Positions 1-64,000 of a stretch of 64,000 nt of DNA are shown in pieces. The notes beneath the pieces are model-generated. The model was given only the letters and a program-made list of their open reading frames with translations. It was not told the origin of the DNA and ran no database searches. Source of the DNA: Longimicrobiales bacterium (lineage in GTDB: Bacteria > Gemmatimonadota > Gemmatimonadetes > Longimicrobiales > Gaopeijiaceae); the NCBI GenBank assembly GCA_951828585.1, contig OX639991.1, forward strand, positions 3,504,576 through 3,568,575. Reading direction: 5' to 3'. The number at the start of each line of letters is the position of its first letter. Position 1 is the first letter of the stretch. Made by a program: the position numbers and the translations under genes.

Positions 1-348
1 CGCAAGGCGCTTCCCAGGTCGCGCGCGGACAGCGTTCTGACGAGTTGGGCCGCCGACTACGAACGCAAGAAGAACGCGTTGGCGAAGGCGGCTCCCACTC
101 CGGAGGGCCCGCCTTCGCGCCAGAACAGGGGTACGAGGAATCGCCCGGTCGCCAGGGCGACGAGACATCGGGGCCCGGCGCGGGACGACCGCGCGCCCGC
201 GACGCCGGGCAACGCCACGGCCTCGCGCGATTCCACCGGACCGGGGTCCGCCTCGCCGGCCGGCTCCGACGAGTCCCCTGCCGATACCGGAAAGCCGGCG
301 CGGTCCGGCCTCTTCGGCCTGTTCCGCCAGGGCCGTCGCTCCCGTTAG
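1..348 (+). CDS. C-terminal part of an unidentified protein (cut by window start)
   Basis: Frame 1 is open from the first base to a TAG stop at 346-348, giving about 115 residues with no start in the window. The first 30 residues contain a charged helix-like stretch (VLTSWAADYERKKNALAKA). The rest is low-complexity, rich in Pro, Arg, Gly and Ser, ending in GLFGLFRQGRRSR. Basic disordered tails of this kind are common on RNA helicases and other nucleic-acid binding proteins, but nothing here proves a family. Another frame (45-362) is also open; this frame is preferred because its third codon positions are GC-rich and its stop abuts a repeat, as happens at other gene ends in this window. Confidence 0.5.
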   Translation, partial: RKALPRSRADSVLTSWAADYERKKNALAKAAPTPEGPPSRQNRGTRNRPVARATRHRGPARDDRAPATPGNATASRDSTGPGSASPAGSDESPADTGKPARSGLFGLFRQGRRSR

Positions 349-400
349 CAGTCCGTGGATAAGGCCGCTCGAATGCCGTGGGGACTCTGTCCACGGGCTG
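346..400. repeat. Short palindromic REP/MITE-like repeat, complete small copy
   Basis: The left end CAGTCCGTGGA (349-359) and the right end TCCACGGGCTG (390-400) are imperfect inverted repeats around a 30-bp centre. The TAG stop of the preceding gene forms the outermost bases. The reverse complement of the centre, including CGGCATTCGAGCGGC, closely matches the start of the larger copy at 3237. It lies between two co-directional genes and has no U-run, so it is not a standard terminator. Confidence 0.75.
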
Positions 401-411
401 TTGGGTAGCCG

Positions 412-1038
412 TTGCCGGAGACTGCCGCTGGCACGGGAGCGGCAAGGCTGCGCTGGTGTCCGCCCCCCCGCCTGCACGAGTTGGTAGACGGGGGAACCGT
501 CGAGGTCGCGCGGCGCCTTCTGGGCTCCCTCGTCGTCTCCACCGTGGATGGCCGCGAAGCGAGCGGTCGCATTGTGGAAACCGAGGCCTACCTGGGGAGT
601 GACGACCCCGCCTCCCACGCCTTCAACGGACGGACTCCCCGCAATGACGCGATGTTCGGAGCGCGGGGAACCCTCTACGTCTACGTCTCCTACGGCATCC
701 ACCACTGCATCAACGTGGTAACGGGGAAGCAGGGAGACCCGGGGGCGGTCCTGATCCGGGCCCTCGAGCCCGCGTCGGGACTCGGTATCATGGCCCAGCG
801 CCGCGGCCGCACCACCGAGCTGTGCAGCGGTCCGGGCCGGCTGGCCCAGGCGCTGGGGATCACGATGCGCCACAACGCCCACCAGCTGTCCGTGCCCCCG
901 ATCCGCCTCGTTTCGCGGCCGGCTGGCACCGCCGCGGAGGTGGGGACTTCGGGCCGCATCGGCGTGTCCCGCGCCGCGGACCGCCCGCTCCGCTTCTTCC
1001 TGAAGGGGCATCCGGCGGTGAAGCCGCCGAGGTGGTAA
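412..1038 (+). CDS. DNA-3-methyladenine glycosylase (AAG/Mpg family)
   Basis: The protein removes 3-methyladenine and other alkylated or deaminated purines from DNA to start base excision repair. Visible family motifs are ARRLLGSLVV, GRIVETEAYLG (containing the catalytic Glu), DPASHAFNGRTPRN, GTLYVYVSYGIHHCINVVT and the late LCSGPGRLAQALGI. At 208 residues the length is normal for the family. The start is uncertain: TTG at 412 is the longest option, and family homology begins only near residue 20 (RLHELVDGGTVEVARRLLG). A palindromic repeat separates it from the upstream gene, and NhaC follows within 10 bases, so the two may share a transcript. Confidence 0.93.
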   Translation: MPETAAGTGAARLRWCPPPRLHELVDGGTVEVARRLLGSLVVSTVDGREASGRIVETEAYLGSDDPASHAFNGRTPRNDAMFGARGTLYVYVSYGIHHCINVVTGKQGDPGAVLIRALEPASGLGIMAQRRGRTTELCSGPGRLAQALGITMRHNAHQLSVPPIRLVSRPAGTAAEVGTSGRIGVSRAADRPLRFFLKGHPAVKPPRW

Positions 1039-1048
1039 GTTGTACGCC

Positions 1049-2467
1049 ATGAACGATCCGACGTGGGTTTCAATACTTCCGCCGCTCCTGGCGATCGGGC
1101 TCGCCATCGCTTCGCGCCAGGTCTACCTGTCCCTCGCCGGAGGCCTCTGGCTCGGCTGGTCCATCCTCAACAACTGGAACTTCGGCGCCGGGCTCATGAG
1201 GACGGTGGAATCCACCGCCGAGGTTTTCGCGAACACCGGCAACGCGATGGTCATCATGTTCACCCTGGTCATGGGGGCGCTCATCGCGACCGTCAGCGCT
1301 TCAGGGGGCGTGTCGGGCTTCGTGGCGGCGCTGGAACGCCGGAAGTGGGTGACCGGCGGGCGCGGCGCACAGCTGCTGGCGTGGGTGCTTGGGGTCGTCA
1401 TCTTCATCGAGTCGAACCTGACGGTGCTGGTCGCCGGTTCGGTATCGCGTCCTCTCTTCGACCGCTACCGGAAGTCGCGCGAGAAACTGGCCTACCTGAT
1501 CGACTCGACGAGCGCGCCGATCTGCATCCTGATCCCGCTCAATGCGTGGGGCGCCTACAATCTGAGCCTGCTCAGCGAGTCGGGCGTGCCTGAGGGGGAC
1601 ACGCTGGGCATCTTCGCGCGCTCGATCCTCTTCAACTTCTACTCCTACGCGGCGGTCCTCCTGGCGCTGGCCGTCATCCTCTTCAAGCTGGACTGGGGAC
1701 CGATGAAGAAGGCCGAGGAGCGGGCCGCCAAGGGCGAGGTGCTCTGGCCCGACGCCACCCCGATGATGGACGAAGGCGTCCTGGAACAGACCGAAGAGCC
1801 GCCGATCCCGGCCCGCGCCGCCAACATGATCGTCCCGATCGTGGTGCTGGTCGCGATGATGCCCGTCATGCTCTGGCTGACGCGTACGGAAGGGAGCCCG
1901 TTCGGAAACGGTTCCATGGCAGTGCTCTGCGCCTCGCTGGCCGGCCTAGTGTCCGCCTGGATCATGATGCTCGTTCAGAAGGCCTACAAGATCGACGAGC
2001 TGGTGCGGATCGCGCTCCGCGGGGCCGGGGGCCTCGTGCCGCTGGCGGTGATCCTGATCCTCGCTCTGGCGCTGGGAGGCATGACCCGGGAACTGGGCAC
2101 GGGTGTATACGTGGCCGGTATCGCCCGCGACGTGCTGTCTCCGGCGGTCTTCCTGCCGCTGGTCTTCGTGGTGTCGTCGGCAATCGCCTTCTCGATCGGA
2201 TCGAGCTGGGGCACCTTCGCCATCATGATCCCGATCGTGGTGCCGGCCGCCGCCGCCCTCGGCCTCGACCTGTCGCCCTTCCTCGCGGCGGCGCTGGCGG
2301 GCGGCATCTTCGGCGACCACTGCTCTCCGATCAGCGACACGACCATCATCTCGTCGATGGCCGCCGCCACCGACCACGTGGACCACGTCCGCACCCAGTT
2401 GCCGTATGCGCTGGCGGCCGGCGCGGTCGCCACCGTCTGTTTCGCCGTCGTGGGCGTCTTCCTGTAG
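1049..2467 (+). CDS. nhaC: NhaC-family Na+/H+ antiporter
   Basis: This 472-residue polytopic inner-membrane protein has about 11 hydrophobic segments. NhaC-type motifs include SILPPLLAIGLAI near the N-terminus, the YRKSREKLAYLIDSTSAP region, and FGDHCSPISDTTIISS near the C-terminus followed by DHVDHVRTQLPYA. It likely exchanges Na+ for protons. ATG at 1049 is preferred over the TTG at 1040 because GGTGGTAAG just upstream can serve as ribosome binding site. The gene follows the glycosylase stop by 10 bases and is followed 19 bases later by etfB. A longer paralogue lies at 53030-55045. The exact ion specificity cannot be read from sequence. Confidence 0.9.
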   Translation: MNDPTWVSILPPLLAIGLAIASRQVYLSLAGGLWLGWSILNNWNFGAGLMRTVESTAEVFANTGNAMVIMFTLVMGALIATVSASGGVSGFVAALERRKWVTGGRGAQLLAWVLGVVIFIESNLTVLVAGSVSRPLFDRYRKSREKLAYLIDSTSAPICILIPLNAWGAYNLSLLSESGVPEGDTLGIFARSILFNFYSYAAVLLALAVILFKLDWGPMKKAEERAAKGEVLWPDATPMMDEGVLEQTEEPPIPARAANMIVPIVVLVAMMPVMLWLTRTEGSPFGNGSMAVLCASLAGLVSAWIMMLVQKAYKIDELVRIALRGAGGLVPLAVILILALALGGMTRELGTGVYVAGIARDVLSPAVFLPLVFVVSSAIAFSIGSSWGTFAIMIPIVVPAAAALGLDLSPFLAAALAGGIFGDHCSPISDTTIISSMAAATDHVDHVRTQLPYALAAGAVATVCFAVVGVFL

Positions 2468-2486
2468 CGGCCCCGGGGAAAGCGAA

Positions 2487-3236
2487 ATGAACATCACCGT
2501 GTGCGTGAAACGCGTCCCCGATACGGAAACCCGCATCCGGATCGCCGACGACGGCCGCGAAATCGTGCCCGACGGCGTCAAGTACGTGCTCAGCCCGTAC
2601 GACGAGTTTGCGGTCGAATGCGCCCTGCAGCTGACCGAGGAGGCGGGCGCGGGCGAGGTGACCCTCTTGAGCTTTGGGCCCGAGGCCACGAAGGAGTCGT
2701 TGCGATCGGGGCTGGCTCTGGGCGCGCACCGGGCCGTGCTGCTCAAGGGCGAGCCGACCGTGGACGGATGGGCCACGGCGCGCGTGCTGGCGTCCGAGCT
2801 GGCTGGGGGAGACGCGGAGATCATCCTCTTCGGGGTCAAGGCGGTCGACGACGACCAGCAGCAGGTCGGCCCCATGGTGGCGGGACTGCTGGGGCGGCCC
2901 TGCGCGACTTCGGTGGCGGAAATCGAGGTGGGGGACGGCGTGGTCACCTGTCGCCGAGCGGTCGAGGGGGGACAGGAGGTGGTCGAGATGGATCTTCCCT
3001 CGGTGGCAACGCTGACCAAGGGGAAGTACGAGCCCCGCTACGCCTCGCTGAGGGGGATCATGATGGCGAAGCGAAAGCCGATGATCGAGAAGGACGCACC
3101 CGTCGTGCAGCCGGGGCTGGTGGTCGAGGGACTGGAGTATCCGCCGCCGCGCCCCGAGGGACGGATCGTGGGGGAGGGGGGGGAGGCGGTCGGGGAGCTT
3201 GTGAGGCTGCTGCGCGAAGAAGCGAAGGTGCTTTAG
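2487..3236 (+). CDS. etfB: Electron transfer flavoprotein beta subunit
   Basis: EtfB forms a heterodimer with EtfA and passes electrons from acyl-CoA and other flavoprotein dehydrogenases to the membrane quinone pool through ETF:quinone oxidoreductase. The protein has 249 residues, a normal length. Motifs are MNITVCVKRVPDTETRI, the SPYDEFAVE segment, the AMP-site region LFGVKAVDDDQQQVGPMVAGLLG, and LPSVATLTKGKYEPRYASLRGIMMAKRKP. ATG at 2487 follows a GGGGAAAG ribosome binding site. The TAG stop at 3234-3236 is also the outer end of the repeat at 3237. Its partner etfA now lies 1.7 kb downstream because an IS element inserted between them. Confidence 0.96.
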   Translation: MNITVCVKRVPDTETRIRIADDGREIVPDGVKYVLSPYDEFAVECALQLTEEAGAGEVTLLSFGPEATKESLRSGLALGAHRAVLLKGEPTVDGWATARVLASELAGGDAEIILFGVKAVDDDQQQVGPMVAGLLGRPCATSVAEIEVGDGVVTCRRAVEGGQEVVEMDLPSVATLTKGKYEPRYASLRGIMMAKRKPMIEKDAPVVQPGLVVEGLEYPPPRPEGRIVGEGGEAVGELVRLLREEAKVL

Positions 3237-3476
3237 CAGCCCGTGGACAAAATCCCCCCGGCATTCGAGCGGCGATGCATCCGCGCTGGCCGCTTCGCTT
3301 CAGCTGTTCATCATGTAAAGCAGACATTACATTATGTCATGTGTAGTATACATTGTGCCACCTCAAGGCTTCGCTCTGCGTTGCTACTCGGGGGAATAGC
3401 GCTGCTATTCCCCCTTCATCGCGCCTTGCCAGCCCGGCACCTCGCCGCTCTCGGTGCTCGTGCGGCTCTATCCACG
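3234..3476. repeat. Long palindromic REP/MITE-like repeat, left portion (split by IS)
   Basis: The element begins with TAGCAGCCCGTGGACAAAA right at the etfB stop and runs to GGCTCTATCCACG, where the IS1111-type element interrupts it; its last bases GACTGCTAG resume at 4877. Rejoined, the ends CAGCCCGTGGA and TCCACGGACTG form terminal inverted repeats of a unit of about 245 bp. The right-end segment 3425-3476 recurs with changes at 16327-16374 and 58630-58661, and positions 3419-3439 recur exactly (21 bp, opposite strand) at 13356-13376. No coding sequence is convincing here. Confidence 0.75.
3314..3352. promoter_or_regulatory. 39-bp double TGT-N12-ACA operator-like site (copy 1)
   Basis: The AT-rich 39-bp site consists of two 18-bp dyads, TGTAA-N8-TTACA and TGTCA-N8-ATACA, separated by TTA. 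Two further sites with the same architecture lie at 30441 and 39762; this copy matches the 39762 copy at 32 of 39 positions. It lies inside the long repeat between etfB and the IS transposase. The arrangement looks like a binding site for a dimeric regulator. Its role is unknown. Confidence 0.5.
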
Positions 3477-3566
3477 ATGGAGTGGACGCCCCCTCCCGAC
3501 GGCATCGCAATGTGCCAAGATGGTACTGAGCGATATGTCGAACCATCTGAGGGAGGAGGCATCCAC

Positions 3567-4583
3567 ATGGAAGAGGTTAGCATCATCGGGATCGATCTGG
3601 CAAAGCGGAGCTTCCAGGTGCACGGGGCCAAGGCGGACGGGTCGGTGGCGTACCGCAGGAAGCTGAGCCGCGGGAAGCTGTTGGGCTTTCTCGCCGCGCA
3701 GCCGCCTTGCGCGGTGGCGATGGAGGCGTGCGCCAGCGCCCACTACTGGGGCCGGGAGATCATGGCACTCGGCCACGAGGTGAGGCTGGTTCCTCCGATC
3801 TACGTGAAGCCCTTCGTCAAGCGCCACAAGAACGACGCGGCCGACGCGGAGGCGATTACGGAGGCCGCGCAGCGTCCGACGATGCACTTCGTGGCGGTAA
3901 AGACCGAGGCGCAACAGGCGCGGGGGATGCTCTTTCACACCCGTGACCTGCTGGTGCGCCAGCGCACGCAGACGATCAACGCGCTTCGGGGCCACCTGGC
4001 CGAGTACGGCGTTGTGGCTCCGCAGGGCAGGTCCCGGATCGGGCAGCTGGCCCGGGTGCTCGAGGACGGCGACTGTGGCCTTCCGGAGGCGGTCGTCGAG
4101 CTGGGCCGTCTGCTGCTCGGTCGGATCGATGAGCTTGACGAGAAGATCGATGGGCTCGACCGCGAGATCCGGGTGAGCGCCCGGGAGTGTGAAGAGACGG
4201 CGCGTCTGATGACGATCCCCGGAATCGGGCCGGTCACCGCGATGGCCATCCAGGCCTTCGCACCGCCGATGGAGGGCTTCCGGTGCGGGCGCGACTTCTC
4301 GGCCTGGCTCGGCCTCGTGCCTCGGCAGCACACCACCGGCGGCAAGCCGAGGCTGGGCAGGATATCGAAGATGGGCCAGCGCGACCTGAGACGCCTCCTG
4401 GTCACGGGAGCCATGGCGGTCATTCGGCATGCGAGCCGGGGCGGTGAGGCTGCGGATCCGTGGCTGGCCGGGATGCTGGCGCGCAAGCCCAGGAAGCTGG
4501 TTGCGGTAGCGCTCGCCAACAGGACGGCGCGGAGGGTCTGGGCCCTGGCCGCCAGGAAGGAGGCGTACCGCGCTGTCGCCTGA
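3567..4583 (+). CDS. IS110-family DEDD transposase
   Basis: This 338-residue protein has the two-domain IS110 layout: an N-terminal RuvC-like DEDD domain with GIDLAK (D10), AMEACASAHYW (E53) and KNDAADAEAI (D90, D93), a coiled linker around residues 175-205, then a helix-hairpin-helix IPGIGPVTA (218-226) and the C-terminal transposase domain FSAWLGLVPRQHTTGGKPR LGRISK. In many relatives the last motif reads HSTGGK or HSSGGK; here the position normally occupied by the conserved Ser appears to be Thr256. ATG at 3567 is well placed behind GGGAGGAGG. The protein recombines DNA with the help of a structured RNA made by the element's own noncoding end. Confidence 0.95.
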   Translation: MEEVSIIGIDLAKRSFQVHGAKADGSVAYRRKLSRGKLLGFLAAQPPCAVAMEACASAHYWGREIMALGHEVRLVPPIYVKPFVKRHKNDAADAEAITEAAQRPTMHFVAVKTEAQQARGMLFHTRDLLVRQRTQTINALRGHLAEYGVVAPQGRSRIGQLARVLEDGDCGLPEAVVELGRLLLGRIDELDEKIDGLDREIRVSARECEETARLMTIPGIGPVTAMAIQAFAPPMEGFRCGRDFSAWLGLVPRQHTTGGKPRLGRISKMGQRDLRRLLVTGAMAVIRHASRGGEAADPWLAGMLARKPRKLVAVALANRTARRVWALAARKEAYRAVA

Positions 4584-4860
4584 GCGGGCAGCGAAAGGAA
4601 AGTAGCGAAGCAGAAAAGCCGACGGGAGAATTGGGCGGCAGGACGCACGAACGGAGTAAGGGCAAACGGTCGATGAGACGGGATCGGAAAAACCAGCTAG
4701 CAGTCCAGGGCCTGAGAGCCCGCTTCCACGATTTGGATCCGATCTCACGAACACCATACGGGCCCGCGGCCAACGAGAGCCGCATCAAGAGGCCGGACAT
4801 ACGACAGTACCTGACCAGATTGCCACCGACTCGGTTCCCGCATCCGGGCTTGCCCACCCT
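4584..4860 (+). other. Noncoding 3' part of the IS; candidate guide-RNA region
   Basis: About 277 bp between the transposase stop and the right inverted repeat hold no plausible gene. IS110-family elements encode a structured bridge RNA in a noncoding end, on the 3' side in IS1111-type members. This stretch is long enough for such an RNA and includes CTAGCAGTCC (about 4699), which resembles the TAGCAGTCCG end of the target repeat. That match is suggestive only, since no RNA fold was computed. Confidence 0.35.
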
Positions 4861-4876
4861 GGGGCGTCCACATACG

Positions 4877-4885
4877 GACTGCTAG
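4877..4885. repeat. Right terminal remnant of the IS-split palindromic repeat
   Basis: GACTGCTAG here completes the repeat whose left portion ends at 3476. The rejoined end differs from the copy at 58630-58661 at only three of 32 positions. Confidence 0.7.
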
Positions 4886-4951
4886 GGGAATGCGCACGAT
4901 CTACGAGGGACATCCGACAGGGGGCCCGCGGCCACCGGAGAGGGCCGAATC

Positions 4952-5923
4952 ATGACGGACGTCCTCGCGGTCACCGAATCGAAGCGAGGCGCGGTAGCGG
5001 GCGTGTCCCGCGAAGTGATGACGGTCGCCCGCACGCTGGCGGATTCGCTGGGCGGCTCGGCCGATGTGGCCGTGCCGGGAGCTCAAGGGGGTGAGCTGGG
5101 AGCATGGGGCGCCGACAACGTCCTCCAGTTCGACGCGGGAGGCAACGCGCCGGGTGGTCAGGACCCCTTCGCGGCCGCGCTCGCCGATCACATCCGCGCA
5201 GGCGGGTACGCGGCGGTGGTCTTCGCGGCCAGCGCCACCGGCAGGGACCTCGCCCCCCGGGTCGCGGCCAGGCTGGGCGTGTCCCTGGTCACCGACTGCA
5301 CCGACGTAGAGGTTGTCGACGGCGGCATCGTGGTCACGCGGCCGGTCTTCGCGGGCAAGGCCCTCGCGCGCGTCCGGGCCCTCTCGACCCCCGCGCTGCT
5401 CTCGATCCGGCCGAACGTCTTCGCGGCCCGGGAAGCACCCCGCGCGGCCACGGTGGCGGAGATCGGCGCGGGCGCGGCCGGAAACCAGCCCGGCTACCGC
5501 GTGGTGGGCTTCGAAGCCTCGCAGGGCGCGGCCCTGGATGTCTCCGAAGCCACCATCGTGGTGTCGGGCGGCAGGGGCATGAAGGGACCCGAGAACTGGC
5601 ACCTCCTCGCGGATCTCCGGGACGCGATCGGCGAGATGGCGGCGCTCGGCGCCTCGAGGGCCGTGGTTGACGCCGGCTGGCGCCCGCACGCCGAGCAGGT
5701 GGGACAGACCGGCAAGACCGTCACCCCGAAACTGTACTTCGCCATCGCCATCTCGGGGGCGATCCAGCACCTGGCCGGGATGCGCACCTCGGGCGTGATC
5801 GTGGCGGTCAACCGCGATGCGGACGCCCCGATCTTCGGCGTGGCAGACTACGGGATCGTCGGAGACGCCTTCGAGGTGGTGCCGAAGCTGGCCGAAGCGA
5901 TTCGGGAGCTTCGGCAGGGCTGA
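4952..5923 (+). CDS. etfA: Electron transfer flavoprotein alpha subunit
   Basis: EtfA carries the FAD of the ETF heterodimer. The protein has 323 residues with an N-terminal alpha/beta domain (residues 1-190) and the conserved C-terminal FAD domain: [50 protein letters not shown] and [30 protein letters not shown] precedes the ATG. It lies just beyond the IS element, so its original co-transcription with etfB must now cross the IS or start from a promoter inside it. The coding sequence is intact. Confidence 0.96.
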
Positions 5924-5929
5924 CTCGGC

Positions 5930-6373
5930 TCACTTCTCCGGTGGCTTCCCCAGGACCTTCACCGGATCCACCTCGCGTCCCCAGCGCCAGAACTCGAAGT
6001 GAAGATGCGGCCCCGTTGCGTTGCCCGACTGCCCCGTGCGGCCGATCACCGTCCTCTTGGTGACTTCCTGCCCCTCCCTGACCGCAATCTCCGAGAGGTG
6101 GGCGTACACCGAAAGCGCGTCCTTGCCGTGGTCTATCCGGATCACCTTGCCGTAACCGCTCATCGTGCCGGCCGAGCGCACCCGTCCGCTCAGGACCGGG
6201 CGCACCGGCGTCCCCAGCTCGGCCGCGAGATCGATCCCGCGGTGCATGTCCCCAAAGATGCCTCCTCCGCGCACACCGAAGGGGGATCGAACCGGGCCCC
6301 TGACGGGCCACTGGGGCGTCTGGCAGGCCTGGAGCGCGATCAGGGAGCAGATCAGACCCAGGCGCTTCATCAT
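5930..6373 (-). CDS. M23-family peptidase lipoprotein (LytM-type endopeptidase)
   Basis: The 147-residue protein has a lipoprotein signal (MMKRLGLICSLIALQAC, lipobox LQAC) followed directly by a LytM/M23 domain. Zinc-ligand motifs are HRGIDLA (H-x3-D) and GPHLHFEF (H-x-H). Such enzymes cleave peptidoglycan cross-bridges or activate amidases at the cell envelope. The ATG overlaps the TGA of moeA, so translation is probably coupled. It converges tail-to-tail with etfA, 6 bp apart. The domain is minimal, with no LysM or coiled-coil extension. Confidence 0.9.
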   Translation of the reverse strand: MMKRLGLICSLIALQACQTPQWPVRGPVRSPFGVRGGGIFGDMHRGIDLAAELGTPVRPVLSGRVRSAGTMSGYGKVIRIDHGKDALSVYAHLSEIAVREGQEVTKRTVIGRTGQSGNATGPHLHFEFWRWGREVDPVKVLGKPPEK

Positions 6374-7704
6374 CTTCCCGGCAGCAGCATGACCGTAATC
6401 CGGTCGCCCGCCTCGACGCGCGCTACCCCCTCCGGAATCACCGCCAGGCCGTCGGCGTCCCGCAGAGAGCGAACGAGCCCGCTCCCCTGAGGCCCCGTGA
6501 GGGAACAGCGCAATCCCAAGCCTCCGGTGAACGCCCCCGCGTCTCCAGCGGCTTCCGGCACGGTCGCCTCACCCGAAGGCTCCTCCCCCACGTCGCCGGA
6601 CAGGCTGACGCGGTAGAAGTGGGTCAGGCCGGGCGGAGAGGAGAGAGCGGTGTCGGTGCGGGCCTCGACGGTTGTCCCGCGCGGTCGCAACGACCCCAAC
6701 CGGGCCCTCAGGTACGGCGCCACGAACACGTGGAAGGTGACGAACGCCGACGCCGGATTGCCCGGGAGCCCGAAGACGGGCAGGGGGATGCCGTCCCGAG
6801 GCAGGTGTCCGAAGGAGAGCGGGCTCCCCGGGCGCACCCGGGCCCGCCAGAAATCCAGTTGAAAACCAAGCCGCAGAAGGACCCTCTTCAGCAAGTCCTT
6901 GTCGCCCATGGACGCCCCCCCCGTGGTCACCAGCACGTCGACCTCTCCCACCGACTCCAACTTTTCGAGCAGCGCCCCCGGACTGTCCGCGACAACCCCC
7001 AGGTCGACCGGTACCGCACCCGCCTCCACCACCCCCGCGGCCATCATGGCCCGGTTGGTGTCGGGAACCCCCCGGCCCGCGGCCACGCGGTCGAAACGGT
7101 CCATCCCCACCAGCTCGTCGCCGCTCGACAGCACGCCCACGCGCGGCCGCCGGTACACGGGGACGGGGTCGCACCCGCTGGCCAGGAGCACAGGCAGCGA
7201 CCCGGAGTGCACGACAGTGCCCGCCGGAACCGTCTCGGCGCCCACGAGCATGTCCTTGCCGGCCGCGCGGATGTGCTTGCCCACGTCGTCGGTGCGGTGA
7301 ATAACCACGAACCCGGACTCGGCTTCGCCGTCGGTGTGCTCGACCCGGATCACCGAGTCGAAGCCGTCGGGTATGGAGCCGCCCGTCATCACGCGCACGG
7401 CCGCTCCCGCCGGAACGCCCGCCAGGGGAATCGCCCCCGGGTACGATTCGCCCGCGACCGGCAGCCGCAACGTCCCGTCCGCCAACCCTTCGAGGTCGCC
7501 GCTCCGCACCGCGAAGCCGTCCATGGCGCTGTTTCGCCACGCCGGGAGGGTGGCGCGCGCCCGAATCGTCTCCGCGACGGTACGGCCCAGCGCCCGCGAG
7601 GCGGCCACCGAGGTCGCCGACATGGGACGCGCATGGGCCAGGATGCGTGCCAGCGCCTCGTCGCAGGAGAGCCAGTCGGCGTCGAGGTGTTGGGAACCGG
7701 CCAC
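6370..7704 (-). CDS. moeA: Molybdopterin molybdenumtransferase MoeA
   Basis: MoeA inserts molybdate into adenylylated molybdopterin in the last step of molybdenum cofactor synthesis. The protein shows the MoeA order: N-terminal DEALARILAHA, the RNSAMDGFAVRSGD motif, GAAVRVMTGGSIPDGFDSVIRVEHT, the MoCF-like domain with VGVLSSGDELV and VLVTTGGASMGDKDLLK, GLPGNPASAFVTFHVFVAPYLR, and a C-terminal beta domain. The open frame extends to 7767, overlapping the upstream gene; GTG at 7704, 14 bp after that gene's stop, is the likely start (444 residues). moaC lies elsewhere at 17883-18386. Confidence 0.93.
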   Translation of the reverse strand: MAGSQHLDADWLSCDEALARILAHARPMSATSVAASRALGRTVAETIRARATLPAWRNSAMDGFAVRSGDLEGLADGTLRLPVAGESYPGAIPLAGVPAGAAVRVMTGGSIPDGFDSVIRVEHTDGEAESGFVVIHRTDDVGKHIRAAGKDMLVGAETVPAGTVVHSGSLPVLLASGCDPVPVYRRPRVGVLSSGDELVGMDRFDRVAAGRGVPDTNRAMMAAGVVEAGAVPVDLGVVADSPGALLEKLESVGEVDVLVTTGGASMGDKDLLKRVLLRLGFQLDFWRARVRPGSPLSFGHLPRDGIPLPVFGLPGNPASAFVTFHVFVAPYLRARLGSLRPRGTTVEARTDTALSSPPGLTHFYRVSLSGDVGEEPSGEATVPEAAGDAGAFTGGLGLRCSLTGPQGSGLVRSLRDADGLAVIPEGVARVEAGDRITVMLLPGR

Positions 7705-7718
7705 GGCCCGCTCGTCCG

Positions 7719-8495
7719 TCAGAAACGCCAGGCGAGACTCAGCATGAAGCCGTACCCGCCGATCCACTCGCTCTGCTCCGGGGCGTGCAGCGGATCCATC
7801 TCGTCGCCGGGGCGCTTTGTGGAGTCGTCAAAGCCGGTGGGGGTGCCGAGCTGCCAGAGTTTCAGGCTCGCATCGGTCCTCACCACGACATTGGATCCGA
7901 GAACGAACCGCACGCCGGTTCCGGCATTGGCCGTGAAGGCCATCCCAAACTCGAAGACGTCTTCCGGCAGGAGAACTTCCTCGATTTCGCTCGCGGGCGC
8001 GGCGTCGTAGGCCACCCCTGCTCCAACGAAGAGATGGGGAGAGAGCCGGTTCCACGTCCTGCGTCCCGTAAGACTGAATGCAAGCCGCGCGTCGAGCATG
8101 AGCATGTGGACATCGGCCTCACCGAGCGACCGGTCCCCCAGCTGCCGGCGCGGGTCGATCACGTCGCGCGTGGTGGGCAGATAGCTGAGCAGTCCCTCGA
8201 AGAAGACGGGTCCCCCGGTCTCGATCGCGTACCTCCCCCCGACAAACGTCCCCGACTTGGGCCCCAGATTCAGAGATCCCGTAGCCAGCGAAGTGTAGCC
8301 TCCAAAGATCGACCCCGTCTGGCGGTGCTCGATCGGGCGATACGGGGAGGAGATCGTCTGGGCGGCGGCCAACTCTCCGCCGAATGGCAGGAGCAGGACA
8401 CAGACTGCCGGCAGTCGCCGGCGAAGGCCGGGATGAAGACGGTCCGGCGGGCCGGAGCCGGTAGTCGGAACGTTCCTGGGACGGCTTGGGTTCAT
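7719..8495 (-). CDS. Predicted outer-membrane beta-barrel protein
   Basis: A 258-residue secreted protein with an Arg-rich N-terminus, a hydrophobic stretch (VCVLLLPFGGELAAAQ) and a probable cleavage after AAA. The mature part alternates polar and hydrophobic residues typical of barrels, such as TFVGGRYAIETGGPVFFEGLLSYL and LFVGAGVAYDA, and ends in Trp-Arg-Phe with a terminal Phe, the usual signal for barrel assembly. No specific function is evident. It heads a minus-strand run with moeA and the M23 lipoprotein, and is divergent from the zinc-ribbon gene with a 200-bp gap that presumably holds both promoters. Confidence 0.7.
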   Translation of the reverse strand: MNPSRPRNVPTTGSGPPDRLHPGLRRRLPAVCVLLLPFGGELAAAQTISSPYRPIEHRQTGSIFGGYTSLATGSLNLGPKSGTFVGGRYAIETGGPVFFEGLLSYLPTTRDVIDPRRQLGDRSLGEADVHMLMLDARLAFSLTGRRTWNRLSPHLFVGAGVAYDAAPASEIEEVLLPEDVFEFGMAFTANAGTGVRFVLGSNVVVRTDASLKLWQLGTPTGFDDSTKRPGDEMDPLHAPEQSEWIGGYGFMLSLAWRF

Positions 8496-8695
8496 TGATC
8501 AGTTTCGGGGACGGTGTTTGCGGAAGGCTCCAGTGAATGTAATGTCATTGGTCCGTGTGTACGGTCGTGGGGCCGGAAGGGTCCGGGCGTTGCGGGCGCC
8601 GGAATGAATCCCGGCAACGGGTCTCTCGTAAGAAAGAGTTGGGTCCATGAAGCCAAAAGGTTGCCGGAGGCGCCGGTGAAAGAACCCCGAAAGCG

Positions 8696-9496
8696 ATGAG
8701 GTGTTCCACCTGCGGTGAGACCCTTTTCGACGGCGAGGACCGCTGTCCCACCTGCGGAGCGGCAGTGGCCCGCCGCCGCACGTCGCTGGTCGAGGACAGG
8801 GTGCGGCAGTGTCCCCGCTGCGGCCACCGGGGCGAGCCGATTCCGTACTTTCAGAAGCCGGGACACATGGCGCTGCTGATCGGCCTCAGCATCCCCACCT
8901 ACGGTATCGGCGGCCTCATCTACTACGCCTCCCGGCGCGCGTACCGCGTGTGTCCGGGTTGCGGATTCGGCTGGGAGCATTCCCGCAAGCCCGAGCGGGA
9001 CGGCGGCGAGTGGGGATCTCCGGCGCGTGTCCCGGCGCAACGCAAGCCGGCGCCTCCCCCGCCGGACGCACCCCTGCCCCCGAGCGGCATCGGCCGGCGC
9101 ATCTTCGGCGGCGCGCTGGCCGCCCTGGGCACGATCATGATCACCGTCGGCCTCACCACGCAGGTGTTCGAACCCATCATGGCGGGTTCGCTCTTCGGCA
9201 TGGCGGGGTCCGCCACCTTCCTCTGGGGCTGGAAGTCGCTGCAGGAGCGCCGCCAGTCGGTCATCCAGTCGCTGAATCGCAAAGTCCTGAGGCTGGCGAC
9301 CGAGCGCAGCGGCGTTCTGACCGTGACCGACGTGGCCGCCGCTCTGAACCTGACCCTGCCGGCCGCCGAGAAGATCATGATCGGCATGGACGACGGTTTC
9401 CGGGTCCGGTCCGAGATCAGCAAGGAGGGGGTCCTCTACTACGAGTTCCCCGAAGTGATGCACCAGAAGAAGCTTCGAGCCGGTGACAGGGAGTAG
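8696..9496 (+). CDS. Zinc-ribbon membrane protein with C-terminal winged-helix-like region
   Basis: Unrecognised family, 266 residues. The N-terminus is a zinc ribbon (C3, C6, C17, C20), followed by a second CPRCG and a CPGCG pair that flank a hydrophobic segment (MALLIGLSIPTYGIGGLIYYA). A Pro-rich linker leads to two more hydrophobic segments (about residues 138-180), then a soluble C-terminus VLRLATERSGVLTVTDVAAALNL that resembles a winged helix-turn-helix. The predicted layout is a cytoplasmic metal-binding head, membrane anchor and cytoplasmic tail. Function unknown. Confidence 0.75.
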   Translation: MRCSTCGETLFDGEDRCPTCGAAVARRRTSLVEDRVRQCPRCGHRGEPIPYFQKPGHMALLIGLSIPTYGIGGLIYYASRRAYRVCPGCGFGWEHSRKPERDGGEWGSPARVPAQRKPAPPPPDAPLPPSGIGRRIFGGALAALGTIMITVGLTTQVFEPIMAGSLFGMAGSATFLWGWKSLQERRQSVIQSLNRKVLRLATERSGVLTVTDVAAALNLTLPAAEKIMIGMDDGFRVRSEISKEGVLYYEFPEVMHQKKLRAGDRE

Positions 9497-9534
9497 CGGC
9501 GCCGGCCTTCACGCAAACAACAGAGAGGTTTTCC

Positions 9535-9792
9535 GTGCGACGATTCCGTGACCACGAAGGAAATGCCTGGGTTGCGACGGTGGCGCGCGAAGGGGGCGGC
9601 GACTACAAGGGACGCTTCTACTTCGTCGTGGACGGCGAAGGAAACAACGAAGGCCGCCGCGTCTCCCTGACCGACGTGCGCTGGAACTCGTCACGCACGG
9701 CGGAGCGCACGCTTTCGACCATGTCGGAGGTGGAGCTGCGTCGCCGTCTGCGCTCGGCAATTGGGCGGGCGAGCAGCGCGGCCGTCGTTTGA
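9535..9792 (+). CDS. Small conserved-looking hypothetical protein
   Basis: An 85-residue soluble protein starting at GTG behind an AGAGAGG ribosome binding site, 38 bp after the zinc-ribbon gene. The N-terminal half looks like a small beta domain (RFRDHEGNAWVATVAREGG, GRFYFVVDGEG, RVSLTDVRWNS) and the C-terminal half is an amphipathic helix (EVELRRRLRSAIGRA). Good codon use and the ribosome binding site support a real gene. Function unknown. Confidence 0.7.
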   Translation: MRRFRDHEGNAWVATVAREGGGDYKGRFYFVVDGEGNNEGRRVSLTDVRWNSSRTAERTLSTMSEVELRRRLRSAIGRASSAAVV

Positions 9793-9840
9793 ACTGGCGC
9801 GGGGGACTTTCTCCGCGGGAGATTCCATCGCGGGAGCGCT

Positions 9841-10275
9841 TCAGGCGCAGGCGGAGCAGACGCCGGTGAGTTCCAGCCGGTAGCCGGTGACCTGGAAGCT
9901 GGGGCAGGATTCCAGCTCCGAGACAACCTCCGGAGGCAGGTTCCCCGGCACGTCACGCACCGTTCCGCACTGCTCGCAGCGCGCGTGGTGGTGGGGGTCG
10001 GTACGTCCGTCGTAGCGCGAGGAACCGTCCGAATAGGCCAGCTTGAGCGCCATGCCGCAGGCGACCAGGGTCTCCAGGTTCTTGTAGACCGTGGCGAGCG
10101 AGATCGCGGGCAATTCTCCGCGGACGCTGGTGAAGACCTCTTCGGCCGTGGGATGGCTGTCCGTGCCGGCCAGGAAGCGGTGCACGGCGCCCCGCTGCTC
10201 GGTGAAGCGGTGGCCGCGGGTCTCCAGGGCCTCCCGCAGGCGATCCTGAACGACGGGTTGTGGGGAAGTGGGCAA
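9841..10275 (-). CDS. Fur-family transcriptional regulator
   Basis: A 144-residue DNA-binding repressor of the Fur/PerR/Zur superfamily. The N-terminal winged helix contains TEQRGAVHRFLAGTDSHPTAEEVF and the recognition region ISLATVYKNLETL. The dimerisation domain has the DPHHHARCEQCG metal site and ends CSACA, giving two Cys pairs for a structural zinc. TTG at 10275 is chosen because GAGGAGCG sits at ideal distance upstream; the ORF could extend to 10464, but that would run over the start of acs. It is divergent from acs. Sensory metal or peroxide specificity cannot be decided. Confidence 0.9.
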   Translation of the reverse strand: MPTSPQPVVQDRLREALETRGHRFTEQRGAVHRFLAGTDSHPTAEEVFTSVRGELPAISLATVYKNLETLVACGMALKLAYSDGSSRYDGRTDPHHHARCEQCGTVRDVPGNLPPEVVSELESCPSFQVTGYRLELTGVCSACA

Positions 10276-10442
10276 CGTTTGCGCTCCTCTTTCGGGCAAC
10301 CCGGGGTACGGCGGGCCGCACGCCAACAACTTGCCAACGCGGCGAAACCGTGTCAATCGAGTTGCCGGGCGGCGCCCGCCCGGTTCATACTCGGAAGCCC
10401 GCAGGAAACACGTCGGCCCGTTGCCCGCAAGGAGTCCCATGA

Positions 10443-12386
<1,944 letters not shown>

Positions 12387-12395
12387 CTGCACGGC

Positions 12396-12420
12396 AAACC
12401 CTAACGTTACGTCAGGGTTT
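12396..12420. repeat. 25-bp palindrome after acs, terminator-like
   Basis: AAACCCT-N11-AGGGTTT, with AACGTT near the centre, starts 10 bp after the acs stop. The inner 23 bp are identical to 53009-53031. The position and symmetry suggest a bidirectional terminator or protein-binding palindrome; there is no clear U-tract. Confidence 0.55.
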
Positions 12421-12705
12421 GGGGCTCTCGCCCGTCCTCGCCACCAACCCCGGCCCGGCACCACCGGCGCGCCTCGAACTGGTCGTCTTGATCGGTCCCA
12501 AGCCTGAAGGGCGCTCAGATCAATTCTGAGGAGGGGGTAGGCCGGATTGGCCAGCAGGCAGCCTATACCCCTTCTGTTGCGAGGGTGGCGGCGGATCGGT
12601 CACGTTTGATTGTCCGCATTTCGCCACGGCGACCCGGACGCCGGGGTATCGTTGGCGAATACAACCCCCGAGAACCGCCGCCTACCGGACAAGGAGAAAA
12701 GAATC
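12421..12705. other. Intergenic region before the lipoprotein gene
   Basis: No coding sequence is evident. The stretch includes an imperfect hairpin in which GGGGGTAGGC (about 12533) faces GCCTATACCCC (about 12561). A leader or promoter for the lipoprotein gene is presumably here, but no convincing -35/-10 pair was identified. Confidence 0.4.
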
Positions 12706-13188
12706 ATGAAGAAGACCATCGCCACTCCTGCCGCCCTGCTGCTGATCGTCGCGTTCGTCTTCGGCGGATGCGAGAGCGCTTCCACGGACCATGACCCGGT
12801 CCACCCGCGCGCCGAACAGGCGCAACAGGTCGTGGACGCCTTCGCGACCGCGTACGCCGAATACCGGGGCCTCGAGAAGCAGCCCGTCGGCTTGGCGGTC
12901 AACAGCTGGGTGAACATCTCCGATGCCGGGCTGGCCGAAGCCATGGCGACGCTTCCGCTCCCGCATAGCGCCACCCGCGCGGGCTTGACCTCGGCCCCTT
13001 GGACGCTGGGGTTCATCAGGAGCCTGAAACCGGGAAGGGTGTTGGGCGCCATTGTGGCCCGCGACCAAGCTCAGGTTGGCAAAGGGTTCGCCGTCGCCCT
13101 GGAACCGGATGGAACCGTCAGGCTGCTGGACGGTTACAAACTGTTTGTGAACCCGCGGTATGAGAGAGAGAAAGGGAGCGCGAAATGA
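12706..13188 (+). CDS. Predicted lipoprotein of unknown function
   Basis: A 160-residue protein beginning MKKTIATPAALLLIVAFVF with lipobox FGGC (Cys about residue 22), preceded by AAGGAG. The mature part opens with a linker then a helix (AEQAQQVVDAFATAYAEYRGLEK) and continues as a mixed alpha/beta domain. No family was recognised. It stands alone between acs and a degraded acyltransferase, so context gives no function. Confidence 0.75.
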   Translation: MKKTIATPAALLLIVAFVFGGCESASTDHDPVHPRAEQAQQVVDAFATAYAEYRGLEKQPVGLAVNSWVNISDAGLAEAMATLPLPHSATRAGLTSAPWTLGFIRSLKPGRVLGAIVARDQAQVGKGFAVALEPDGTVRLLDGYKLFVNPRYEREKGSAK

Positions 13189-13355
13189 CCCGGAGATATT
13201 CGGTCGTCCCGCGGAGACGGTCCCTGCGCCGATTTGTTCGACGACGCGATGGCGGGGCTGCGTCTTGCGTGCGATACCGGGGGCGTCCAAAGGAGTCCCG
13301 AAAATTGCGCCTTGGGAGGCTGGAAGACCGCCAAGACGGTGAGCATGCGACCTCC

Positions 13356-13376
13356 TGCCGGGCTGGCAAGGCGCGA
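13356..13376 (-). repeat. Fragment of the palindromic repeat family
   Basis: 21 bp identical to the reverse complement of 3419-3439, which lies in the long repeat. The surrounding 13189-13381 shows no convincing gene, so the gap may be a decayed repeat copy. Confidence 0.6.
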
Positions 13377-13381
13377 CGACC

Positions 13382-14224
13382 CTACTCCTCCGCCAGCGGA
13401 TCCCGCGTCGGCGGCCGCCGCTCCCCCTCCGGCTTCCTCGTCGCCGGCCTGGCCGGCACCCCCACGTGCACCGTGCCCGGCTCGGTGTTGCGCGTGACAA
13501 TCGCCCCCGCGCCCACCATCGAGTCGGGTGCCAGCGTGGCGCCGGCAAGGACGGTGGCGTGATAAGCGATCCGCACCCCGTCCCCGATCACGGTCTGTGG
13601 CCTGCGCACGTCGCGCGCATCGCGGATGTCGTGGCTGTGCGAATAGACGTTCACGAAATCGGAGATCGACGCCCGGTCGCCGATGCGGATTCCCCCCCGG
13701 CCGTCGAGCAGGACGTGGCGGTGCACTGCCACGTCGTCCCCCAACCTCCAACCCGTACGCGAAGCTCAGCTTCACGAAGTGGAAGGCCTTGAAGTTCCGG
13801 CCGCAGCGCGCAAAGATGCGCCTGGCGAGGATACGGCGGAACTTCACCCCGAGGTGCACGTTCTCGCCCAGGACGCTCTTGTCGAACATCTCCCACAGCC
13901 AGATCAGGGGCTTGACGCGGTAGTAGCGTTCGAGGTCGGTCTCGCCGTAGTACTCGGGCTCCAGGGTGACGTTGCGGGGGCCGAGCCAGTCGAGGAGGAT
14001 GCGGGTGGTCAGGGGGAGGGAGTCGGTCGGGTCCGCGACGCCGCCCGCAGCCGGTCCCCGGGGAAATAGATTTCGCGCGGGACCCGATGGCAGAACTCGT
14101 CGCGGTTCGTCCCTGGATCGGCGAGCTCCTCGGCCAGCCGGGCCAGCCAGAGGTCGTACCGATCCACCGTGTTGCCGCCGGGGCGAACGCTGCGCAGGGG
14201 GAGAAATCGATATTCGCTCATCAT
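13382..14224 (-). pseudogene. Hexapeptide-repeat acyltransferase with two frameshifts
   Basis: Three overlapping frames read in order give one protein: an N-terminal part from ATG 14224 (MMSEYRFLPLRSVRPGG, VDRYDLWLARLAEELAD), a middle part (LLDWLGPRNVTLEPEYYG, MFDKSVLGENVHLGV), and the left-handed beta-helix (VLLDGRGGIRIGDRASISD, NVYSHSHDIRD, MVGAGAIVTRNTEPGTVHVG) to 13382. One shift is near 14020-14035; the other sits in a run of five Gs near 13740-13745, where one base fewer restores the frame. The C-terminal domain resembles sugar or lipid O-acetyltransferases (DapH/WbbJ-like). It may be a true pseudogene or carry sequencing errors; both shifts are single-base. Confidence 0.75.
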
Positions 14225-14279
14225 GTCACAAATTAACCCCCGACTTGCATAATCGGTCCCCCTGCGGCTTCTTTTCTCC

Positions 14280-14678
14280 ATGCACGACGTTTTGAGAGCC
14301 CGCGTGATGCGGAAGATCGAGAGCCTCCCCGAGGAGCAGGTCTACCAGGTGCTCGACTACATCGAGTTCCTGGAGTCCAGGTACGGCTCCGCGGATCCGA
14401 AGAAGCAGGCCGGCGGGTTCCAGCGGCTGGCCGAAGGACTCGAGGACGGCCTCCGGAACCGTTCGCTGGATCCGTCCAGGCTGCGCGAGGCCTTCCAGGT
14501 GTTCGCGGCGGCGGACCGCGCGATGAGCGGGGTCGCAAAGGCGGGCCGCCAGCTGTTCGAGGAGATCGCGGGGGGTGCGCGCGAGGAGGTGGAAGCCGGC
14601 GAGGAGCCGAATCCGGAAGCGTCGGCCGAAGGTGAAGGCAGCGCGGACGTACAGGAGGAATCGCAGGTCGACGAGTGA
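14280..14678 (+). CDS. DUF2281-like small protein
   Basis: A 132-residue acidic protein. The first 35 residues (VMRKIESLPEEQVYQVLDYI EFLESRYG) follow the pattern of DUF2281-type antitoxin-like N-termini: a helix, LPEEQ, then a helix ending in FLE. The remainder is a long charged helical region and an acidic tail rich in Glu and Ala. It is divergent from the degraded acyltransferase, 55 bp apart, and 102 bp upstream of guaB. No toxin partner is adjacent, so an antitoxin role is doubtful. Confidence 0.65.
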   Translation: MHDVLRARVMRKIESLPEEQVYQVLDYIEFLESRYGSADPKKQAGGFQRLAEGLEDGLRNRSLDPSRLREAFQVFAAADRAMSGVAKAGRQLFEEIAGGAREEVEAGEEPNPEASAEGEGSADVQEESQVDE

Positions 14679-16268
<1,590 letters not shown>

Positions 16269-16326
16269 GGCGAGACGGAGGGCGGCCGGAAGCGCGCCTG
16301 GGCGCGACAGCTGGCGGCTCCCGCGT

Positions 16327-16374
16327 CTTGCCGGCTCGGCGCCTCGCCGCTCTCGGTGCCATATCCACGTACTG
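16327..16374 (+). repeat. Right-end fragment of the palindromic repeat family
   Basis: CTTGCCGGCTCGGCGCCTCG and the following CCGCTCTCGGTGC match 3425-3457 at 29 of 33 positions. A 12-bp segment is then missing, and the fragment ends TATCCACGTACTG, like the family right end. It runs directly into the coding region of the lytic transglycosylase. Confidence 0.65.
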
Positions 16375-17775
16375 TTGGGGATCGCGCTGGTGGGTCTTCT
16401 TGCGGCCTGTGGCCGGCACATCCTGCCCCCGCCTCTCGCCGATGCGCCCCCCGTCAGGTCCGGGAAGCCCGCGACCGAAGTCGTGCGGCCCGACCCCGCC
16501 GCCCCTTCGCCCCGACCCGCACCGCCGGACGCCCGGTCCCGGAAGGAACCGACCCCGGCGCCCCGTGCCCTTCCCGACGATCCGATCGTGTCCTCGCCTT
16601 GGGCCGAAGAGCAGAAGGTCGAGGAACGCGTCGGCTGGTGGCTGGACTTCTGGCAGACGCGTGCCAGCGACCGCTTCAAGCGTGCGCTGGTGCGCATGGG
16701 CCGGTACGAGGACTTCATTGACGCCGAGATCGCCGCGCGGGGCCTGCCGCCGTCGCTGCGCTACCTGCCCGTGATCGAGGCGGGCTACTATCCCCTGGCC
16801 GTGTCGCCGGCGGGTGCCGCAGGGCTGTGGCAGTTCATGCCCGCCACGGCGCGCTGGCTGGGGCTCGACATCACGCCGCTGGTCGATCAGAGGTTCGATC
16901 CCTACGCGGCCACTCCGCTCGCGCTCGACTTTCTCGCCGAGCTGCAGAAGCAATTCGGATCGTGGTTCCTCACGCTGGCTGCCTACAACGGCGGTCCGGG
17001 GCGGCTTGAGCGGGCGATTCGAGAGCACGGAGGGGGCGCTCCCCGGGACGATGACATGTTCCTGCGGATCCGGCACCGCCTCCCCGCCGAGACCCGGGAC
17101 TTCATCCCCAAGTTCCTTGCGGCCGCACGCGTCGCGAACGACCCGGCGGCGTACGGCCTCGGCGGTCTCGTGAAGGACGCGCCCTGGACCTTTGACGAGG
17201 TCATGGTCGAGGGAGCGGCGTCGATCGACGTTGTGGCCATCGCCGCGGGCGCCCCGGAGGAAGAAGTACGGGACCTCAACGGGCAGCTGGTGCTCGGCCT
17301 GACTCCGGCGGGGAGTTCCACGCTTGTGCGCGTGCCGAAGGGGTCCGGGAGCGGGTTTGGCGAGCGCCTGGCCGCCATTCCGGTCGGCCAGCGGGTGACC
17401 TTCACATCGCACAGGGTCGCCGCCGGCGAGACGCTGTCGCACATCGCGCGCAACTACAGGGTCTCGGTGGCGGAACTGCGCGCCGCCAACCCCGATGTCG
17501 AACCCCGGCGGATGCAGATCGGTACGCGGCTGGTGGTTCCGAGGACCGGACCCGCGCTGCGAGCGGTACCCAGCGGCGGGAACGGGGAAAAACGTCTTGC
17601 CAACCCGCCGCCCGCGGACAGCGAACGGGTCTACAGAGTCAAGCGCGGGGACACGCTCTGGCTGATCGCGAGGCTCTACGAGGTGGAGCTGGAACGCCTG
17701 CTCGCCCACAACGGATTGGAGGCGGGCACGACGATTCGGCCCGGTGACGAGATCAGGATTCCGCCCGGCGGCTGA
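16375..17775 (+). CDS. LysM-containing lytic transglycosylase lipoprotein (MltD-like)
   Basis: The enzyme cleaves peptidoglycan glycan strands. A short hydrophobic start with lipobox AAC (LLGIALVGLLAAC) is followed by a Pro-rich linker, an SLT domain with YLPVIEAGYYPLAVSPAGAAGLWQF (catalytic Glu in VIEAG), ATARWLGL and LTLAAYNGGPGRLERAI, and two C-terminal LysM repeats (HRVAAGETLSHIARNYRV; YRVKRGDTLWLIARLYEV). The start is unclear: no ATG lies between 16030 and the domain, and the sequence just upstream is a repeat fragment. TTG 16375 is given as the best guess, and it yields a signal peptide lacking the usual positive residues. Confidence 0.88.
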   Translation: MGIALVGLLAACGRHILPPPLADAPPVRSGKPATEVVRPDPAAPSPRPAPPDARSRKEPTPAPRALPDDPIVSSPWAEEQKVEERVGWWLDFWQTRASDRFKRALVRMGRYEDFIDAEIAARGLPPSLRYLPVIEAGYYPLAVSPAGAAGLWQFMPATARWLGLDITPLVDQRFDPYAATPLALDFLAELQKQFGSWFLTLAAYNGGPGRLERAIREHGGGAPRDDDMFLRIRHRLPAETRDFIPKFLAAARVANDPAAYGLGGLVKDAPWTFDEVMVEGAASIDVVAIAAGAPEEEVRDLNGQLVLGLTPAGSSTLVRVPKGSGSGFGERLAAIPVGQRVTFTSHRVAAGETLSHIARNYRVSVAELRAANPDVEPRRMQIGTRLVVPRTGPALRAVPSGGNGEKRLANPPPADSERVYRVKRGDTLWLIARLYEVELERLLAHNGLEAGTTIRPGDEIRIPPGG

Positions 17776-17796
17776 CAGCCCGTGGACAAGATCCCC
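17776..17796 (+). repeat. Left-end fragment of the palindromic repeat family
   Basis: CAGCCCGTGGACAAGATCCC starts on the base after the lytic transglycosylase TGA stop, as in the copies at 349 and 3237. No matching right end was found before moaC. Confidence 0.6.
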
Positions 17797-17824
17797 TCGT
17801 CACCTTGGGGGCCGGGGAGTGAAG

Positions 17825-17845
17825 TGCTAGCAGTTATTGCTAGCA
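17825..17845. repeat. Tandem TGCTAGCA palindromes
   Basis: Two perfect 8-bp palindromes TGCTAGCA (17825-17832, 17838-17845) lie 13 bp apart between convergent genes. The same octamer occurs once in the toxin-antitoxin promoter at 29892-29899. It may be a relic operator. Confidence 0.4.
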
Positions 17846-17882
17846 GTATCCCGCCATCCGCCGCCGACCCGTGTCCGCCCAC

Positions 17883-18386
17883 TCATTCCTGCCGCCAGCT
17901 TCCGCTCCGTCCCCCCGACTTCTCCACCAGCCGCACCGCCTCGATCGTCATGCCGCGATCGATGGCCTTGAGCATGTCGTAGGCGGCCAGCAGCGCCACT
18001 GCCACGGCCGTCAGCGCCTCCATTTCCACGCCGGTCTGTCCGGTGATCGTGGCCGTGGCCGTCACCCTCAGCCCCGGAAGCGCCTCGTCGGGCTCGATGT
18101 CGACGCTCACGCTCGCGGCCGGGAGGACGTGGCAGAGGGGGATGAGCTCGCCGGCGCGCTTGCCGCCCATGATTCCGGCGACGCGCGCGACCTGCTCCAC
18201 GTCGCCCTTGGGGTTGCCGCCCTCAACGAGCATGCGGTAGGCTTCGGCGGAGCAGCGCAGGGCGCCCTCCGCGACGGCGAGCCGGGCGGTGGACGCCTTG
18301 GTCGCCACGTCCACCATGGTGGCGTCGCCTTCGGGGTTCAGGTGCGTGAACCGGGCCTCGCCGGGCCGTTTCGGTTTTTCTGCCAT
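17883..18386 (-). CDS. moaC: Cyclic pyranopterin monophosphate synthase MoaC
   Basis: MoaC, acting after MoaA, forms cyclic pyranopterin monophosphate in molybdenum cofactor synthesis. The 167-residue protein has FTHLNPEGDATMVDV at the N-terminus, KGDVEQVARVAGIMGGKRAGELIPLCHVLP, then TGVEMEALTAVAVALLAAYDMLKAIDRG and the RLVEKSGGRSG end. Its ATG overlaps the TGA of the upstream polymerase subunit gene, so it is the last gene of the long minus-strand run. With moeA at 6370-7704 it shows a Moco pathway in this organism. Confidence 0.96.
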   Translation of the reverse strand: MAEKPKRPGEARFTHLNPEGDATMVDVATKASTARLAVAEGALRCSAEAYRMLVEGGNPKGDVEQVARVAGIMGGKRAGELIPLCHVLPAASVSVDIEPDEALPGLRVTATATITGQTGVEMEALTAVAVALLAAYDMLKAIDRGMTIEAVRLVEKSGGRSGSWRQE

Positions 18387-19537
18387 CAGGCCGCCGGGGT
18401 CAGGGTTTCCTCCAGCTCCAGCAATACTCCGGAGATCAATAGCTGGGGGTTCACGTTGCCGAGCGCCAGCATGCGGGCTTCCTCCACCTGATCGACCGCG
18501 GCCGCCACGCGGTCAGGGGTAAGCTTCAAACGGCGGGCCGTCTCCTTGAGGAATTGGAGTTCATCGGCGTTCACGACGCGGTCGTCGTGACCGAGGGCGG
18601 CGGCCCCCAGGTCGCGAATCCAGAGCTGCAACGCGGCGAAGAGCCCGAGCAGCCCCCGGGCGCCCCCGGCCCCGAATGTGAGAGAGGCCTTGTAGGAATC
18701 GCCCCGCCGCCCCCCCGCCGCCGCTCGCAACAGCTCCAGCGACCGCGCTCTCTCGGTTGCCTGTACGCCCTCGCGGTCGAGGTGACCGAGCGCCGCGCCG
18801 ATGGAGCCCTGTGACCGGGTCGCGGCCTCTTTGGCGGCTGCGGGATCAGCTCCGCACTCCCCTTCCAGAAAGGCTGCCACCTCGTCGGCCGGCAGCGGCG
18901 GCAGGTGCACCGGAAGGGCGCGGGAGCGGATGGTGTCGAGAAGACTCCCGGGCCGGCCCGAGGTGAGGATAAACCGGCTGCTGTCCGGGGGTTCCTCCAG
19001 CAGTTTGAGAAGGGCGTTGGCCGCCTCCGGACTTGCCTCCTGGGGAACCAGGTACTCCGCGTCGCCGACAATGAAGAACTGTTGGCTGCCCATCGCGGGG
19101 CGCTTATGGGCCCGGCCCCGGATCGAGAGAACCGCGGCCAGGTAGATCCCCTTGACCTCCGTGTCCCCCTCCGGGCGGAGAGGCCGTTGCCGGAAGTCGG
19201 CGAGCTTGTTGTGACGCGCCTCTTCGAGGGCCTCCGCCAGCTTCCCCGGGCTCGAGGCGCGCTTGGGGCGGGCCAGGGGGAAGTACCAGTGGATGTCGGG
19301 GTGCTCCAGGCGCAGGGCGAGGCGGCAGCTGCCGCAGCGGTCGCAGGGGTGGAGGGGGTCGCCGGTGCAGAGTGCCGTGCGCGCCATCCAGAGGGCGAGT
19401 GACTGCTTGCCGCAGCCGGGCATGCCGTGAATGAGGACGGTCGCGGGGAGCGTTCCGCGCGAGAGGGCGCGGTGGAGGGATGCGCGGAGGGCGTCGTGGC
19501 CGCGGAAGGCGGGGGGCGGGGTGGGGTGGCGGGTCAT
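18386..19537 (-). CDS. holB: DNA polymerase III delta prime-like clamp loader subunit
   Basis: The 383-residue AAA+ protein is related to delta prime and DnaX and is part of the sliding-clamp loader. It has a Walker A variant GMPGCGKQSLALWMA, a zinc module CDRCGSC preceded by CTGDPLHP, a sensor-1 region FFIVGDAEYLVPQEASPEAANALLKLLEEPP and the SRC-like TIRSRALPVHLPPLP. These features are typical of HolB. The C-terminal part is helical. ATG at 19537 (MTRHPTPPPAF) is chosen; an open frame extends to 19687 but is Gly/Trp-rich and unlikely. The start lies 79 bp after pdxA. Confidence 0.88.
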   Translation of the reverse strand: MTRHPTPPPAFRGHDALRASLHRALSRGTLPATVLIHGMPGCGKQSLALWMARTALCTGDPLHPCDRCGSCRLALRLEHPDIHWYFPLARPKRASSPGKLAEALEEARHNKLADFRQRPLRPEGDTEVKGIYLAAVLSIRGRAHKRPAMGSQQFFIVGDAEYLVPQEASPEAANALLKLLEEPPDSSRFILTSGRPGSLLDTIRSRALPVHLPPLPADEVAAFLEGECGADPAAAKEAATRSQGSIGAALGHLDREGVQATERARSLELLRAAAGGRRGDSYKASLTFGAGGARGLLGLFAALQLWIRDLGAAALGHDDRVVNADELQFLKETARRLKLTPDRVAAAVDQVEEARMLALGNVNPQLLISGVLLELEETLTPAA

Positions 19538-19616
19538 GGTATCGGTTGCTCGATCTTCTTCCTGGGGCGGCGGAGGGCGTGGCGAATGTGGGACCGGGCG
19601 GTGGCCGGAGCAATCC

Positions 19617-20657
19617 TCAGCCGCCCCCCAACCCCCCACCAACCCCCCGCCGCCCCGCCAACCCCACCGCCAGCCCCACCGCCGCAATCATCGACGACGG
19701 ATCGGCCACGCCCCGCCCGGCGATATCGAACGCGGTACCGTGGTCCGGCGAGGTCCGCACGAATGGCAGCCCGATCGTCACATTCACCCCCCGCCCGAAG
19801 GCCGCCGTCTTGAACGCGGCCATGCCCACGTCGTGATAGGGCGCCACGACGGCGTCGAACTCGCCGGCGAAAGCCCGTTTGAAGACCGTGTCGGCGGGCA
19901 CGGGGCCCGTGACGGACCAGCGTGCGCCGGACAGGGTGGCCAGGGCCGGGGCGTAGACATCCCGCTCCTCGGTGCCGAACATGCCGTCGTCCGAGGCGTG
20001 GGGATTGAGGGCGCAGAGCGCGATCCGGGGCGCCTCGATCCCCCAGTCGGTGCGCAGTGCGCGTCCGAGCAGCCGGGTCTGAGAGACGAGCAACTCCGCC
20101 GTCACCAGATCGGGAACCCGGGCGAGCGGGACGTGGATGGTCGCGAGCAACACCCGCTTCGCCGGTGCTCCGGCCACCCCCTCGTCGCACATCACCATCC
20201 CCACGCGCGGCACCCCCGCCAGTGCCATCAGCATCTCCGTATGGCCGGGGTGGTAACCGGCCGCGGCCAGCGCGGGCTTGTGCACGGGAGCGGTCACGAC
20301 GGCATCGACGTCACCCGCCAGAGCCAGCTCCACCGCGCGCTCGATCGCCATCCCCGCCGCCTCCCCCGCCCCCATCCCCGCCGCCCCGCCCCCCACCGCC
20401 TCGAAACGGCACGACCCCACAAAATCCCCACCACACTCCGCCGGCCCGATCACACGCACGAGATCCCCGTGCGCCGTACCACCATCCCCACCCGTCCCCA
20501 ACGCCTTGGCCACGACCTCGGGCCCGATCCCCCTCGGATCGCCCAGCGTGACGGCCAGGCGTACCGCGCCGGCGGGTGTCGCCAGTTCAGAACCCCTTGA
20601 TCTCGACGTAGGTCTTAGCGCGAAGACCCTCGACCAGCGATTCCACCCGCTTGTCAT
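19617..20657 (-). CDS. pdxA: 4-hydroxythreonine-4-phosphate dehydrogenase
   Basis: PdxA oxidises 4-phosphohydroxy-L-threonine in vitamin B6 synthesis. Motifs: LAVTLGDPRGIGPEVVAKAL, DAVVTAPVHKPAL, GHTEMLMAL, ATIHVPLARVPDLVT, ALNPHASDDGMFGTEE, TVFKRAFAGEFDAVVAPYHD and FVRTSPDHGTAFDIAGRG, with the metal-binding His residues in place. The C-terminus is a Gly-rich tail. The only ATG (20657) overlaps the end of surA by 71 bp; family homology begins near a CTG at 20585, so the true start is uncertain. The surA-pdxA order is also seen in proteobacteria. Confidence 0.93.
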   Translation of the reverse strand: MTSGWNRWSRVFALRPTSRSRGSELATPAGAVRLAVTLGDPRGIGPEVVAKALGTGGDGGTAHGDLVRVIGPAECGGDFVGSCRFEAVGGGAAGMGAGEAAGMAIERAVELALAGDVDAVVTAPVHKPALAAAGYHPGHTEMLMALAGVPRVGMVMCDEGVAGAPAKRVLLATIHVPLARVPDLVTAELLVSQTRLLGRALRTDWGIEAPRIALCALNPHASDDGMFGTEERDVYAPALATLSGARWSVTGPVPADTVFKRAFAGEFDAVVAPYHDVGMAAFKTAAFGRGVNVTIGLPFVRTSPDHGTAFDIAGRGVADPSSMIAAVGLAVGLAGRRGVGGGLGGG

Positions 20658-21978
20658 CGATGAGCCATGCCCGGATTGACTCCTCCCGGTCCTCGAAGGT
20701 GTAGTCGCCGGCCTCGCGGACCTCGACGATCCGGATTATGGCAAAATGGTCCTGCTCCTGGAGGGCGAATTCGACGGGGCCCACGATCTCGCCGACTTCC
20801 CGTTGGCTGAGGGCCGCCAGGTACGCTGGCGGGAATTGTTGCGCCACTTCCCTTGTCGCGACGGTGAACGAGTCCGGGGCCTCGGGGTCGTGGTACTCGT
20901 CGATCAGGGTCTGGAAATCTTCGGACCCCGCGCGTTCGGCGATCTCCTGCGCCAGCTCGCGGGCTCTGGTGATGTCGGTGTAGTCCGTCACCGGCCGTAT
21001 CAGGATGTGGCGGGCCTTGCGCTCCGCTCCGCGAATTCGTTCAACCTGGATGACGTGGAACCCGAACTCGGTTTCCACCACTTCGCTGATTGCCCCCTCG
21101 GGCAGCGCGAAGGTGGCCGCTTCGAACTCCGTTGCCATTCCCTGGCCCCTGCGGAACCAGGGCAGGTCGCCTCCGGCGGCGGCGGAACCCGGATCCTGCG
21201 AGTATGCGCTCGCGAGCTCGGCGAAGTCCTCGCCCTCACGCGCCCGCTGCAGGATTTCCTCGGCACGGGACCTGGCGACCGCCCGCCCCGAATCGGAGGG
21301 AAGGACGCGCATCAGAACCTGCTTGAAGGTGACGGTGGCGGGACGCTGCTCCCGACCGGCGCGACCCGCTTCGAAGAAGGCCCGCATTTCGTCTTCGGTG
21401 ACCTCGACGGCGCCCTGGCCGATGTTGGTCTGGACATAGAGGCGGAAGAGCTGCTGCTGGCGGATCTGCTCCCTGCGCATCTCGCGCAGCGACTGCATGG
21501 TCATCCCCTGCGTGGCCAGGGCCCTTTCCAGTTCGGCCCGGTTCGGGAAGCTGGCTTCCAACTGGGCCATCACACTGTTCAGCGTCTCCTCGACCTGCTC
21601 TTCTTCCACTTCGAGCAGCGTGTCCCGGGCCGCGGCCTGCAGGATGATCTGCACCCGCACGATCCCGTCGATGATCCCGCGGCGGATACTGTCCCGTTGC
21701 GGGGTGCCTTCAGGCGGGAGCACGCCGCCTTGGGCCTCCATTTGGGCTTCCTCCTGGACGATGTCGGAGAGCAGGACCACCGAGTCTCCGACGATCGCCA
21801 CGACCCGGTCCACCAGGTTGTCCTGACCCCTTGCGTCGCTGGGCGCGAAGGCGCATAGCAGAAGCGCCAGGGGAATGGCCGCGAGCCAAGGGCGGCGTGA
21901 GGTCCCCGCGGGACGAACGCCGCAATTGGAACCTTGCCGGACGCTGTGCCGAACTCGGTGCCAGGATGTCTCTTTCAT
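20587..21978 (-). CDS. surA: SurA-like periplasmic peptidyl-prolyl isomerase
   Basis: A chaperone for outer-membrane proteins. From ATG 21978 the 463-residue protein has a signal peptide (LAAIPLALLLCAFAPSDARG), the SurA N-terminal helical module (LVDRVVAIVGDSVVLLSDI) and two parvulin-type regions: one from ATVTFKQVLMRV to FGFHVIQVERI, and a second from KARHILIRPVTDYTDI. It ends with RAWLIDDKRVESLVEGLRAKTYVEIKGF. The gene is followed by pdxA and preceded by a second PPIC lipoprotein, forming an envelope-biogenesis cluster. Confidence 0.92.
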   Translation of the reverse strand: MKETSWHRVRHSVRQGSNCGVRPAGTSRRPWLAAIPLALLLCAFAPSDARGQDNLVDRVVAIVGDSVVLLSDIVQEEAQMEAQGGVLPPEGTPQRDSIRRGIIDGIVRVQIILQAAARDTLLEVEEEQVEETLNSVMAQLEASFPNRAELERALATQGMTMQSLREMRREQIRQQQLFRLYVQTNIGQGAVEVTEDEMRAFFEAGRAGREQRPATVTFKQVLMRVLPSDSGRAVARSRAEEILQRAREGEDFAELASAYSQDPGSAAAGGDLPWFRRGQGMATEFEAATFALPEGAISEVVETEFGFHVIQVERIRGAERKARHILIRPVTDYTDITRARELAQEIAERAGSEDFQTLIDEYHDPEAPDSFTVATREVAQQFPPAYLAALSQREVGEIVGPVEFALQEQDHFAIIRIVEVREAGDYTFEDREESIRAWLIDDKRVESLVEGLRAKTYVEIKGF

Positions 21979-22023
21979 GCTGCTGCTCAGGTCAGTGGGT
22001 GACAAAGGACGCTCGGAGGCTTG

Positions 22024-23460
22024 CTACGGGGATAGGATCTCGGCAATGCGCGCGAGCGTTGCCCCGATGCGGGACTCGCGAATTCGCCAGGAGCCCTGAT
22101 CCCTGAGGAGAAATGTAACGCCGCCCAGCGGGACGATCTGCTGCTCTCCCGAGATGACCCGGATCAAGGCCGCCTCCACCCGTTCCGCGGCGGTCGCCGG
22201 AACCGGCGTCAGGGGGGTGACCACGGTACTGTCCGCGGGACCGGGGCCGCCCTGGCTGTCTTCCGACTCCGCGCCGGTGCCGGGGACGAGACCGATTGCC
22301 TCTGCCCAGCCGAGGATCACGGTGCGGGCCTCGTTCGCGACCGAGTCCGTCTCCGCTTCGGTTGGCGCGAGTCCGCGCGAACGCGCTTCCTCGAGGATGA
22401 GCTGCTCCTGGCCCAGTTGCCGGAGCGCCCCCTCCAGTTCTTCGTCCGACGCGCCGGCCACATTTTCGGCAAAGCCGTCCGGCGCGTTGCCGAGGATCTC
22501 GACGAAGTCTCCCGCCGAGTAGGCGCCACCGTCCCATGTGAGCAGACTCCGGCGCGCGGCTCCCCGTGAAAGGCTCGACGGCGCCGCCGTCGCGAGGGAA
22601 CGCGCGATCTCCAGGGCGTTTTCGGCCAGGCTCAACCCGTACGCCGAGTCGAGCGCGCTGACGTAGTCGGCCTCCGCCCGGGCGATTCGCTCCTGTAGAA
22701 TGCGGCGGCGGAACTCCTCGCCCACCTCGTCGAGTCCGGGCACTTCAAGGCCGTCGAGACGCAGGAGGTGATAGCCGAGCACCGTTTCGACCGGGCCGCT
22801 GAGCTGGCCGGGCCGGAGACCGAAGACGGCTTCGTCGACCGGCGCCAGCATCTCTCCGCGCTCGAAGGTTCCCATGCTGCCTCCCCGCGATCCGCTTCCC
22901 GGGTCGCCGCTGTAGCGCCGGGCCAGGGTGGCGAAGTCGGAGCCTCCGGCCAGTTGAGCGTGGAGTTCCTCGGCAACCACGCGAACGCTGTCGCGCTGCC
23001 GCGCGGTTGCGCTGCGGGGGAAGAGCAGGAGGATCTGCGACGACGCTGCCTGCGCGCCGGGCATGTCGGTCGCGAAACGCGCGGTGAGTTCCTCGTCCGT
23101 GACGACCGTGTCCACGGGCACCGCCTCGTCCCACAGGCGTCCCAGCATGATCTCGTTGAGGGGCTGCTCGGTTGCGAGCCCGACATCCAGCGACGCCAGT
23201 CCGTCGTCCTCCCCGAGCCGGGCGGACAGGAGGGTGTAGTCCACCCACAGTTCGGCGACGACCCGCACCACCTGACTGTCGCCGGGCACGGTGCTGTGAT
23301 CGGCGATGAGCCGGGCCGCGGCCTCGACCGTCAGGCGGCTCCCGCCGGCCTCGGCCAGGGGTCCCGGTCCACAGGCGGCGAACGAAAGTGCCGCCAGCAG
23401 CGGGGCCTGCCGCCAGCAGCCCGCCGCTCGGCCGCCCGGCCTGGAGGGGCGTTGCAACAT
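22024..23460 (-). CDS. PpiC-type peptidyl-prolyl isomerase lipoprotein
   Basis: A 478-residue exported protein with a lipoprotein signal (PLLAALSFAAC, Cys about residue 30). A parvulin domain is visible around residues 140-245: ASSQILLLFPRSAT, GGSDFATLARRYSGDPGS, GGSMGTFERGEMLAP and GPVETVLGYHLLRLDGL. The C-terminal 220 residues are helical and charged, probably a chaperone arm. ATG 23460 is chosen for the AAAGG ribosome binding site; the open frame reaches 23595 across the mfd stop. It probably assists outer-membrane protein folding alongside SurA, as a paralogue. Confidence 0.88.
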   Translation of the reverse strand: MLQRPSRPGGRAAGCWRQAPLLAALSFAACGPGPLAEAGGSRLTVEAAARLIADHSTVPGDSQVVRVVAELWVDYTLLSARLGEDDGLASLDVGLATEQPLNEIMLGRLWDEAVPVDTVVTDEELTARFATDMPGAQAASSQILLLFPRSATARQRDSVRVVAEELHAQLAGGSDFATLARRYSGDPGSGSRGGSMGTFERGEMLAPVDEAVFGLRPGQLSGPVETVLGYHLLRLDGLEVPGLDEVGEEFRRRILQERIARAEADYVSALDSAYGLSLAENALEIARSLATAAPSSLSRGAARRSLLTWDGGAYSAGDFVEILGNAPDGFAENVAGASDEELEGALRQLGQEQLILEEARSRGLAPTEAETDSVANEARTVILGWAEAIGLVPGTGAESEDSQGGPGPADSTVVTPLTPVPATAAERVEAALIRVISGEQQIVPLGGVTFLLRDQGSWRIRESRIGATLARIAEILSP

Positions 23461-23507
23461 CGTTTTCGCCTTTCGGTTCCGTGTCTTCCGGGTACAAGTC
23501 GTACAAG

Positions 23508-26500
23508 TCATAATACGTTCGCGGCGTCCGACTGTCCCCCCAGGGCGTCCATCGCCCGTGCCGCGACACCGGCCAGCCTCTCTTCGTCCCCGCACTGCAG
23601 GATCAGCGATAGGGGAGCGATTCGGCGCACCTCGATGTTCACGCCCTCGCCCTCGAGCGCATCTTCCAGCGCCGACATGCGGGGCACGACATCGGGACGG
23701 AAGCTCACCCGTGCATTACCCCCGCGCACCAGGATACGGTCCACGCCCGCGTCTCGGCCCGCGAGTCCCAGCAGCGCCTTGTCGAGCAGTCGGCGGGCCT
23801 CCCGGGGAGGCCGTCCGAACCGGTCGGCGATCTCCGCGGCGAGCTTCTCCACGTCACGCCGGCCCGACACGGCCGACAGCCGGCGGTAAAGGTGGAGTTT
23901 CTGGTGCGCGTCCGCCACGAAGGCGTCGGGAAGGTACGCGCCCGCCTCCATGACCACCTCGGGAAGCGGAAACGGCTCCCTGCCGGGCGCTGCGCGCATC
24001 CGCTTCACGGCCTCCTCCATCATGCGCATGTAGGTGTCGAGCCCCACCGCGTGCGCGAACCCCGACTGGTCCTCGCCCAGGAGGTTGCCTGCGCCCCGGA
24101 CCTCCAGGTCGCGCATGGCGATCTGGTAGCCGCTCCCCAGTTCGGTGTAGTGCTCCAACACCCGCAGCCGCTTCTCGGCCTCGGGAGTGATCGCGTCGGG
24201 GACGATCAGGTAGCAGTAGGCGCGCCGGTCCCACCGCCCCACCCGCCCCCGGATCTGGTACAGCTGCGAAAGTCCGAAACGGTCGGCGCGGGTCACGATC
24301 AGCGTGTTCGCGTTTGCCACGTCCAGCCCGTTCTCGATGATGGAGGAGCAGACGAGCACATCGGTGCGCCCGTCCACGAAGCGCGTCATGGCCCGGTCGA
24401 GGGGCGCGGCCCCCATCTGGCCGTGCGCGACGTCGATTTTCGCCTCGGAGAGGAGCCGGCGCACGCGGGCGGCGGCCGTGTCGATCGTCTCGACCCGGTT
24501 GTGCAGGAAGAATACCTGGCCGCCACGGTCGAGTTCGCGCTGGCAGGCCTCGGCGATCAGGTGGTCGCTCCACGCGATCACGTGGGTCATGACCGCCATC
24601 CGGTCGCGCGGCGGGGTGCGGATGAGCGACAGGTCGCGGATCCCGGTCAGCGACAGGTACAGGGTGCGGGGGATGGGCGTGGCCGAGAGCGTGAGTACAT
24701 CCACGGTGGTGCGGAGGCGCTTCAGGCGCTCCTTCTGGCGGACGCCCAGGCGCTGCTCCTCGTCGATGACCACCAGGCCCAGGTCGTGGAAGACCACGTC
24801 GCCGGAAAGGAGACGGTGCGTACCGACGACGATATCGACCGTGCCGCCCTTCAGCCCCGCCAGAACCTTGCGCTGCGCCGCCGCCGAATCGAAGCGCGAC
24901 AGCGAAGCCATGGTCACGGGGTAGTCGGCGAGCCGGTCGCCAAAGGTCTTCACGTGCTGGGCCACCAGCACCGTCGTGGGGGCCAGCACCGCCACCTGCT
25001 TGCCGTCCTGCACGGCCTTGAAGGCGGCGCGGATCGCGACCTCGGTCTTCCCGTAGCCGGCGTCGCCGCAGACGAGCCGGTCCATGATGCGGGGCGACTC
25101 CATGTCCCGCTTGACGTCCTCGACCGCGGTGCGCTGGTCGGGAGTGTCCTCGTACAGGAAGGCGGACTCCATGGCGCGTTGCCAGCGGGTGTCGGGGGGG
25201 AAGGGGTGGCCGGGACGGGAGCGGCGCGTGGCGTATAGTTCGAGGAGTTCGGCGGTCATCTGGCAGATGGCCGACTCCGTCTTCCGCTTCAGGGTCTTCC
25301 AGCGTTTGCCGCCGATCTTGTGCAGCCGGGCGGGCCGGTCGCCGGGGTGCGCGCCCACCCAGCGCTCCACCTGGTCCAGCCGGTGGACCGGGACGCGCAG
25401 GACCTCGCCGCCGTCGTACTCGACCACCAGCGCCTCGATCGATTCCCCGCCGATCACGACCCGCTCCAGTCCCCGGAACCGCCCGATCCCGTGCTCCATG
25501 TGCACGATGTGGTCGCCGGGCGAGAGCTGCGCCAGGCTCTCCAGCGCCGCCGCCCCGCGAAAGCGTCGGACGCGGCGCAGCTTGCGGTCGCGCCGGAAGA
25601 TCTCGTGATCGGTAAGGATGTTGGTCGGGGGCTCGGAGTCTGCAACGCGGAACCCGCTCGCGAGCGAGCCGACCACCAGGTGGCAGCCGGCCGGGGGCTG
25701 GCCGCGACGGTCCTCCAGAAGATCCTCGAGGCGCTTCGCCTGTCCGTCGTTGTCGCAGAGGATGCAGGTCTCGGCGCCCGCGGCCGCCGCGTCGGCGAGG
25801 AAAGACCGGAGACGGTTCATCTTCCGTTCGAAGGTGGGAGGCCGGCGGACCTGGAAGACAGGGCTCCCGACGTGCTCCTCGACGAAGGTGAGGCGCGGGT
25901 ACCGGGCCACGCGCTCCGCCAGGGCCCCGGGCTCCAGCAAGAGCGTGCCCGGATGGACCGCGGGGTTGTCGTCGCGGAGAGCTTCCCGGTAGCGGGTCTC
26001 GGCCCGCCGCCACAGTTGACGCGCTCCGTCGTCCCAAGGCTCGGTTCCGTCGCGAACCAGAACGGTGTCCAGGGGCAATCGGTCCAGGATGGAGCAGGGG
26101 GTACGGTGCGCGCCCGCGACGCTGTCGCCGAACCGCACGGGCAGAATGTCGATTCGTTCCACGGGTGCGGTGGACCGCTGGTCGAGTATGTCGAACAGAC
26201 GGACGGACTCCACTTCGTCCCCCCAGAACTCGACCCGCGCGGGCCCTGCGGCGCCAAAGGAGAAGAGGTCGACGAGACCGCCGCGCACCGCATAGCGTCC
26301 GGTCTCTTCCACCATTGGGGCGCGCTGGAAGCCGCGTTTCTCGAGGGCGGCGATCAGGGTGTCGCGACGCAGATCCTGTCCCGCTGCGACGGTGAAGCGG
26401 AGGTCGGCGAGGTCGTTCGGAATGGGGGCCAATTCCTGGAGCGCGCGGCGGGTGGCCACCATGACCCGGGCGCGCCCGGACAGGATGGACTCGACCGCTT

Positions 26501-26873
26501 CCACGCGCTCGCCATCGATTTCGGCGTGGTCGTCCTCTTCGCCGGGGTCGCGTTCCTCCTCCTGGGGGAAGTGCACGGCCAGCCCGGGGCCGAGGAGCGT
26601 ATCCAGGTCGGTCAGGTGCTGGCCGGCTTCGGCCGGCGAGGCCGCGGTGACGACCCAGACCCGGTTGGGGAGATGCGCGACGAGGGCTGCGAGGGCCGCA
26701 AGCGACAGCGAACCCGCGGCCCCGCCGACGGTCAGGGACTCGCCGGGTCCGGGCAGCGCGGCGTGGAGTGCACGAAAGGCGGGCGTGCCCGCGACGGCGG
26801 CGGCGGCGGGGTGGAGTTCGAGAGCCCGCGGCGGCCGGCCGGGGCCCTCACGCCTCTCGCCGGGGTGGGCCAC
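23508..26873 (-). CDS. mfd: Transcription-repair coupling factor Mfd
   Basis: Mfd displaces RNA polymerase stalled at lesions and recruits UvrA. The roughly 1,120-residue protein contains the UvrB-homology part (GRYAVRGGLVDLFSFG), the CarD-like RNA-polymerase interaction domain (PGDHIVHMEHGIGRFRGLER), a RecG-like helicase (CGDAGYGKTEVAIRAAFKA, VVIDEEQRLGVRQKERLKRL, LTLSATPIPRTLYLSLTGIRDL, SSIIENGLDVANANTLIV, QIRGRVGRWDRRAYCYL) and the C-terminal TRCF domain. The frame is open up to a TTG at 26939 inside the preceding gene; GTG 26873, 5 bp after that gene's stop, is preferred. Confidence 0.96.
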   Translation of the reverse strand: MAHPGERREGPGRPPRALELHPAAAAVAGTPAFRALHAALPGPGESLTVGGAAGSLSLAALAALVAHLPNRVWVVTAASPAEAGQHLTDLDTLLGPGLAVHFPQEEERDPGEEDDHAEIDGERVEAVESILSGRARVMVATRRALQELAPIPNDLADLRFTVAAGQDLRRDTLIAALEKRGFQRAPMVEETGRYAVRGGLVDLFSFGAAGPARVEFWGDEVESVRLFDILDQRSTAPVERIDILPVRFGDSVAGAHRTPCSILDRLPLDTVLVRDGTEPWDDGARQLWRRAETRYREALRDDNPAVHPGTLLLEPGALAERVARYPRLTFVEEHVGSPVFQVRRPPTFERKMNRLRSFLADAAAAGAETCILCDNDGQAKRLEDLLEDRRGQPPAGCHLVVGSLASGFRVADSEPPTNILTDHEIFRRDRKLRRVRRFRGAAALESLAQLSPGDHIVHMEHGIGRFRGLERVVIGGESIEALVVEYDGGEVLRVPVHRLDQVERWVGAHPGDRPARLHKIGGKRWKTLKRKTESAICQMTAELLELYATRRSRPGHPFPPDTRWQRAMESAFLYEDTPDQRTAVEDVKRDMESPRIMDRLVCGDAGYGKTEVAIRAAFKAVQDGKQVAVLAPTTVLVAQHVKTFGDRLADYPVTMASLSRFDSAAAQRKVLAGLKGGTVDIVVGTHRLLSGDVVFHDLGLVVIDEEQRLGVRQKERLKRLRTTVDVLTLSATPIPRTLYLSLTGIRDLSLIRTPPRDRMAVMTHVIAWSDHLIAEACQRELDRGGQVFFLHNRVETIDTAAARVRRLLSEAKIDVAHGQMGAAPLDRAMTRFVDGRTDVLVCSSIIENGLDVANANTLIVTRADRFGLSQLYQIRGRVGRWDRRAYCYLIVPDAITPEAEKRLRVLEHYTELGSGYQIAMRDLEVRGAGNLLGEDQSGFAHAVGLDTYMRMMEEAVKRMRAAPGREPFPLPEVVMEAGAYLPDAFVADAHQKLHLYRRLSAVSGRRDVEKLAAEIADRFGRPPREARRLLDKALLGLAGRDAGVDRILVRGGNARVSFRPDVVPRMSALEDALEGEGVNIEVRRIAPLSLILQCGDEERLAGVAARAMDALGGQSDAANVL

Positions 26874-26877
26874 GCCC

Positions 26878-28857
26878 CTATTCGCCCCGGGTACGTCGGG
26901 CTCGGAGCGCGCGGGAGGCCCCGACAACGGTCTCTGCAATCAGTAGCGCGAGGACAAGCACGGCAAGCAGGCGCCACGGCTCGGGTCCGCGGCCCGCTCG
27001 AAAGATGTGGCGTGACCACGCGCCGGCGTCATCGACCACCGCGGAGATTCCGGGGATCGAACGGCGAATCTCGGAGAACGATGCCGGTTCCAGGTCGGTC
27101 TCCGCGGCTGGCGGGTTCACGGGGACCGTCTGCAGGATGCTGTCCCCCGCGAGCACCCGGTAGAGCCCGGAGGAGGCGGTGGCCAGGAAGGGCTGGTCTC
27201 CGTCGACGGCATGCGCGGAGCCGTCGGGGGTGTGGATCGTCGTGGCCGTGGGCGGTGGACTGAAGTTGGTGCCGGCGATGACCTCGCGGGGGACGGTGCC
27301 GGATCTGGCGCCGCGCTCGATCGCCCATTCCAGTAACGGGATCATGGCCGCGGAGACCGGGAGGCTGGTCGCCTGCTCGTCGAGCGGGGACGCGAGCAGG
27401 ATGTACGGGCCGGTAGCGCCACTGCCCGAGAGCAGCCAGGGGTCGCCGTTGGCCAGGGTTGCCGGGGCTCGGGTGTGCGGCGGTGCGGTGGGGTCCGCGG
27501 GTGGGTTGCCGTTGTCGGTGACAGGGTCGCGGTTCGGGTCGCCGCCCGCGCGATCCGGGGCTGTCGCAACCAGGGAGAAGTATCGGCGGATCTCCAACTG
27601 CGTGAGATCGATCCCGAATTCCCCGGGAGCGACGCGCGCGCCCTCCGGGGCGGAGAGCTCGTAGCGGTACGGGATCCCCGCCTCGGCCAGGCGGCGGTTC
27701 AGCGCCGGCAGCCGCGACGGATCGGTGAGGGGGATCACGAAGGCGCTCTGCGTGAGGCCGCGACGATCCAGGCCCTCGCCTCCCACGCTGACGAGCGTCG
27801 CCGCCCGAGCCGCGCTCCCGATCGAGATCCGGCCGCTCTCCTCCAATACGGCCAGCGCCTCCGCGAGGAAAAAGGAGGCGGGGCCGAGGAGTGCGACCGG
27901 GGTCGGATCCCGCACGTCGAAGGAGAAGTAGCGGCGGTCGTCGGCGGTCAGGGGATCGGGGTCGATCTCGGCGTATCCCTCCACGCGACCGGGTGGAAAG
28001 GGGCCGGCAGGAAGCCGCACTGTGGCGCCTACAGGGGCCGTGGCAGCAGCCCGGAGCTGCCCTCCCACGTAGAGGCGGATACCCACCGTATCACCCGGCT
28101 CTCCGCCCGCGATCGTGATCGCCGCCTCGGTGCGCCGTCCCGCCAGCGGGGGCAGCCCGTCCCCGAAAAACATCTCCGTAATGCCGCGGTTGCCGCGGTC
28201 CTCGGCCGGGGCCCCGAAAACGACCACGGGGAACTCGTCGGACACGGCGGGCGACTCGGCGGCGAAGGCCGTGGCCTGCATGTCCGTGAAGACATGCACC
28301 TCCCGATTGGGCAGGTCACTCTGTCCTACCAGGGCGCGGGCGCGAGCCACGGCGCTGCCCAGGTCACCTTGCGTGTGTCCGGGTTCGGTCGCGTCGATCG
28401 CGGCCAGCGCCTGTGCGATGCCGCCCGGAACGGCCGGCTCCCAGGGCGTGCCCGCCCGCAGCACCCAGATCACGTCCTCGTGATTGGCGCCCGCCACGCT
28501 CTGCCGCGCCACCGCCTTGAGGGTGTCCAGCCGCCGCCGCCCGTCCTCGATGATGGTCGTGCTCAGGGAGTTGTCGACCACAAGCGCGAGCGCGGTCGGC
28601 TCGTGGCTGCCCCCCGGTCCCCGGAAATGCATCCGAGCGCCGAGCAGGACGAGCACGACCACGATCGCGGCGCGCAGCAGGAGCAGCAGGAGCTGCTGCG
28701 TGCGGATCTGGCGCGCGTGGTCCCGTTCGGTGCGCAGCAGGTACCGGATCGCCGGGAAGGTGAAGGTCTTGCTCTCCTGCCGATAGAAGAGATGCAGAAT
28801 GATCGGTACCAGGACGGCCAGCCCGGCGAGCAGGAACAGGGGATTGAGAAAGCCCAT
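26878..28857 (-). CDS. BatA-domain membrane protein
   Basis: A 659-residue protein with the BatA N-terminal signature: MGFLNPLFLLAGLAVLVPII, LHLF, then FPAIRYLLRTERDHARQIRTQQLLLLLLRA and a second membrane segment. A VWA-like region follows (ALALVVDNSLSTTIIEDGRRRLDTLKAVA), then periplasmic beta-rich domains and a last transmembrane segment near the C-terminus (RLLAVLVLALLIAETVVGA). It lies 9 bp after the DUF58 gene. Such pairs belong to MoxR/Bat-type operons linked to envelope stress or aerotolerance, although no MoxR ATPase is present in the window. Confidence 0.85.
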   Translation of the reverse strand: MGFLNPLFLLAGLAVLVPIILHLFYRQESKTFTFPAIRYLLRTERDHARQIRTQQLLLLLLRAAIVVVLVLLGARMHFRGPGGSHEPTALALVVDNSLSTTIIEDGRRRLDTLKAVARQSVAGANHEDVIWVLRAGTPWEPAVPGGIAQALAAIDATEPGHTQGDLGSAVARARALVGQSDLPNREVHVFTDMQATAFAAESPAVSDEFPVVVFGAPAEDRGNRGITEMFFGDGLPPLAGRRTEAAITIAGGEPGDTVGIRLYVGGQLRAAATAPVGATVRLPAGPFPPGRVEGYAEIDPDPLTADDRRYFSFDVRDPTPVALLGPASFFLAEALAVLEESGRISIGSAARAATLVSVGGEGLDRRGLTQSAFVIPLTDPSRLPALNRRLAEAGIPYRYELSAPEGARVAPGEFGIDLTQLEIRRYFSLVATAPDRAGGDPNRDPVTDNGNPPADPTAPPHTRAPATLANGDPWLLSGSGATGPYILLASPLDEQATSLPVSAAMIPLLEWAIERGARSGTVPREVIAGTNFSPPPTATTIHTPDGSAHAVDGDQPFLATASSGLYRVLAGDSILQTVPVNPPAAETDLEPASFSEIRRSIPGISAVVDDAGAWSRHIFRAGRGPEPWRLLAVLVLALLIAETVVGASRALRARRTRGE

Positions 28858-28866
28858 GAGGTCCCG

Positions 28867-29796
28867 TCAGGGAAGACGCTGGCGCTTCCACAGGTAGAAG
28901 CGCAGCGCCCGCGACAGGGGCTCGTCGGTGCCGATCGTCGAGTAGGCGATTCCCCGGCTCGTCAGCGCAGTGGTCCAGTCCCCGACCGCGTTCTCCACGG
29001 CATCGCGGTATTGCCGCCGCATGTCGGCCACCGACACCTGCAGCGAGTCACCCGTTTCGGGGTCGACGAACCGGGTCTCGCCGGTCGTGGGCAGATCGCG
29101 CTCGCCCGGGTCGATGAGGTGGAAGACGAGCACCTCGTGCCCGGTATGCTGCAGATAGATCAAGGCCTTGGCCGTGGCCGCGGGGTCGACCAGCAGGTCA
29201 GAGATCAGGATCACCAGTCCCTTCCGCTTGAGCCGCATGGCCACGTCCTTGATCGCCGACTCCGAGTCCGTGCGGCCCCCTCCCTGCAACGCGTGCAGGT
29301 GCTGCAGGAGCATGCGCCAGTGCACCTTTCCCCCCCGGGCCCGCGTCTGCCTCACAATCCGCTCATGGAAGGCCATCAGCCCGACGATGTCGCCCTGGCG
29401 GATGAGGATCAGGGAGACGGCGGCGGCCAGGTGCTTGGCGTACCACAGCTTGGATGGCAGGCGCGACCGCGACGACCACGCCATCGATTCCGAAATGTCG
29501 AGCAGCATGTACGCCCGCAGATTCGTCTCCTCCTCGTACTGCTTCACGTAGAATCGGTCCGAACGCGCGTACAGACGCCAGTCCAGGGTTCGGAGATCGT
29601 CCCCCGGCTGATAGGCGCGGTTCTCGGCGAACTCGGCCGAGAATCCCCGGTTCGGGGAGCGATGGAGCCCCAGCAGGAACCCGTGCACCACCTGCCGCGC
29701 GATGATGTCGATACCGCCCAGCTGTGCCAGCGTGGCGGGGTCGAGGAGGTCGCCGCGGCGGTCGCGGTGTGGGGTGACGGTCTCGTTGGTGGCCAT
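28867..29796 (-). CDS. DUF58-domain protein
   Basis: A 309-residue soluble protein with the DUF58 hallmark FAENRAYQPGDDLRTLDWRL YARSDRFYVKQYEEETNL, a VWA-type metal site segment MLLDISESM (D-x-S-x-S) and LVILISDLLVDP. DUF58 proteins accompany MoxR ATPases and BatA-type proteins. It is the first gene of the eight-gene minus-strand run ending with moaC, and is divergent from the toxin-antitoxin pair with a 145-bp gap. Confidence 0.9.
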   Translation of the reverse strand: MATNETVTPHRDRRGDLLDPATLAQLGGIDIIARQVVHGFLLGLHRSPNRGFSAEFAENRAYQPGDDLRTLDWRLYARSDRFYVKQYEEETNLRAYMLLDISESMAWSSRSRLPSKLWYAKHLAAAVSLILIRQGDIVGLMAFHERIVRQTRARGGKVHWRMLLQHLHALQGGGRTDSESAIKDVAMRLKRKGLVILISDLLVDPAATAKALIYLQHTGHEVLVFHLIDPGERDLPTTGETRFVDPETGDSLQVSVADMRRQYRDAVENAVGDWTTALTSRGIAYSTIGTDEPLSRALRFYLWKRQRLP

Positions 29797-29884
29797 GGTC
29801 CCTTGAATGTGGACGCGGGCGGGGGTGTGGGGAAGTGGGGGACGAAGAAGGGTCGGTAGGGGCGACGACAGTTGCGTTGTGGTC

Positions 29885-29899
29885 TAGCAAATGCTAGCA
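29885..29899. promoter_or_regulatory. Palindromic operator-like site upstream of the toxin-antitoxin pair
   Basis: TAGCAAATGCTA (TAGCA-AA-TGCTA) overlaps the perfect palindrome TGCTAGCA at 29892-29899, about 45 bp before the antitoxin start. Antitoxins of the RHH/RelB type commonly bind such inverted repeats in their own promoter. Confidence 0.5.
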
Positions 29900-29941
29900 T
29901 GCAGGTGTGCGACCCCGATTTCCAACCCTTGGGAGGACGCA

Positions 29942-30166
29942 ATGGCGAAGGTACAGATCAATGTCCGGGTGGACGCGGCTCTGAAAAAAGCGCTGGACCG
30001 ATACTGCCGGTCCCACGGCGTGATCATGAGTCACTTCGTTCAGGAAGCGCTGCTGGATCGCCTCGAGGAGCTGGAAGACATCGAGGACCTCAAACGAATC
30101 CGGCACGAGCCGACACGGCCCCTGGCCGAAGTCCTCACGGACATCGGACTCGATGGCCGCGTATGA
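29942..30166 (+). CDS. Antitoxin-like small protein (ribbon-helix-helix type)
   Basis: A 74-residue protein starting at ATG behind GGGAGGAC. MAKVQINVRVDAALKKALDRY looks like the beta strand and first helix of a ribbon-helix-helix domain, followed by SHGVIMSHFVQEALLDRLEELEDIEDL, a second helix and C-terminal toxin-binding tail. Its end overlaps the start of the adjacent RelE/ParE-type gene by 14 bp, the typical antitoxin-first order. It probably neutralises the toxin and represses the operon. Confidence 0.85.
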   Translation: MAKVQINVRVDAALKKALDRYCRSHGVIMSHFVQEALLDRLEELEDIEDLKRIRHEPTRPLAEVLTDIGLDGRV

Positions 30167-30416
30167 GGTCGAAGTCTCCCGTACCGCGGAGAGACAGCTG
30201 CGCAAGCTGCCCCGTGCGGACCGGGAGCGTGTCGCGCGGACAATGCTGGCCCTTGCCGACGACCCGTTTCCGAGGGGCACCCGAAAGCTCACCGGATACG
30301 ACGATGTCTACCGCGTGCGTGTGGGGCGATACAGAATCCTCTACAGCGCCGACGGCGGCAAGCTGGTGATCATCATCCTGAAGATCGGGCACCGGCGGGA
30401 GGTCTACCGGAAATAG
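30153..30416 (+). CDS. RelE/ParE-family toxin
   Basis: An 87-residue basic protein with the compact RelE fold pattern: YEVEVSRTAERQLRKLPRAD, FPRGTRKLTGYDDVYRVRVG RYRILYSADGG and the closing KLVIIILKIGHRREVYRK. The Arg and Tyr residues near the C-terminus are in place for an mRNA-cleaving RelE-type toxin, although ParE-type action on gyrase cannot be excluded. It is translationally linked to the antitoxin. Confidence 0.88.
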   Translation: MAAYEVEVSRTAERQLRKLPRADRERVARTMLALADDPFPRGTRKLTGYDDVYRVRVGRYRILYSADGGKLVIIILKIGHRREVYRK

Positions 30417-30440
30417 GGCACCAGCGAAGTCAGCTGGAGG

Positions 30441-30479
30441 TGTAAGCTACACATTACACAATGTAATATGAAGTTTACA
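30441..30479. promoter_or_regulatory. 39-bp double TGT-N12-ACA operator-like site (copy 2)
   Basis: TGTAA-N8-TTACA, then CAA, then TGTAA-N8-TTACA: both 18-bp dyads are perfect at their ends in this copy. It lies between the toxin stop (30416) and the end of the TonB receptor gene, that is between two convergent genes. This argues against a simple promoter role here. Confidence 0.5.
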
Positions 30480-30579
30480 GTTTTCCCCGACCTTCGGCTC
30501 CCGCCGGGTTCGCTTCTGGCCACGGCTCACCCTATTGGCAAATGCCGGGCCCAAGGCTACCAGCGACCTTCCCGCGCGG

Positions 30580-31751
30580 CTAAATCCCCGGCCGGAACGT
30601 CACCGAAGCCTTGATCCGCCGCCCCTTGGCGCTGTGCGTGAAGGCGTCGTAGGACTGCTCCCACCTGACCAGCGGAGGAGGGGTGTCCAGAACGTTCAAC
30701 ACCGACAGTCCCACGTCGAGCTGCTCGGATGTGCGCCGGAGCAGACTGACGTCCCAGGTCACGAACCGGTCGATGTCCTCGAACTGGGTGCCCACAAGGG
30801 CTTCGTTGGTGTACCCCGAGACCATGTTGAGGTAGTTGACCACGCTGATGTCACCCACGTGGTATCCGGCCGCAAGGCTCGATTTCCATTGGGGCAGGGG
30901 AGGGGCGATGGGATTGGCCCAGTTCAGCTTCCCGGTCGCATCGTGCTCCGCGAGAACTTCCGTCCCCTCCACATCGAGCGCCCTGACTGTAAACGCCGTG
31001 CCGTAGGTTCCGTCCAGCTCCAGCGAGATCATGGCCTCCCCGCGGGGGATGCGCGTGCTCGCGCGCAGATCGAGGCCCGACATGTGGATCCCCGGCCAGT
31101 TGACCAAGCGCACCTCGATGCGTTCCACGGACTGGATATCGCAGGTGCCCGTCCCCGCTCCGTCGGGGCAGGTCACGAATCTCCGCACCGCCTCCCGCGA
31201 GGCTCCGCCCGCGGCGTAAAGGCTCGCGATACCCTCGTAGGGCAGGACATCGATGACGTTGTCGAAGTCGTAGTCCCAGTAGTCGACCGAAGCCCGGAAG
31301 CGCGGCAGCTGGAAGGTGACGCCCACGTTATAGGTGAAGGCCCGCTCGGGCACCAGGTCCTTGTCGCCATAGGTGTCGATCGCCTTGTAGATCCCGGCCG
31401 CGCTCACATACTCCAGCCCGGTGATCACGTCCTCCCTGAGGTCGTCGACAGGGGTTCGGAAGGTGGTCTGGACCGATGCGCGAAGTGCGATCGGCTCCGC
31501 CAGCTCGACGCGCAAGGCGACCTTGGGGTCGAAGCTCCTGACCAAACCTCCGGCGAAAATGCTCGCGATACCCTCGTAGGAGCCGTGAAACTCGTAGTTG
31601 GCCGCGACCTGCCCGTGTATCCGGTGCCCGAGTTCAAGGTGGGATTCCGCGAAGAAGCGGTGCACGATCTGGGCGTCGTCGTAGTGGAAGAAGCCCCCGG
31701 TGAAGTGGAAAGGCCCAAACCGGTCCGGGCAACTGGTGTCGCCCGGGACGG
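30580..31751 (-). pseudogene. TonB-dependent receptor, 3' part (split by IS)
   Basis: This segment encodes the C-terminal barrel of the receptor whose 5' part is at 33483-35555. It reads on from the duplicated target sequence with DTSCPDRFGPFHFTGGFFHY and ends in a barrel-type C-terminus (RRIKASVTFRPGI). Repeated barrel strands are visible, such as RFVTWDVSLLRRTSEQLDVG LSVLNVLDTPP. Removing the IS plus one 17-bp target copy (1,748 bp) restores a single 1,075-residue frame. As it stands the fragment has no start of its own. Confidence 0.93.
31735..31751. repeat. Left target-site duplication of the ISNCY/IS1202-like element
   Basis: GGTGTCGCCCGGGACGG, 17 bp, identical to 33483-33499 on the other side of the IS. 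Confidence 0.92.
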
Positions 31752-33482
31752 TGTCGCGCCGATTTAGAAATGTCCTCCCTTAGCGAAGTAGAAATGTCCT
31801 CTTTCGGATCATGTTCGGTCAACGACGGAACCGGATCCGGGAGAGGAGCAAATGGACTTGAGTCTGAAGGAGAGGGATCGCATCTCGGTGTTGAGACAGG
31901 TGAAGGAGGGAGTGCTTAGCGCGGCTGCGGGAGCGGTGCGGATCGGGGTGACGCGACGGCAATTTCGCAGGTTGCGCCGGAAGTTCGAGGCTGAGGGCGA
32001 TGCGGCCGTAGTGCACGGACTGCGCGGGCGGCGGTCGAACAGGGCGTGGCCGCGGGGGTTTCGAGAGCGGGCGCTGGAAGTCGCGAGGGAACCGCTGTAC
32101 CGGGACTTCGGGCCTACGCTGCTTGCGGAGCACCTGGAGAGAAGCTTCGCGCTGCGGGTGAGCCCGGACACGCTGCGGGGCTGGATGATGGAGGCCGGCC
32201 TGTGGAAGCGGCAGCGCAGGCGGGCCAAGCACCGCAGCCGGCGTCCGCGGCGGGCGGCGTTGGGCGAGCTGGAACAGTGGGACAGCTCGGTGCATGCGTG
32301 GCTGGAGGACCGGGCTGCGGGCGACCAGGTGCTGATCTCGATCCATGACGATGCGACGAGCCGGCTGATGATGGCCCGCTTCGTCGAGCGCGACGACGGT
32401 GCGGAGAACCGCCGGGCGATCATCGGATACCTGCAGCGCCACGGCCGCCCCCTGGCTGTCTACACGGACCACGCCGGACACTTCGGGCAGTGGCTGGCGA
32501 AGAAGGAGGAGCGGACCGATACGATCATCTCCCGGGCGCTGGGCGAGTTGGGGGTCGAGGTGATCCTGGCAGGCTCTCCCCAGGCGAAGGGACGAGTCGA
32601 GCGGACCTTCGGTACGGCGCAGGACCGCCTGATCAAGGAAATGCGGGTGGCAGGGATCTCCACCCTTGACGCAGCGAACCGCTTCCTGGCCGATTCCTGG
32701 GTTCCGTTCTGGAACGAGCGCTTCGTGGTCGCGCCCCAGAGTGCCCTCGACGCGCACCGGCCCTTGCCGCCCGGCATAGATCTGGAGGCCCTGTTTGCCG
32801 AGACGGAGACCCGGAAGGTGGCCCGTGACTTCATCATCCGCTTCAAGAACCGGTACTGGCAGATCCCGGAGCGGGAGGCCCGAGGTGTTCGGCCCGGTGA
32901 CGAGGTCGTCGTTGAGCGCCGACTTTGCGGGGACATCCACTTCCGGATCGGCCAACGCTACCTGGCCGTCGAGTCCCTGGGTCGGGCCCGTCCTCCGGCA
33001 ACACCGACGAAGGCTCAGCCCGCGAAGCCCCGCAAGCAGGGGTCCAAGCCGCCGAAGCCCGCACCGGACCATCCATGGCGAAAGCAAATCCACGGGGGTG
33101 CCCGGATGGCCATGGCACGGCGGGACAAGCGCCTCGCGGAACAAGAGGCTGCGCGCAACGGACGGCCTGCCGATCTGCCGGATGCCGGACTCGCGAGCGG
33201 CGCTGATGGCCGGGGACCTCGCCGGAAATCGGATGCGGGATCGGTATGATCACCGCCTCGTGGACCCACACCGTCCGGGCAAGGCAGGGTGTGACCCAGA
33301 CCAACGCGACCGCCGGCAACCCCCCGATCTCCGGGCCGGGCATGCCCGTCCCTCCGATCGGGGGGTCCCACTACCCACCCCACCCCCAACCCGCTCAGGC
33401 TGGCCGGGAGTGGCAAACACCCACCCAGGGGGGGACATTTCTATTTCGCTCTACCCCCGGACATTTCTATTCCGGTTTGACA
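31752..33482 (+). mobile_element. ISNCY/IS1202-like insertion sequence, 1,731 bp
   Basis: The ends are related 24-bp inverted repeats starting TGTC and ending TAGAAATGTCC (31752-31775; reverse complement of 33459-33482). A second, inner pair AGCGAAGTAGAAATGTCC (31782-31799) and AGCGAAATAGAAATGTCC (reverse complement of 33433-33450) suggests two transposase-binding sites at each end. A 17-bp target duplication flanks it. It has interrupted a TonB-dependent receptor gene and appears recent, since the duplication is perfect. Confidence 0.95.
31852..33249 (+). CDS. ISNCY-family transposase (DDE integrase core)
   Basis: A 465-residue protein with an N-terminal helix-turn-helix region (SLKERDRISVLRQVKEG, AAGAVRIGVTRRQFRRLRRKF), a linker HTH (YRDFGPTLLAEHLERSFAL RVSPDTLRGWM) and an rve core: D166/D167 in SIHDDATSR, D206 in VYTDHAGHFG and E250 in KGRVERTFGTAQDRL. 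A basic Pro/Lys-rich C-terminal tail follows. ATG 31852 sits behind GAGAGGAG. The domain order matches transposases annotated as ISNCY, the group containing IS1202. It appears intact. Confidence 0.93.
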   Translation: MDLSLKERDRISVLRQVKEGVLSAAAGAVRIGVTRRQFRRLRRKFEAEGDAAVVHGLRGRRSNRAWPRGFRERALEVAREPLYRDFGPTLLAEHLERSFALRVSPDTLRGWMMEAGLWKRQRRRAKHRSRRPRRAALGELEQWDSSVHAWLEDRAAGDQVLISIHDDATSRLMMARFVERDDGAENRRAIIGYLQRHGRPLAVYTDHAGHFGQWLAKKEERTDTIISRALGELGVEVILAGSPQAKGRVERTFGTAQDRLIKEMRVAGISTLDAANRFLADSWVPFWNERFVVAPQSALDAHRPLPPGIDLEALFAETETRKVARDFIIRFKNRYWQIPEREARGVRPGDEVVVERRLCGDIHFRIGQRYLAVESLGRARPPATPTKAQPAKPRKQGSKPPKPAPDHPWRKQIHGGARMAMARRDKRLAEQEAARNGRPADLPDAGLASGADGRGPRRKSDAGSV

Positions 33483-33499
33483 GGTGTCGCCCGGGACGG
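33483..33499. repeat. Right target-site duplication of the ISNCY/IS1202-like element
   Basis: GGTGTCGCCCGGGACGG, identical to 31735-31751. It encodes (minus strand) part of VPGDTC of the receptor. Confidence 0.92.
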
Positions 33500-35555
33500 C
33501 GCACGGCGTCACACCGAGATCTCCGGCGCGGTTGGGTTCCGCCGCCACGCTCAGCCCGCGGAACTGGTAGCCGACCGCGTACTCCGTCTCCTCCGTCAGG
33601 GCGCCCTTCAGGAGCGCGTCCACGGTGATGAGGTTCGCGGTATTGTCCAGATTGACTTCATCGTTGATCCAGTCGATCAGTTCGTCGCTGTTGTCCAGGC
33701 CGGCGACATAGTCCGGGTTGCTCTGGTCACGGTAGCGCGAACCCGGCTGTATCGAGTTCTGATGGGCGTTGCTGAACGGGTTGTAGTACATGCAATTGCC
33801 CTGCCCGGCCACCTGTCCGTTGAGCGGTCCCAGCGCCATGCCGGAGGGACTCGATCTGTCGACCACCACGCCGACGCCGCAGTTCGGTCCGCCGAAGCCC
33901 CTGAAGGCCAGGAACTTGCGGTAGAGGTATTCCCCGGGAAGGTTGGCGTTGCCCGCCGACCGCGAGAAACCGGCGGCCAGCTCGAAGGTCGACTCCCGTC
34001 CTCCGAAACCCTGGAAGTCCCGCTCGAAGGATCCGGCGATCCGCTGGGTGCGGGAGTCCCGGCGCAGCTCCCGCGTGGGACCCGAATTCCCAACCATGCG
34101 GCCGAAGAAATACCAGTCGTTCTCCAGGCACGCGTCGTTGTTGGCAAACCCGGCGCTTTGCCCGTAGCTGCCGCAGAACGCCTGCCGACCCGGGTGGTCG
34201 GGCTGGATCAGTTGGGCTCCGTTGTAGGGAGAGATGGGTGGGTAGGAGGGTGTGGTAACCCAGTTGGGCGTGCTCGCCTCGGCCCACAGGGCCTCCAGAT
34301 GGTAGCGGGAACCGCCACCGAGGTTGCCATTCAGCTCGGCGAAGGCCCGGATCTGCCGGGAGGCATCGGTGATGTTGTCGAAAGGCCCGTAGTTGAAGCG
34401 ACAGGTCTCGGCCGGCTCCACGAAGCCCCCGAATCCCTCGCACTGCGGGTCGACGAAGACGCCTCCCCAGCCGCCGTAGTGCGCGTCGGTGAGCGCCGCG
34501 ACGAACTCCTCCCTCGTCTCGTTCCCCGTCAACCTGGGGAAGAGGAAGGCGCCGGGATTCCCCGTGTACGACCAGCCTCCGCCCCCGCCCACGAATTCGC
34601 TCACGGCCCAGTCCCGCTCCTCGGGTGTGAGTTCCTGCGTCTGGAAGACCTCCGCGGAGACGACCGCGTGCGCGTTCTCACCCAGTTCCGACCCCCAGAT
34701 GGCGCCGATATTCGTTTCCCCCGCCCCCGAGAAGTACTCGTGCGAGCCCGCAACTTCGAGGCCCTCGAAGCCGCTGCGGGTCAGGAAGTTCACGACCCCC
34801 GTCACTGCGTCGGAACCGTAGACGGCCGAGGCCCCTTCTTTCACCACCTCGACCCGGTCGAGGGCAATCGACGGGAATGCGTTCACGTCGACGAAGCGGC
34901 CTCCGGCGAGACGGATCGGGATGTACACCTGGCGGCGGCCGTTCAGAAGCACGAGGGTGCGCGAGGCCCCGAGTCCCCGCAGGTTGACGGTGGCAACGGT
35001 TTCCGACAGCAGGCCTGGCGGCCGGGTGCTGTACCAGCCCTGACGGGCGCCGAGGATCCCCTGGCTCGCCGGAAGGTTGCGGAAGAGGTCGAACGACTGC
35101 GGCGATCCCAGCTCGGCCAGGGTCCTGCGGCCCGTAACCGCGACCGCGTAGGGCAGGTGGGTTGGCGATTCCTCGAACGCTGTACCGGTCACCACCAATT
35201 CGTGCAGGTGGAAGGCTTCGGGCTCCATCCGGAGTTCAACGGACACGCTCCCACCCGCGGTCACCGTGACGGTTTGGGTGAGATCCGCGTGCCCCAGCAT
35301 CTCGGCCCGCAGCTCGTGGGTGCCCGCGGGAACGCCCTCCATGACGAAGCGCCCCCCCTCCCGGGACACCACCACCCTGCCCAGCGCCGCCAATTCGATT
35401 CGAGCCCCCGCTATCGGCTCGGCCGTTGCGGCGTCCAGGACGGTGCCCGTTATGGTGCCGGTCTCCTGCGCGTCAAGGGCGCTTGGAACGGAACCACACA
35501 CGGAAAGTACAACGGCCAGAATCAGAACGGAAACTGCACGGAGAAGTCGTCGCAT
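33483..35555 (-). pseudogene. TonB-dependent receptor, 5' part (split by IS)
   Basis: From ATG 35555 the protein has a signal peptide (MRRLLRAVSVLILAVVLSVC), a carboxypeptidase-regulatory-like domain (GTITGTVLDAATAEPIAGARI), and a plug domain (ETVATVNLRGLGASRTLVLL; IALDRVEVVKEGASAVYGSDAVTG VVN), then the first barrel strands. This is the SusC/FecA-like architecture used for uptake of large substrates, peptides or siderophores. The frame breaks at the IS junction near VTPCAVPGDTC. The truncated product would lack the distal barrel and is unlikely to function. Substrate unknown. Confidence 0.93.
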
Positions 35556-35957
35556 CGAATCACCTTCCTTCAAGATGGCGCACATGGGGGAGCCGGCGTG
35601 CGGCAATCCGGTCCGGCCCCCACGAACAATTCAGTAAGGCGCATGCCAATTAACGACGACAAACCAGGGGCGAAGTCAATACAGGCGTTGAGCTTCTGGC
35701 ACCCCAGCGCGCCCACGCCAGTTTGAGTGGTTCCTTGCCGCGCGCAGTGGTGGTTCGTCCACACAGCGTCGAACGCAGCCGTCCCCGCTCCCCGCGGAGG
35801 GGACAATCCCGACCACCGTCCGAATCACGCGCACCGCACCCGATTGACCGCCCAAAATCGGCCCGGTTACCTTCGAGAAACCGGTCCCGTCACCTCGACG
35901 GATCACGAAGGCCTCCCTTCCGGCGGCTCCCCGCTCCCCACCACCCCGGGCCACTCC
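35556..35957. other. Divergent intergenic region between the TonB receptor and lepA
   Basis: About 400 bp without a supported gene. On the minus strand TTGACT (35674-35679) lies upstream of an AT-richer GTTAAT about 19 bp on, a plausible promoter for the receptor. The lepA frame stays open back to 35727, but LepA homology begins only at 35958. Small frames such as one from 35643 have no ribosome binding site. Confidence 0.4.
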
Positions 35958-37766
35958 GTGCGGACCGACCTCATACGCAACTTCTGCATCATTGCCCACA
36001 TCGATCACGGCAAGTCCACGCTGGCCGACCGGCTCCTCGAGGCCACCGCCACCCTGGACCGCCGCCAGATGAGGGACCAGGTGCTCGACTCCAACGAGCT
36101 GGAGCGGGAGCGGGGCATCACCATCAAGCTGCACGCGGTGCGCATGGCGTACACCGCCCGGGACGGCCGCAACTTCGACTTCAACCTGATCGACACCCCC
36201 GGCCACGTCGATTTCACCTACGAAGTCTCGCGTTCGCTGGCGGCGTGCGAAGGTGCGATCCTCGTCGTTGACGCGACACAGGGCATCCAGGCCCAGACGC
36301 TGTCCAACCTCTTCCTGGCCCTCGAGGCGGACCTCGAGATCGTTCCCGTTCTCAATAAGATCGACCTGCCCGGCGCGGAGCCCGAGCGCCGCCGCCACGA
36401 GGTCGCCGACCTCATGGGCATCGATCCCGACCAGGTGCTGGAGGTGTCCGCCAAGGAGGGGTCGGGCATTGAAGCCGTCCTGGAGGCGGTGGTTGAGCGC
36501 ATTCCGCCCCCCTCCGGCGCCGCCGCCGCCCCGCTCCGGGCGCTGATCTTCGACTCGTACTACGACCAGTACCTGGGCGCGGTCCCCACCGTCCGCGTCG
36601 TGGACGGCACGCTCAAGGCCGGAATGACGATCACCTTCGGCGCGGTAGGGGCCGGGTACGAGGTGACCGAGGTGGGGCACCTCAGGCTGGGCCGCGTTCC
36701 CGCCGAGTCGCTCGGGCCCGGCGAAGTGGGTTACCTGGTGGCCGCGATCAAGGCGGTCGCCGACACACGCGTGGGCGACACCGTCCTCGACGCCACAAAC
36801 CGGTCGGACGAACTGCTCCCCGGGTACCAGGAGGCCAAGCCCATGGTCTTCGCCGGCCTGTACCCCTCGGACGCGGACGACTACGAGGAGCTCCGGGACT
36901 CGCTCCACCGCCTGCAGCTGAACGACGCCTCCCTGCGTTTCGAGCCGGAAACTTCCCGCGCCCTCGGATTCGGTTTTCGCTGCGGCTTCCTGGGCCTGCT
37001 CCACCTGGAGATCGTGCAGGAGCGGCTGGACCGCGAGTTCGGCGTGAAGCTGGTCACGACGGTCCCCAACGTGAAGTACCGTGTGACGATGTCGGAGGGC
37101 GACACCCTCGCGATCGAGAACCCGGCCGAGCTGCCGGACCGCGCCCTGGTGGACGCGGTGGCCGAGCCGGTGGTCCGCGCCCGCATCATGACGCCCGCCG
37201 ACTACATCGGGAACGTGCAGAAGCTCTGCCATGAGCGTCGCGGCATCTTCCGGGGGATGACCTACCTGGATCCGCGCCGCGTCGAGATGGACTACGAGCT
37301 CCCCCTGGCCGAGATCGTGCTGGATTTCTACGGCCGGCTGAAGGGGGGGACGAGGGGCTACGCGGCGCTGGACTACGAGTTCCAGGAGTATCGCGCCAGC
37401 GACCTGGTGAAGCTCGACATCCTGGTGAACCAGGAACCCGTTGACGCCTTCTCGGTCATCCTCCATCGCGACAATGCCTACCAGCACGGGCGGTCGCTCG
37501 TCCGCAAGCTCAAGGAGCTGATACCGAGGCAGCAGTTCACGGTGGCTCTCCAGGCGGCCATCGGAGGCCAGGTGATCGCGCGGTCGAACGTGAAAGCCGT
37601 GCGCAAGAACGTGACCGCGAAGTGCTACGGTGGCGACATCACCCGGAAGCGCAAGCTGCTGGAGCGCCAGAAGGAAGGGAAGAAGCGGATGAAGCAGGTG
37701 GGGTCCGTGGAGATTCCGCAGGAGGCGTTCATGGCCGTGCTGCAGCTCGACGGCGACCGCTCATGA
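35958..37766 (+). CDS. lepA: Elongation factor 4 (LepA)
   Basis: LepA is a ribosome-binding GTPase that affects translation initiation and back-translocation. The 602-residue protein starts at GTG 35958 with [20 protein letters not shown], the P-loop. Other motifs: [15 protein letters not shown] (switch I), [15 protein letters not shown] (G3), [13 protein letters not shown] (G4), the domain-IV style [23 protein letters not shown], and the LepA C-terminal [31 protein letters not shown]. Length and motif order are standard. Confidence 0.97.
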
Positions 37767-37830
37767 GGCGGGCGGCGCGCGGTGGCGCATTGCGCGGCTG
37801 TGGCGCGGATCCCTGCCGGGAGGTGGGGAG

Positions 37831-38808
37831 GTGACTGAGCAGCCGCGCTGGATCGCCGGGGTGGATATCGGCGGGACCAACCTGCGCGTGGGGCTGGTGC
37901 CGTTCGACGGGGGGGTGCCGGTCGCGGTCAGGCAGGAGCGCACCATTCCCGAGCGAGGTCCGGCGCATGTGGTGGCGAGGATCGTCGACATGCTTCGCAG
38001 CGCGGTCGGCGAGGTGGGGTGGGGGACGGTGGCGGGGGTCGGGGTGGGGTGTCCGGGGCCGGTGGACCGGGGGGCGGGTGTCGTGCTGGAGACCCCCAAC
38101 CTGGGGTGGCGGAACGTCCCGCTGCGCGATCTGATCGCGGAAGCGACGGGACTGCCGGTTACCTTGGACAACGATGCCAACTGCGCGGCCTACGGCGAGT
38201 GGTGGCAGGGGGCGGGGCGGGGGGCGGAGCGCCTCATCGGGCTCACCCTGGGGACGGGGATTGGCGGAGGGATCGTGCTTGGGGGCGAGATTTACCACGG
38301 CGCCTCGGACGCTGCCGGGGAGGTGGGGCACATGTCGGTGGACTTCGATGGGCGACTCTGCGCATGCGGTTCGAGGGGATGCGTGGAGGCGTACGCGTCG
38401 GGGCCGGGAATCGCGGCCCGGGCGGTGGAGGGGCTGGGGGGGGCTGCCGGCTCCGGATTGGCCGAGATCGCACGGAACGGCAGCGGCCGCGTTACGGCCA
38501 GGCGGGTGTGTGAGGAGGCGGCGGCGGGAGACGCGTACGCCGTGCGAATCCTCGCGGAGACGGGCCGCATTCTGGCGGTGGCGGTGGCCAACCTGATCAA
38601 CCTGTTCAACCCCGATGTCATCGTCATTGCGGGGGGAGTGACCGCGGCCGGCGACCACCTCTTCGGGCCGCTGCGCGACGAGGTGCGCCGCCGGGCCTTC
38701 CCCTCGGCTATCGGCGCCTGCCGCGTGGTCCCGGCCCAACTGCCCGACACGGCCGGGATGATCGGTGCGGCGGGGGTCTTCAAGGGCGTCGTGTACGATG
38801 GTGTCTGA
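37831..38808 (+). CDS. ROK-family sugar kinase (glucokinase-like)
   Basis: A 325-residue cytoplasmic kinase. Motifs: AGVDIGGTNLRVGLV (phosphate 1), GVGCPGPVDRGAGVVLETPNL, TLDNDANCAAYGEWW, LIGLTLGTGIGGGIVL, GEVGHMSV with the ROK Cys-rich zinc signature CACGSRGCVEAYAS, and VIVIAGGVTAAGDHL. This pattern fits bacterial glucokinases or N-acetylmannosamine/fructokinase relatives; glucose is the likeliest substrate. It starts with GTG behind GGGAGGTGGGGAG. The next gene, a PfkB kinase, starts inside its last codons, so the two are coupled. Confidence 0.9.
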   Translation: MTEQPRWIAGVDIGGTNLRVGLVPFDGGVPVAVRQERTIPERGPAHVVARIVDMLRSAVGEVGWGTVAGVGVGCPGPVDRGAGVVLETPNLGWRNVPLRDLIAEATGLPVTLDNDANCAAYGEWWQGAGRGAERLIGLTLGTGIGGGIVLGGEIYHGASDAAGEVGHMSVDFDGRLCACGSRGCVEAYASGPGIAARAVEGLGGAAGSGLAEIARNGSGRVTARRVCEEAAAGDAYAVRILAETGRILAVAVANLINLFNPDVIVIAGGVTAAGDHLFGPLRDEVRRRAFPSAIGACRVVPAQLPDTAGMIGAAGVFKGVVYDGV

Positions 38809-39766
38809 CCGGTCGGGCTCCGGCCCCAAGCGCCTGGGCGTGCTGGGTACTCTGGTGTGGGACACCATTCACCGCTGCGGCAGCGACCGGCCCGTCGAGG
38901 CGTGGGGCGGCATCGCCTACGCCCTCGCGGCCCTGGACGCGGTCCTCCCGCCGGGGTGGACCCTGGTTCCGCTCGTCAAGGTCGGTGGCGACCTGTACGA
39001 CGACGCCACCGCCTGGCTGTGCTCCTTCACCCGGGTCGGCGACTCCACATACGTCTTGCAGGTGCCGGAAGCCAACAACCGTGTCGAGCTGATGTACGCC
39101 ACGCCCTCCGACCGCACCGAGTTTCTCACCGGCGGCGTCCCGGGGTGGTCGGCCGCCGAGCTCGACGAGGTGCTGCCCGCCCTCGACGCGCTCTACGTCA
39201 ACTTCATCGCCGGCTGGGAGCTCGACCTCGCGGCCGCCCGACGTGTCCGCACCACCTTCCACGGTCCCACTTTCGCGGACCTCCACTCCCTGTTCATGGA
39301 CATCGACGCCGACGGCCGCCGGCGCCCCCGCCCACTCGCCGCCCCCGAACACTGGGCCCGCTGTTTCGAAACCGTTCAGATGAACCGCGACGAATTCGCG
39401 CTCTTCGGGGGGGATGACGGGGAACCATGGGCGGCCGCCGTGTGGGCCCTGGCCGGGGGCGCCCGGACGATTGTCGTCACCCACGGAGCCGACGGAGTGG
39501 AACTCATGACCGCCACCACCGAGACCGGTCCGCCACGGCGCCACCGTCTCCCCGTCCCGGACGGCCCCGCCCCCGGCGACCCCACCGGTTGCGGCGACAT
39601 CTGGGGCGCCGCCTTCTTCGCCCACACCCTGGGCGGGGACGACCCCATCGTCGCCGCGACGAAAGCCAACCGCATGGCGCGCAGCAAGCTCCGGTCGAGC
39701 GGCGCAGAGGCCTTCCGCACCTCCCTCGCCGTCACCGAGTCTTCCACCTCCTCTCACGCGATGTAA
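38798..39766 (+). CDS. PfkB/ribokinase-family carbohydrate kinase
   Basis: A 322-residue protein starting at ATG 38798, overlapping the ROK stop by 11 bp. It keeps the PfkB pattern in relaxed form: GVLGTLVWDTIHR at the N-terminus, PVEAWGGIAYALAALDA (substrate Gly pair), QMNRDEFALFGG, IVVTHGADGVELM and the C-terminal anion-hole motif PVPDGPAPGDPTGCGDIWGA AFFAHTLGG with catalytic Asp in GCGD. The substrate is not predictable. The TAA stop lies within the 39-bp double dyad at 39762. Confidence 0.87.
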   Translation: MVSDRSGSGPKRLGVLGTLVWDTIHRCGSDRPVEAWGGIAYALAALDAVLPPGWTLVPLVKVGGDLYDDATAWLCSFTRVGDSTYVLQVPEANNRVELMYATPSDRTEFLTGGVPGWSAAELDEVLPALDALYVNFIAGWELDLAAARRVRTTFHGPTFADLHSLFMDIDADGRRRPRPLAAPEHWARCFETVQMNRDEFALFGGDDGEPWAAAVWALAGGARTIVVTHGADGVELMTATTETGPPRRHRLPVPDGPAPGDPTGCGDIWGAAFFAHTLGGDDPIVAATKANRMARSKLRSSGAEAFRTSLAVTESSTSSHAM

Positions 39767-39800
39767 AGAGAACATTACAAAATGTCACGTCTAGTATACA
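39762..39800. promoter_or_regulatory. 39-bp double TGT-N12-ACA operator-like site (copy 3)
   Basis: TGTAA-N8-TTACA, AAA, TGTCA-N8-ATACA. It spans the stop codon of the PfkB-like kinase gene and ends 30 bp before the STAS/HATPase start codon, so it could control that operon. Confidence 0.55.
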
Positions 39801-39830
39801 TTCTACGCAGGCTATCGACGGTTTCGTGAC

Positions 39831-40718
39831 ATGCGCGTGATCGAGATCCCGGCGTCGCTCGACTACCGGAACATCGAGAGGCTGCATGCCCGTATCGAGG
39901 TCGGCGACACCGGCCCCGTCCTCTTCGACGCCCGGCGGCTGCGCTGGATCGATCCCAACGGGATGCTCGGCCTGCTCGGCGCGGGAAAGGTGGCCGGGCA
40001 GGGTGGAAAGCGTCCGCGAATCTCCCTGCCGACAAATGTCGAAGTCGCCGGCTATCTCGAACGGATGGGGTTTTCCCGAGCCGCAGCCGGGATCTTTCAG
40101 CAGCAGCAGCGGCGGGTCCGGCGGCGCCCCGCCCACGCCTCCGACGTCCTCCTCGAGATCACCCCCATCACCACCAACTCGGATGTCCACGAGGTGGTCG
40201 ACATGGTGCAGGCGCGCGCCGGGGCCATTCTGTCCAATACGCTGCGATATCCGCCGGCCGCGGTGGTCCAGTTCTCGGTCATCCTTTCGGAGGTGTGTCA
40301 GAACATCGTCGAGCATGCGGAAGGGCCCGGCTGGGTCGCGGCCCAGTCCTACAACTGGACCCGGCGTCTGGGGCGACATGTGGCGGTGATCGCCGTGTCG
40401 GATCTGGGCCGGGGCTTCCGCGCCTCGCTAGCGGACGAACACTCCGACCGCTTCGGCGACCGTTGGGGCGACGTGACCGCCCTCGAAGCCGCGTTCCTGC
40501 TCGGACTGACCCGGTTTCCCGACATCGGGCGCGGGCAGGGGATCCAGCAGATCCGCAAGCAGGTGGCTCGATGGAACGGCCTGCTGTCGATCCGCAGCGG
40601 AACCGCTCGCATTGCGGATACCCCCGACTGGAGCCGCAATCCCCCCGTGCAAGAGGGCCTCCGGTACTTCCCGGGCGCCCAGATCAACATCATCCTGCCC
40701 GAGCGCTCCGGTGACTGA
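39831..40718 (+). CDS. STAS-like/HATPase-domain regulatory protein
   Basis: A 295-residue protein. Residues 1-85 resemble a STAS-like fold (RVIEIPASLDYRNIERLHAR, VLFDARRLRWIDPNGMLGLL). Residues 110-292 form a GHKL/HATPase domain with N-box SEVCQNIVEHAEG (Asn158), G1 box VSDLGRGF (Asp191-x-Gly) and G2 box GRGQGIQQIRKQV (233-245). No histidine-phosphorylation domain is present, so it looks more like an anti-sigma-type kinase than a sensor kinase. It is translationally coupled to the next gene. Targets are unknown. Confidence 0.75.
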   Translation: MRVIEIPASLDYRNIERLHARIEVGDTGPVLFDARRLRWIDPNGMLGLLGAGKVAGQGGKRPRISLPTNVEVAGYLERMGFSRAAAGIFQQQQRRVRRRPAHASDVLLEITPITTNSDVHEVVDMVQARAGAILSNTLRYPPAAVVQFSVILSEVCQNIVEHAEGPGWVAAQSYNWTRRLGRHVAVIAVSDLGRGFRASLADEHSDRFGDRWGDVTALEAAFLLGLTRFPDIGRGQGIQQIRKQVARWNGLLSIRSGTARIADTPDWSRNPPVQEGLRYFPGAQINIILPERSGD

Positions 40719-41346
40719 TCCCTCGCGGCGGCACGGCGACGGGTTCGCCATCGATGTGGGGGCGCTCCTGAGAAGTCTTCCGGCCTCGCCGAACGCCGAC
40801 CTGGTGACGCGTCCGACGGGCAGGGCCGTGCGCGAGGCGATCGAAGTCGAACTCGCCGACGCTCCGGGCCAGTTCGCCGTTTCGGTGATCGACTTCACGG
40901 GGATCCGCGTCCTGGACTTCAGTTGCGCCGACGAGGTCGTCGCCAGGCTCCTGCTGCGCTACCTGCCGCCCGGGCGTCCCGGCAACGTCTTCTTTCTTTT
41001 TCGCGCGGTCGAGGAGGTACACGGCCACGCGGTCGCCGAGGTTCTCGCCAGGCACGGACTGGCCGCCGTATGCGACTTTGGAAAGGGCGCCTTCAAGCTC
41101 CTTGGCCCAGCGACACCCGAGGAGCGGGCAGCATGGTCAACGCTCGAGCAGAAGGAGCGGATCGGAGTCGGCGCGTCGGCGTCCCTGCTGGGCTCCCGGG
41201 GCGATGCGATGCTGCGGAGGCTGTGCGAACGGAGACTCGCCTACTTCGACCCCTCGGCCGGCACATCGTCGATCAGCGCCCTCGCCCGGCTGCGACGCCC
41301 GCAGGGAACGAGACCCAACCGAACCACAAAACGGAGAAGATCATGA
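40711..41346 (+). CDS. STAS-like (DUF4325-type) protein
   Basis: A 211-residue protein starting at GTG, overlapping the upstream TGA by 8 bp. The central part (AVSVIDFTGIRVLDFSCADE VVARLLLRYL) follows the STAS/DUF4325 pattern of a beta strand, a conserved Asp-Phe and a long helix. The C-terminal 80 residues form another small helical region (GDAMLRRLCERRLAYFDPSAG). STAS-like proteins of this type often neighbour HATPase proteins as switch partners, which fits the gene before it. Its stop overlaps the start of the transsulfuration enzyme (ATGA). Confidence 0.7.
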   Translation: MTDPSRRHGDGFAIDVGALLRSLPASPNADLVTRPTGRAVREAIEVELADAPGQFAVSVIDFTGIRVLDFSCADEVVARLLLRYLPPGRPGNVFFLFRAVEEVHGHAVAEVLARHGLAAVCDFGKGAFKLLGPATPEERAAWSTLEQKERIGVGASASLLGSRGDAMLRRLCERRLAYFDPSAGTSSISALARLRRPQGTRPNRTTKRRRS

Positions 41347-42539
41347 ACAATGACCCGAGCATGAACGGCAAACGCGGGCTGGCCACGCGCGCGGTGCACT
41401 CGGGACAACCCCGGGCGCGGCCCGGAGGCCCCGTCGTGGCCCCCATCGTGCGCAGTTCCACCTTCCACTGGTCCGGCCCCGGCGACGGCATCGATCTGCT
41501 CTACAGCCGGTACGGCAACAATCCCAACCAGCGCTCCGTCGCGGCCAAGATCGCCGCGCTCGAGGGCACCGAGGACGCGCTGGCGCTGGCCAGCGGCATG
41601 GCCGCGATCTCGATGACCCTGCTCGCGGCCACCCGCACCGGCGACCACATCGTTGCCAGCCGCCACCTCTACGGCGCCACCCACGCGCTGCTCTCGCATG
41701 AACTGCCCCGGCGCGGCATCACCACCACCTTCGTGGACCCCGGCGACCCTTCGGCCTGGCGCGCGGCCACGACCCCCACCACCCGGGTCGTCCTCATCGA
41801 GTTACCCACCAATCCCACCCTGCGCGTCTTCGACATCGGCCCGGCCCGCGATGCCGCGCGTTCGGCCGGCGCCATCCTCGCCGCCGACATGACCTTCGCC
41901 ACCCCCGTCAACATCCGCGCCTCCGAGCACGGGGTCGATGCCATCCTCCACTCGGCCACCAAGTACCTGGGTGGCCACTCCGACCTCATCGCGGGGGCGG
42001 TTGCGGGCAGCGCCGAACTCGTCCACGGCGTCACGAAGATGATGAAGCTGTACGGCGGGTCCATCGATCCGCAGGCCGCATGGCTGCTCGAACGCGGCAT
42101 GCGCACCCTCCCGGCCAGGATGGATCGGCACAACCGCACGGCGCTGGCCCTGGCGCAGTGGTTCACCGGGGTGCAGGGGGTGCGCCAGGTGATCCACCCG
42201 GGTCTCCCGAGCCATCCCGATCATGATTGCGCCGCCCGCATGCTCGACGGCAACGGCGGCATGCTGTCGATCGTGCTCGAGGGGGGCGGGGAGGCCGCCG
42301 ACCGTTTCTGCGCCAACCTCGCACTGGCGGCGGCGGCCCCGTCGCTCGGCGGCGTCGAGACGCTGGTCTCTCAGCCGCGGCACACCTCGCACGTGGACCT
42401 GTCGTCCGCCGAGCGGGACGCGCTCGGAATCCCGGACGGCTTCGTGCGCATCTCGGTCGGGCTCGAGGACCTCGAGGATCTCAAAGCGGACTTCACGGAG
42501 GCGGTCGGCGCGGCATCGGTCGCCCCCGTCCGGGGTTGA
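41343..42539 (+). CDS. PLP-dependent transsulfuration enzyme (cystathionine gamma-synthase/lyase family)
   Basis: A 398-residue Cys/Met-metabolism enzyme. Motifs: TRAVHSGQPR, YSRYGNNPNQRSVAAKIAALEG, ALASGMAAISMTLLA, IELPTNPTLRVFDI, the PLP-lysine motif ILHSATKYLGGHSDLIAGAV and the C-terminal SLGGVETLVSQPRHTSH, VRISVGLEDLEDLKADF. It could be cystathionine gamma-synthase, gamma-lyase or methionine gamma-lyase; the sequence alone does not decide. Translational coupling to two regulatory STAS/HATPase genes is unusual for this metabolic family. Confidence 0.9.
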   Translation: MNNDPSMNGKRGLATRAVHSGQPRARPGGPVVAPIVRSSTFHWSGPGDGIDLLYSRYGNNPNQRSVAAKIAALEGTEDALALASGMAAISMTLLAATRTGDHIVASRHLYGATHALLSHELPRRGITTTFVDPGDPSAWRAATTPTTRVVLIELPTNPTLRVFDIGPARDAARSAGAILAADMTFATPVNIRASEHGVDAILHSATKYLGGHSDLIAGAVAGSAELVHGVTKMMKLYGGSIDPQAAWLLERGMRTLPARMDRHNRTALALAQWFTGVQGVRQVIHPGLPSHPDHDCAARMLDGNGGMLSIVLEGGGEAADRFCANLALAAAAPSLGGVETLVSQPRHTSHVDLSSAERDALGIPDGFVRISVGLEDLEDLKADFTEAVGAASVAPVRG

Positions 42540-42548
42540 TCACCCGGT

Positions 42549-42596
42549 CCAATCTGGCCAGAATTTCTGTCCAGCCTGATTTTCTGGCCAGATTGG
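42549..42596. terminator. Strong hairpin between convergent genes
   Basis: CCAATCTGGCCAGAA (42549-42563) and TTCTGGCCAGATTGG (42582-42596) form a perfect 15-bp stem around an 18-nt loop. It lies between the transsulfuration gene and pruA, which converge here, so a bidirectional terminator is likely. Confidence 0.7.
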
Positions 42597-42617
42597 CCAA
42601 GCCCATCGTTGCGGCGC

Positions 42618-44246
42618 CTACTCCTCCCCCATGAACGGATATTCCACGCTCGTGGGCGGAACCAGGTTCTCCTTGATCGTCCGGGGCGACAGCCACCGCA
42701 TGATGTTGTACGCCGAGCCCGCCTTGTCGTTCGTCCCCGAGGCCCGCCCGCCCCCGAAGGGCTGCTGCCCCACCACCGCTCCGGTGGGCTTGTCGTTGAT
42801 GTAGAAGTTGCCGGCAGCGTTCCGCAGCCTCACCAGCGCCTCGCGCACGCGCGCCCGATCCTGCGAAAACACCGCCCCCGTCAACGCATACGGTGACGTG
42901 GAATCGACGATGTCCAGCGTCTCCGACCACCTGTCATCCGGATACACATGGATCGACATGACCGGCCCGAAGATCTCGTCACACATCGTTTCGTGGTCGG
43001 GCGTCTTTGCCAGGACCAGCGTGGGGCGGATGAAAAACCCCTCCCTGTCCGAGTACTCGCCCCCGGCGATCACCTCGGCGTCCGGGCTGGCCTTGGCCCG
43101 GTCGATATAGCCGGTGATCGAATCGAAGCCCCCGCGGTCGATGACCGCGTTCACGAAATTGCGGAAGTCCATCGGGTCCCCCATGGCCAGCGCATCCGTC
43201 TCGGCCACCAGATCGTCGCCGATCTCCCTCCACAGCGATGCGGGAACGTACGCGCGCGACGCCGCGGAACACTTCTGCCCCTGGTACTCGAAGGAACCCC
43301 GCACGATCGCAGTGCGGAGCGCGGCCGGATCGGCGCTCGGATTCGCCACAATGAAGTCCTTCCCCCCGGTCTCGCCCACCAGGCGCGGGTACGACCGGTA
43401 GCGGGCGATATTCTTCCCCACGGTCGTCCACAACGACTGGAACACCCCCGTTGAACCCGTGAAGTGCAGGCCGGCGAAGTCGCGGTGGTCCATGGCCGCC
43501 GCCGTGATGTCGACCGGATTGCCGGGCACGAAGTTGATCACCCCCGGGGGCAACCCGGCCTCTTCCAGGAGCTTGTAGGTGTAGTACCCCGACAGGACCG
43601 CGTGCTTGGACGGCTTCCACAGCACACCGCACCCCACCATGGCGGGCGTCCCGGCCAGGTTGGCCCCGATCGCAGTGAAGTTGAAGGGGCTGACCGCGTA
43701 CACGAAGCCCTCCAGGGGCCGGTACTCGATGCGGTTCCAGACACCCTTCTCCGAAACCGGCTGCTGGTCGAAGATCTGTTCGGCGAAGTGCGCGCCGAAG
43801 CGGAAGAAATCGACGATCTCGCAGGCGGAATCGATCTCGGCCTGGAAGGCGGTCTTGCTCTGCCCGAGCATGGTGGCCGCGTTCAGGGTGGAGCGCCAGG
43901 TGGTCGAGAGCAGCTCGGCCGCCTTGAGGAACACGGCCGCGCGGTCCTCCCAGGGCCAGGAAGCCCACTCCCGGCGCGCCTCCAGCGTGTTCGCGATCGC
44001 CCGGTTGGCCTCTTCGGCGCCTCCTTCGTGCCAAGTCCCCAGTCGCAGCCCGTGATCGTGCGGGGCGAGGATCGGGTGGGTCTTCCCGGTGCGGATCTCC
44101 TCACCCCCGATGATGACGGGAATGTCCGCGTCCTGGTCGGCCATCGAATGCAGGGCGGACTTCAGTTCGGCCCGTTCGGGAGTGCAAGGTGCGTAGGAGA
44201 AGACGGGCTCGTTGACGACGGCGGGTAGGCGAATGGATCCGGACAT
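42618..44246 (-). CDS. pruA: L-glutamate gamma-semialdehyde (P5C) dehydrogenase
   Basis: This NAD+-dependent aldehyde dehydrogenase converts P5C/glutamate semialdehyde to glutamate in proline catabolism. The 542-residue protein has FNFTAIGANLAGTPAMVGCG, VLWKPSKHAVLSGYY, the HFTGSTGVFQSLW cofactor region, RLVGETGGKDFIV (general-base Glu), FEYQGQKCSAASR (catalytic Cys), YAVSPFNF and EIFGPVMSIHVYPD. The length is characteristic of the stand-alone, P5CDH-type family. The proline dehydrogenase partner is not in the window. Confidence 0.95.
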   Translation of the reverse strand: MSGSIRLPAVVNEPVFSYAPCTPERAELKSALHSMADQDADIPVIIGGEEIRTGKTHPILAPHDHGLRLGTWHEGGAEEANRAIANTLEARREWASWPWEDRAAVFLKAAELLSTTWRSTLNAATMLGQSKTAFQAEIDSACEIVDFFRFGAHFAEQIFDQQPVSEKGVWNRIEYRPLEGFVYAVSPFNFTAIGANLAGTPAMVGCGVLWKPSKHAVLSGYYTYKLLEEAGLPPGVINFVPGNPVDITAAAMDHRDFAGLHFTGSTGVFQSLWTTVGKNIARYRSYPRLVGETGGKDFIVANPSADPAALRTAIVRGSFEYQGQKCSAASRAYVPASLWREIGDDLVAETDALAMGDPMDFRNFVNAVIDRGGFDSITGYIDRAKASPDAEVIAGGEYSDREGFFIRPTLVLAKTPDHETMCDEIFGPVMSIHVYPDDRWSETLDIVDSTSPYALTGAVFSQDRARVREALVRLRNAAGNFYINDKPTGAVVGQQPFGGGRASGTNDKAGSAYNIMRWLSPRTIKENLVPPTSVEYPFMGEE

Positions 44247-44537
44247 TGGCTCTTTCGGGTTCCTGGTTGGCGGGAGCGCCCGTTCGGACCCCGGTGCGGC
44301 CGGGCAAGCCGCCCCGCTTGTCGCATCGTCTTCTCGCGCGAGAGCTTGGCACCGGAAAGGTCCGGGTCGGACGCGGACTTCCGGCTGTCAAATCAGTCCG
44401 GAATCGCACGCAATTTCACGCGGCCGGCCAAGTTGCGCAACCGGGCGGGCACGGCGCCGCTCCCGGCCGCACGGCGCCCCGGCGGGCCTCTGTTCCCGCC
44501 GTTGACCTTCCCGAAGTCGCCGCGGTACCTTCAGCGA

Positions 44538-45743
44538 ATGAGCAACAACGGACTTGCGGACGCGGTGACCCGCGCGCTGGGCGGCGTGGTCAACCCCGTC
44601 ACCGGCCAGGATGTGATCGACAGCGGCCAGGTCGCCGGCGTGACCGTCGACGAACGGGGCAACGCGCGTTTCGCGTTCTCGCTGCGGCGTGGCGATCCCG
44701 GGGCCCTGGTGCGGCAGGCGCGCGCCGCGGCCGAGGCGGTGGACGGGATCAGCGCCGTCAAGGTGGATGTGCGGCTCCCGCAGAGCCCCGCGACCGCGGA
44801 GCGGGAGACCGGCAGCCCGGACGAGACGCCCGGGGGGCGCTCTCGTCCAACGGCCCCGGGGTCCAGGTCGCCGCCCTCCCCCCGACCCCTCTCCAGCCAG
44901 CCCCCCAAAGGTGGACTGCAGCCGGGGTCCGTCCCCGCGCCGACCCCCAAACCGGGCGTCCTCGCGGGGGTCAGGCGCATCGTCGCGATCAGCTCGGGCA
45001 AGGGCGGGGTGGGGAAGTCCATGGTGGCGACCAACCTGGCCGCCCATGCAGCGTCACGGGGCCGGACCGTCGGGCTGATGGACGCCGACATCTACGGTCC
45101 CAACATCCCCGTCATGTTCGGCGAGGCGCGGCGCCCGGCGGTAACCGGAGCGAAGGGTTCCGAGATGATCGTGCCGCTCGAGTCGCACGGCGTCCGGCTC
45201 ATGAGTCTCGGCTTCCTTCTCGAGCGCGAACAGCCCGCGATCATGCGGGGACCCCTTATTGCGGGCGTCCTCAAGCAGTTCATGGAGCAGGTGTCGTGGG
45301 GCCGGCTCGATCTGATGATCGTCGACATGCCCCCCGGCACGGGCGACGCACAACTCTCGCTGGTTCAGACGGTCGACCTGGATGGCGCCCTGATGGTCAC
45401 GACGCCGCAGAAGGTCGCGACCGGCGACGTGCGCCGGGGCGTCAAGATGTTCGAACGGGTCAACACGCGCGTGATGGGGATCGTCGAAAACATGTGCGGC
45501 TTCCGGATCCCCGGCACCGGAGAGGTCCTCGACCTGTTCGGGCGCGGCGGCGGAGAAGACCTGGCCCGCGAGCTGTCGGTGCCGTTCCTCGGCCGGATCC
45601 CCCTCGACATGGCGGTTCGGGAGGCCGGCGACCAGGGACAGCCGACGGTGCTGTCGGCACCCGGGTCCGACGCGGGGTTGGCACTGGCGAAGGTCGGCGA
45701 CGAACTGCTGGCTACTCTCGAGGGGCTGCCACCCAGGCAATAG
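44538..45743 (+). CDS. Mrp/NBP35-family P-loop ATPase
   Basis: Mrp proteins carry Fe-S clusters to target apoproteins. The 401-residue protein has an N-terminal MIP18-like region (DAVTRALGGVVNPVTGQDVID), a disordered Pro/Ser linker, then the ATPase: AISSGKGGVGKSMVATNLAA (deviant Walker A), GLMDADIYGPNIPVMFG, MIVDMPPGTGDAQLSLVQ and VTTPQKVATGDVRRGVKMF. The usual CxxC Fe-S motif after ENM is absent (ENMCGFRIPGTGE). It starts at ATG 44538 and is divergent from pruA across 291 bp with no gene. Confidence 0.92.
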   Translation: MSNNGLADAVTRALGGVVNPVTGQDVIDSGQVAGVTVDERGNARFAFSLRRGDPGALVRQARAAAEAVDGISAVKVDVRLPQSPATAERETGSPDETPGGRSRPTAPGSRSPPSPRPLSSQPPKGGLQPGSVPAPTPKPGVLAGVRRIVAISSGKGGVGKSMVATNLAAHAASRGRTVGLMDADIYGPNIPVMFGEARRPAVTGAKGSEMIVPLESHGVRLMSLGFLLEREQPAIMRGPLIAGVLKQFMEQVSWGRLDLMIVDMPPGTGDAQLSLVQTVDLDGALMVTTPQKVATGDVRRGVKMFERVNTRVMGIVENMCGFRIPGTGEVLDLFGRGGGEDLARELSVPFLGRIPLDMAVREAGDQGQPTVLSAPGSDAGLALAKVGDELLATLEGLPPRQ

Positions 45744-45809
45744 AGACCGGCAAATCCACCTCTTGCGCCCCGTCCCGCCCGAGGGACGCCTGAGCTGATC
45801 AGCGGCGGA

Positions 45810-46049
45810 CTATTCCCGCTCCAGCCAGCGACGATCCTTCGCGGAAAGAGCCCCCCGGTTGCCCTTCGCCCAGGCCCACAGCTTGAGGGCCGCCCATCCC
45901 AGCAACATGACGGGCGCGACCTTAAACAGGAGAAACCCTGCGATTCCCAGGGTGAGTCCAAGCAGGGCACCCACGACCGAGAGCACGATCCAGACCGCCA
46001 CGATGCTCACGATGCCCACCGCCAGGAATGTCAACAGGGTTCCGATCAT
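45810..46049 (-). CDS. Small two-helix membrane protein
   Basis: A 79-residue protein whose ATG (46049) follows GGGAGG. It has two close hydrophobic segments (IGTLLTFLAVGIVSIVAVWIV and VVGALLGLTLGIAGFLLF) and a basic tail (RGALSAKDRRWLERE). Function unknown. It converges with the mrp gene, 66 bp apart. Confidence 0.6.
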   Translation of the reverse strand: MIGTLLTFLAVGIVSIVAVWIVLSVVGALLGLTLGIAGFLLFKVAPVMLLGWAALKLWAWAKGNRGALSAKDRRWLERE

Positions 46050-46141
46050 GCTGCCTCCCAAGAAGCCCGGCACCGCGCCGAGCCGGGGATTCCGGGCGTG
46101 AAGCGATGCGTCTGGTCACTTGTTTATAATAACGACTCTGT

Positions 46142-46161
46142 CAGCCCGTGGATCAATCCCC
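46142..46161 (+). repeat. Left-end fragment of the palindromic repeat family
   Basis: CAGCCCGTGGATCAATCCCC, followed by GCGGGCATCGGGAGCGGC, resembles the start of the copy at 3237. It lies in a gap between two minus-strand genes. Confidence 0.55.
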
Positions 46162-46217
46162 GCGGGCATCGGGAGCGGCGAGCCTCCCGGCCGGGCGAGT
46201 CCGGGAAGGGAGTGCAG

Positions 46218-47114
46218 TCAGCGGATCCACTCCAGATCGACGCTTCCCAGAACAGCCGTGATCTCGATTTCGACCTTGCGCTCGGCGCTTTCCCAGTTCG
46301 CCGACTGGTAGACCTTCCCGCGCTTCTCCAGTCCCTCGGTTTCGATGGAGGCCAGGAAGCTGTCCGGTCGCCGCAGCCGGACCCCGAGCGATCTGGGGAT
46401 CTGAAGCTCCAGAGCGCCCAACCCCATCGACACGACCAGGTATCCGTCCTGCTCCCACTCCCCGTCCAATCGCAGCGTCACCGAGCCCAGTCCCGACTTC
46501 ACCGTGACCTGCTCCGCGTTCAGGTTGCCCACGCCGTGCACGTGAAGGTCCGCGGCTCCGACGTTGATGGCCGCCGATTCCATGCGCTCCCGATTCGCTT
46601 CGCCGACCCGGATCACCGATTCCGACGCTCCCGTGTTGACCACCAGCTTCCGCATGCCCAGTCCGGTCAGATCCAGTTCAGCCTGGCCCGCCCCGAAGTT
46701 CAACTCGAGATCCATGGGGAGGCCCGCGGCGAGTTCCAGCTCCAGCGACGCCTCATCGGGCCAGTCGCCGAAGTCGGAGTTGCCGCTCTCACCTGCGGAG
46801 AGTCCTACCTCCAGACGCCCGTTCGCATAAAGGGTCTTCGGGACCGACCAGTTCTCATCGAAGTGAAAGAGAGCGTTGTAGAGTTCGCCGTCGTCACCGC
46901 GACGCACCGTTAGGACTCCCGCACCGTAGTCCACCTTGACGCGCAGGTTTTCCTCATCGGTGACCTGCCGGGCGGCGGTTACGGTCTTCCAGCGCTGTGC
47001 GTCGAGATCGGCCGGGCTCGCCACCGCGGCAACAGCCAGCGTGGCTCCGGCGAGCACGCCCCGTATCGCCGCGCCCGCCGCATCCACCTGTCCCCATCCG
47101 TACCGTCCTACCAT
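46218..47114 (-). CDS. LiaF/toast-rack-like cell-envelope protein
   Basis: A 298-residue protein with a signal peptide or N-terminal membrane segment (AAIRGVLAGATLAVAAVA) and a beta-helix-like body of short repeats: VKVDYGAGVLTVRRG, LEVGLSAGES, LELNFGAGQAELDLTGLG, AINVGAADLHVHGVG, VSMGLGALELQIPRSLGVRL. The pattern matches toast-rack/LiaF-type domains seen in envelope-stress modules. The ATG overlaps the stop of the upstream gene by 7 bp, so it is the last gene of a three-gene operon. Confidence 0.75.
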   Translation of the reverse strand: MVGRYGWGQVDAAGAAIRGVLAGATLAVAAVASPADLDAQRWKTVTAARQVTDEENLRVKVDYGAGVLTVRRGDDGELYNALFHFDENWSVPKTLYANGRLEVGLSAGESGNSDFGDWPDEASLELELAAGLPMDLELNFGAGQAELDLTGLGMRKLVVNTGASESVIRVGEANRERMESAAINVGAADLHVHGVGNLNAEQVTVKSGLGSVTLRLDGEWEQDGYLVVSMGLGALELQIPRSLGVRLRRPDSFLASIETEGLEKRGKVYQSANWESAERKVEIEITAVLGSVDLEWIR

Positions 47115-48613
47115 CGGTCGCCTCCGTTCTCGTCATCGCCGAAGTCATCGTAGGGGACGGCCCAGTCGGTAGGCCGTACGCCTCCCCGGGTCAGAATCAC
47201 CGCCCCGAAGCCCGTTGCCACCGCCAGCAGGAATCCCATGGTGCCGGCGGCCCCGAGCACATCGCCCACCCACCCGGTCAGCGGGAGGACCTGCAGCCAG
47301 GTTCCCACCACCCAGGGGAGGAACATCGTGCCCAGACCCAGCAGCCTGACGTACGAGGGCTGGCCCGGATCCCCGCGGTTGAGCCAGCGGTAACCCCGCC
47401 GGAGCACCCACCTGCCCACATGATCGGCTACCCCCACGAGCCCGACGAGCGCTGCCGCCAACACCACGAGGGGGAACAGCGGCACCCACACGATCAGAAG
47501 TGGGATCCCGAGCATGGTGGCCACCAGCACGGCGATCCCGATCAGGTAGGCTGGAGCGGCCGCGAATCCACCGGCGAGCCCGACCACCGCACTTCGCGCC
47601 GGCTGGTGAGAGATGGCCCGCACAACGACCCCCACCCGCCCTCCCGCCAGCCCCGTGGCAAGCCACGCAAACAGGCCGAGCACGATGAAGGCGATCACGG
47701 TGTCGAAGGTGAACCTGGAGGCCCGGCTGACCCTGGATACAAACGCGTTGGTGCGCCGCGAACTCTGTTCCGCTCGAACCAGTTCACGCTGTACCTCGGC
47801 CCGGATCCGCGCCGCGTTCTCGAGCTCCTCGCGCCGCAGCCTCTCCGAGATGTCGACGACATCGCCCACAACTCCGCCTGCCGAACCCTGCAGCCGGGAA
47901 TCCACGAGCCGGACATCGCCGTCGATCCGGCCCGACGCAAGGTTGAGGGTGCCGTCCACGACGATCACGTCACCGCGTACCCGGCCCCGTACATCCAGTT
48001 CGCCGTCCACGAGCAGGATGCCGCCTTCGACCTGCGTCCCCGCCCGCACCACGTGGTCCCGACCTACCAGAACCGTCAGCGACTCGGCGTCGATACCGTC
48101 CATCGCCTGGACGAACGCCTCCTTGTCTTCGCTTCGGGCCATCGCCTGCAGCAGCCCCTGCGAGTTGTCCTCGTCCCGGGTACGCACATTCGCCTGCACC
48201 GTACCCGCGAGTGCACCGGCGAAGTACCCGCTCACCGCCGCGAGGAGGTTTCGCTCGGCCCCGCTTGCGCCGGGATCCGGTTGCCAGCGTGTCAACTCCT
48301 CCGCCAAGGGTCCGTTGGACAGGGAAAGGACCCGGCTCAGAAGGTCCCGCCATTCGCGGTCGGCGGCCCCGTCGGGCTCGTAGGATCCCAGGGATTCGCC
48401 GTTGACGCTGGCCCGTCCGCCGGAGAAGGTGATCGCGAGGCGCTCGCCATCGGAAAACTCCAGGCGGAGCGAGGCCTCGTCCTGGGACACCTCGATCTGG
48501 TTGGAGACGATCGTGCGCTCCTGCCCCCCCGCCGGCATGGCCAGGAAAGCAGCGCACAGGACGGCAGCGACACAGAGCACGGCGATCCGGCGCGAAGGCT
48601 TGGCGGCCTCCAT
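47108..48613 (-). CDS. Bactofilin-like/polymer-forming membrane protein
   Basis: About 500 residues from ATG 48613. A signal-like segment (IAVLCVAAVLCAAFLAMPAGG) is followed by an extracytoplasmic helical domain, then a beta-helix stretch of bactofilin type (VRAGTQVEGGILLVDGELDV RGRVRGDVIVVDGTLNLASG RIDGDVRLVD) and about six transmembrane segments in the C-terminal half. The start could lie upstream (ATG 48709), but that would overlap the anti-sigma-like gene. The role is probably in envelope organisation or stress sensing; this is inferred from architecture only. Confidence 0.72.
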   Translation of the reverse strand: MEAAKPSRRIAVLCVAAVLCAAFLAMPAGGQERTIVSNQIEVSQDEASLRLEFSDGERLAITFSGGRASVNGESLGSYEPDGAADREWRDLLSRVLSLSNGPLAEELTRWQPDPGASGAERNLLAAVSGYFAGALAGTVQANVRTRDEDNSQGLLQAMARSEDKEAFVQAMDGIDAESLTVLVGRDHVVRAGTQVEGGILLVDGELDVRGRVRGDVIVVDGTLNLASGRIDGDVRLVDSRLQGSAGGVVGDVVDISERLRREELENAARIRAEVQRELVRAEQSSRRTNAFVSRVSRASRFTFDTVIAFIVLGLFAWLATGLAGGRVGVVVRAISHQPARSAVVGLAGGFAAAPAYLIGIAVLVATMLGIPLLIVWVPLFPLVVLAAALVGLVGVADHVGRWVLRRGYRWLNRGDPGQPSYVRLLGLGTMFLPWVVGTWLQVLPLTGWVGDVLGAAGTMGFLLAVATGFGAVILTRGGVRPTDWAVPYDDFGDDENGGDRW

Positions 48614-48695
48614 GACGGAAACACGTCCGCCACGGGCCGCTGCGGTGGCATGGTGGGGTCTCGGTTGGGAGCCGCGAGCGGCCCTGTCCGGAACG

Positions 48696-49679
48696 CTACA
48701 CCGATACATAACGATTCTCCGATCGTGAGAGCTTGACGACATTCCTGTAGAGGATCCATGCAGAGAGAAGCGTGAGCGCGCCGAACAGGATCAGTCCGGC
48801 CGCGAGGGTGGGACCACTGAGTGTCCATGTGTCCAGAAGACCGGAAACCCGCCCCATCGCGTAATCGGCGGTGGGGTTTCCGGAGACCGCGTCCGTCAGC
48901 TGCGAGGCCGCCCCCCCCACTCTGGTCCGCAGGAAACTGGCCACGTTGGAGGTGGTCAGGAGGGGATTGCTGGAAAGCATGTGAAGAGCCAAGAAGAACA
49001 CGGCGACCGGACCGACCGCCATGCCGGAGGTCACCGCGAACCGGTCGCGGGGAGTGGGCCAGCGCGCATCGATCCAGGCGGTTGCGCGTTCCCGGTACCG
49101 GGCGGCGGCGGGCAGCCCCACGATGCCCGCAAGTCGGCGGCTGCCGGCACGAGCCGATGCCGGCGGGGCAACCTGCTGCTGCCCCCGGACAATCAGGCGG
49201 GCCATCACCCGGTCGGCAAAGCCCTCGGACGGCTCAAACCCGGGAAGCGTCCCCATCTCCCCGAAGAGGCGCTCCCAGCCGGCCAGCGCCGCCGCCGCTT
49301 CGGGATCCCTGGCTACGAACGCGGCAAGCGCCCGGGCCTGGCGCGTCGTCAGTCCCTCGTCCAGGAAGGCCGCGAACACGTTGGACATGGCCGGGGGCGT
49401 GCCGACGAGCTTGCGCCGCAGCCGCACCCACCAGGACTCGGGCGTGTTCAGGAACGCGAGAACGCGCACCCGGAAATCGCTCGACGGGGCATAGGCGGCC
49501 ATCTCGTCCAGCGTGGCCAACAGGGCGCGGTGGCTGTCGACCTCCCTGGCTTGCGCCGGGTCGTCGGCCAGCTTCGCCTCGTAGGCGTCCCGCTCAACGG
49601 CGCTCAGCGTGCCGTCGAGGTACGACAACATCCGCTCTGTCCGTCGATCGGGCGCCGGGTTCTTCCGGTCGGTTCGCAT
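48696..49679 (-). CDS. Anti-sigma-factor-like membrane protein with duplicated domain
   Basis: A 327-residue protein starting at ATG 49679 with AAAGGAGGAG upstream. Two related N-terminal domains are visible: residues about 18-80 (ERMLSYLDGTLSAVERDAYE ... DDPAQA ... FRVRVLAFL) and about 100-160 (FLDEGLTTRQARALAAFVAR DPEAAAALAGWERLF ... FADRVMARL). Each follows the anti-sigma zinc-finger pattern but lacks Cys and His ligands. Two transmembrane segments follow (AVGPVAVFFLALHML; LAAGLILFGALTLLSAWIL). No sigma factor gene is adjacent. Confidence 0.65.
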   Translation of the reverse strand: MRTDRKNPAPDRRTERMLSYLDGTLSAVERDAYEAKLADDPAQAREVDSHRALLATLDEMAAYAPSSDFRVRVLAFLNTPESWWVRLRRKLVGTPPAMSNVFAAFLDEGLTTRQARALAAFVARDPEAAAALAGWERLFGEMGTLPGFEPSEGFADRVMARLIVRGQQQVAPPASARAGSRRLAGIVGLPAAARYRERATAWIDARWPTPRDRFAVTSGMAVGPVAVFFLALHMLSSNPLLTTSNVASFLRTRVGGAASQLTDAVSGNPTADYAMGRVSGLLDTWTLSGPTLAAGLILFGALTLLSAWILYRNVVKLSRSENRYVSV

Positions 49680-49888
49680 CGACCTGTAGCTCCTCCTTTG
49701 GTTACTCGCTCCACTACGATTCGCCATGCGACGCGGTTTCATCCGCGGGCATCGCGGACCGCCGGCGGGAATCTCGACTCAATTTAGCGACCGTGGGGAC
49801 CGAGCGGTGACCCCCCCCGTGTCCATCGCAACCGCCGCCCATGCCGCCCTCGGTCCCCCGGGCGGCCCAGTTCCCTGACTGCCGGCTT

Positions 49889-51626
49889 CTACGCGATCTT
49901 CACCGTCACGATATCGGTGTCCAGGTACTGCTGGTGACGGACCGAAGAAGCGAAGTGACGCAGAAGCCTGAGCGAGATCTCGTGTTCAACGGGCCCGTCG
50001 GCCGGCTGCTCTCCGATGAGCGCCAGGCGGTCCTCGAGGTTGCCCTCGCCGAACGAGGCCACGAACTCCATCTCGGCGCCGTCGCGGCCGGGGCGGATGA
50101 CCACGCGGAGTCTGCGTGACCCGTCGCCCTCGACACCCTCGATCTGCCGGGCCGAGAGGGCCGCGATGGTTTCTTCGGCCACGAGCCGCAGGCGGTGGAC
50201 CATCTCTTCGCCCCAGCCCTTCCGCGACGACATGCTGCCGAGCACCTCGTCGATCTTTTCCAGTGCCCCCGCGTTCAGTTCCGTCTCGATGCGCTTTCGG
50301 CGCGGAGAGGCCAGCTCGAGGAATCCGGTCATGATCAGCGCTGCGAGGCCACCCGCGGCCATCCCGTTGCCCAGCAGTTCACCCGCCCAACCTTCCAGCC
50401 CTTCGGGGAAGAAGATGTTGTGCTGGAACCCTGTCCCGATCCAGAAGGATAAGACCGACGATCGCGGCCTTGCGGAAGTCCATGCCGTCCTGCACGACGA
50501 TCCTCATGCCCAGCGCGAAGAGGATCGCGATCATCACGAGGAGGTAGGACGCCGCGACGGGCCCCGGAATGGCCAGGAAGAGCGCCAACGCCTTGGGCAG
50601 GAGTGTGAGGGCCAGGAAGAAGAGGCCGATGTAGATCCCCACCCGGCGCGAGGCCACGCCCGTGACCTCCACGGTGGCCACGCCCGAAGCGCAGGTGGTA
50701 TTCGGCACCGTGCCCGCCAGACCCGAAAGAAGGTTTCCGACCCCGTCGGCGGCGACGGCGCCCTGCACGGAGCGGAAGTCGGTGGCACGCGGTTTGCGCC
50801 ACGAGACCTTCTGGATGCCCACGACATCGCCGACCGTCTCGATGGCCCCCACCAGCGTCACGAACACGAAGGCCGGCAACAGCGCCCAGAACGCCGGTCC
50901 CAGTGTGAAATCGAAGCCGGGCCAGCCGCCCTGCGGCAGTCCGAACCAGGCCGCCTCGGCCACCCGCTCCACCTCGTAGAGCCCGAAGTTGGCCGCCACC
51001 ACGCAACCCGCGACGACGCCGGCGATGGGGGCCCACCGGCGGACCCCGCCGGACCCGCGCAGAATCATGACGGCGGTAACGAGCAGCGTTACGATCGCGC
51101 TGACGTAGATGCCGGTTTCGCTCGCCCCTTCGGGCACCTCCTCCAGGAGCTCCGCGAGAACGGGCATGATCGTGACCGCAATGAGCATCATTACCGTGCC
51201 GGCCACCGTGGGGGTGATGATTCTGCGCAGCAGCGACAGCCGGGCCGCCAGCAGGAACTGGAAGAGCGAAGACGCAACAAGCAGCGTCATCAGGAGGCCG
51301 GGCCCCCCTTCGGTGAGCGCGGTCACGCAAACCGCGATAAACGCTCCGGAGGTGACCATGAGGAGGATGTAGCCCGAACCTATCCTCCCGACGCGCCGGG
51401 CCTGCATCATCGTCGTGATTCCGGAGATCGCAAGCGCCGCGAAGGCCGCCCACGCCAGGTAGGCATCGGTTCCGCCCGCGGCACGCACGACAACGACCGG
51501 AATCAGGATGATCTCCCCCAATTCGAGCATCATGAGCTGGAGGGCCAGAGCGAGCGCCAGACCGTGAGGGGGGTGTTCGTCAGGCTCGTAGCGGACGTTG
51601 GAGGCGTGTGGGTTGTTCAGAGCCAT
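49889..51626 (-). pseudogene. NCS2 (uracil/xanthine-type) permease fused to a HATPase-like domain, with one frameshift
   Basis: From ATG 51626 the first ~395 residues form an NCS2 permease (ALQLMMLELGEIILIPVVVV, VTLVGAIETVGDVVGIQKVS, VPNTTCASGVATVEVTGVASRR). Near 50445-50453 one extra base shifts the frame; reading on gives FWIGTGFQHNIFFPEGLEGW, a last membrane segment, then a 130-residue soluble domain: RLRLVAEETIAALSA, LRVVIRPGRDGAEMEFVASF and HEISLRLLRHFASSVRH, resembling an anti-sigma-type HATPase. The permease likely imports nucleobases. The shift could be a sequencing error. If real, the product is truncated. Confidence 0.75.
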
Positions 51627-51814
51627 AAGTCCTGTTTCCGGGCCGAAGTGCGTGATCGATGCGCCAATGTGCGACTTGCCCGCTCCGCAAACAACCGGCA
51701 TGGGCTCGGGGGAGCCGGGATGACGTTCCCGAGGGGTTGCGGCCCAGTGCCCGCGCACCTATGGTTCGCCCGCGTCAACTCCGCCCCCGGCCCTCTCCCC
51801 ACCACTCCACGCGC

Positions 51815-52516
51815 ATGCCCAGCGGCCCCAAATCCGTCATTGCAGGCCACCGCTCGCCTGCACCTCGAACCGCGCCGGCGCTGACCGACCTGGAACAGCG
51901 CATACTGGACTACATGGTGGTCTATCTCCGCACCCACACCTATCAGCCCTCAATCAGGGAGATCGGCCACCACTTCGGGATCAAGAGCACCAAGACGGTG
52001 TCGGAACTCCTTCAATCGCTTGCGGACAAAGGAGTTGTCGAGCGAGACCCGTCCCGCTCCCGCGGCATTCGCATTCTGGGTTTGAACCTCAACGCCCGTA
52101 CCGTGTCGCTGCCATGCTACGGCGACCTCGCCGAGGCCGTTGCCGGACTTCGTGGCGGCCGAACCGAAAAACGCGTGTGCCTGGATCGGCAGTTGGCCAG
52201 GCGCAGCGGCGGTTTCACGGTGTATGCGCCCGGTGACAGGCTGGCCGGGGCCGGAATCGGCGAAGGGGACCTCCTGGTGGTCCAGCCGGCGCGGGCCGAG
52301 GAGCTGGCCGACGGAGACATCGTCGTGGCCCGGGTTCGGGGAGTCACCGACTACCATCAGCTCGAGAAGCGTGGTGCGCGTGTGCTTCTGCGAGTGGTTG
52401 GGGGCGACAGGAGGGCCGTGGACGGTGTGGGGGAGACGGTCATCCTGGGAAGGGTGGCGGGGCTCTACCGTGAAGTGACGCCGCTTTCCTTCACGGGGCC
52501 CTTGACCGCGCACTAG
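51815..52516 (+). CDS. LexA-like repressor lacking the Ser-Lys catalytic dyad
   Basis: A 233-residue protein with the LexA layout: N-terminal winged helix (LTDLEQRILDYMVVYLRTHT YQPSIREIGHHFGIKSTKTV SELLQSL) and a C-terminal S24-like domain. The self-cleavage site Ala-Gly becomes Glu107-Ala108 (LPCYGDLAEA), the nucleophile Ser is Arg142 in APGDRLAGAGI, and the general-base Lys corresponds to His181 in VTDYHQLEK. Hydrophobic core motifs (GIGEGDLLVVQPARA, GDIVVARVRG) are kept. It probably binds DNA as a dimer but should not be cleaved through RecA. Start ATG 51815. Confidence 0.85.
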   Translation: MPSGPKSVIAGHRSPAPRTAPALTDLEQRILDYMVVYLRTHTYQPSIREIGHHFGIKSTKTVSELLQSLADKGVVERDPSRSRGIRILGLNLNARTVSLPCYGDLAEAVAGLRGGRTEKRVCLDRQLARRSGGFTVYAPGDRLAGAGIGEGDLLVVQPARAEELADGDIVVARVRGVTDYHQLEKRGARVLLRVVGGDRRAVDGVGETVILGRVAGLYREVTPLSFTGPLTAH

Positions 52517-52530
52517 GCAGCCCGGCCCCC

Positions 52531-53016
52531 GTGGCCCCCCCAACCCCCGGCAACCCCGACTTCGCGTGGATGGCGCGCGCCTTGGAGTTGGCCCGCGCGG
52601 GGGGTCTGCGTGGCGAGGTGCCCGTCGGCGCGGTGATCGTGAGGGACGGGTCGGTGCTCGCCGAGTCCCACAACCGCACGGTGGAGCGGCACGACCCCAC
52701 CGCCCACGCCGAACTCGTCGCAATACGTGCCGCCGCGCGTCGCCTCGGGGACTGGCGGCTCACCGACTGCACCCTGTACGTCACCCTGGAACCCTGTGCG
52801 CAGTGTGCGGGAGCGATCGTCCTGGCGCGCATTCCCCGCCTCGTCTTCGGCGCCCGCGACCCCAAGGCGGGCATGGCCGGCAGCCTCGACAACCTCGTGC
52901 AGGACCCGCGTCTGAATCACCGCGTGGAGCTGATGGACGGGGTGCTGGCCGACGAGTCTTCGCGGCTGTTGCGCAGGTTCTTCCGGGCGCGCCGGGGGAA
53001 GGGTGGCCAACCCTAA
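52531..53016 (+). CDS. tadA: tRNA-specific adenosine deaminase TadA
   Basis: TadA deaminates the wobble adenosine 34 of tRNA-Arg(ACG) to inosine. The 161-residue protein has DFAWMARALELARAGGLRGE VPVGAVIV, the zinc motif TAHAELVAI (H-A-E) and PCAQCAGAIVLARI, then VFGARDPKAGMAGSLDNLVQDPRLNHRVE and the tail LMDGVLADESSRLLRRFFRARR. It starts at GTG, 15 bp after the LexA-like gene. Its TAA stop (53014-53016) lies inside the palindrome at 53009-53031, so the last three residues are encoded by that palindrome and its edge. Confidence 0.94.
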   Translation: MAPPTPGNPDFAWMARALELARAGGLRGEVPVGAVIVRDGSVLAESHNRTVERHDPTAHAELVAIRAAARRLGDWRLTDCTLYVTLEPCAQCAGAIVLARIPRLVFGARDPKAGMAGSLDNLVQDPRLNHRVELMDGVLADESSRLLRRFFRARRGKGGQP

Positions 53017-53031
53017 CGTTACGTCAGGGTT
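53009..53031. terminator. Palindrome holding stop codons of two convergent genes
   Basis: AACCCT-N11-AGGGTT, identical over 23 bp to 12397-12419. The tadA stop (53014-53016, plus strand) and the NhaC stop (53030-53032, minus strand) fall within or at the edge of it. A bidirectional terminator is likely, though no U-run is present. Confidence 0.55.
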
Positions 53032-55045
53032 ACCCTCCCCCCACCGCCTCCTCCCCGTCGATCTCCGCGACGGGCGTGCCGAACATGCGCAGGAACACCG
53101 CCAACACGGCAACGCCCGCCAGCAGCGCGACCCAGTGCGGGATCCCCAGCGAGGTCCCCAGACTCCCCAGCACCAAACCCGTGACGCCCACCAGCACCGC
53201 ATAGGGCAGCTGGGTTCGCACATGGTCGACGTGGTCGCAGGCCGCGGCCGTCGACGAAAGCACCGTCGTGTCGGAGATGGGGGAGCAGTGGTCGCCCCAG
53301 ATCGCCCCCGCCAGCACCGAACTGGTGGTGGCCAGCAGGATGCCGTAGAGGGAGCCGTCCGCGAAGCCGGTGCCGCCCGCGAGCGACACGGTGAGCGGGA
53401 TCACGAGGGGAATGAGGATGGCCATGGTGGTCCACGAGGTGCCCGTGGCGAAGGCCATCGCGCCCGCCGTGACGAAGACCACCGCCGGGAGAAGGACGAT
53501 GGGGAGGTTGCCGCCCAGCAGCTGGGACAGGTAGTCGGCCGTGCCCACATCCGTGGTGACCGCACCCAGCGACCAGGCCAGCGTCAGGATGACCATGGCG
53601 ATCATCATCGCCTTGACGCCGCCCACCCACGCATCGATGCACTCGTGGACGCTCAACAGCTTCTGCCCCAGGGACATCGCGGCAGCGACCAGACACCCGG
53701 CGAGCGAGCCCCACAACAGCGTCGCGAATGGGTCGGCCGCTCCGAATACGTCCTTGAGCGCCGCCTCGGGACCCACCGCGGCCCGGCCGGAGGTGTACAG
53801 TCCCCCCAGGACCACCAGCACTACCGTGAGCACCGGGATCGCCGCGTTCCACCACCTGTGCGGCGCCCCTTCCTTCGCCTGCACGAACCCCTCGCTGGTG
53901 TCGGTAGCCAGCATGGCTCCCTCGCGGTGGAGTCCGCGGCCCGCCGCCGCCCTGGCCTCGGCCCGGGCCATCGAACCGAAGTCACGGTTCATGGCCGAGG
54001 TCAGGAACACGAAGGCAAGGGCCAGCAGGGGATAGAAGAGGTAGGGGATGGTCTGGATGAAGACGGTGTATGGGCTGAGTCCCGCAATGAAGGCGGCCTC
54101 CGCGCCGGTGGCTTCACCGGCTGCGGCGCCGAGCCCGTCTCCGATCAGTGAGACCTCGTAGCCGACCCAGGTGGAGATCGGGACCAGGGCGGCCACCGGC
54201 GCTGCCGTTGAGTCGACCAGATACGCCAGCTTCTCGCGCGAGACCTTCAGCTTGTCGGTGATCGGGCGCATGGTGTTGCCGACCACCAGCGTGTTCGCGT
54301 AGTCGTCGAAGAAGATCGCCAGGCCGGCCAGCATGGTGGCGATCTTCCCCCGGCGCCGGTTTCGGGCCAGCGGCGCCACCGCGCGCACCACCCCCATGGT
54401 CCCCCCGTTCTTGCTGATCAGCCCGACCATGCCGCCCAGCAGCAGGCTGAAGACCACGATCTGGGTGTGGCCGCCGTCGGTATCGCCGAGCGCGGGCACG
54501 ATGTACTCGTCGACGAGCCGCCAGGTGGCCTGCAGCGGGTTGTACCCCGCCACCGCGAGGGCGCCCAGCCAGATCCCCGCCAGCAGCGCGGTGATGACCT
54601 CCTTGAAGATCAGCGCCAGCGCGATTGCGAGGAGCGGTGGCAGGATCGAGAACCAAGCGGGGGCGTACGGGGCCGACACCTCGTGCACGGTCTCGCCGAT
54701 GCGGACCTGGAGGGGGAGTCCGTCGCGCGAACCGACGGAGACGTCACGCATTTCGAGCTCCTCGCCGGGGGCGACCGTGCCCGAGGCAAGGAGCGTCCCG
54801 CCGGCGTCGCGAACCTCGACCAGCGCGGACAGCTCGGCACCCCCGCGGACCGTAAGCGAGAACGGAACCGAGGACAGGATTACCTTGGGGCCCTCGACCG
54901 CTTCCTGGGCGTGTACGGCTGACGAAACCGCCGCGACGAGGAAGAGGCAGGCGCACAGCGTCCGGGCGACTTGACGGACTCGGCCAACGGCCGGTGCCAC
55001 TCGAATGCCGGGAGGACTCTTTCCGCGGGATGCGTGACGGAACAT
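53030..55045 (-). CDS. NhaC-family antiporter with signal peptide and N-terminal extracytoplasmic domain
   Basis: A 671-residue protein. A signal peptide (LCACLFLVAAVSSAVHAQ) is followed by a beta-rich domain of about 80 residues (KVILSSVPFSLTVRGGAELS ALVEVRDAGG) and then an NhaC antiporter core beginning WFSILPPLLAIALALIFKEV. Conserved motifs include FFDDYANTLVVGNTMRPITD, KLKVSREKLAYLVDSTAAPV and WGDHCSPISDTTVLSSTAAA. Cation specificity is unknown. Compared with the paralogue at 1049-2467 it is about 200 residues longer, partly through the N-terminal domain. Confidence 0.9.
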   Translation of the reverse strand: MFRHASRGKSPPGIRVAPAVGRVRQVARTLCACLFLVAAVSSAVHAQEAVEGPKVILSSVPFSLTVRGGAELSALVEVRDAGGTLLASGTVAPGEELEMRDVSVGSRDGLPLQVRIGETVHEVSAPYAPAWFSILPPLLAIALALIFKEVITALLAGIWLGALAVAGYNPLQATWRLVDEYIVPALGDTDGGHTQIVVFSLLLGGMVGLISKNGGTMGVVRAVAPLARNRRRGKIATMLAGLAIFFDDYANTLVVGNTMRPITDKLKVSREKLAYLVDSTAAPVAALVPISTWVGYEVSLIGDGLGAAAGEATGAEAAFIAGLSPYTVFIQTIPYLFYPLLALAFVFLTSAMNRDFGSMARAEARAAAGRGLHREGAMLATDTSEGFVQAKEGAPHRWWNAAIPVLTVVLVVLGGLYTSGRAAVGPEAALKDVFGAADPFATLLWGSLAGCLVAAAMSLGQKLLSVHECIDAWVGGVKAMMIAMVILTLAWSLGAVTTDVGTADYLSQLLGGNLPIVLLPAVVFVTAGAMAFATGTSWTTMAILIPLVIPLTVSLAGGTGFADGSLYGILLATTSSVLAGAIWGDHCSPISDTTVLSSTAAACDHVDHVRTQLPYAVLVGVTGLVLGSLGTSLGIPHWVALLAGVAVLAVFLRMFGTPVAEIDGEEAVGGG

Positions 55046-55227
55046 GGGGGCTCCAGGTCTGGGGAAGGCGTGGGTGCGGACCGGACGGGCCGGACCGCCG
55101 TCCCATGATCATGTTGGCCGGGCGCTGTTGGTGCAATTACCTTTCAGCCGCCCGCAGCGGATCGACGAAGGAGGATCCGCTTCGAGGGAAACGCGGGAGA
55201 CCCCGGACAGGAGCGCGGATCGAAAAG

Positions 55228-55782
55228 GTGACCCCGGCAGAGCCCACGGTGCTGATGGACGGCGCGGATGTCCGCCGCGCGATCGACCGCATGGCCCACG
55301 AAGTGCTGGAGAAGCTCGGGGGTACACGGCGCCTCGTTCTTATCGGGGTGCAGCGTAGGGGGGTCGACCTGGCCGACATGATCGGCGAGGCGATCAGGGC
55401 CGCCGAAAGGCAGGAAGTCCCCACCGGAACGCTCGACATCACCTTCTACCGCGACGACCTCATGGCGCTGGGACCGCGCCCGCTCGTGGGCGAGACCAAG
55501 CTGCCTCCCGGCGGCGTGGACGATCGCGCGGTCGTGCTGGTTGACGATGTTCTGTATACCGGCCGCACGGCGCGGGCCGCGCTCAACGAGCTGATGGACT
55601 GGGGTCGCCCAGCGCGTATCGTGCTCTGTGTCCTGGTGGACCGGGGGGACCGTGAGCTGCCCATCCAGCCCGACATCGTTGGCCGGGAGTTCCCCGTCCT
55701 GGCCAACCAGAGGATCGACGTCCTCGTCCCCAGGCTGGATGGCGATCTGGCCGTGGTGCTCGGCGCCCTGGATCGTTCGTGA
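55228..55782 (+). CDS. pyrR: PyrR bifunctional pyrimidine regulator/uracil phosphoribosyltransferase
   Basis: A 184-residue type-I phosphoribosyltransferase. The PRPP-binding motif [18 protein letters not shown] spans residues 102-119. [40 protein letters not shown] and the tail [16 protein letters not shown] are typical of PyrR. In many bacteria PyrR attenuates the pyr operon in response to UMP; here it heads pyrB and pyrC. The GTG start at 55228 is a weak choice, since ATG 55255 is also possible. No obvious PyrR anti-antiterminator was recognised in the 180-bp leader. Confidence 0.93.
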
Positions 55783-56750
55783 GCCTGACGACGCCCCCCC
55801 TGGGCAAGGACCTGACCGGGCTCGAGCCCCTCTCGGCCGACCAGATCCGGGTCATCCTCGATACCGCCGAGCCCTTCAAGGAAATCACCGAGCGGCGCGT
55901 CAAGAAGGTGCCCGTGCTGAGGGGGAAGACGATCGTCAACCTCTTCTTCGAGGCCTCCACCCGGACGCGCATCTCCTTCGAGTTCGCCGAGAAGCGGCTT
56001 TCGGCCGACACGGTGAACATCGGCGCGACGGGGTCCTCCGTCTCGAAGGGCGAGACATTGGTCGACACCGCGCGCAACCTCGAGGCCATGAGCATCGACA
56101 TGGTGGTGATCCGCCACTGGTCGGCCGGGGCGGCGGCGTTCCTGGCGGCGCGCATCCCGTCGAATGTGATCAACGCCGGCGACGGCGCTCACGAGCACCC
56201 CACGCAGGGACTGCTCGACATCCTCACGCTGCGCGACCACTTCGGCGCGTTGGAGGGCCTCCGGGTCTGCATCGTTGGGGACGTGCTGCACTCTCGGGTG
56301 GCGCGTTCCAACATCTACGGCCTGGTGAAGCTGGGCGCCGAGGTGGGGGTGTGCGGACCGCGAACGCTGCTGCCCGCCGGGATCGAGGAGTTGGGCGTGA
56401 CCGTCTTCGGGCACGTGGAGGACGCGGTCGACTGGGCCGATGCCGTCAATGTGCTGCGATTGCAGCTGGAACGCATGCAGGACGGGTTCGTGCCTTCGCT
56501 GCGGGAGTACAACCGCGTCTTCGGGATCACCCGCGAACGCCTGGAGCGGGCGCCGCGGCGGCTCCTGATCCTGCACCCGGGACCGATGAACCGGGGCGTG
56601 GAGATCGACTCGGATGTGGCCGACGGGCCCCACTCGGTGATTCTGCAACAGGTGACCAACGGGGTGGCCGTGCGGATGGCGGTGCTGTACCTGCTCGCGG
56701 GCGGGGCTCCGCACCTGGCCGAGGCCGCGCGGGATTGGACGGGGTCATGA
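55779..56750 (+). CDS. pyrB: Aspartate carbamoyltransferase catalytic subunit
   Basis: PyrB condenses carbamoyl phosphate with aspartate in pyrimidine synthesis. The 323-residue protein has [20 protein letters not shown] (carbamoyl-phosphate loop S-T-R-T-R), [48 protein letters not shown] and a C-terminal [14 protein letters not shown] 55779 overlaps the pyrR stop by four bases, indicating translational coupling. No pyrI regulatory chain is present, consistent with the PyrB-PyrC arrangement of many bacteria. Confidence 0.96.
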
Positions 56751-56820
56751 GGCGCGTGGGTTGGTGGACGGTGGGCGTGGGTCCCCGGTGGGTCGGGGCC
56801 GACACGCGCGGAGCGCCGGC

Positions 56821-58149
56821 ATGAGCAGGTTGCTGATCCGGGGCGGCCGGGTGATCGACCCGGCCGCGGGCACGGACCTGGAAGGCGATGTGCTGGTCGA
56901 GGGGGGGCGGATCGGGGCGGTGGGAGCTGGACTGGAAGCCGATGGCGCCGATGTGGTCGATGGGGCGGGGCTGGTGGTGGCGCCCGGCTTCGTGGACCCG
57001 CATGTGCACCTGTGCGAACCGGGGTGGGAGCATCGCGAGACCATTCGCACCGGGTCGCGGGCGGCGGTCGCGGGCGGCTACACGGCCGTCTGCTGCATGC
57101 CGGACACGGATCCGGTCGTGGACGATCCGGCCTCGGTGGGCTTCATCGTGGCGGAGGGGCGGCGGGCGGGGGGTGCGCGGGTCTTTCCGGCGGCCGCGGT
57201 GTCGAAGGGCCGCAAGGGTGAGCAGTTGACCGAGTTCGGGGAGGTGGTGGACGCGGGGGCGGTCGCGGTCGCGGACGCGGGCCGGCCGGTCGAGTCATCG
57301 TCCCTGATGCGCCTCGCGCTCCAGTACGCCCGGTCCTTCGACGTTCCCGTGCTCGCGCACTGCGAGGACGCCGGTCTCGCGCGGGGCGGCGTCATGCACG
57401 AGGGCGTGGTCTCCACGCGCCTGGGGTTGCGCGGCAAGCCGGCCGTTGCCGAGGAGATCGGCGTCGCGCGCGACCTGGCACTGGCGGAGGCGACCGGAGG
57501 CCGCCTGCATATTCAGCGCGTCTCCACGGCGGCGGCCACCGCTCTAATTCGGCGCGCCCGGGAACGCGGCGTGCGCGTCACGGCCGAGGTGACCCCGCAT
57601 CATCTGCTCCTCACCCACGATGTTCTCGCGAACTACGGGACCGACTACAAGGTCGACCCGCCCCTGAGGACCTCGTCGGATGTCAAGGCCCTGCGAGAGG
57701 CGCTTGCCGACGGCACGATCGACTGCATCGCCACCGACCACGCGCCCCGGCACTACGACGAGAAGGAACAGGCCTTCGACGACGCGCCCTTCGGTGTGGT
57801 GGGCCTTGAGACGGCCTTCGCGGTCCTGCACACGCGGCTCGTCCGGGGAGGCGAGCTGACGCTGCCCGCGCTGCTGGAACGCATGTCGACGGGGCCGACG
57901 CGGGCGCTAGGGCTGGACGGGGGCGCGCTGGCACCGGGCCGGCAGGCGGATCTGGTGCTGGTCGATCCCGGGGTGGAGTGGACCATCGAGAGCGCGGACT
58001 TCGTCTCGAAGGGGCGAAGCACGCCCTTTGAGGGGGAAGGGGTGGTGGGGCGGGTGGTCCGCACCCTGGTGGGGGGCGAGACCGTGTGGAGGCTGGACGA
58101 GGGTCCCCTCAGGCGTGGTCCCGGACCATCCGATCCAGCTGGGACTTGA
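56821..58149 (+). CDS. pyrC: Dihydroorotase-type amidohydrolase with altered active-site residues
   Basis: A 442-residue class-I dihydroorotase-like protein following pyrB by 70 bp. Metal-binding motifs kept: HVHL (H61, H63), AHCED (H180), LHIQRVST (H230) and IATDHAPRHYDEKEQAFD (D306). Compared with class-I enzymes, the substrate Arg in HLREPG is Cys65 (HLCEPGWEH), the Asn in MPNT is Asp95 (MPDTDP) and the bridging Asp in TDDG becomes Ala153 (VADAGRPV). It may still act as dihydroorotase, may act on a related cyclic amide, or may serve structurally with PyrB. Its 3' end overlaps rpsT antisense by 41 bp. Confidence 0.88.
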   Translation: MSRLLIRGGRVIDPAAGTDLEGDVLVEGGRIGAVGAGLEADGADVVDGAGLVVAPGFVDPHVHLCEPGWEHRETIRTGSRAAVAGGYTAVCCMPDTDPVVDDPASVGFIVAEGRRAGGARVFPAAAVSKGRKGEQLTEFGEVVDAGAVAVADAGRPVESSSLMRLALQYARSFDVPVLAHCEDAGLARGGVMHEGVVSTRLGLRGKPAVAEEIGVARDLALAEATGGRLHIQRVSTAAATALIRRARERGVRVTAEVTPHHLLLTHDVLANYGTDYKVDPPLRTSSDVKALREALADGTIDCIATDHAPRHYDEKEQAFDDAPFGVVGLETAFAVLHTRLVRGGELTLPALLERMSTGPTRALGLDGGALAPGRQADLVLVDPGVEWTIESADFVSKGRSTPFEGEGVVGRVVRTLVGGETVWRLDEGPLRRGPGPSDPAGT

Positions 58150-58363
58150 TCCGTCCGGCCTTGTTCGGGTGCATGATCCGGCGCGTGGCGGCACGGTCGA
58201 CCAGCGCCGTGGCGGCACGGCGATGCTCGTCGGCCTCCTGGTGCGACCCGGCTTCGTGCACCCGGCGGATCGCGGTGCGGATGCGCGACCGGGTGACACG
58301 GTTCTTGCTGCGCGCTTCGCGGCTCAGCTCCATCCGCTTCTTCGCGCTCTTGATGTTGGGCAT
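58109..58363 (-). CDS. rpsT: 30S ribosomal protein S20
   Basis: An 84-residue basic protein, MPNIKSAKKRMELSREARSK NRVTRSRIRTAI, ending RRIMHPNKAGRIKSQLDRMV. S20 binds 16S rRNA during assembly of the 30S body. The ATG (58363) follows a GGAAAG-type ribosome binding site. The gene is convergent with and overlaps the end of pyrC by 41 bp. A frame extending to 58651 is open but is not S20-like. Confidence 0.95.
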   Translation of the reverse strand: MPNIKSAKKRMELSREARSKNRVTRSRIRTAIRRVHEAGSHQEADEHRRAATALVDRAATRRIMHPNKAGRIKSQLDRMVRDHA

Positions 58364-58670
58364 CTCGGTTGGACTTTCCCGGAGTATCGGTGTCGTTGCG
58401 GCAGTGCCCCGCGCGCCGGCCCGGCTTTGCGCCGGCCCCGGGGGTTGCCGCGGCCCTTCCTCGAACAAGGGCCGGCACGAAAGGTAGAAGGGAGGGTGCG
58501 CGGGATCAACAGGCCGCAGGCGCGCTCGATAGGGGCGAACCCGTGCGCGGGTCCGCGCTTTCCGGCAAGGCGAGCGCAGGGTGGCCACGTCCCCACGCTG
58601 CCTCAGCCGTCCGTGGAACGACCGTGCCTGTGCTGGTGCGGCTTTATTCACGGACTGCTAGACTTCGTTC
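58364..58670. other. Intergenic region between rpsT and the site-2 protease gene
   Basis: About 300 bp holding the divergent rpsT and protease promoters and a palindromic repeat copy at 58605-58661. No coding sequence is supported. Confidence 0.4.
58605..58661 (-). repeat. Short copy of the palindromic repeat family
   Basis: The outer ends are CAGCCGTCCGTGGA (58605-58618) and TTCACGGACTGCTAG (58647-58661), an imperfect inverted pair. Positions 58630-58661 differ from the rejoined end of the IS-split copy at 3 of 32 positions. The CTAG lies 9 bp upstream of the protease ATG. Confidence 0.7.
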
Positions 58671-59318
58671 ATGGAACTCCTGCTCATCGTTCCCGTTCTG
58701 CTGTTCTCCGTGGTGGTTCACGAGGTGGCTCACGCCTGGCAGGCACTGCGGGAAGGGGACACCACAGCCCGTGACCTGGGGCGCATCACCCTCAACCCGA
58801 TCCCGCACCTCGATCCGGTCGGGTCGCTGCTCGTCCCTCTGTTGCTCTACTTCCTGCCGGGTGACTTTCTCTTCGGATGGGCGAAGCCCGTGCCGGTCAA
58901 TCCACGCAACTATCGCAACTATCGGGCGGGCGACATCCGGGTCTCGCTGGCCGGGATCGTTTCGAACCTGTGCCTGGTGGTTTTGTTTGCCCTGTTACTC
59001 GCCGCCCTCACCGCTCTGCAAGGAGTTCCATTCTTCAGCGGAGACATAGGTGTAAATATATTTACAGTGGCGACTTATGGTATTTTTATAAACCTCATTC
59101 TAGCTTACTTCAATCTCATCCCGATTCCTCCTCTCGACGGCTCGCACGTGCTCTACCACCTGTTGCCGCCCGCGGTTGGTGCCCGCTACCGGGAGATGGG
59201 CCGCTACGGCGTCACGCTGCTCTTCCTGACCGTGGTGGTGTTCCCGGGCGCCTTCACGGCACTGTTGTCGCCGGTGTTCATCTCGTTTTCGTGGATCGTG
59301 CGGCTGGTGGCCGGATGA
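58671..59318 (+). CDS. Site-2 protease family (M50) membrane metalloprotease
   Basis: A 215-residue polytopic protein with the zinc site VVHEVAHAWQ (HExxH) in the first transmembrane segment and the second ligand motif NLIPIPPLDGSHVLYH. Such small M50 proteins are rhomboid-like intramembrane proteases of the YwhC type. Codons for residues about 123-150 are AT-rich (26 G/C of 80 bases in 59041-59120) and hold a perfect palindrome at 59051-59066, unlike the rest of the gene. The stop overlaps the scpA ATG (ATGA). Confidence 0.9.
   Translation: MELLLIVPVLLFSVVVHEVAHAWQALREGDTTARDLGRITLNPIPHLDPVGSLLVPLLLYFLPGDFLFGWAKPVPVNPRNYRNYRAGDIRVSLAGIVSNLCLVVLFALLLAALTALQGVPFFSGDIGVNIFTVATYGIFINLILAYFNLIPIPPLDGSHVLYHLLPPAVGARYREMGRYGVTLLFLTVVVFPGAFTALLSPVFISFSWIVRLVAG
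59051..59066. other. Perfect 16-bp palindrome inside the M50 gene
   Basis: TGTAAATATATTTACA is its own reverse complement. It lies in an AT-rich patch within coding DNA. It resembles the TGTAA/TTACA half-sites of the 39-bp sites but with N6 instead of N8 spacing. Confidence 0.45.
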
Positions 59319-60154
59319 CGAGCGACGGCCTCCTGGTGGTCGAGACCGACCGCTTCCACGGACCGCTCGACCTGCTGTTGCACCTGATTCGCACGCAGGA
59401 CATCGACATCTTCGATATTCCGATCGCGCGGATCACGCGGCAGTTCCTGGAGGCGATCGAAGTGCTGGCCGACACCGACGTGGACGAAGCGGGAGAGTTT
59501 CTGGAGATGGCTGCCGTACTCGTGCGCATCAAGGCCGGGATGCTCCTGCCGGCTCCGGCCGGCGGAGAGGATCACGACTTGCGCGCCGAACTCGTACGCC
59601 GGCTCCTCGAGTATGAGATGATTCGCGAAGTGGCCACCCGCCTGCGCGCAGCCGAGGACGACCGTGGACGCCGCTTCGGGAAGGGCTATGTGCATCCGCG
59701 ACCCCGGCCCGGGGCGGCCGAGGCGCCGCTCAAGGTCACCTGGGAGGACCTGCTGGCCGCGGCGCTGAGGGTGGAGGCCCCGGCCCAACGCGACGCGGAG
59801 CACAGGATAGCGACGCGGCCCGTGGCCATGCGCGAAAAGATCGGCCTGATCGTGGAAACCGTGCGGAAGGCGCGCCGGATCGAGTTTTCGAGCCTGGTGG
59901 CGCCGTGGAGGGAACGGATGCATGGCGTAATGACGCTGCTGGCGGGGCTTGAGCTGGGGCGCCGGCGGGTGGTGGCGCTGAGGCAGACGGAGCACTTCTC
60001 GCCGCTCTGGTTCTACAGTGGCCGGAATCTCGGGGACGGGCCGGGGGGCACCGTGTTGGGGGTCGCTCCGGGGTCGGGCGGGGTGGGGGCGGATGGCCAG
60101 GTGGGGGGCGAAACGGAAGACGCCGTGGCGGGTGCCGGAGAGGGGGCCGCGTGA
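59315..60154 (+). CDS. scpA: Segregation and condensation protein A
   Basis: ScpA is the kleisin subunit of the SMC-ScpAB complex that organises and segregates the chromosome. The 280-residue protein shows FHGPLDLLLHLIRTQDIDIF DIPIARITRQFL, EFLEMAAVLVRIKAGMLLPAP and the C-terminal winged helix TVRKARRIEFSSLV APWRERMHGVMTLLAGLEL. Its last 35 residues are Gly-rich and probably disordered. It is coupled upstream to the protease and downstream to scpB by overlapping start/stop codons. Confidence 0.94.
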   Translation: MTSDGLLVVETDRFHGPLDLLLHLIRTQDIDIFDIPIARITRQFLEAIEVLADTDVDEAGEFLEMAAVLVRIKAGMLLPAPAGGEDHDLRAELVRRLLEYEMIREVATRLRAAEDDRGRRFGKGYVHPRPRPGAAEAPLKVTWEDLLAAALRVEAPAQRDAEHRIATRPVAMREKIGLIVETVRKARRIEFSSLVAPWRERMHGVMTLLAGLELGRRRVVALRQTEHFSPLWFYSGRNLGDGPGGTVLGVAPGSGGVGADGQVGGETEDAVAGAGEGAA

Positions 60155-60807
60155 ACGACGCCCGCATCGTCGAGGCGATCCTCTTCGCTTCCGACGCGCC
60201 GCTGTCCCCCGGTGAGATCGCCCGTGCCGACGAGTCGCTCGACGAGGACCGGGTGGAGGCCGCGCTGGCCGTCCTGGAAGCCGAATACGACGACGCCGGA
60301 CATGCATTCGAACTGCGTGAGGTCTCCGACGGCGTGCAGCTCATGACCCGGCCCGAATTCGCGCCCTACCTGGAGCGCTTCGACACGGTGCCGCGGTCGT
60401 CGCGCCTGTCCGGACCGGCTCTCGAGGCCCTGGCAATCGTGGCCTACAGGCAACCCATCAGCCGCATCGAGGTCGAGTACATCCGCGGAGTCAACTCGAC
60501 CGGCGTCATCCGCACGCTGCTGGATCGCGAATTAATCGCGGGCGTGGGGCGGGGGGAGGGGGTGGGGCGGCCGGTCCTCTACGGGACGACGCCGAAGTTC
60601 ATGGAACACTTCGGATTCCCCTCCATGGAACACCTGCCGCAGCCGGAGGAATTGCCGGTGATCTTGCGTGAACGCGTGCCGCTGGAGGCCAAACCGGACC
60701 CGCAGGACGACGAGGAACAGGTGGACGACACTCCCGCCCTGGACGGCGAAGAGGCGGTGGCGGCCGTTCTGGCGCACGCGAACCAGCGGCCGGAGTCCCC
60801 CGAATGA
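60151..60807 (+). CDS. scpB: Segregation and condensation protein B
   Basis: A 218-residue SMC-complex subunit: RIVEAILFASDAPLSPGEIA, two winged-helix domains, TRPEFAPYLERF, LSGPALEALAIVAYRQPISR IEVEYIRGVNSTGVIRTLLDREL and VGRPVLYGTTPKFMEHFGF. An acidic C-terminal tail follows. The GTG start overlaps the scpA stop and its own stop overlaps the rluB ATG. Together with ScpA it binds the SMC ATPase, which is not in the window. Confidence 0.95.
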   Translation: MNDARIVEAILFASDAPLSPGEIARADESLDEDRVEAALAVLEAEYDDAGHAFELREVSDGVQLMTRPEFAPYLERFDTVPRSSRLSGPALEALAIVAYRQPISRIEVEYIRGVNSTGVIRTLLDRELIAGVGRGEGVGRPVLYGTTPKFMEHFGFPSMEHLPQPEELPVILRERVPLEAKPDPQDDEEQVDDTPALDGEEAVAAVLAHANQRPESPE

Positions 60808-61622
60808 GTCCCGGCGGCCGTACCCCCGTGCGCGTACAAAAGTACATTTCGCAGGCGGGCGTGGCGTCGCGGCGACAGGCCGAGGTGATGCTGGGCGAGG
60901 GCCGCATTGCCATCAACGGTGAGCGCGTGACCAGCCCGGGAACGCGGGTCGTCCCCGGCACCGACACCGTGTCGCTCGACGGCCGGGTCGTCCAGCCGGC
61001 TCCCCGCCGGTGGATCGTCTTTCACAAGCCGGGCGGTGTGCTTTGCACCCGGACCGATCCCCACGGCGGCGAAACGGTCTACGATCTTCTTCCGGACTGG
61101 GCCGGCGGATTGCGCTACGTGGGGCGGCTGGACCGCGACACCTCTGGACTCCTTCTGCTCACCAACGACGGGGACCTCGCGGCCAGGCTTGCCCATCCGA
61201 GTGGGCGGATCGAGCGCGAATACCTGGCCGGCGTTGCGGGCAAGGTGACGGCCGCCGCGCTCCGGCGCCTCAAGCGAGGGGTGGAGCTCGATGACGGCCC
61301 GGCCCGCCCGAAGCGGGTTCGGCGAATCCAGCTGGGCGAGGACGAATGGGGCGTGACACTGGTTCTCACCGAGGGCCGAAAACGGGAGGTTCGCAGGATG
61401 CTCAAGGCAGTGGGTCACCCGGTGCGCACCCTGGTCCGCACGCGGTTTGGTCCGTTCCGGCTGGGCGGGATGAAGCCCGGCAGCTGGCGTCCCGCCCACA
61501 CTTCCGAACTGAAAGCCGCCCGCGCCGCGGTGAACCCGTCCGGGCAAGGGCGCGGCGGAGGGAGTCTCAACCAGGGAAGGGGCCGCAGGCACAAACGCGG
61601 CTCCAAGCGAAGGGGGCGCTGA
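60804..61622 (+). CDS. rluB: 23S rRNA pseudouridine synthase (RluB/RsuA family)
   Basis: A 272-residue enzyme with an N-terminal S4 domain (VRVQKYISQAGVASRRQAEV MLGEGRIAING) and the RsuA/RluB catalytic domain: FHKPGGVLCTRTDPHG, RYVGRLDRDTSGLLLLTNDGDL (catalytic Asp), EGRKREVRRMLKAVGHPVRT LVRTRFGPF. The C-terminal ~35 residues are a basic RNA-binding tail. RluB-type is the likely member given linkage to scpAB, a common gene order. Confidence 0.92.
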   Translation: MSPGGRTPVRVQKYISQAGVASRRQAEVMLGEGRIAINGERVTSPGTRVVPGTDTVSLDGRVVQPAPRRWIVFHKPGGVLCTRTDPHGGETVYDLLPDWAGGLRYVGRLDRDTSGLLLLTNDGDLAARLAHPSGRIEREYLAGVAGKVTAAALRRLKRGVELDDGPARPKRVRRIQLGEDEWGVTLVLTEGRKREVRRMLKAVGHPVRTLVRTRFGPFRLGGMKPGSWRPAHTSELKAARAAVNPSGQGRGGGSLNQGRGRRHKRGSKRRGR

Positions 61623-61623
61623 C

Positions 61624-62259
61624 ATGTCGCAAAGGACTCTGGAGGTCGTCCAACACCCGCTCATCGAGCACAAGCTCTCGTTTCTGAGGGACAAGCGCAC
61701 CGGCAGCATGCAGTTCAGGGCATTGCTGGAAGAGATCACGCTGCTGCTCACCTTCCATGCCACCCGCCACCTGGAAGGCGAGGAAGTGACCTTCGATACG
61801 CCGCTCGAGACCATGCGGGCCCGGCGGATCCGCGAGGACCGGCTGGTCGTGGTCCCGATCCTGCGGGCGGGCCTGGGAATGGTCGAAGGAGTGCTGCGGC
61901 TGATGCCGGGCGCGCGCGTGGGCCACCTCGGATTCTACCGTAACGAGGAGACCCTGCAGCCTGTGCGCTACTATGGGAAGCTGCCGCTGCGGCCGGAACG
62001 CCGCAGCTTCCTGGTGGTCGATCCGATGCTGGGCACAGGGGGCACCGCCGCCGCCGCCGCGAGTGAGCTCAAGGAACGAGGCGCGCGCGACATCCGGCTA
62101 ATGTGCCTGGTCGCGGCGCCGGAAGGTGCGGCCCGCATGGCCGAGATCCACCCCGATGTCCCCATCTACACGGCGGCTCTCGATCGTCAGCTCAACGATA
62201 TCGGATACATCCTGCCAGGTCTGGGGGACGCGGGAGACCGGATCTTCGGGACGCACTGA
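61624..62259 (+). CDS. upp: Uracil phosphoribosyltransferase
   Basis: Upp converts uracil and PRPP to UMP in salvage. The 211-residue protein has QHPLIEHKLSFLRDKRTGSM QFRALLEEI, PILRAGLGMVEGVLRLMPGA RVGHLGFYRNEETLQP, the PRPP loop LVVDPMLGTGGTAAAAASEL and the C-terminal LNDIGYILPGLGDAGDRIFGTH. Length and motif order are canonical. It starts one base after the rluB stop and complements the pyr genes nearby. Confidence 0.97.
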   Translation: MSQRTLEVVQHPLIEHKLSFLRDKRTGSMQFRALLEEITLLLTFHATRHLEGEEVTFDTPLETMRARRIREDRLVVVPILRAGLGMVEGVLRLMPGARVGHLGFYRNEETLQPVRYYGKLPLRPERRSFLVVDPMLGTGGTAAAAASELKERGARDIRLMCLVAAPEGAARMAEIHPDVPIYTAALDRQLNDIGYILPGLGDAGDRIFGTH

Positions 62260-62348
62260 GGTTCGTGAAGGCAACCCGCCGCGAATGCCCGGAGCCTCGC
62301 TGATCCGGGGACTCTCCCTCCGCTCCCCCCGAAGCGTTATCGTTACGC

Positions 62349-62422
62349 GGGCCCATAGCTCAGGCGGTTAGAGCAGCGGACTCATAATCCGACGGTCGGG
62401 GGTTCAAGTCCCTCTGGGCCCA
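62349..62422 (+). tRNA. tRNA with CAU anticodon (probable tRNA-Ile2)
   Basis: A 74-nt cloverleaf: acceptor GGGCCCA/TGGGCCC, D-arm GCTC-GAGC, anticodon loop CTCATAA, T-arm GGGGG-TTCAAGT-CCCTC with one G-T pair. The anticodon CAT can be elongator Met or Ile2. The C4-G69 and C5-G68 acceptor pairs match known determinants for lysidine synthetase in tRNA-Ile2, which favours Ile. No CCA end is encoded. Base pair 27-43 is G-A. Confidence 0.85.
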
Positions 62423-62552
62423 TGATGACGATGTGCACTTCCAGGGATGCCGATGTGCATCTCCAGGGCGCTCATGCGCTTGACGATTGTGGTCCTGACA
62501 GCTTCCTTTCACGCAGCACCACGGCGATCCGCTCCTCACAAGGTGGCTGAGT

Positions 62553-62915
62553 TTGTTCATTTGCCATTCAGGCAATAGAGACTTGCAGCGCACGGCGATC
62601 GCGTGTGTGGCCCTGTTGCAGATGGGGTCCACGGTCGCGCTTACCCACGCCGACGCGCTGCTGGATGGCGAGCGCATGGGAGCGCCGGACCACGTCGAGT
62701 CGCCCGAAAACTCCGATTGCTCCGTCCACCACGGCCACCTCTTCTGTCAGGTGGTCAGATCGCTGTCCCAGGCCACAGTCTCGCCCGAGATCACGACCGA
62801 GGCCGGTCCCGCGCCTCCCATCCTGGACGCGGAGGCCGATTGTGAATCGGGCGAAGTCAAGCGCGCACCGATCCTGTTCGGAGCGGTAAGCCCCCGGGGT
62901 CCGCCCACCACGTAG
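62553..62915 (+). CDS. Small secreted Cys/His-containing protein upstream of a TonB receptor
   Basis: About 120 residues from a TTG start; no strong ribosome binding site seen, so the start is uncertain. An N-terminal hydrophobic part (TAIACVALLQMGSTVAL) suggests export. The middle carries a conserved-looking CSVHHGHLFCQVV with Cys and His ligands, and the remainder is acidic. It sits 88 bp before a TonB-dependent receptor. No family was recognised; a metal-related role is possible but unproven. Confidence 0.5.
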   Translation: MFICHSGNRDLQRTAIACVALLQMGSTVALTHADALLDGERMGAPDHVESPENSDCSVHHGHLFCQVVRSLSQATVSPEITTEAGPAPPILDAEADCESGEVKRAPILFGAVSPRGPPTT

Positions 62916-63003
62916 TCACCGGGGCCTGCCCCCCACCCTTCTTCCGCACCACCTGACCGACCTTGCCGTGCGTCTTGCGTTTCGGTGACCTGCATTGCGT
63001 CAT

Positions 63004-64000
63004 ATGCTTTCAAGCCCATATCAGACGGCCACTTCGGCCGGCCGGACGATCGTCCTGGCCGTGTCGGCCGGACTCGTCGTCCTCCCCGCGTCCGTCTCCG
63101 CCCAGGATCCGGAACACGAGGGCGAGATCGAGGGTGTGGTGCGCGACTCCGTGTCGGGGGAACCCCTGACGGGGTCGCTCGTGTCGGTGGTGGGTTCGGG
63201 AACCAGGGCGGTCACGCACGGAGACGGATCCTTCCACCTCACCGGTATCAAGGAGGGGGAGTACGAACTGCGCGTCGACCGGCTGGGATACCGTGGAACG
63301 ACGATCGGGGTCACGGTGGAGCATGGGTCGGCATACGTGGTCATCGAACTGGTCTCGTCACCGATCGCGCTTCAGGGCATGCTGGTCACCGCCACGCTCT
63401 CCGAGCGCCGGGCCGCGGACGCGCTCCGGCCGGTCGGGGTTATGGCGGGCGACGTTCTGCAACGCCAGATGGAGAGCACCGTGGCGGCGACGGTGGAGTC
63501 GATGCCGGGGATGGCGGCGACGAGCATGGGTCCGACCGTGACCCAGCCGGTAGTCCGAGGGCTGACCGGTGACCGCGTGCTCATGCTCGAGGACGGGGTC
63601 CGGGTAGGCGACGCGTCCAATTCCGGGTCAGACCACAGCACGGCGCTCGATCCCGCCTCCGCGCGGAGAATCGAGGTCGTGCGGGGCCCGGGCGCGCTCC
63701 TCTACGGCGGCAACGCGCTGGGCGGGGTCATCAACGTCATCCGTGACGAGATTCCTTCCAATGTTCCCCACCACGTGACAGGGTCGGGGACGTTGCAGAC
63801 GCAGACCGTGACAGGCTCGCTGGCCGGAAGCGCCACCACCGTGTTCGGCCTGACGGAACATGTGCCGGTGCGCGTGGAGGCGGCCGTGCGGCGAGGTGGT
63901 GACCTCAAAACACCCGTCGGCACGCTGCTCAACACCGACGGAGAAACGTTGAGCGGCGGGGCGGGTGCCGCGTTTATCGCGGAATGGGGCCACGTCGGGG
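63004..64000 (+). CDS. TonB-dependent receptor (truncated by window end)
   Basis: The frame is open from ATG 63004 to the window end (332 residues). A signal peptide (TIVLAVSAGLVVLPASVSAQ) precedes a carboxypeptidase-regulatory-like domain (GEIEGVVRDSVSGEPLTGSLV ... SYR-like YELRVDRLGYRG) and the plug domain: QGMLVTATLSERRAADAL, ATVESMPGMAATSMGPTVTQ PVVRGLTGDRVLMLEDGVRV, and RIEVVRGPGALLYGGNALGG VINVI. The plug motif LYGGNALGGVINV is typical of TonB receptors for metals or siderophores. The barrel is not in the window, so substrate cannot be judged. Confidence 0.93.
   Translation, partial: MLSSPYQTATSAGRTIVLAVSAGLVVLPASVSAQDPEHEGEIEGVVRDSVSGEPLTGSLVSVVGSGTRAVTHGDGSFHLTGIKEGEYELRVDRLGYRGTTIGVTVEHGSAYVVIELVSSPIALQGMLVTATLSERRAADALRPVGVMAGDVLQRQMESTVAATVESMPGMAATSMGPTVTQPVVRGLTGDRVLMLEDGVRVGDASNSGSDHSTALDPASARRIEVVRGPGALLYGGNALGGVINVIRDEIPSNVPHHVTGSGTLQTQTVTGSLAGSATTVFGLTEHVPVRVEAAVRRGGDLKTPVGTLLNTDGETLSGGAGAAFIAEWGHVG

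Follow-up and report, generated by a model that had tools for sequence, protein, structure and literature searches.

LexA2, a LexA-like protein encoded in a 64,000-nucleotide stretch of a Longimicrobiales genome (the window), is probably (we put this at about 0.7) a non-self-cleaving DNA-binding regulator of a regulon separate from SOS. A preliminary description of the sequence had placed Glu107-Ala108, Arg142 and His181 at the positions of the scissile bond, nucleophile and general base of LexA, within a protein that keeps the DNA-binding domain and the hydrophobic core of the peptidase fold. All three substitutions were borne out by an ungapped phmmer alignment to E. coli and Pseudomonas LexA and by a 111-sequence alignment, both of which pair Glu107-Ala108 with Ala84-Gly85, Arg142 with Ser119 and His181 with Lys156. 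LexA2 has neither the Ser-Lys dyad nor the Ala-Gly or Cys-Gly scissile bond of a self-cleaving LexA (S24 peptidase). We looked for a displaced intact Ser-Lys pair elsewhere in LexA2 and found none; the nucleophile turn holds no Ser, and the one Lys in the vicinity, Lys185 (LEKRG), pairs with E. coli Lys160 and not with Lys156. Because all 51 LexA2 copies read in the window's family are without the Ser-Lys pair, the loss of these residues is not due to chance or sequencing error. The residue alignments thus support the proposal that this LexA-like regulator should be incapable of self-cleavage.

The domain architecture was equally in line with the preliminary description. LexA2 scored 59.9 bits against PF01726 (cut-off 23.7), which identifies the DNA-binding domain, and 25.0 bits against PF00717 (cut-off 23.3), which identifies the S24/LexA C-terminal fold by a narrow margin. 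With 102.4 bits it fell under the cut-off (110.95) of TIGR00498, the LexA equivalog model, which dyad-intact LexA2 orthologues of families f3 and f5 pass (184.5 and 169.1, respectively). An AlphaFold model of LexA2 (76-sequence alignment; pLDDT 82, pTM 0.60) matched full-length LexA structures, its DNA-binding domain matching 1lea (Z 11.3 over 71 residues) and its C-terminal domain the LexA C-domains 1jhc, 8s7g and 8b0v (Z about 11). Structure prediction and LexA-family alignment, both suggested in the preliminary description, revealed a LexA fold and no intact Ser-Lys pair in the window protein.

The same description had called for a search of the genome for a canonical LexA, and one was found. 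The host genome, which is complete (1 contig, 4.47 Mb), encodes just two DNA-binding domains of the LexA type and just two S24 domains, with no further S24 protein, and it also encodes RecA. The other LexA, LexA1 (L001), has VAAGM, SGDSM and VKKL intact (i.e., Ala-Gly, Ser and Lys) and scored 201 bits against TIGR00498. The presence of this canonical protein in the same genome makes the window protein a second LexA, which is 28% identical to LexA1. In another Longimicrobiales genome (G196; 2 contigs, about 92% complete), RecA and a dyad-less LexA2 were found and canonical LexA1 was not detected.

Table 1 Features of the lexA2 locus (coordinates are positions in the window).
Feature	Coordinates	Strand	Evidence
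NCS2-type (xanthine/uracil) permease, divergent from lexA2	50379..51647	-	Match below family cut-offs
Candidate lexA2 promoter TTGCGG-17-TATGGT, without LexA1 box	51737..51765	+	Upstream DNA alignment; footprint conserved within genus
lexA2 (LexA paralogue, degenerate self-cleavage machinery, 233 aa)	51815..52516	+	Open reading frame; orthologues in nearly all family genomes
LexA winged-helix DNA-binding domain, residues 22-84, recognition helix STKTVSELLQSLADKG	51878..52066	+	PF01726, dN/dS, 1lea match
LexA/S24-like C-terminal domain, residues 96-222, dimerisation strands kept (VILGRVAGLYREV), peptidase dead	52100..52480	+	PF00717, LexA C-domain matches
Glu107-Ala108 at scissile Ala-Gly position	52133..52138	+	Alignments; Ala-Gly kept by no member of window's family
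Arg142 at nucleophile Ser119 position	52238..52240	+	Alignments
His181 at general base Lys156 position	52355..52357	+	Alignments; Tyr, Phe or His in 43/51 family copies
tadA (tRNA adenosine-34 deaminase), downstream neighbour, probably co-transcribed	52531..53016	+	NF008113 186 bits, cut-off 150

Distribution of LexA2 and of the cleavage residues

Most genomes compared were MAGs, and families and genera are referred to by code. Of the 61 genomes sampled in the window's family, 56 have LexA2 (counted as rows whose best E is under 1e-60); it was also found in most genomes of f2 and f3 (same order) and in f5 and f9 (same class); our guess is that f3 is Longimicrobiaceae and f5 Gemmatimonadales. 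It was not visible in the sampled genomes of f4, f7, f8 and f10, and a few small genomes are without it. In the f1, f2 and f5 loci that were read closely, lexA2 follows gltX. Its downstream neighbour is tadA in nearly all loci of Longimicrobiales and in f9, and pyrimidine genes often come after these; tadA does not adjoin lexA2 in f5. The divergent permease lies beside lexA2 only in the nearest relatives (i.e., the closer part of the window's genus). The spread across families and the kept gltX-lexA2-tadA order indicate vertical inheritance, and LexA2 is thus an old paralogue of the class Gemmatimonadetes, an ancient second LexA. Two loci stood apart in this survey. An f5-type LexA2 with an intact dyad (L058; G047:C143) was found in an f2 genome alongside that genome's own dead LexA2, which reflects either transfer or contamination, and L155 lies on a contig labelled Gammaproteobacteria (isolate Ww582) that carries a Gemmatimonadota gene set and is probably mislabelled.

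We read the three cleavage sites in 111 sequences, in which LexA1 is represented by a sample of 19. Ala-Gly, Ser and Lys were kept in all 19 LexA1 sequences. The Ser-Lys pair of LexA2 was intact in 11/11 copies from f3 and 9/17 from f5, and in none from the window's family (0/51), f2 (0/8) or f9 (0/3); single relics, either Ser without Lys or Lys without Ser, occur in f2. The replacement at the Lys156 position is not random in the window's family, being Tyr, Phe or His in 43 of 51 copies. When the trait columns were left out of the tree, the minimum number of dyad state changes was 5 (4-6 across 300 bootstrap trees), and a larger quick tree gave 6; with regain barred there were 9 losses, a figure that is approximate as it comes from one tree. 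The repeated losses within f5 rest on the sister pairs L205/L214 and L207/L209 and on L199 with L200/L202. In these alignments, dyad loss is a conserved trait that recurs across the phylum and affects only the second LexA copy. A more far-reaching reading, to which we would give somewhat less than an even chance, is that a self-cleaving LexA2 was converted at least 4-6 times, perhaps about nine, to an uncleavable regulator with its DNA-binding face unchanged, so that the same regulon was repeatedly cut off from DNA damage and the old active-site cleft possibly became a new sensor.

Promoters and recognition helices

The direct repeat TTCGG-N6-TTCGG was present upstream of lexA1 in 19 of 19 loci, usually as two pairs over the promoter, and essentially never in shuffles. 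TTTCG-N7-TTCGG-like repeats were found upstream of recA in 3/5 loci. TTCGG-N6-TTCGG is our candidate for the SOS box of Gemmatimonadota. In the host it lies at G000:C1:3332599-3332638 (- strand), upstream of L001; the further loci are L056-L073. The host genome holds 26 copies against 4 for the reversed control, a count inflated by the nine- to tenfold repeated TTCGGATCATGTTCGG. This 16-mer occurs at window positions 31803-31818 and eight or nine more times in G000, and G001 and G114 have it too; it is probably a coding motif conserved within a gene family.

Upstream of lexA2, by contrast with lexA1, the TTCGG-N6-TTCGG repeat was found in 0 of 90 cases, and the window has no LexA1 box near lexA2. 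LexA2 does not carry in its own promoter the SOS box through which an SOS master repressor regulates itself. Furthermore, recognition-helix positions 40, 41 and 44 are L/A/H in LexA1 and T/K/S in LexA2, nearly invariant in each. The differing helices and the missing box suggest that LexA2 recognises a different operator, and they take weight from the idea that it competes with LexA1.

Searches for a LexA2 operator upstream of lexA2 (palindromes, palindromic EM and direct repeats) returned no motif common across families. The candidate lexA2 promoter (Table 1) was not picked up by a strict sigma-70 scan, and a tRNA-linked promoter was considered and none was seen. Two strong dyads, CTCAC-N10-GTGAG and CACCC-N5-GGGTG, were rejected as operators, both being inside the upstream gltX coding sequence. 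In several genera of the family other than the window's (0/22 in that one), GAAA-N4-TTTC abuts the lexA2 -35 box. It looked like a LexA-type dyad but was rejected, being absent from the window's genus, and it may be a mere A-rich promoter element; its matches in f5 are gltX codons. The extended form AAGAAA-N4-TTTCTTGACA was seen at the lexA2 -35 box (L090-L148, e.g., L224), and the exact 18-mer only there in the six genomes searched. The host genome contains one perfect match to the full AAGAAA-N4-TTTCTT, which we treated as chance because it falls inside a pilP-like reading frame (L262, about 3010).

Constraint and the role of LexA2

Among dead-peptidase copies of close relatives, dN/dS was mostly 0-0.1 in the DNA-binding domain, the exceptions being 0.11-0.16 in a few very-low-dS pairs and 0.30 in the f5 pair L216/L218, and about 0.05-0.4 in the C-terminal domain, with most values in the window's genus between 0.1 and 0.39. 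Mean identity of the DNA-binding domain is 78% in the window's family; that of the C-terminal domain is 39% in the window's dead family versus 62% in f3 and 69% in LexA1. The C-terminal domain thus evolves faster than the DNA-binding domain, and its role could be minimal. Lost catalysis, a fast-diverging C-terminal domain and the few small genomes without the gene might be taken to mark a duplicate that is decaying and has lost all function. However, the reading frame is open in all copies read, dN/dS is low in both domains (below about 0.4 even in the C-terminal one), the synteny is old and the promoter footprint is conserved. lexA2 is not decaying, and this already disfavoured explanation is very improbable.

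LexA2 could instead modulate LexA1, damping SOS by competing for SOS boxes or by forming non-cleavable heterodimers via the shared C-terminal dimerisation strands. The two proteins coexist in nearly all genomes, share a fold and keep the dimerisation strand; however, their recognition helices are each nearly invariant and differ, the distinct direct-repeat box of LexA1 is absent from lexA2 promoters, LexA2 shows low identity to its own LexA1, and G196 has LexA2 and RecA with no LexA1 detected. We regard modulation of LexA1 as quite unlikely. Of the two roles raised in the preliminary description, answering another signal fits best, while competition with a true LexA is not supported, given positions 40, 41 and 44 and the box count at lexA2. 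Local control, either of the gltX-lexA2-tadA translation genes or of the divergent nucleobase permease, is unlikely, if a little easier to entertain. It would account for the adjacency of lexA2 and tadA across Longimicrobiales and f9, for gltX lying upstream widely, f5 included, and for the GAAA-N4-TTTC dyad at the lexA2 -35 box in several other genera, mismatch-free nowhere else in the genomes searched. However, that dyad is missing from the window's genus and may be only an A-rich promoter element, tadA is not beside lexA2 in f5, and the permease is a neighbour only in the nearest relatives.

The reading we prefer, a non-self-cleaving regulator of a separate regulon, would work as follows. 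LexA2 would dimerise through its LexA C-terminal domain, and its nearly invariant winged helix would bind operators other than those of LexA1. Without Ser, Lys and Ala-Gly, the repressor should not be removable by RecA-stimulated self-cleavage, so its regulon would no longer open on DNA damage. Something else would have to set its activity: how strongly it is expressed, a host protease, modification, or the binding of a ligand or partner by the remodelled cleft; dyad loss in the sequence is not proof that all proteolysis is absent. For LexA2 we infer that it dimerises, that it represses, that its regulon is separate and what kind of input it has, repression in particular because the motif searches found no operator or target.

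Precedents and significance

The closest functional precedent is LexA of Synechocystis sp. PCC 6803, which is without the Ala-Gly site and the dyad Ser, controls non-SOS genes and reportedly has its activity tuned, possibly by phosphorylation rather than cleavage (PMC7567884, PMC4759255). LexA2 resembles it in having a LexA fold without Ala-Gly and the dyad Ser and, judged by its sequence, in remaining constrained as a DNA-binding protein. However, the Synechocystis protein is that cell's LexA, in another phylum, whereas LexA2 accompanies an intact canonical LexA and is without both dyad residues and the cleavage site throughout the window's family. Leptospira interrogans Copenhageni also has a LexA2, a second, highly diverged LexA with its own motif, which keeps Ser and Lys, has Cys-Gly, is depleted after UV and is encoded within a prophage-like region in a single serovar (PMC3789691); the window's LexA2 is, in contrast, an old core gene without the dyad. 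Xanthomonas genomes carry two lexA paralogues, which arose by duplication within Xanthomonadales (PMC518961), and so resemble the LexA1/LexA2 pair; cleavage loss is not reported in the part of that source consulted. Streptococcus mutans IrvR, a LexA-like protein of another phylum, is described as a regulator outside the usual RecA paradigm (PMC7101444). What sets LexA2 apart from its closest precedent is that a second LexA, present alongside an intact one, lost its dyad repeatedly across a phylum. A literature search on LexA in Gemmatimonadota found no study.

With TTCGG-N6-TTCGG, Gemmatimonadota have a first candidate for an SOS operator, and a 'LexA' annotation in this phylum need not mean an SOS regulator. 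The living orthologues of LexA2 form a full series (intact, half-lost and fully lost) in which the DNA-binding face is kept, a natural experiment in which a protease-controlled repressor loses its input and keeps its output. Several related lineages lost self-cleavage independently, and what was an SOS-type switch seems to have become, time and again, a regulator that no longer responds to DNA damage.
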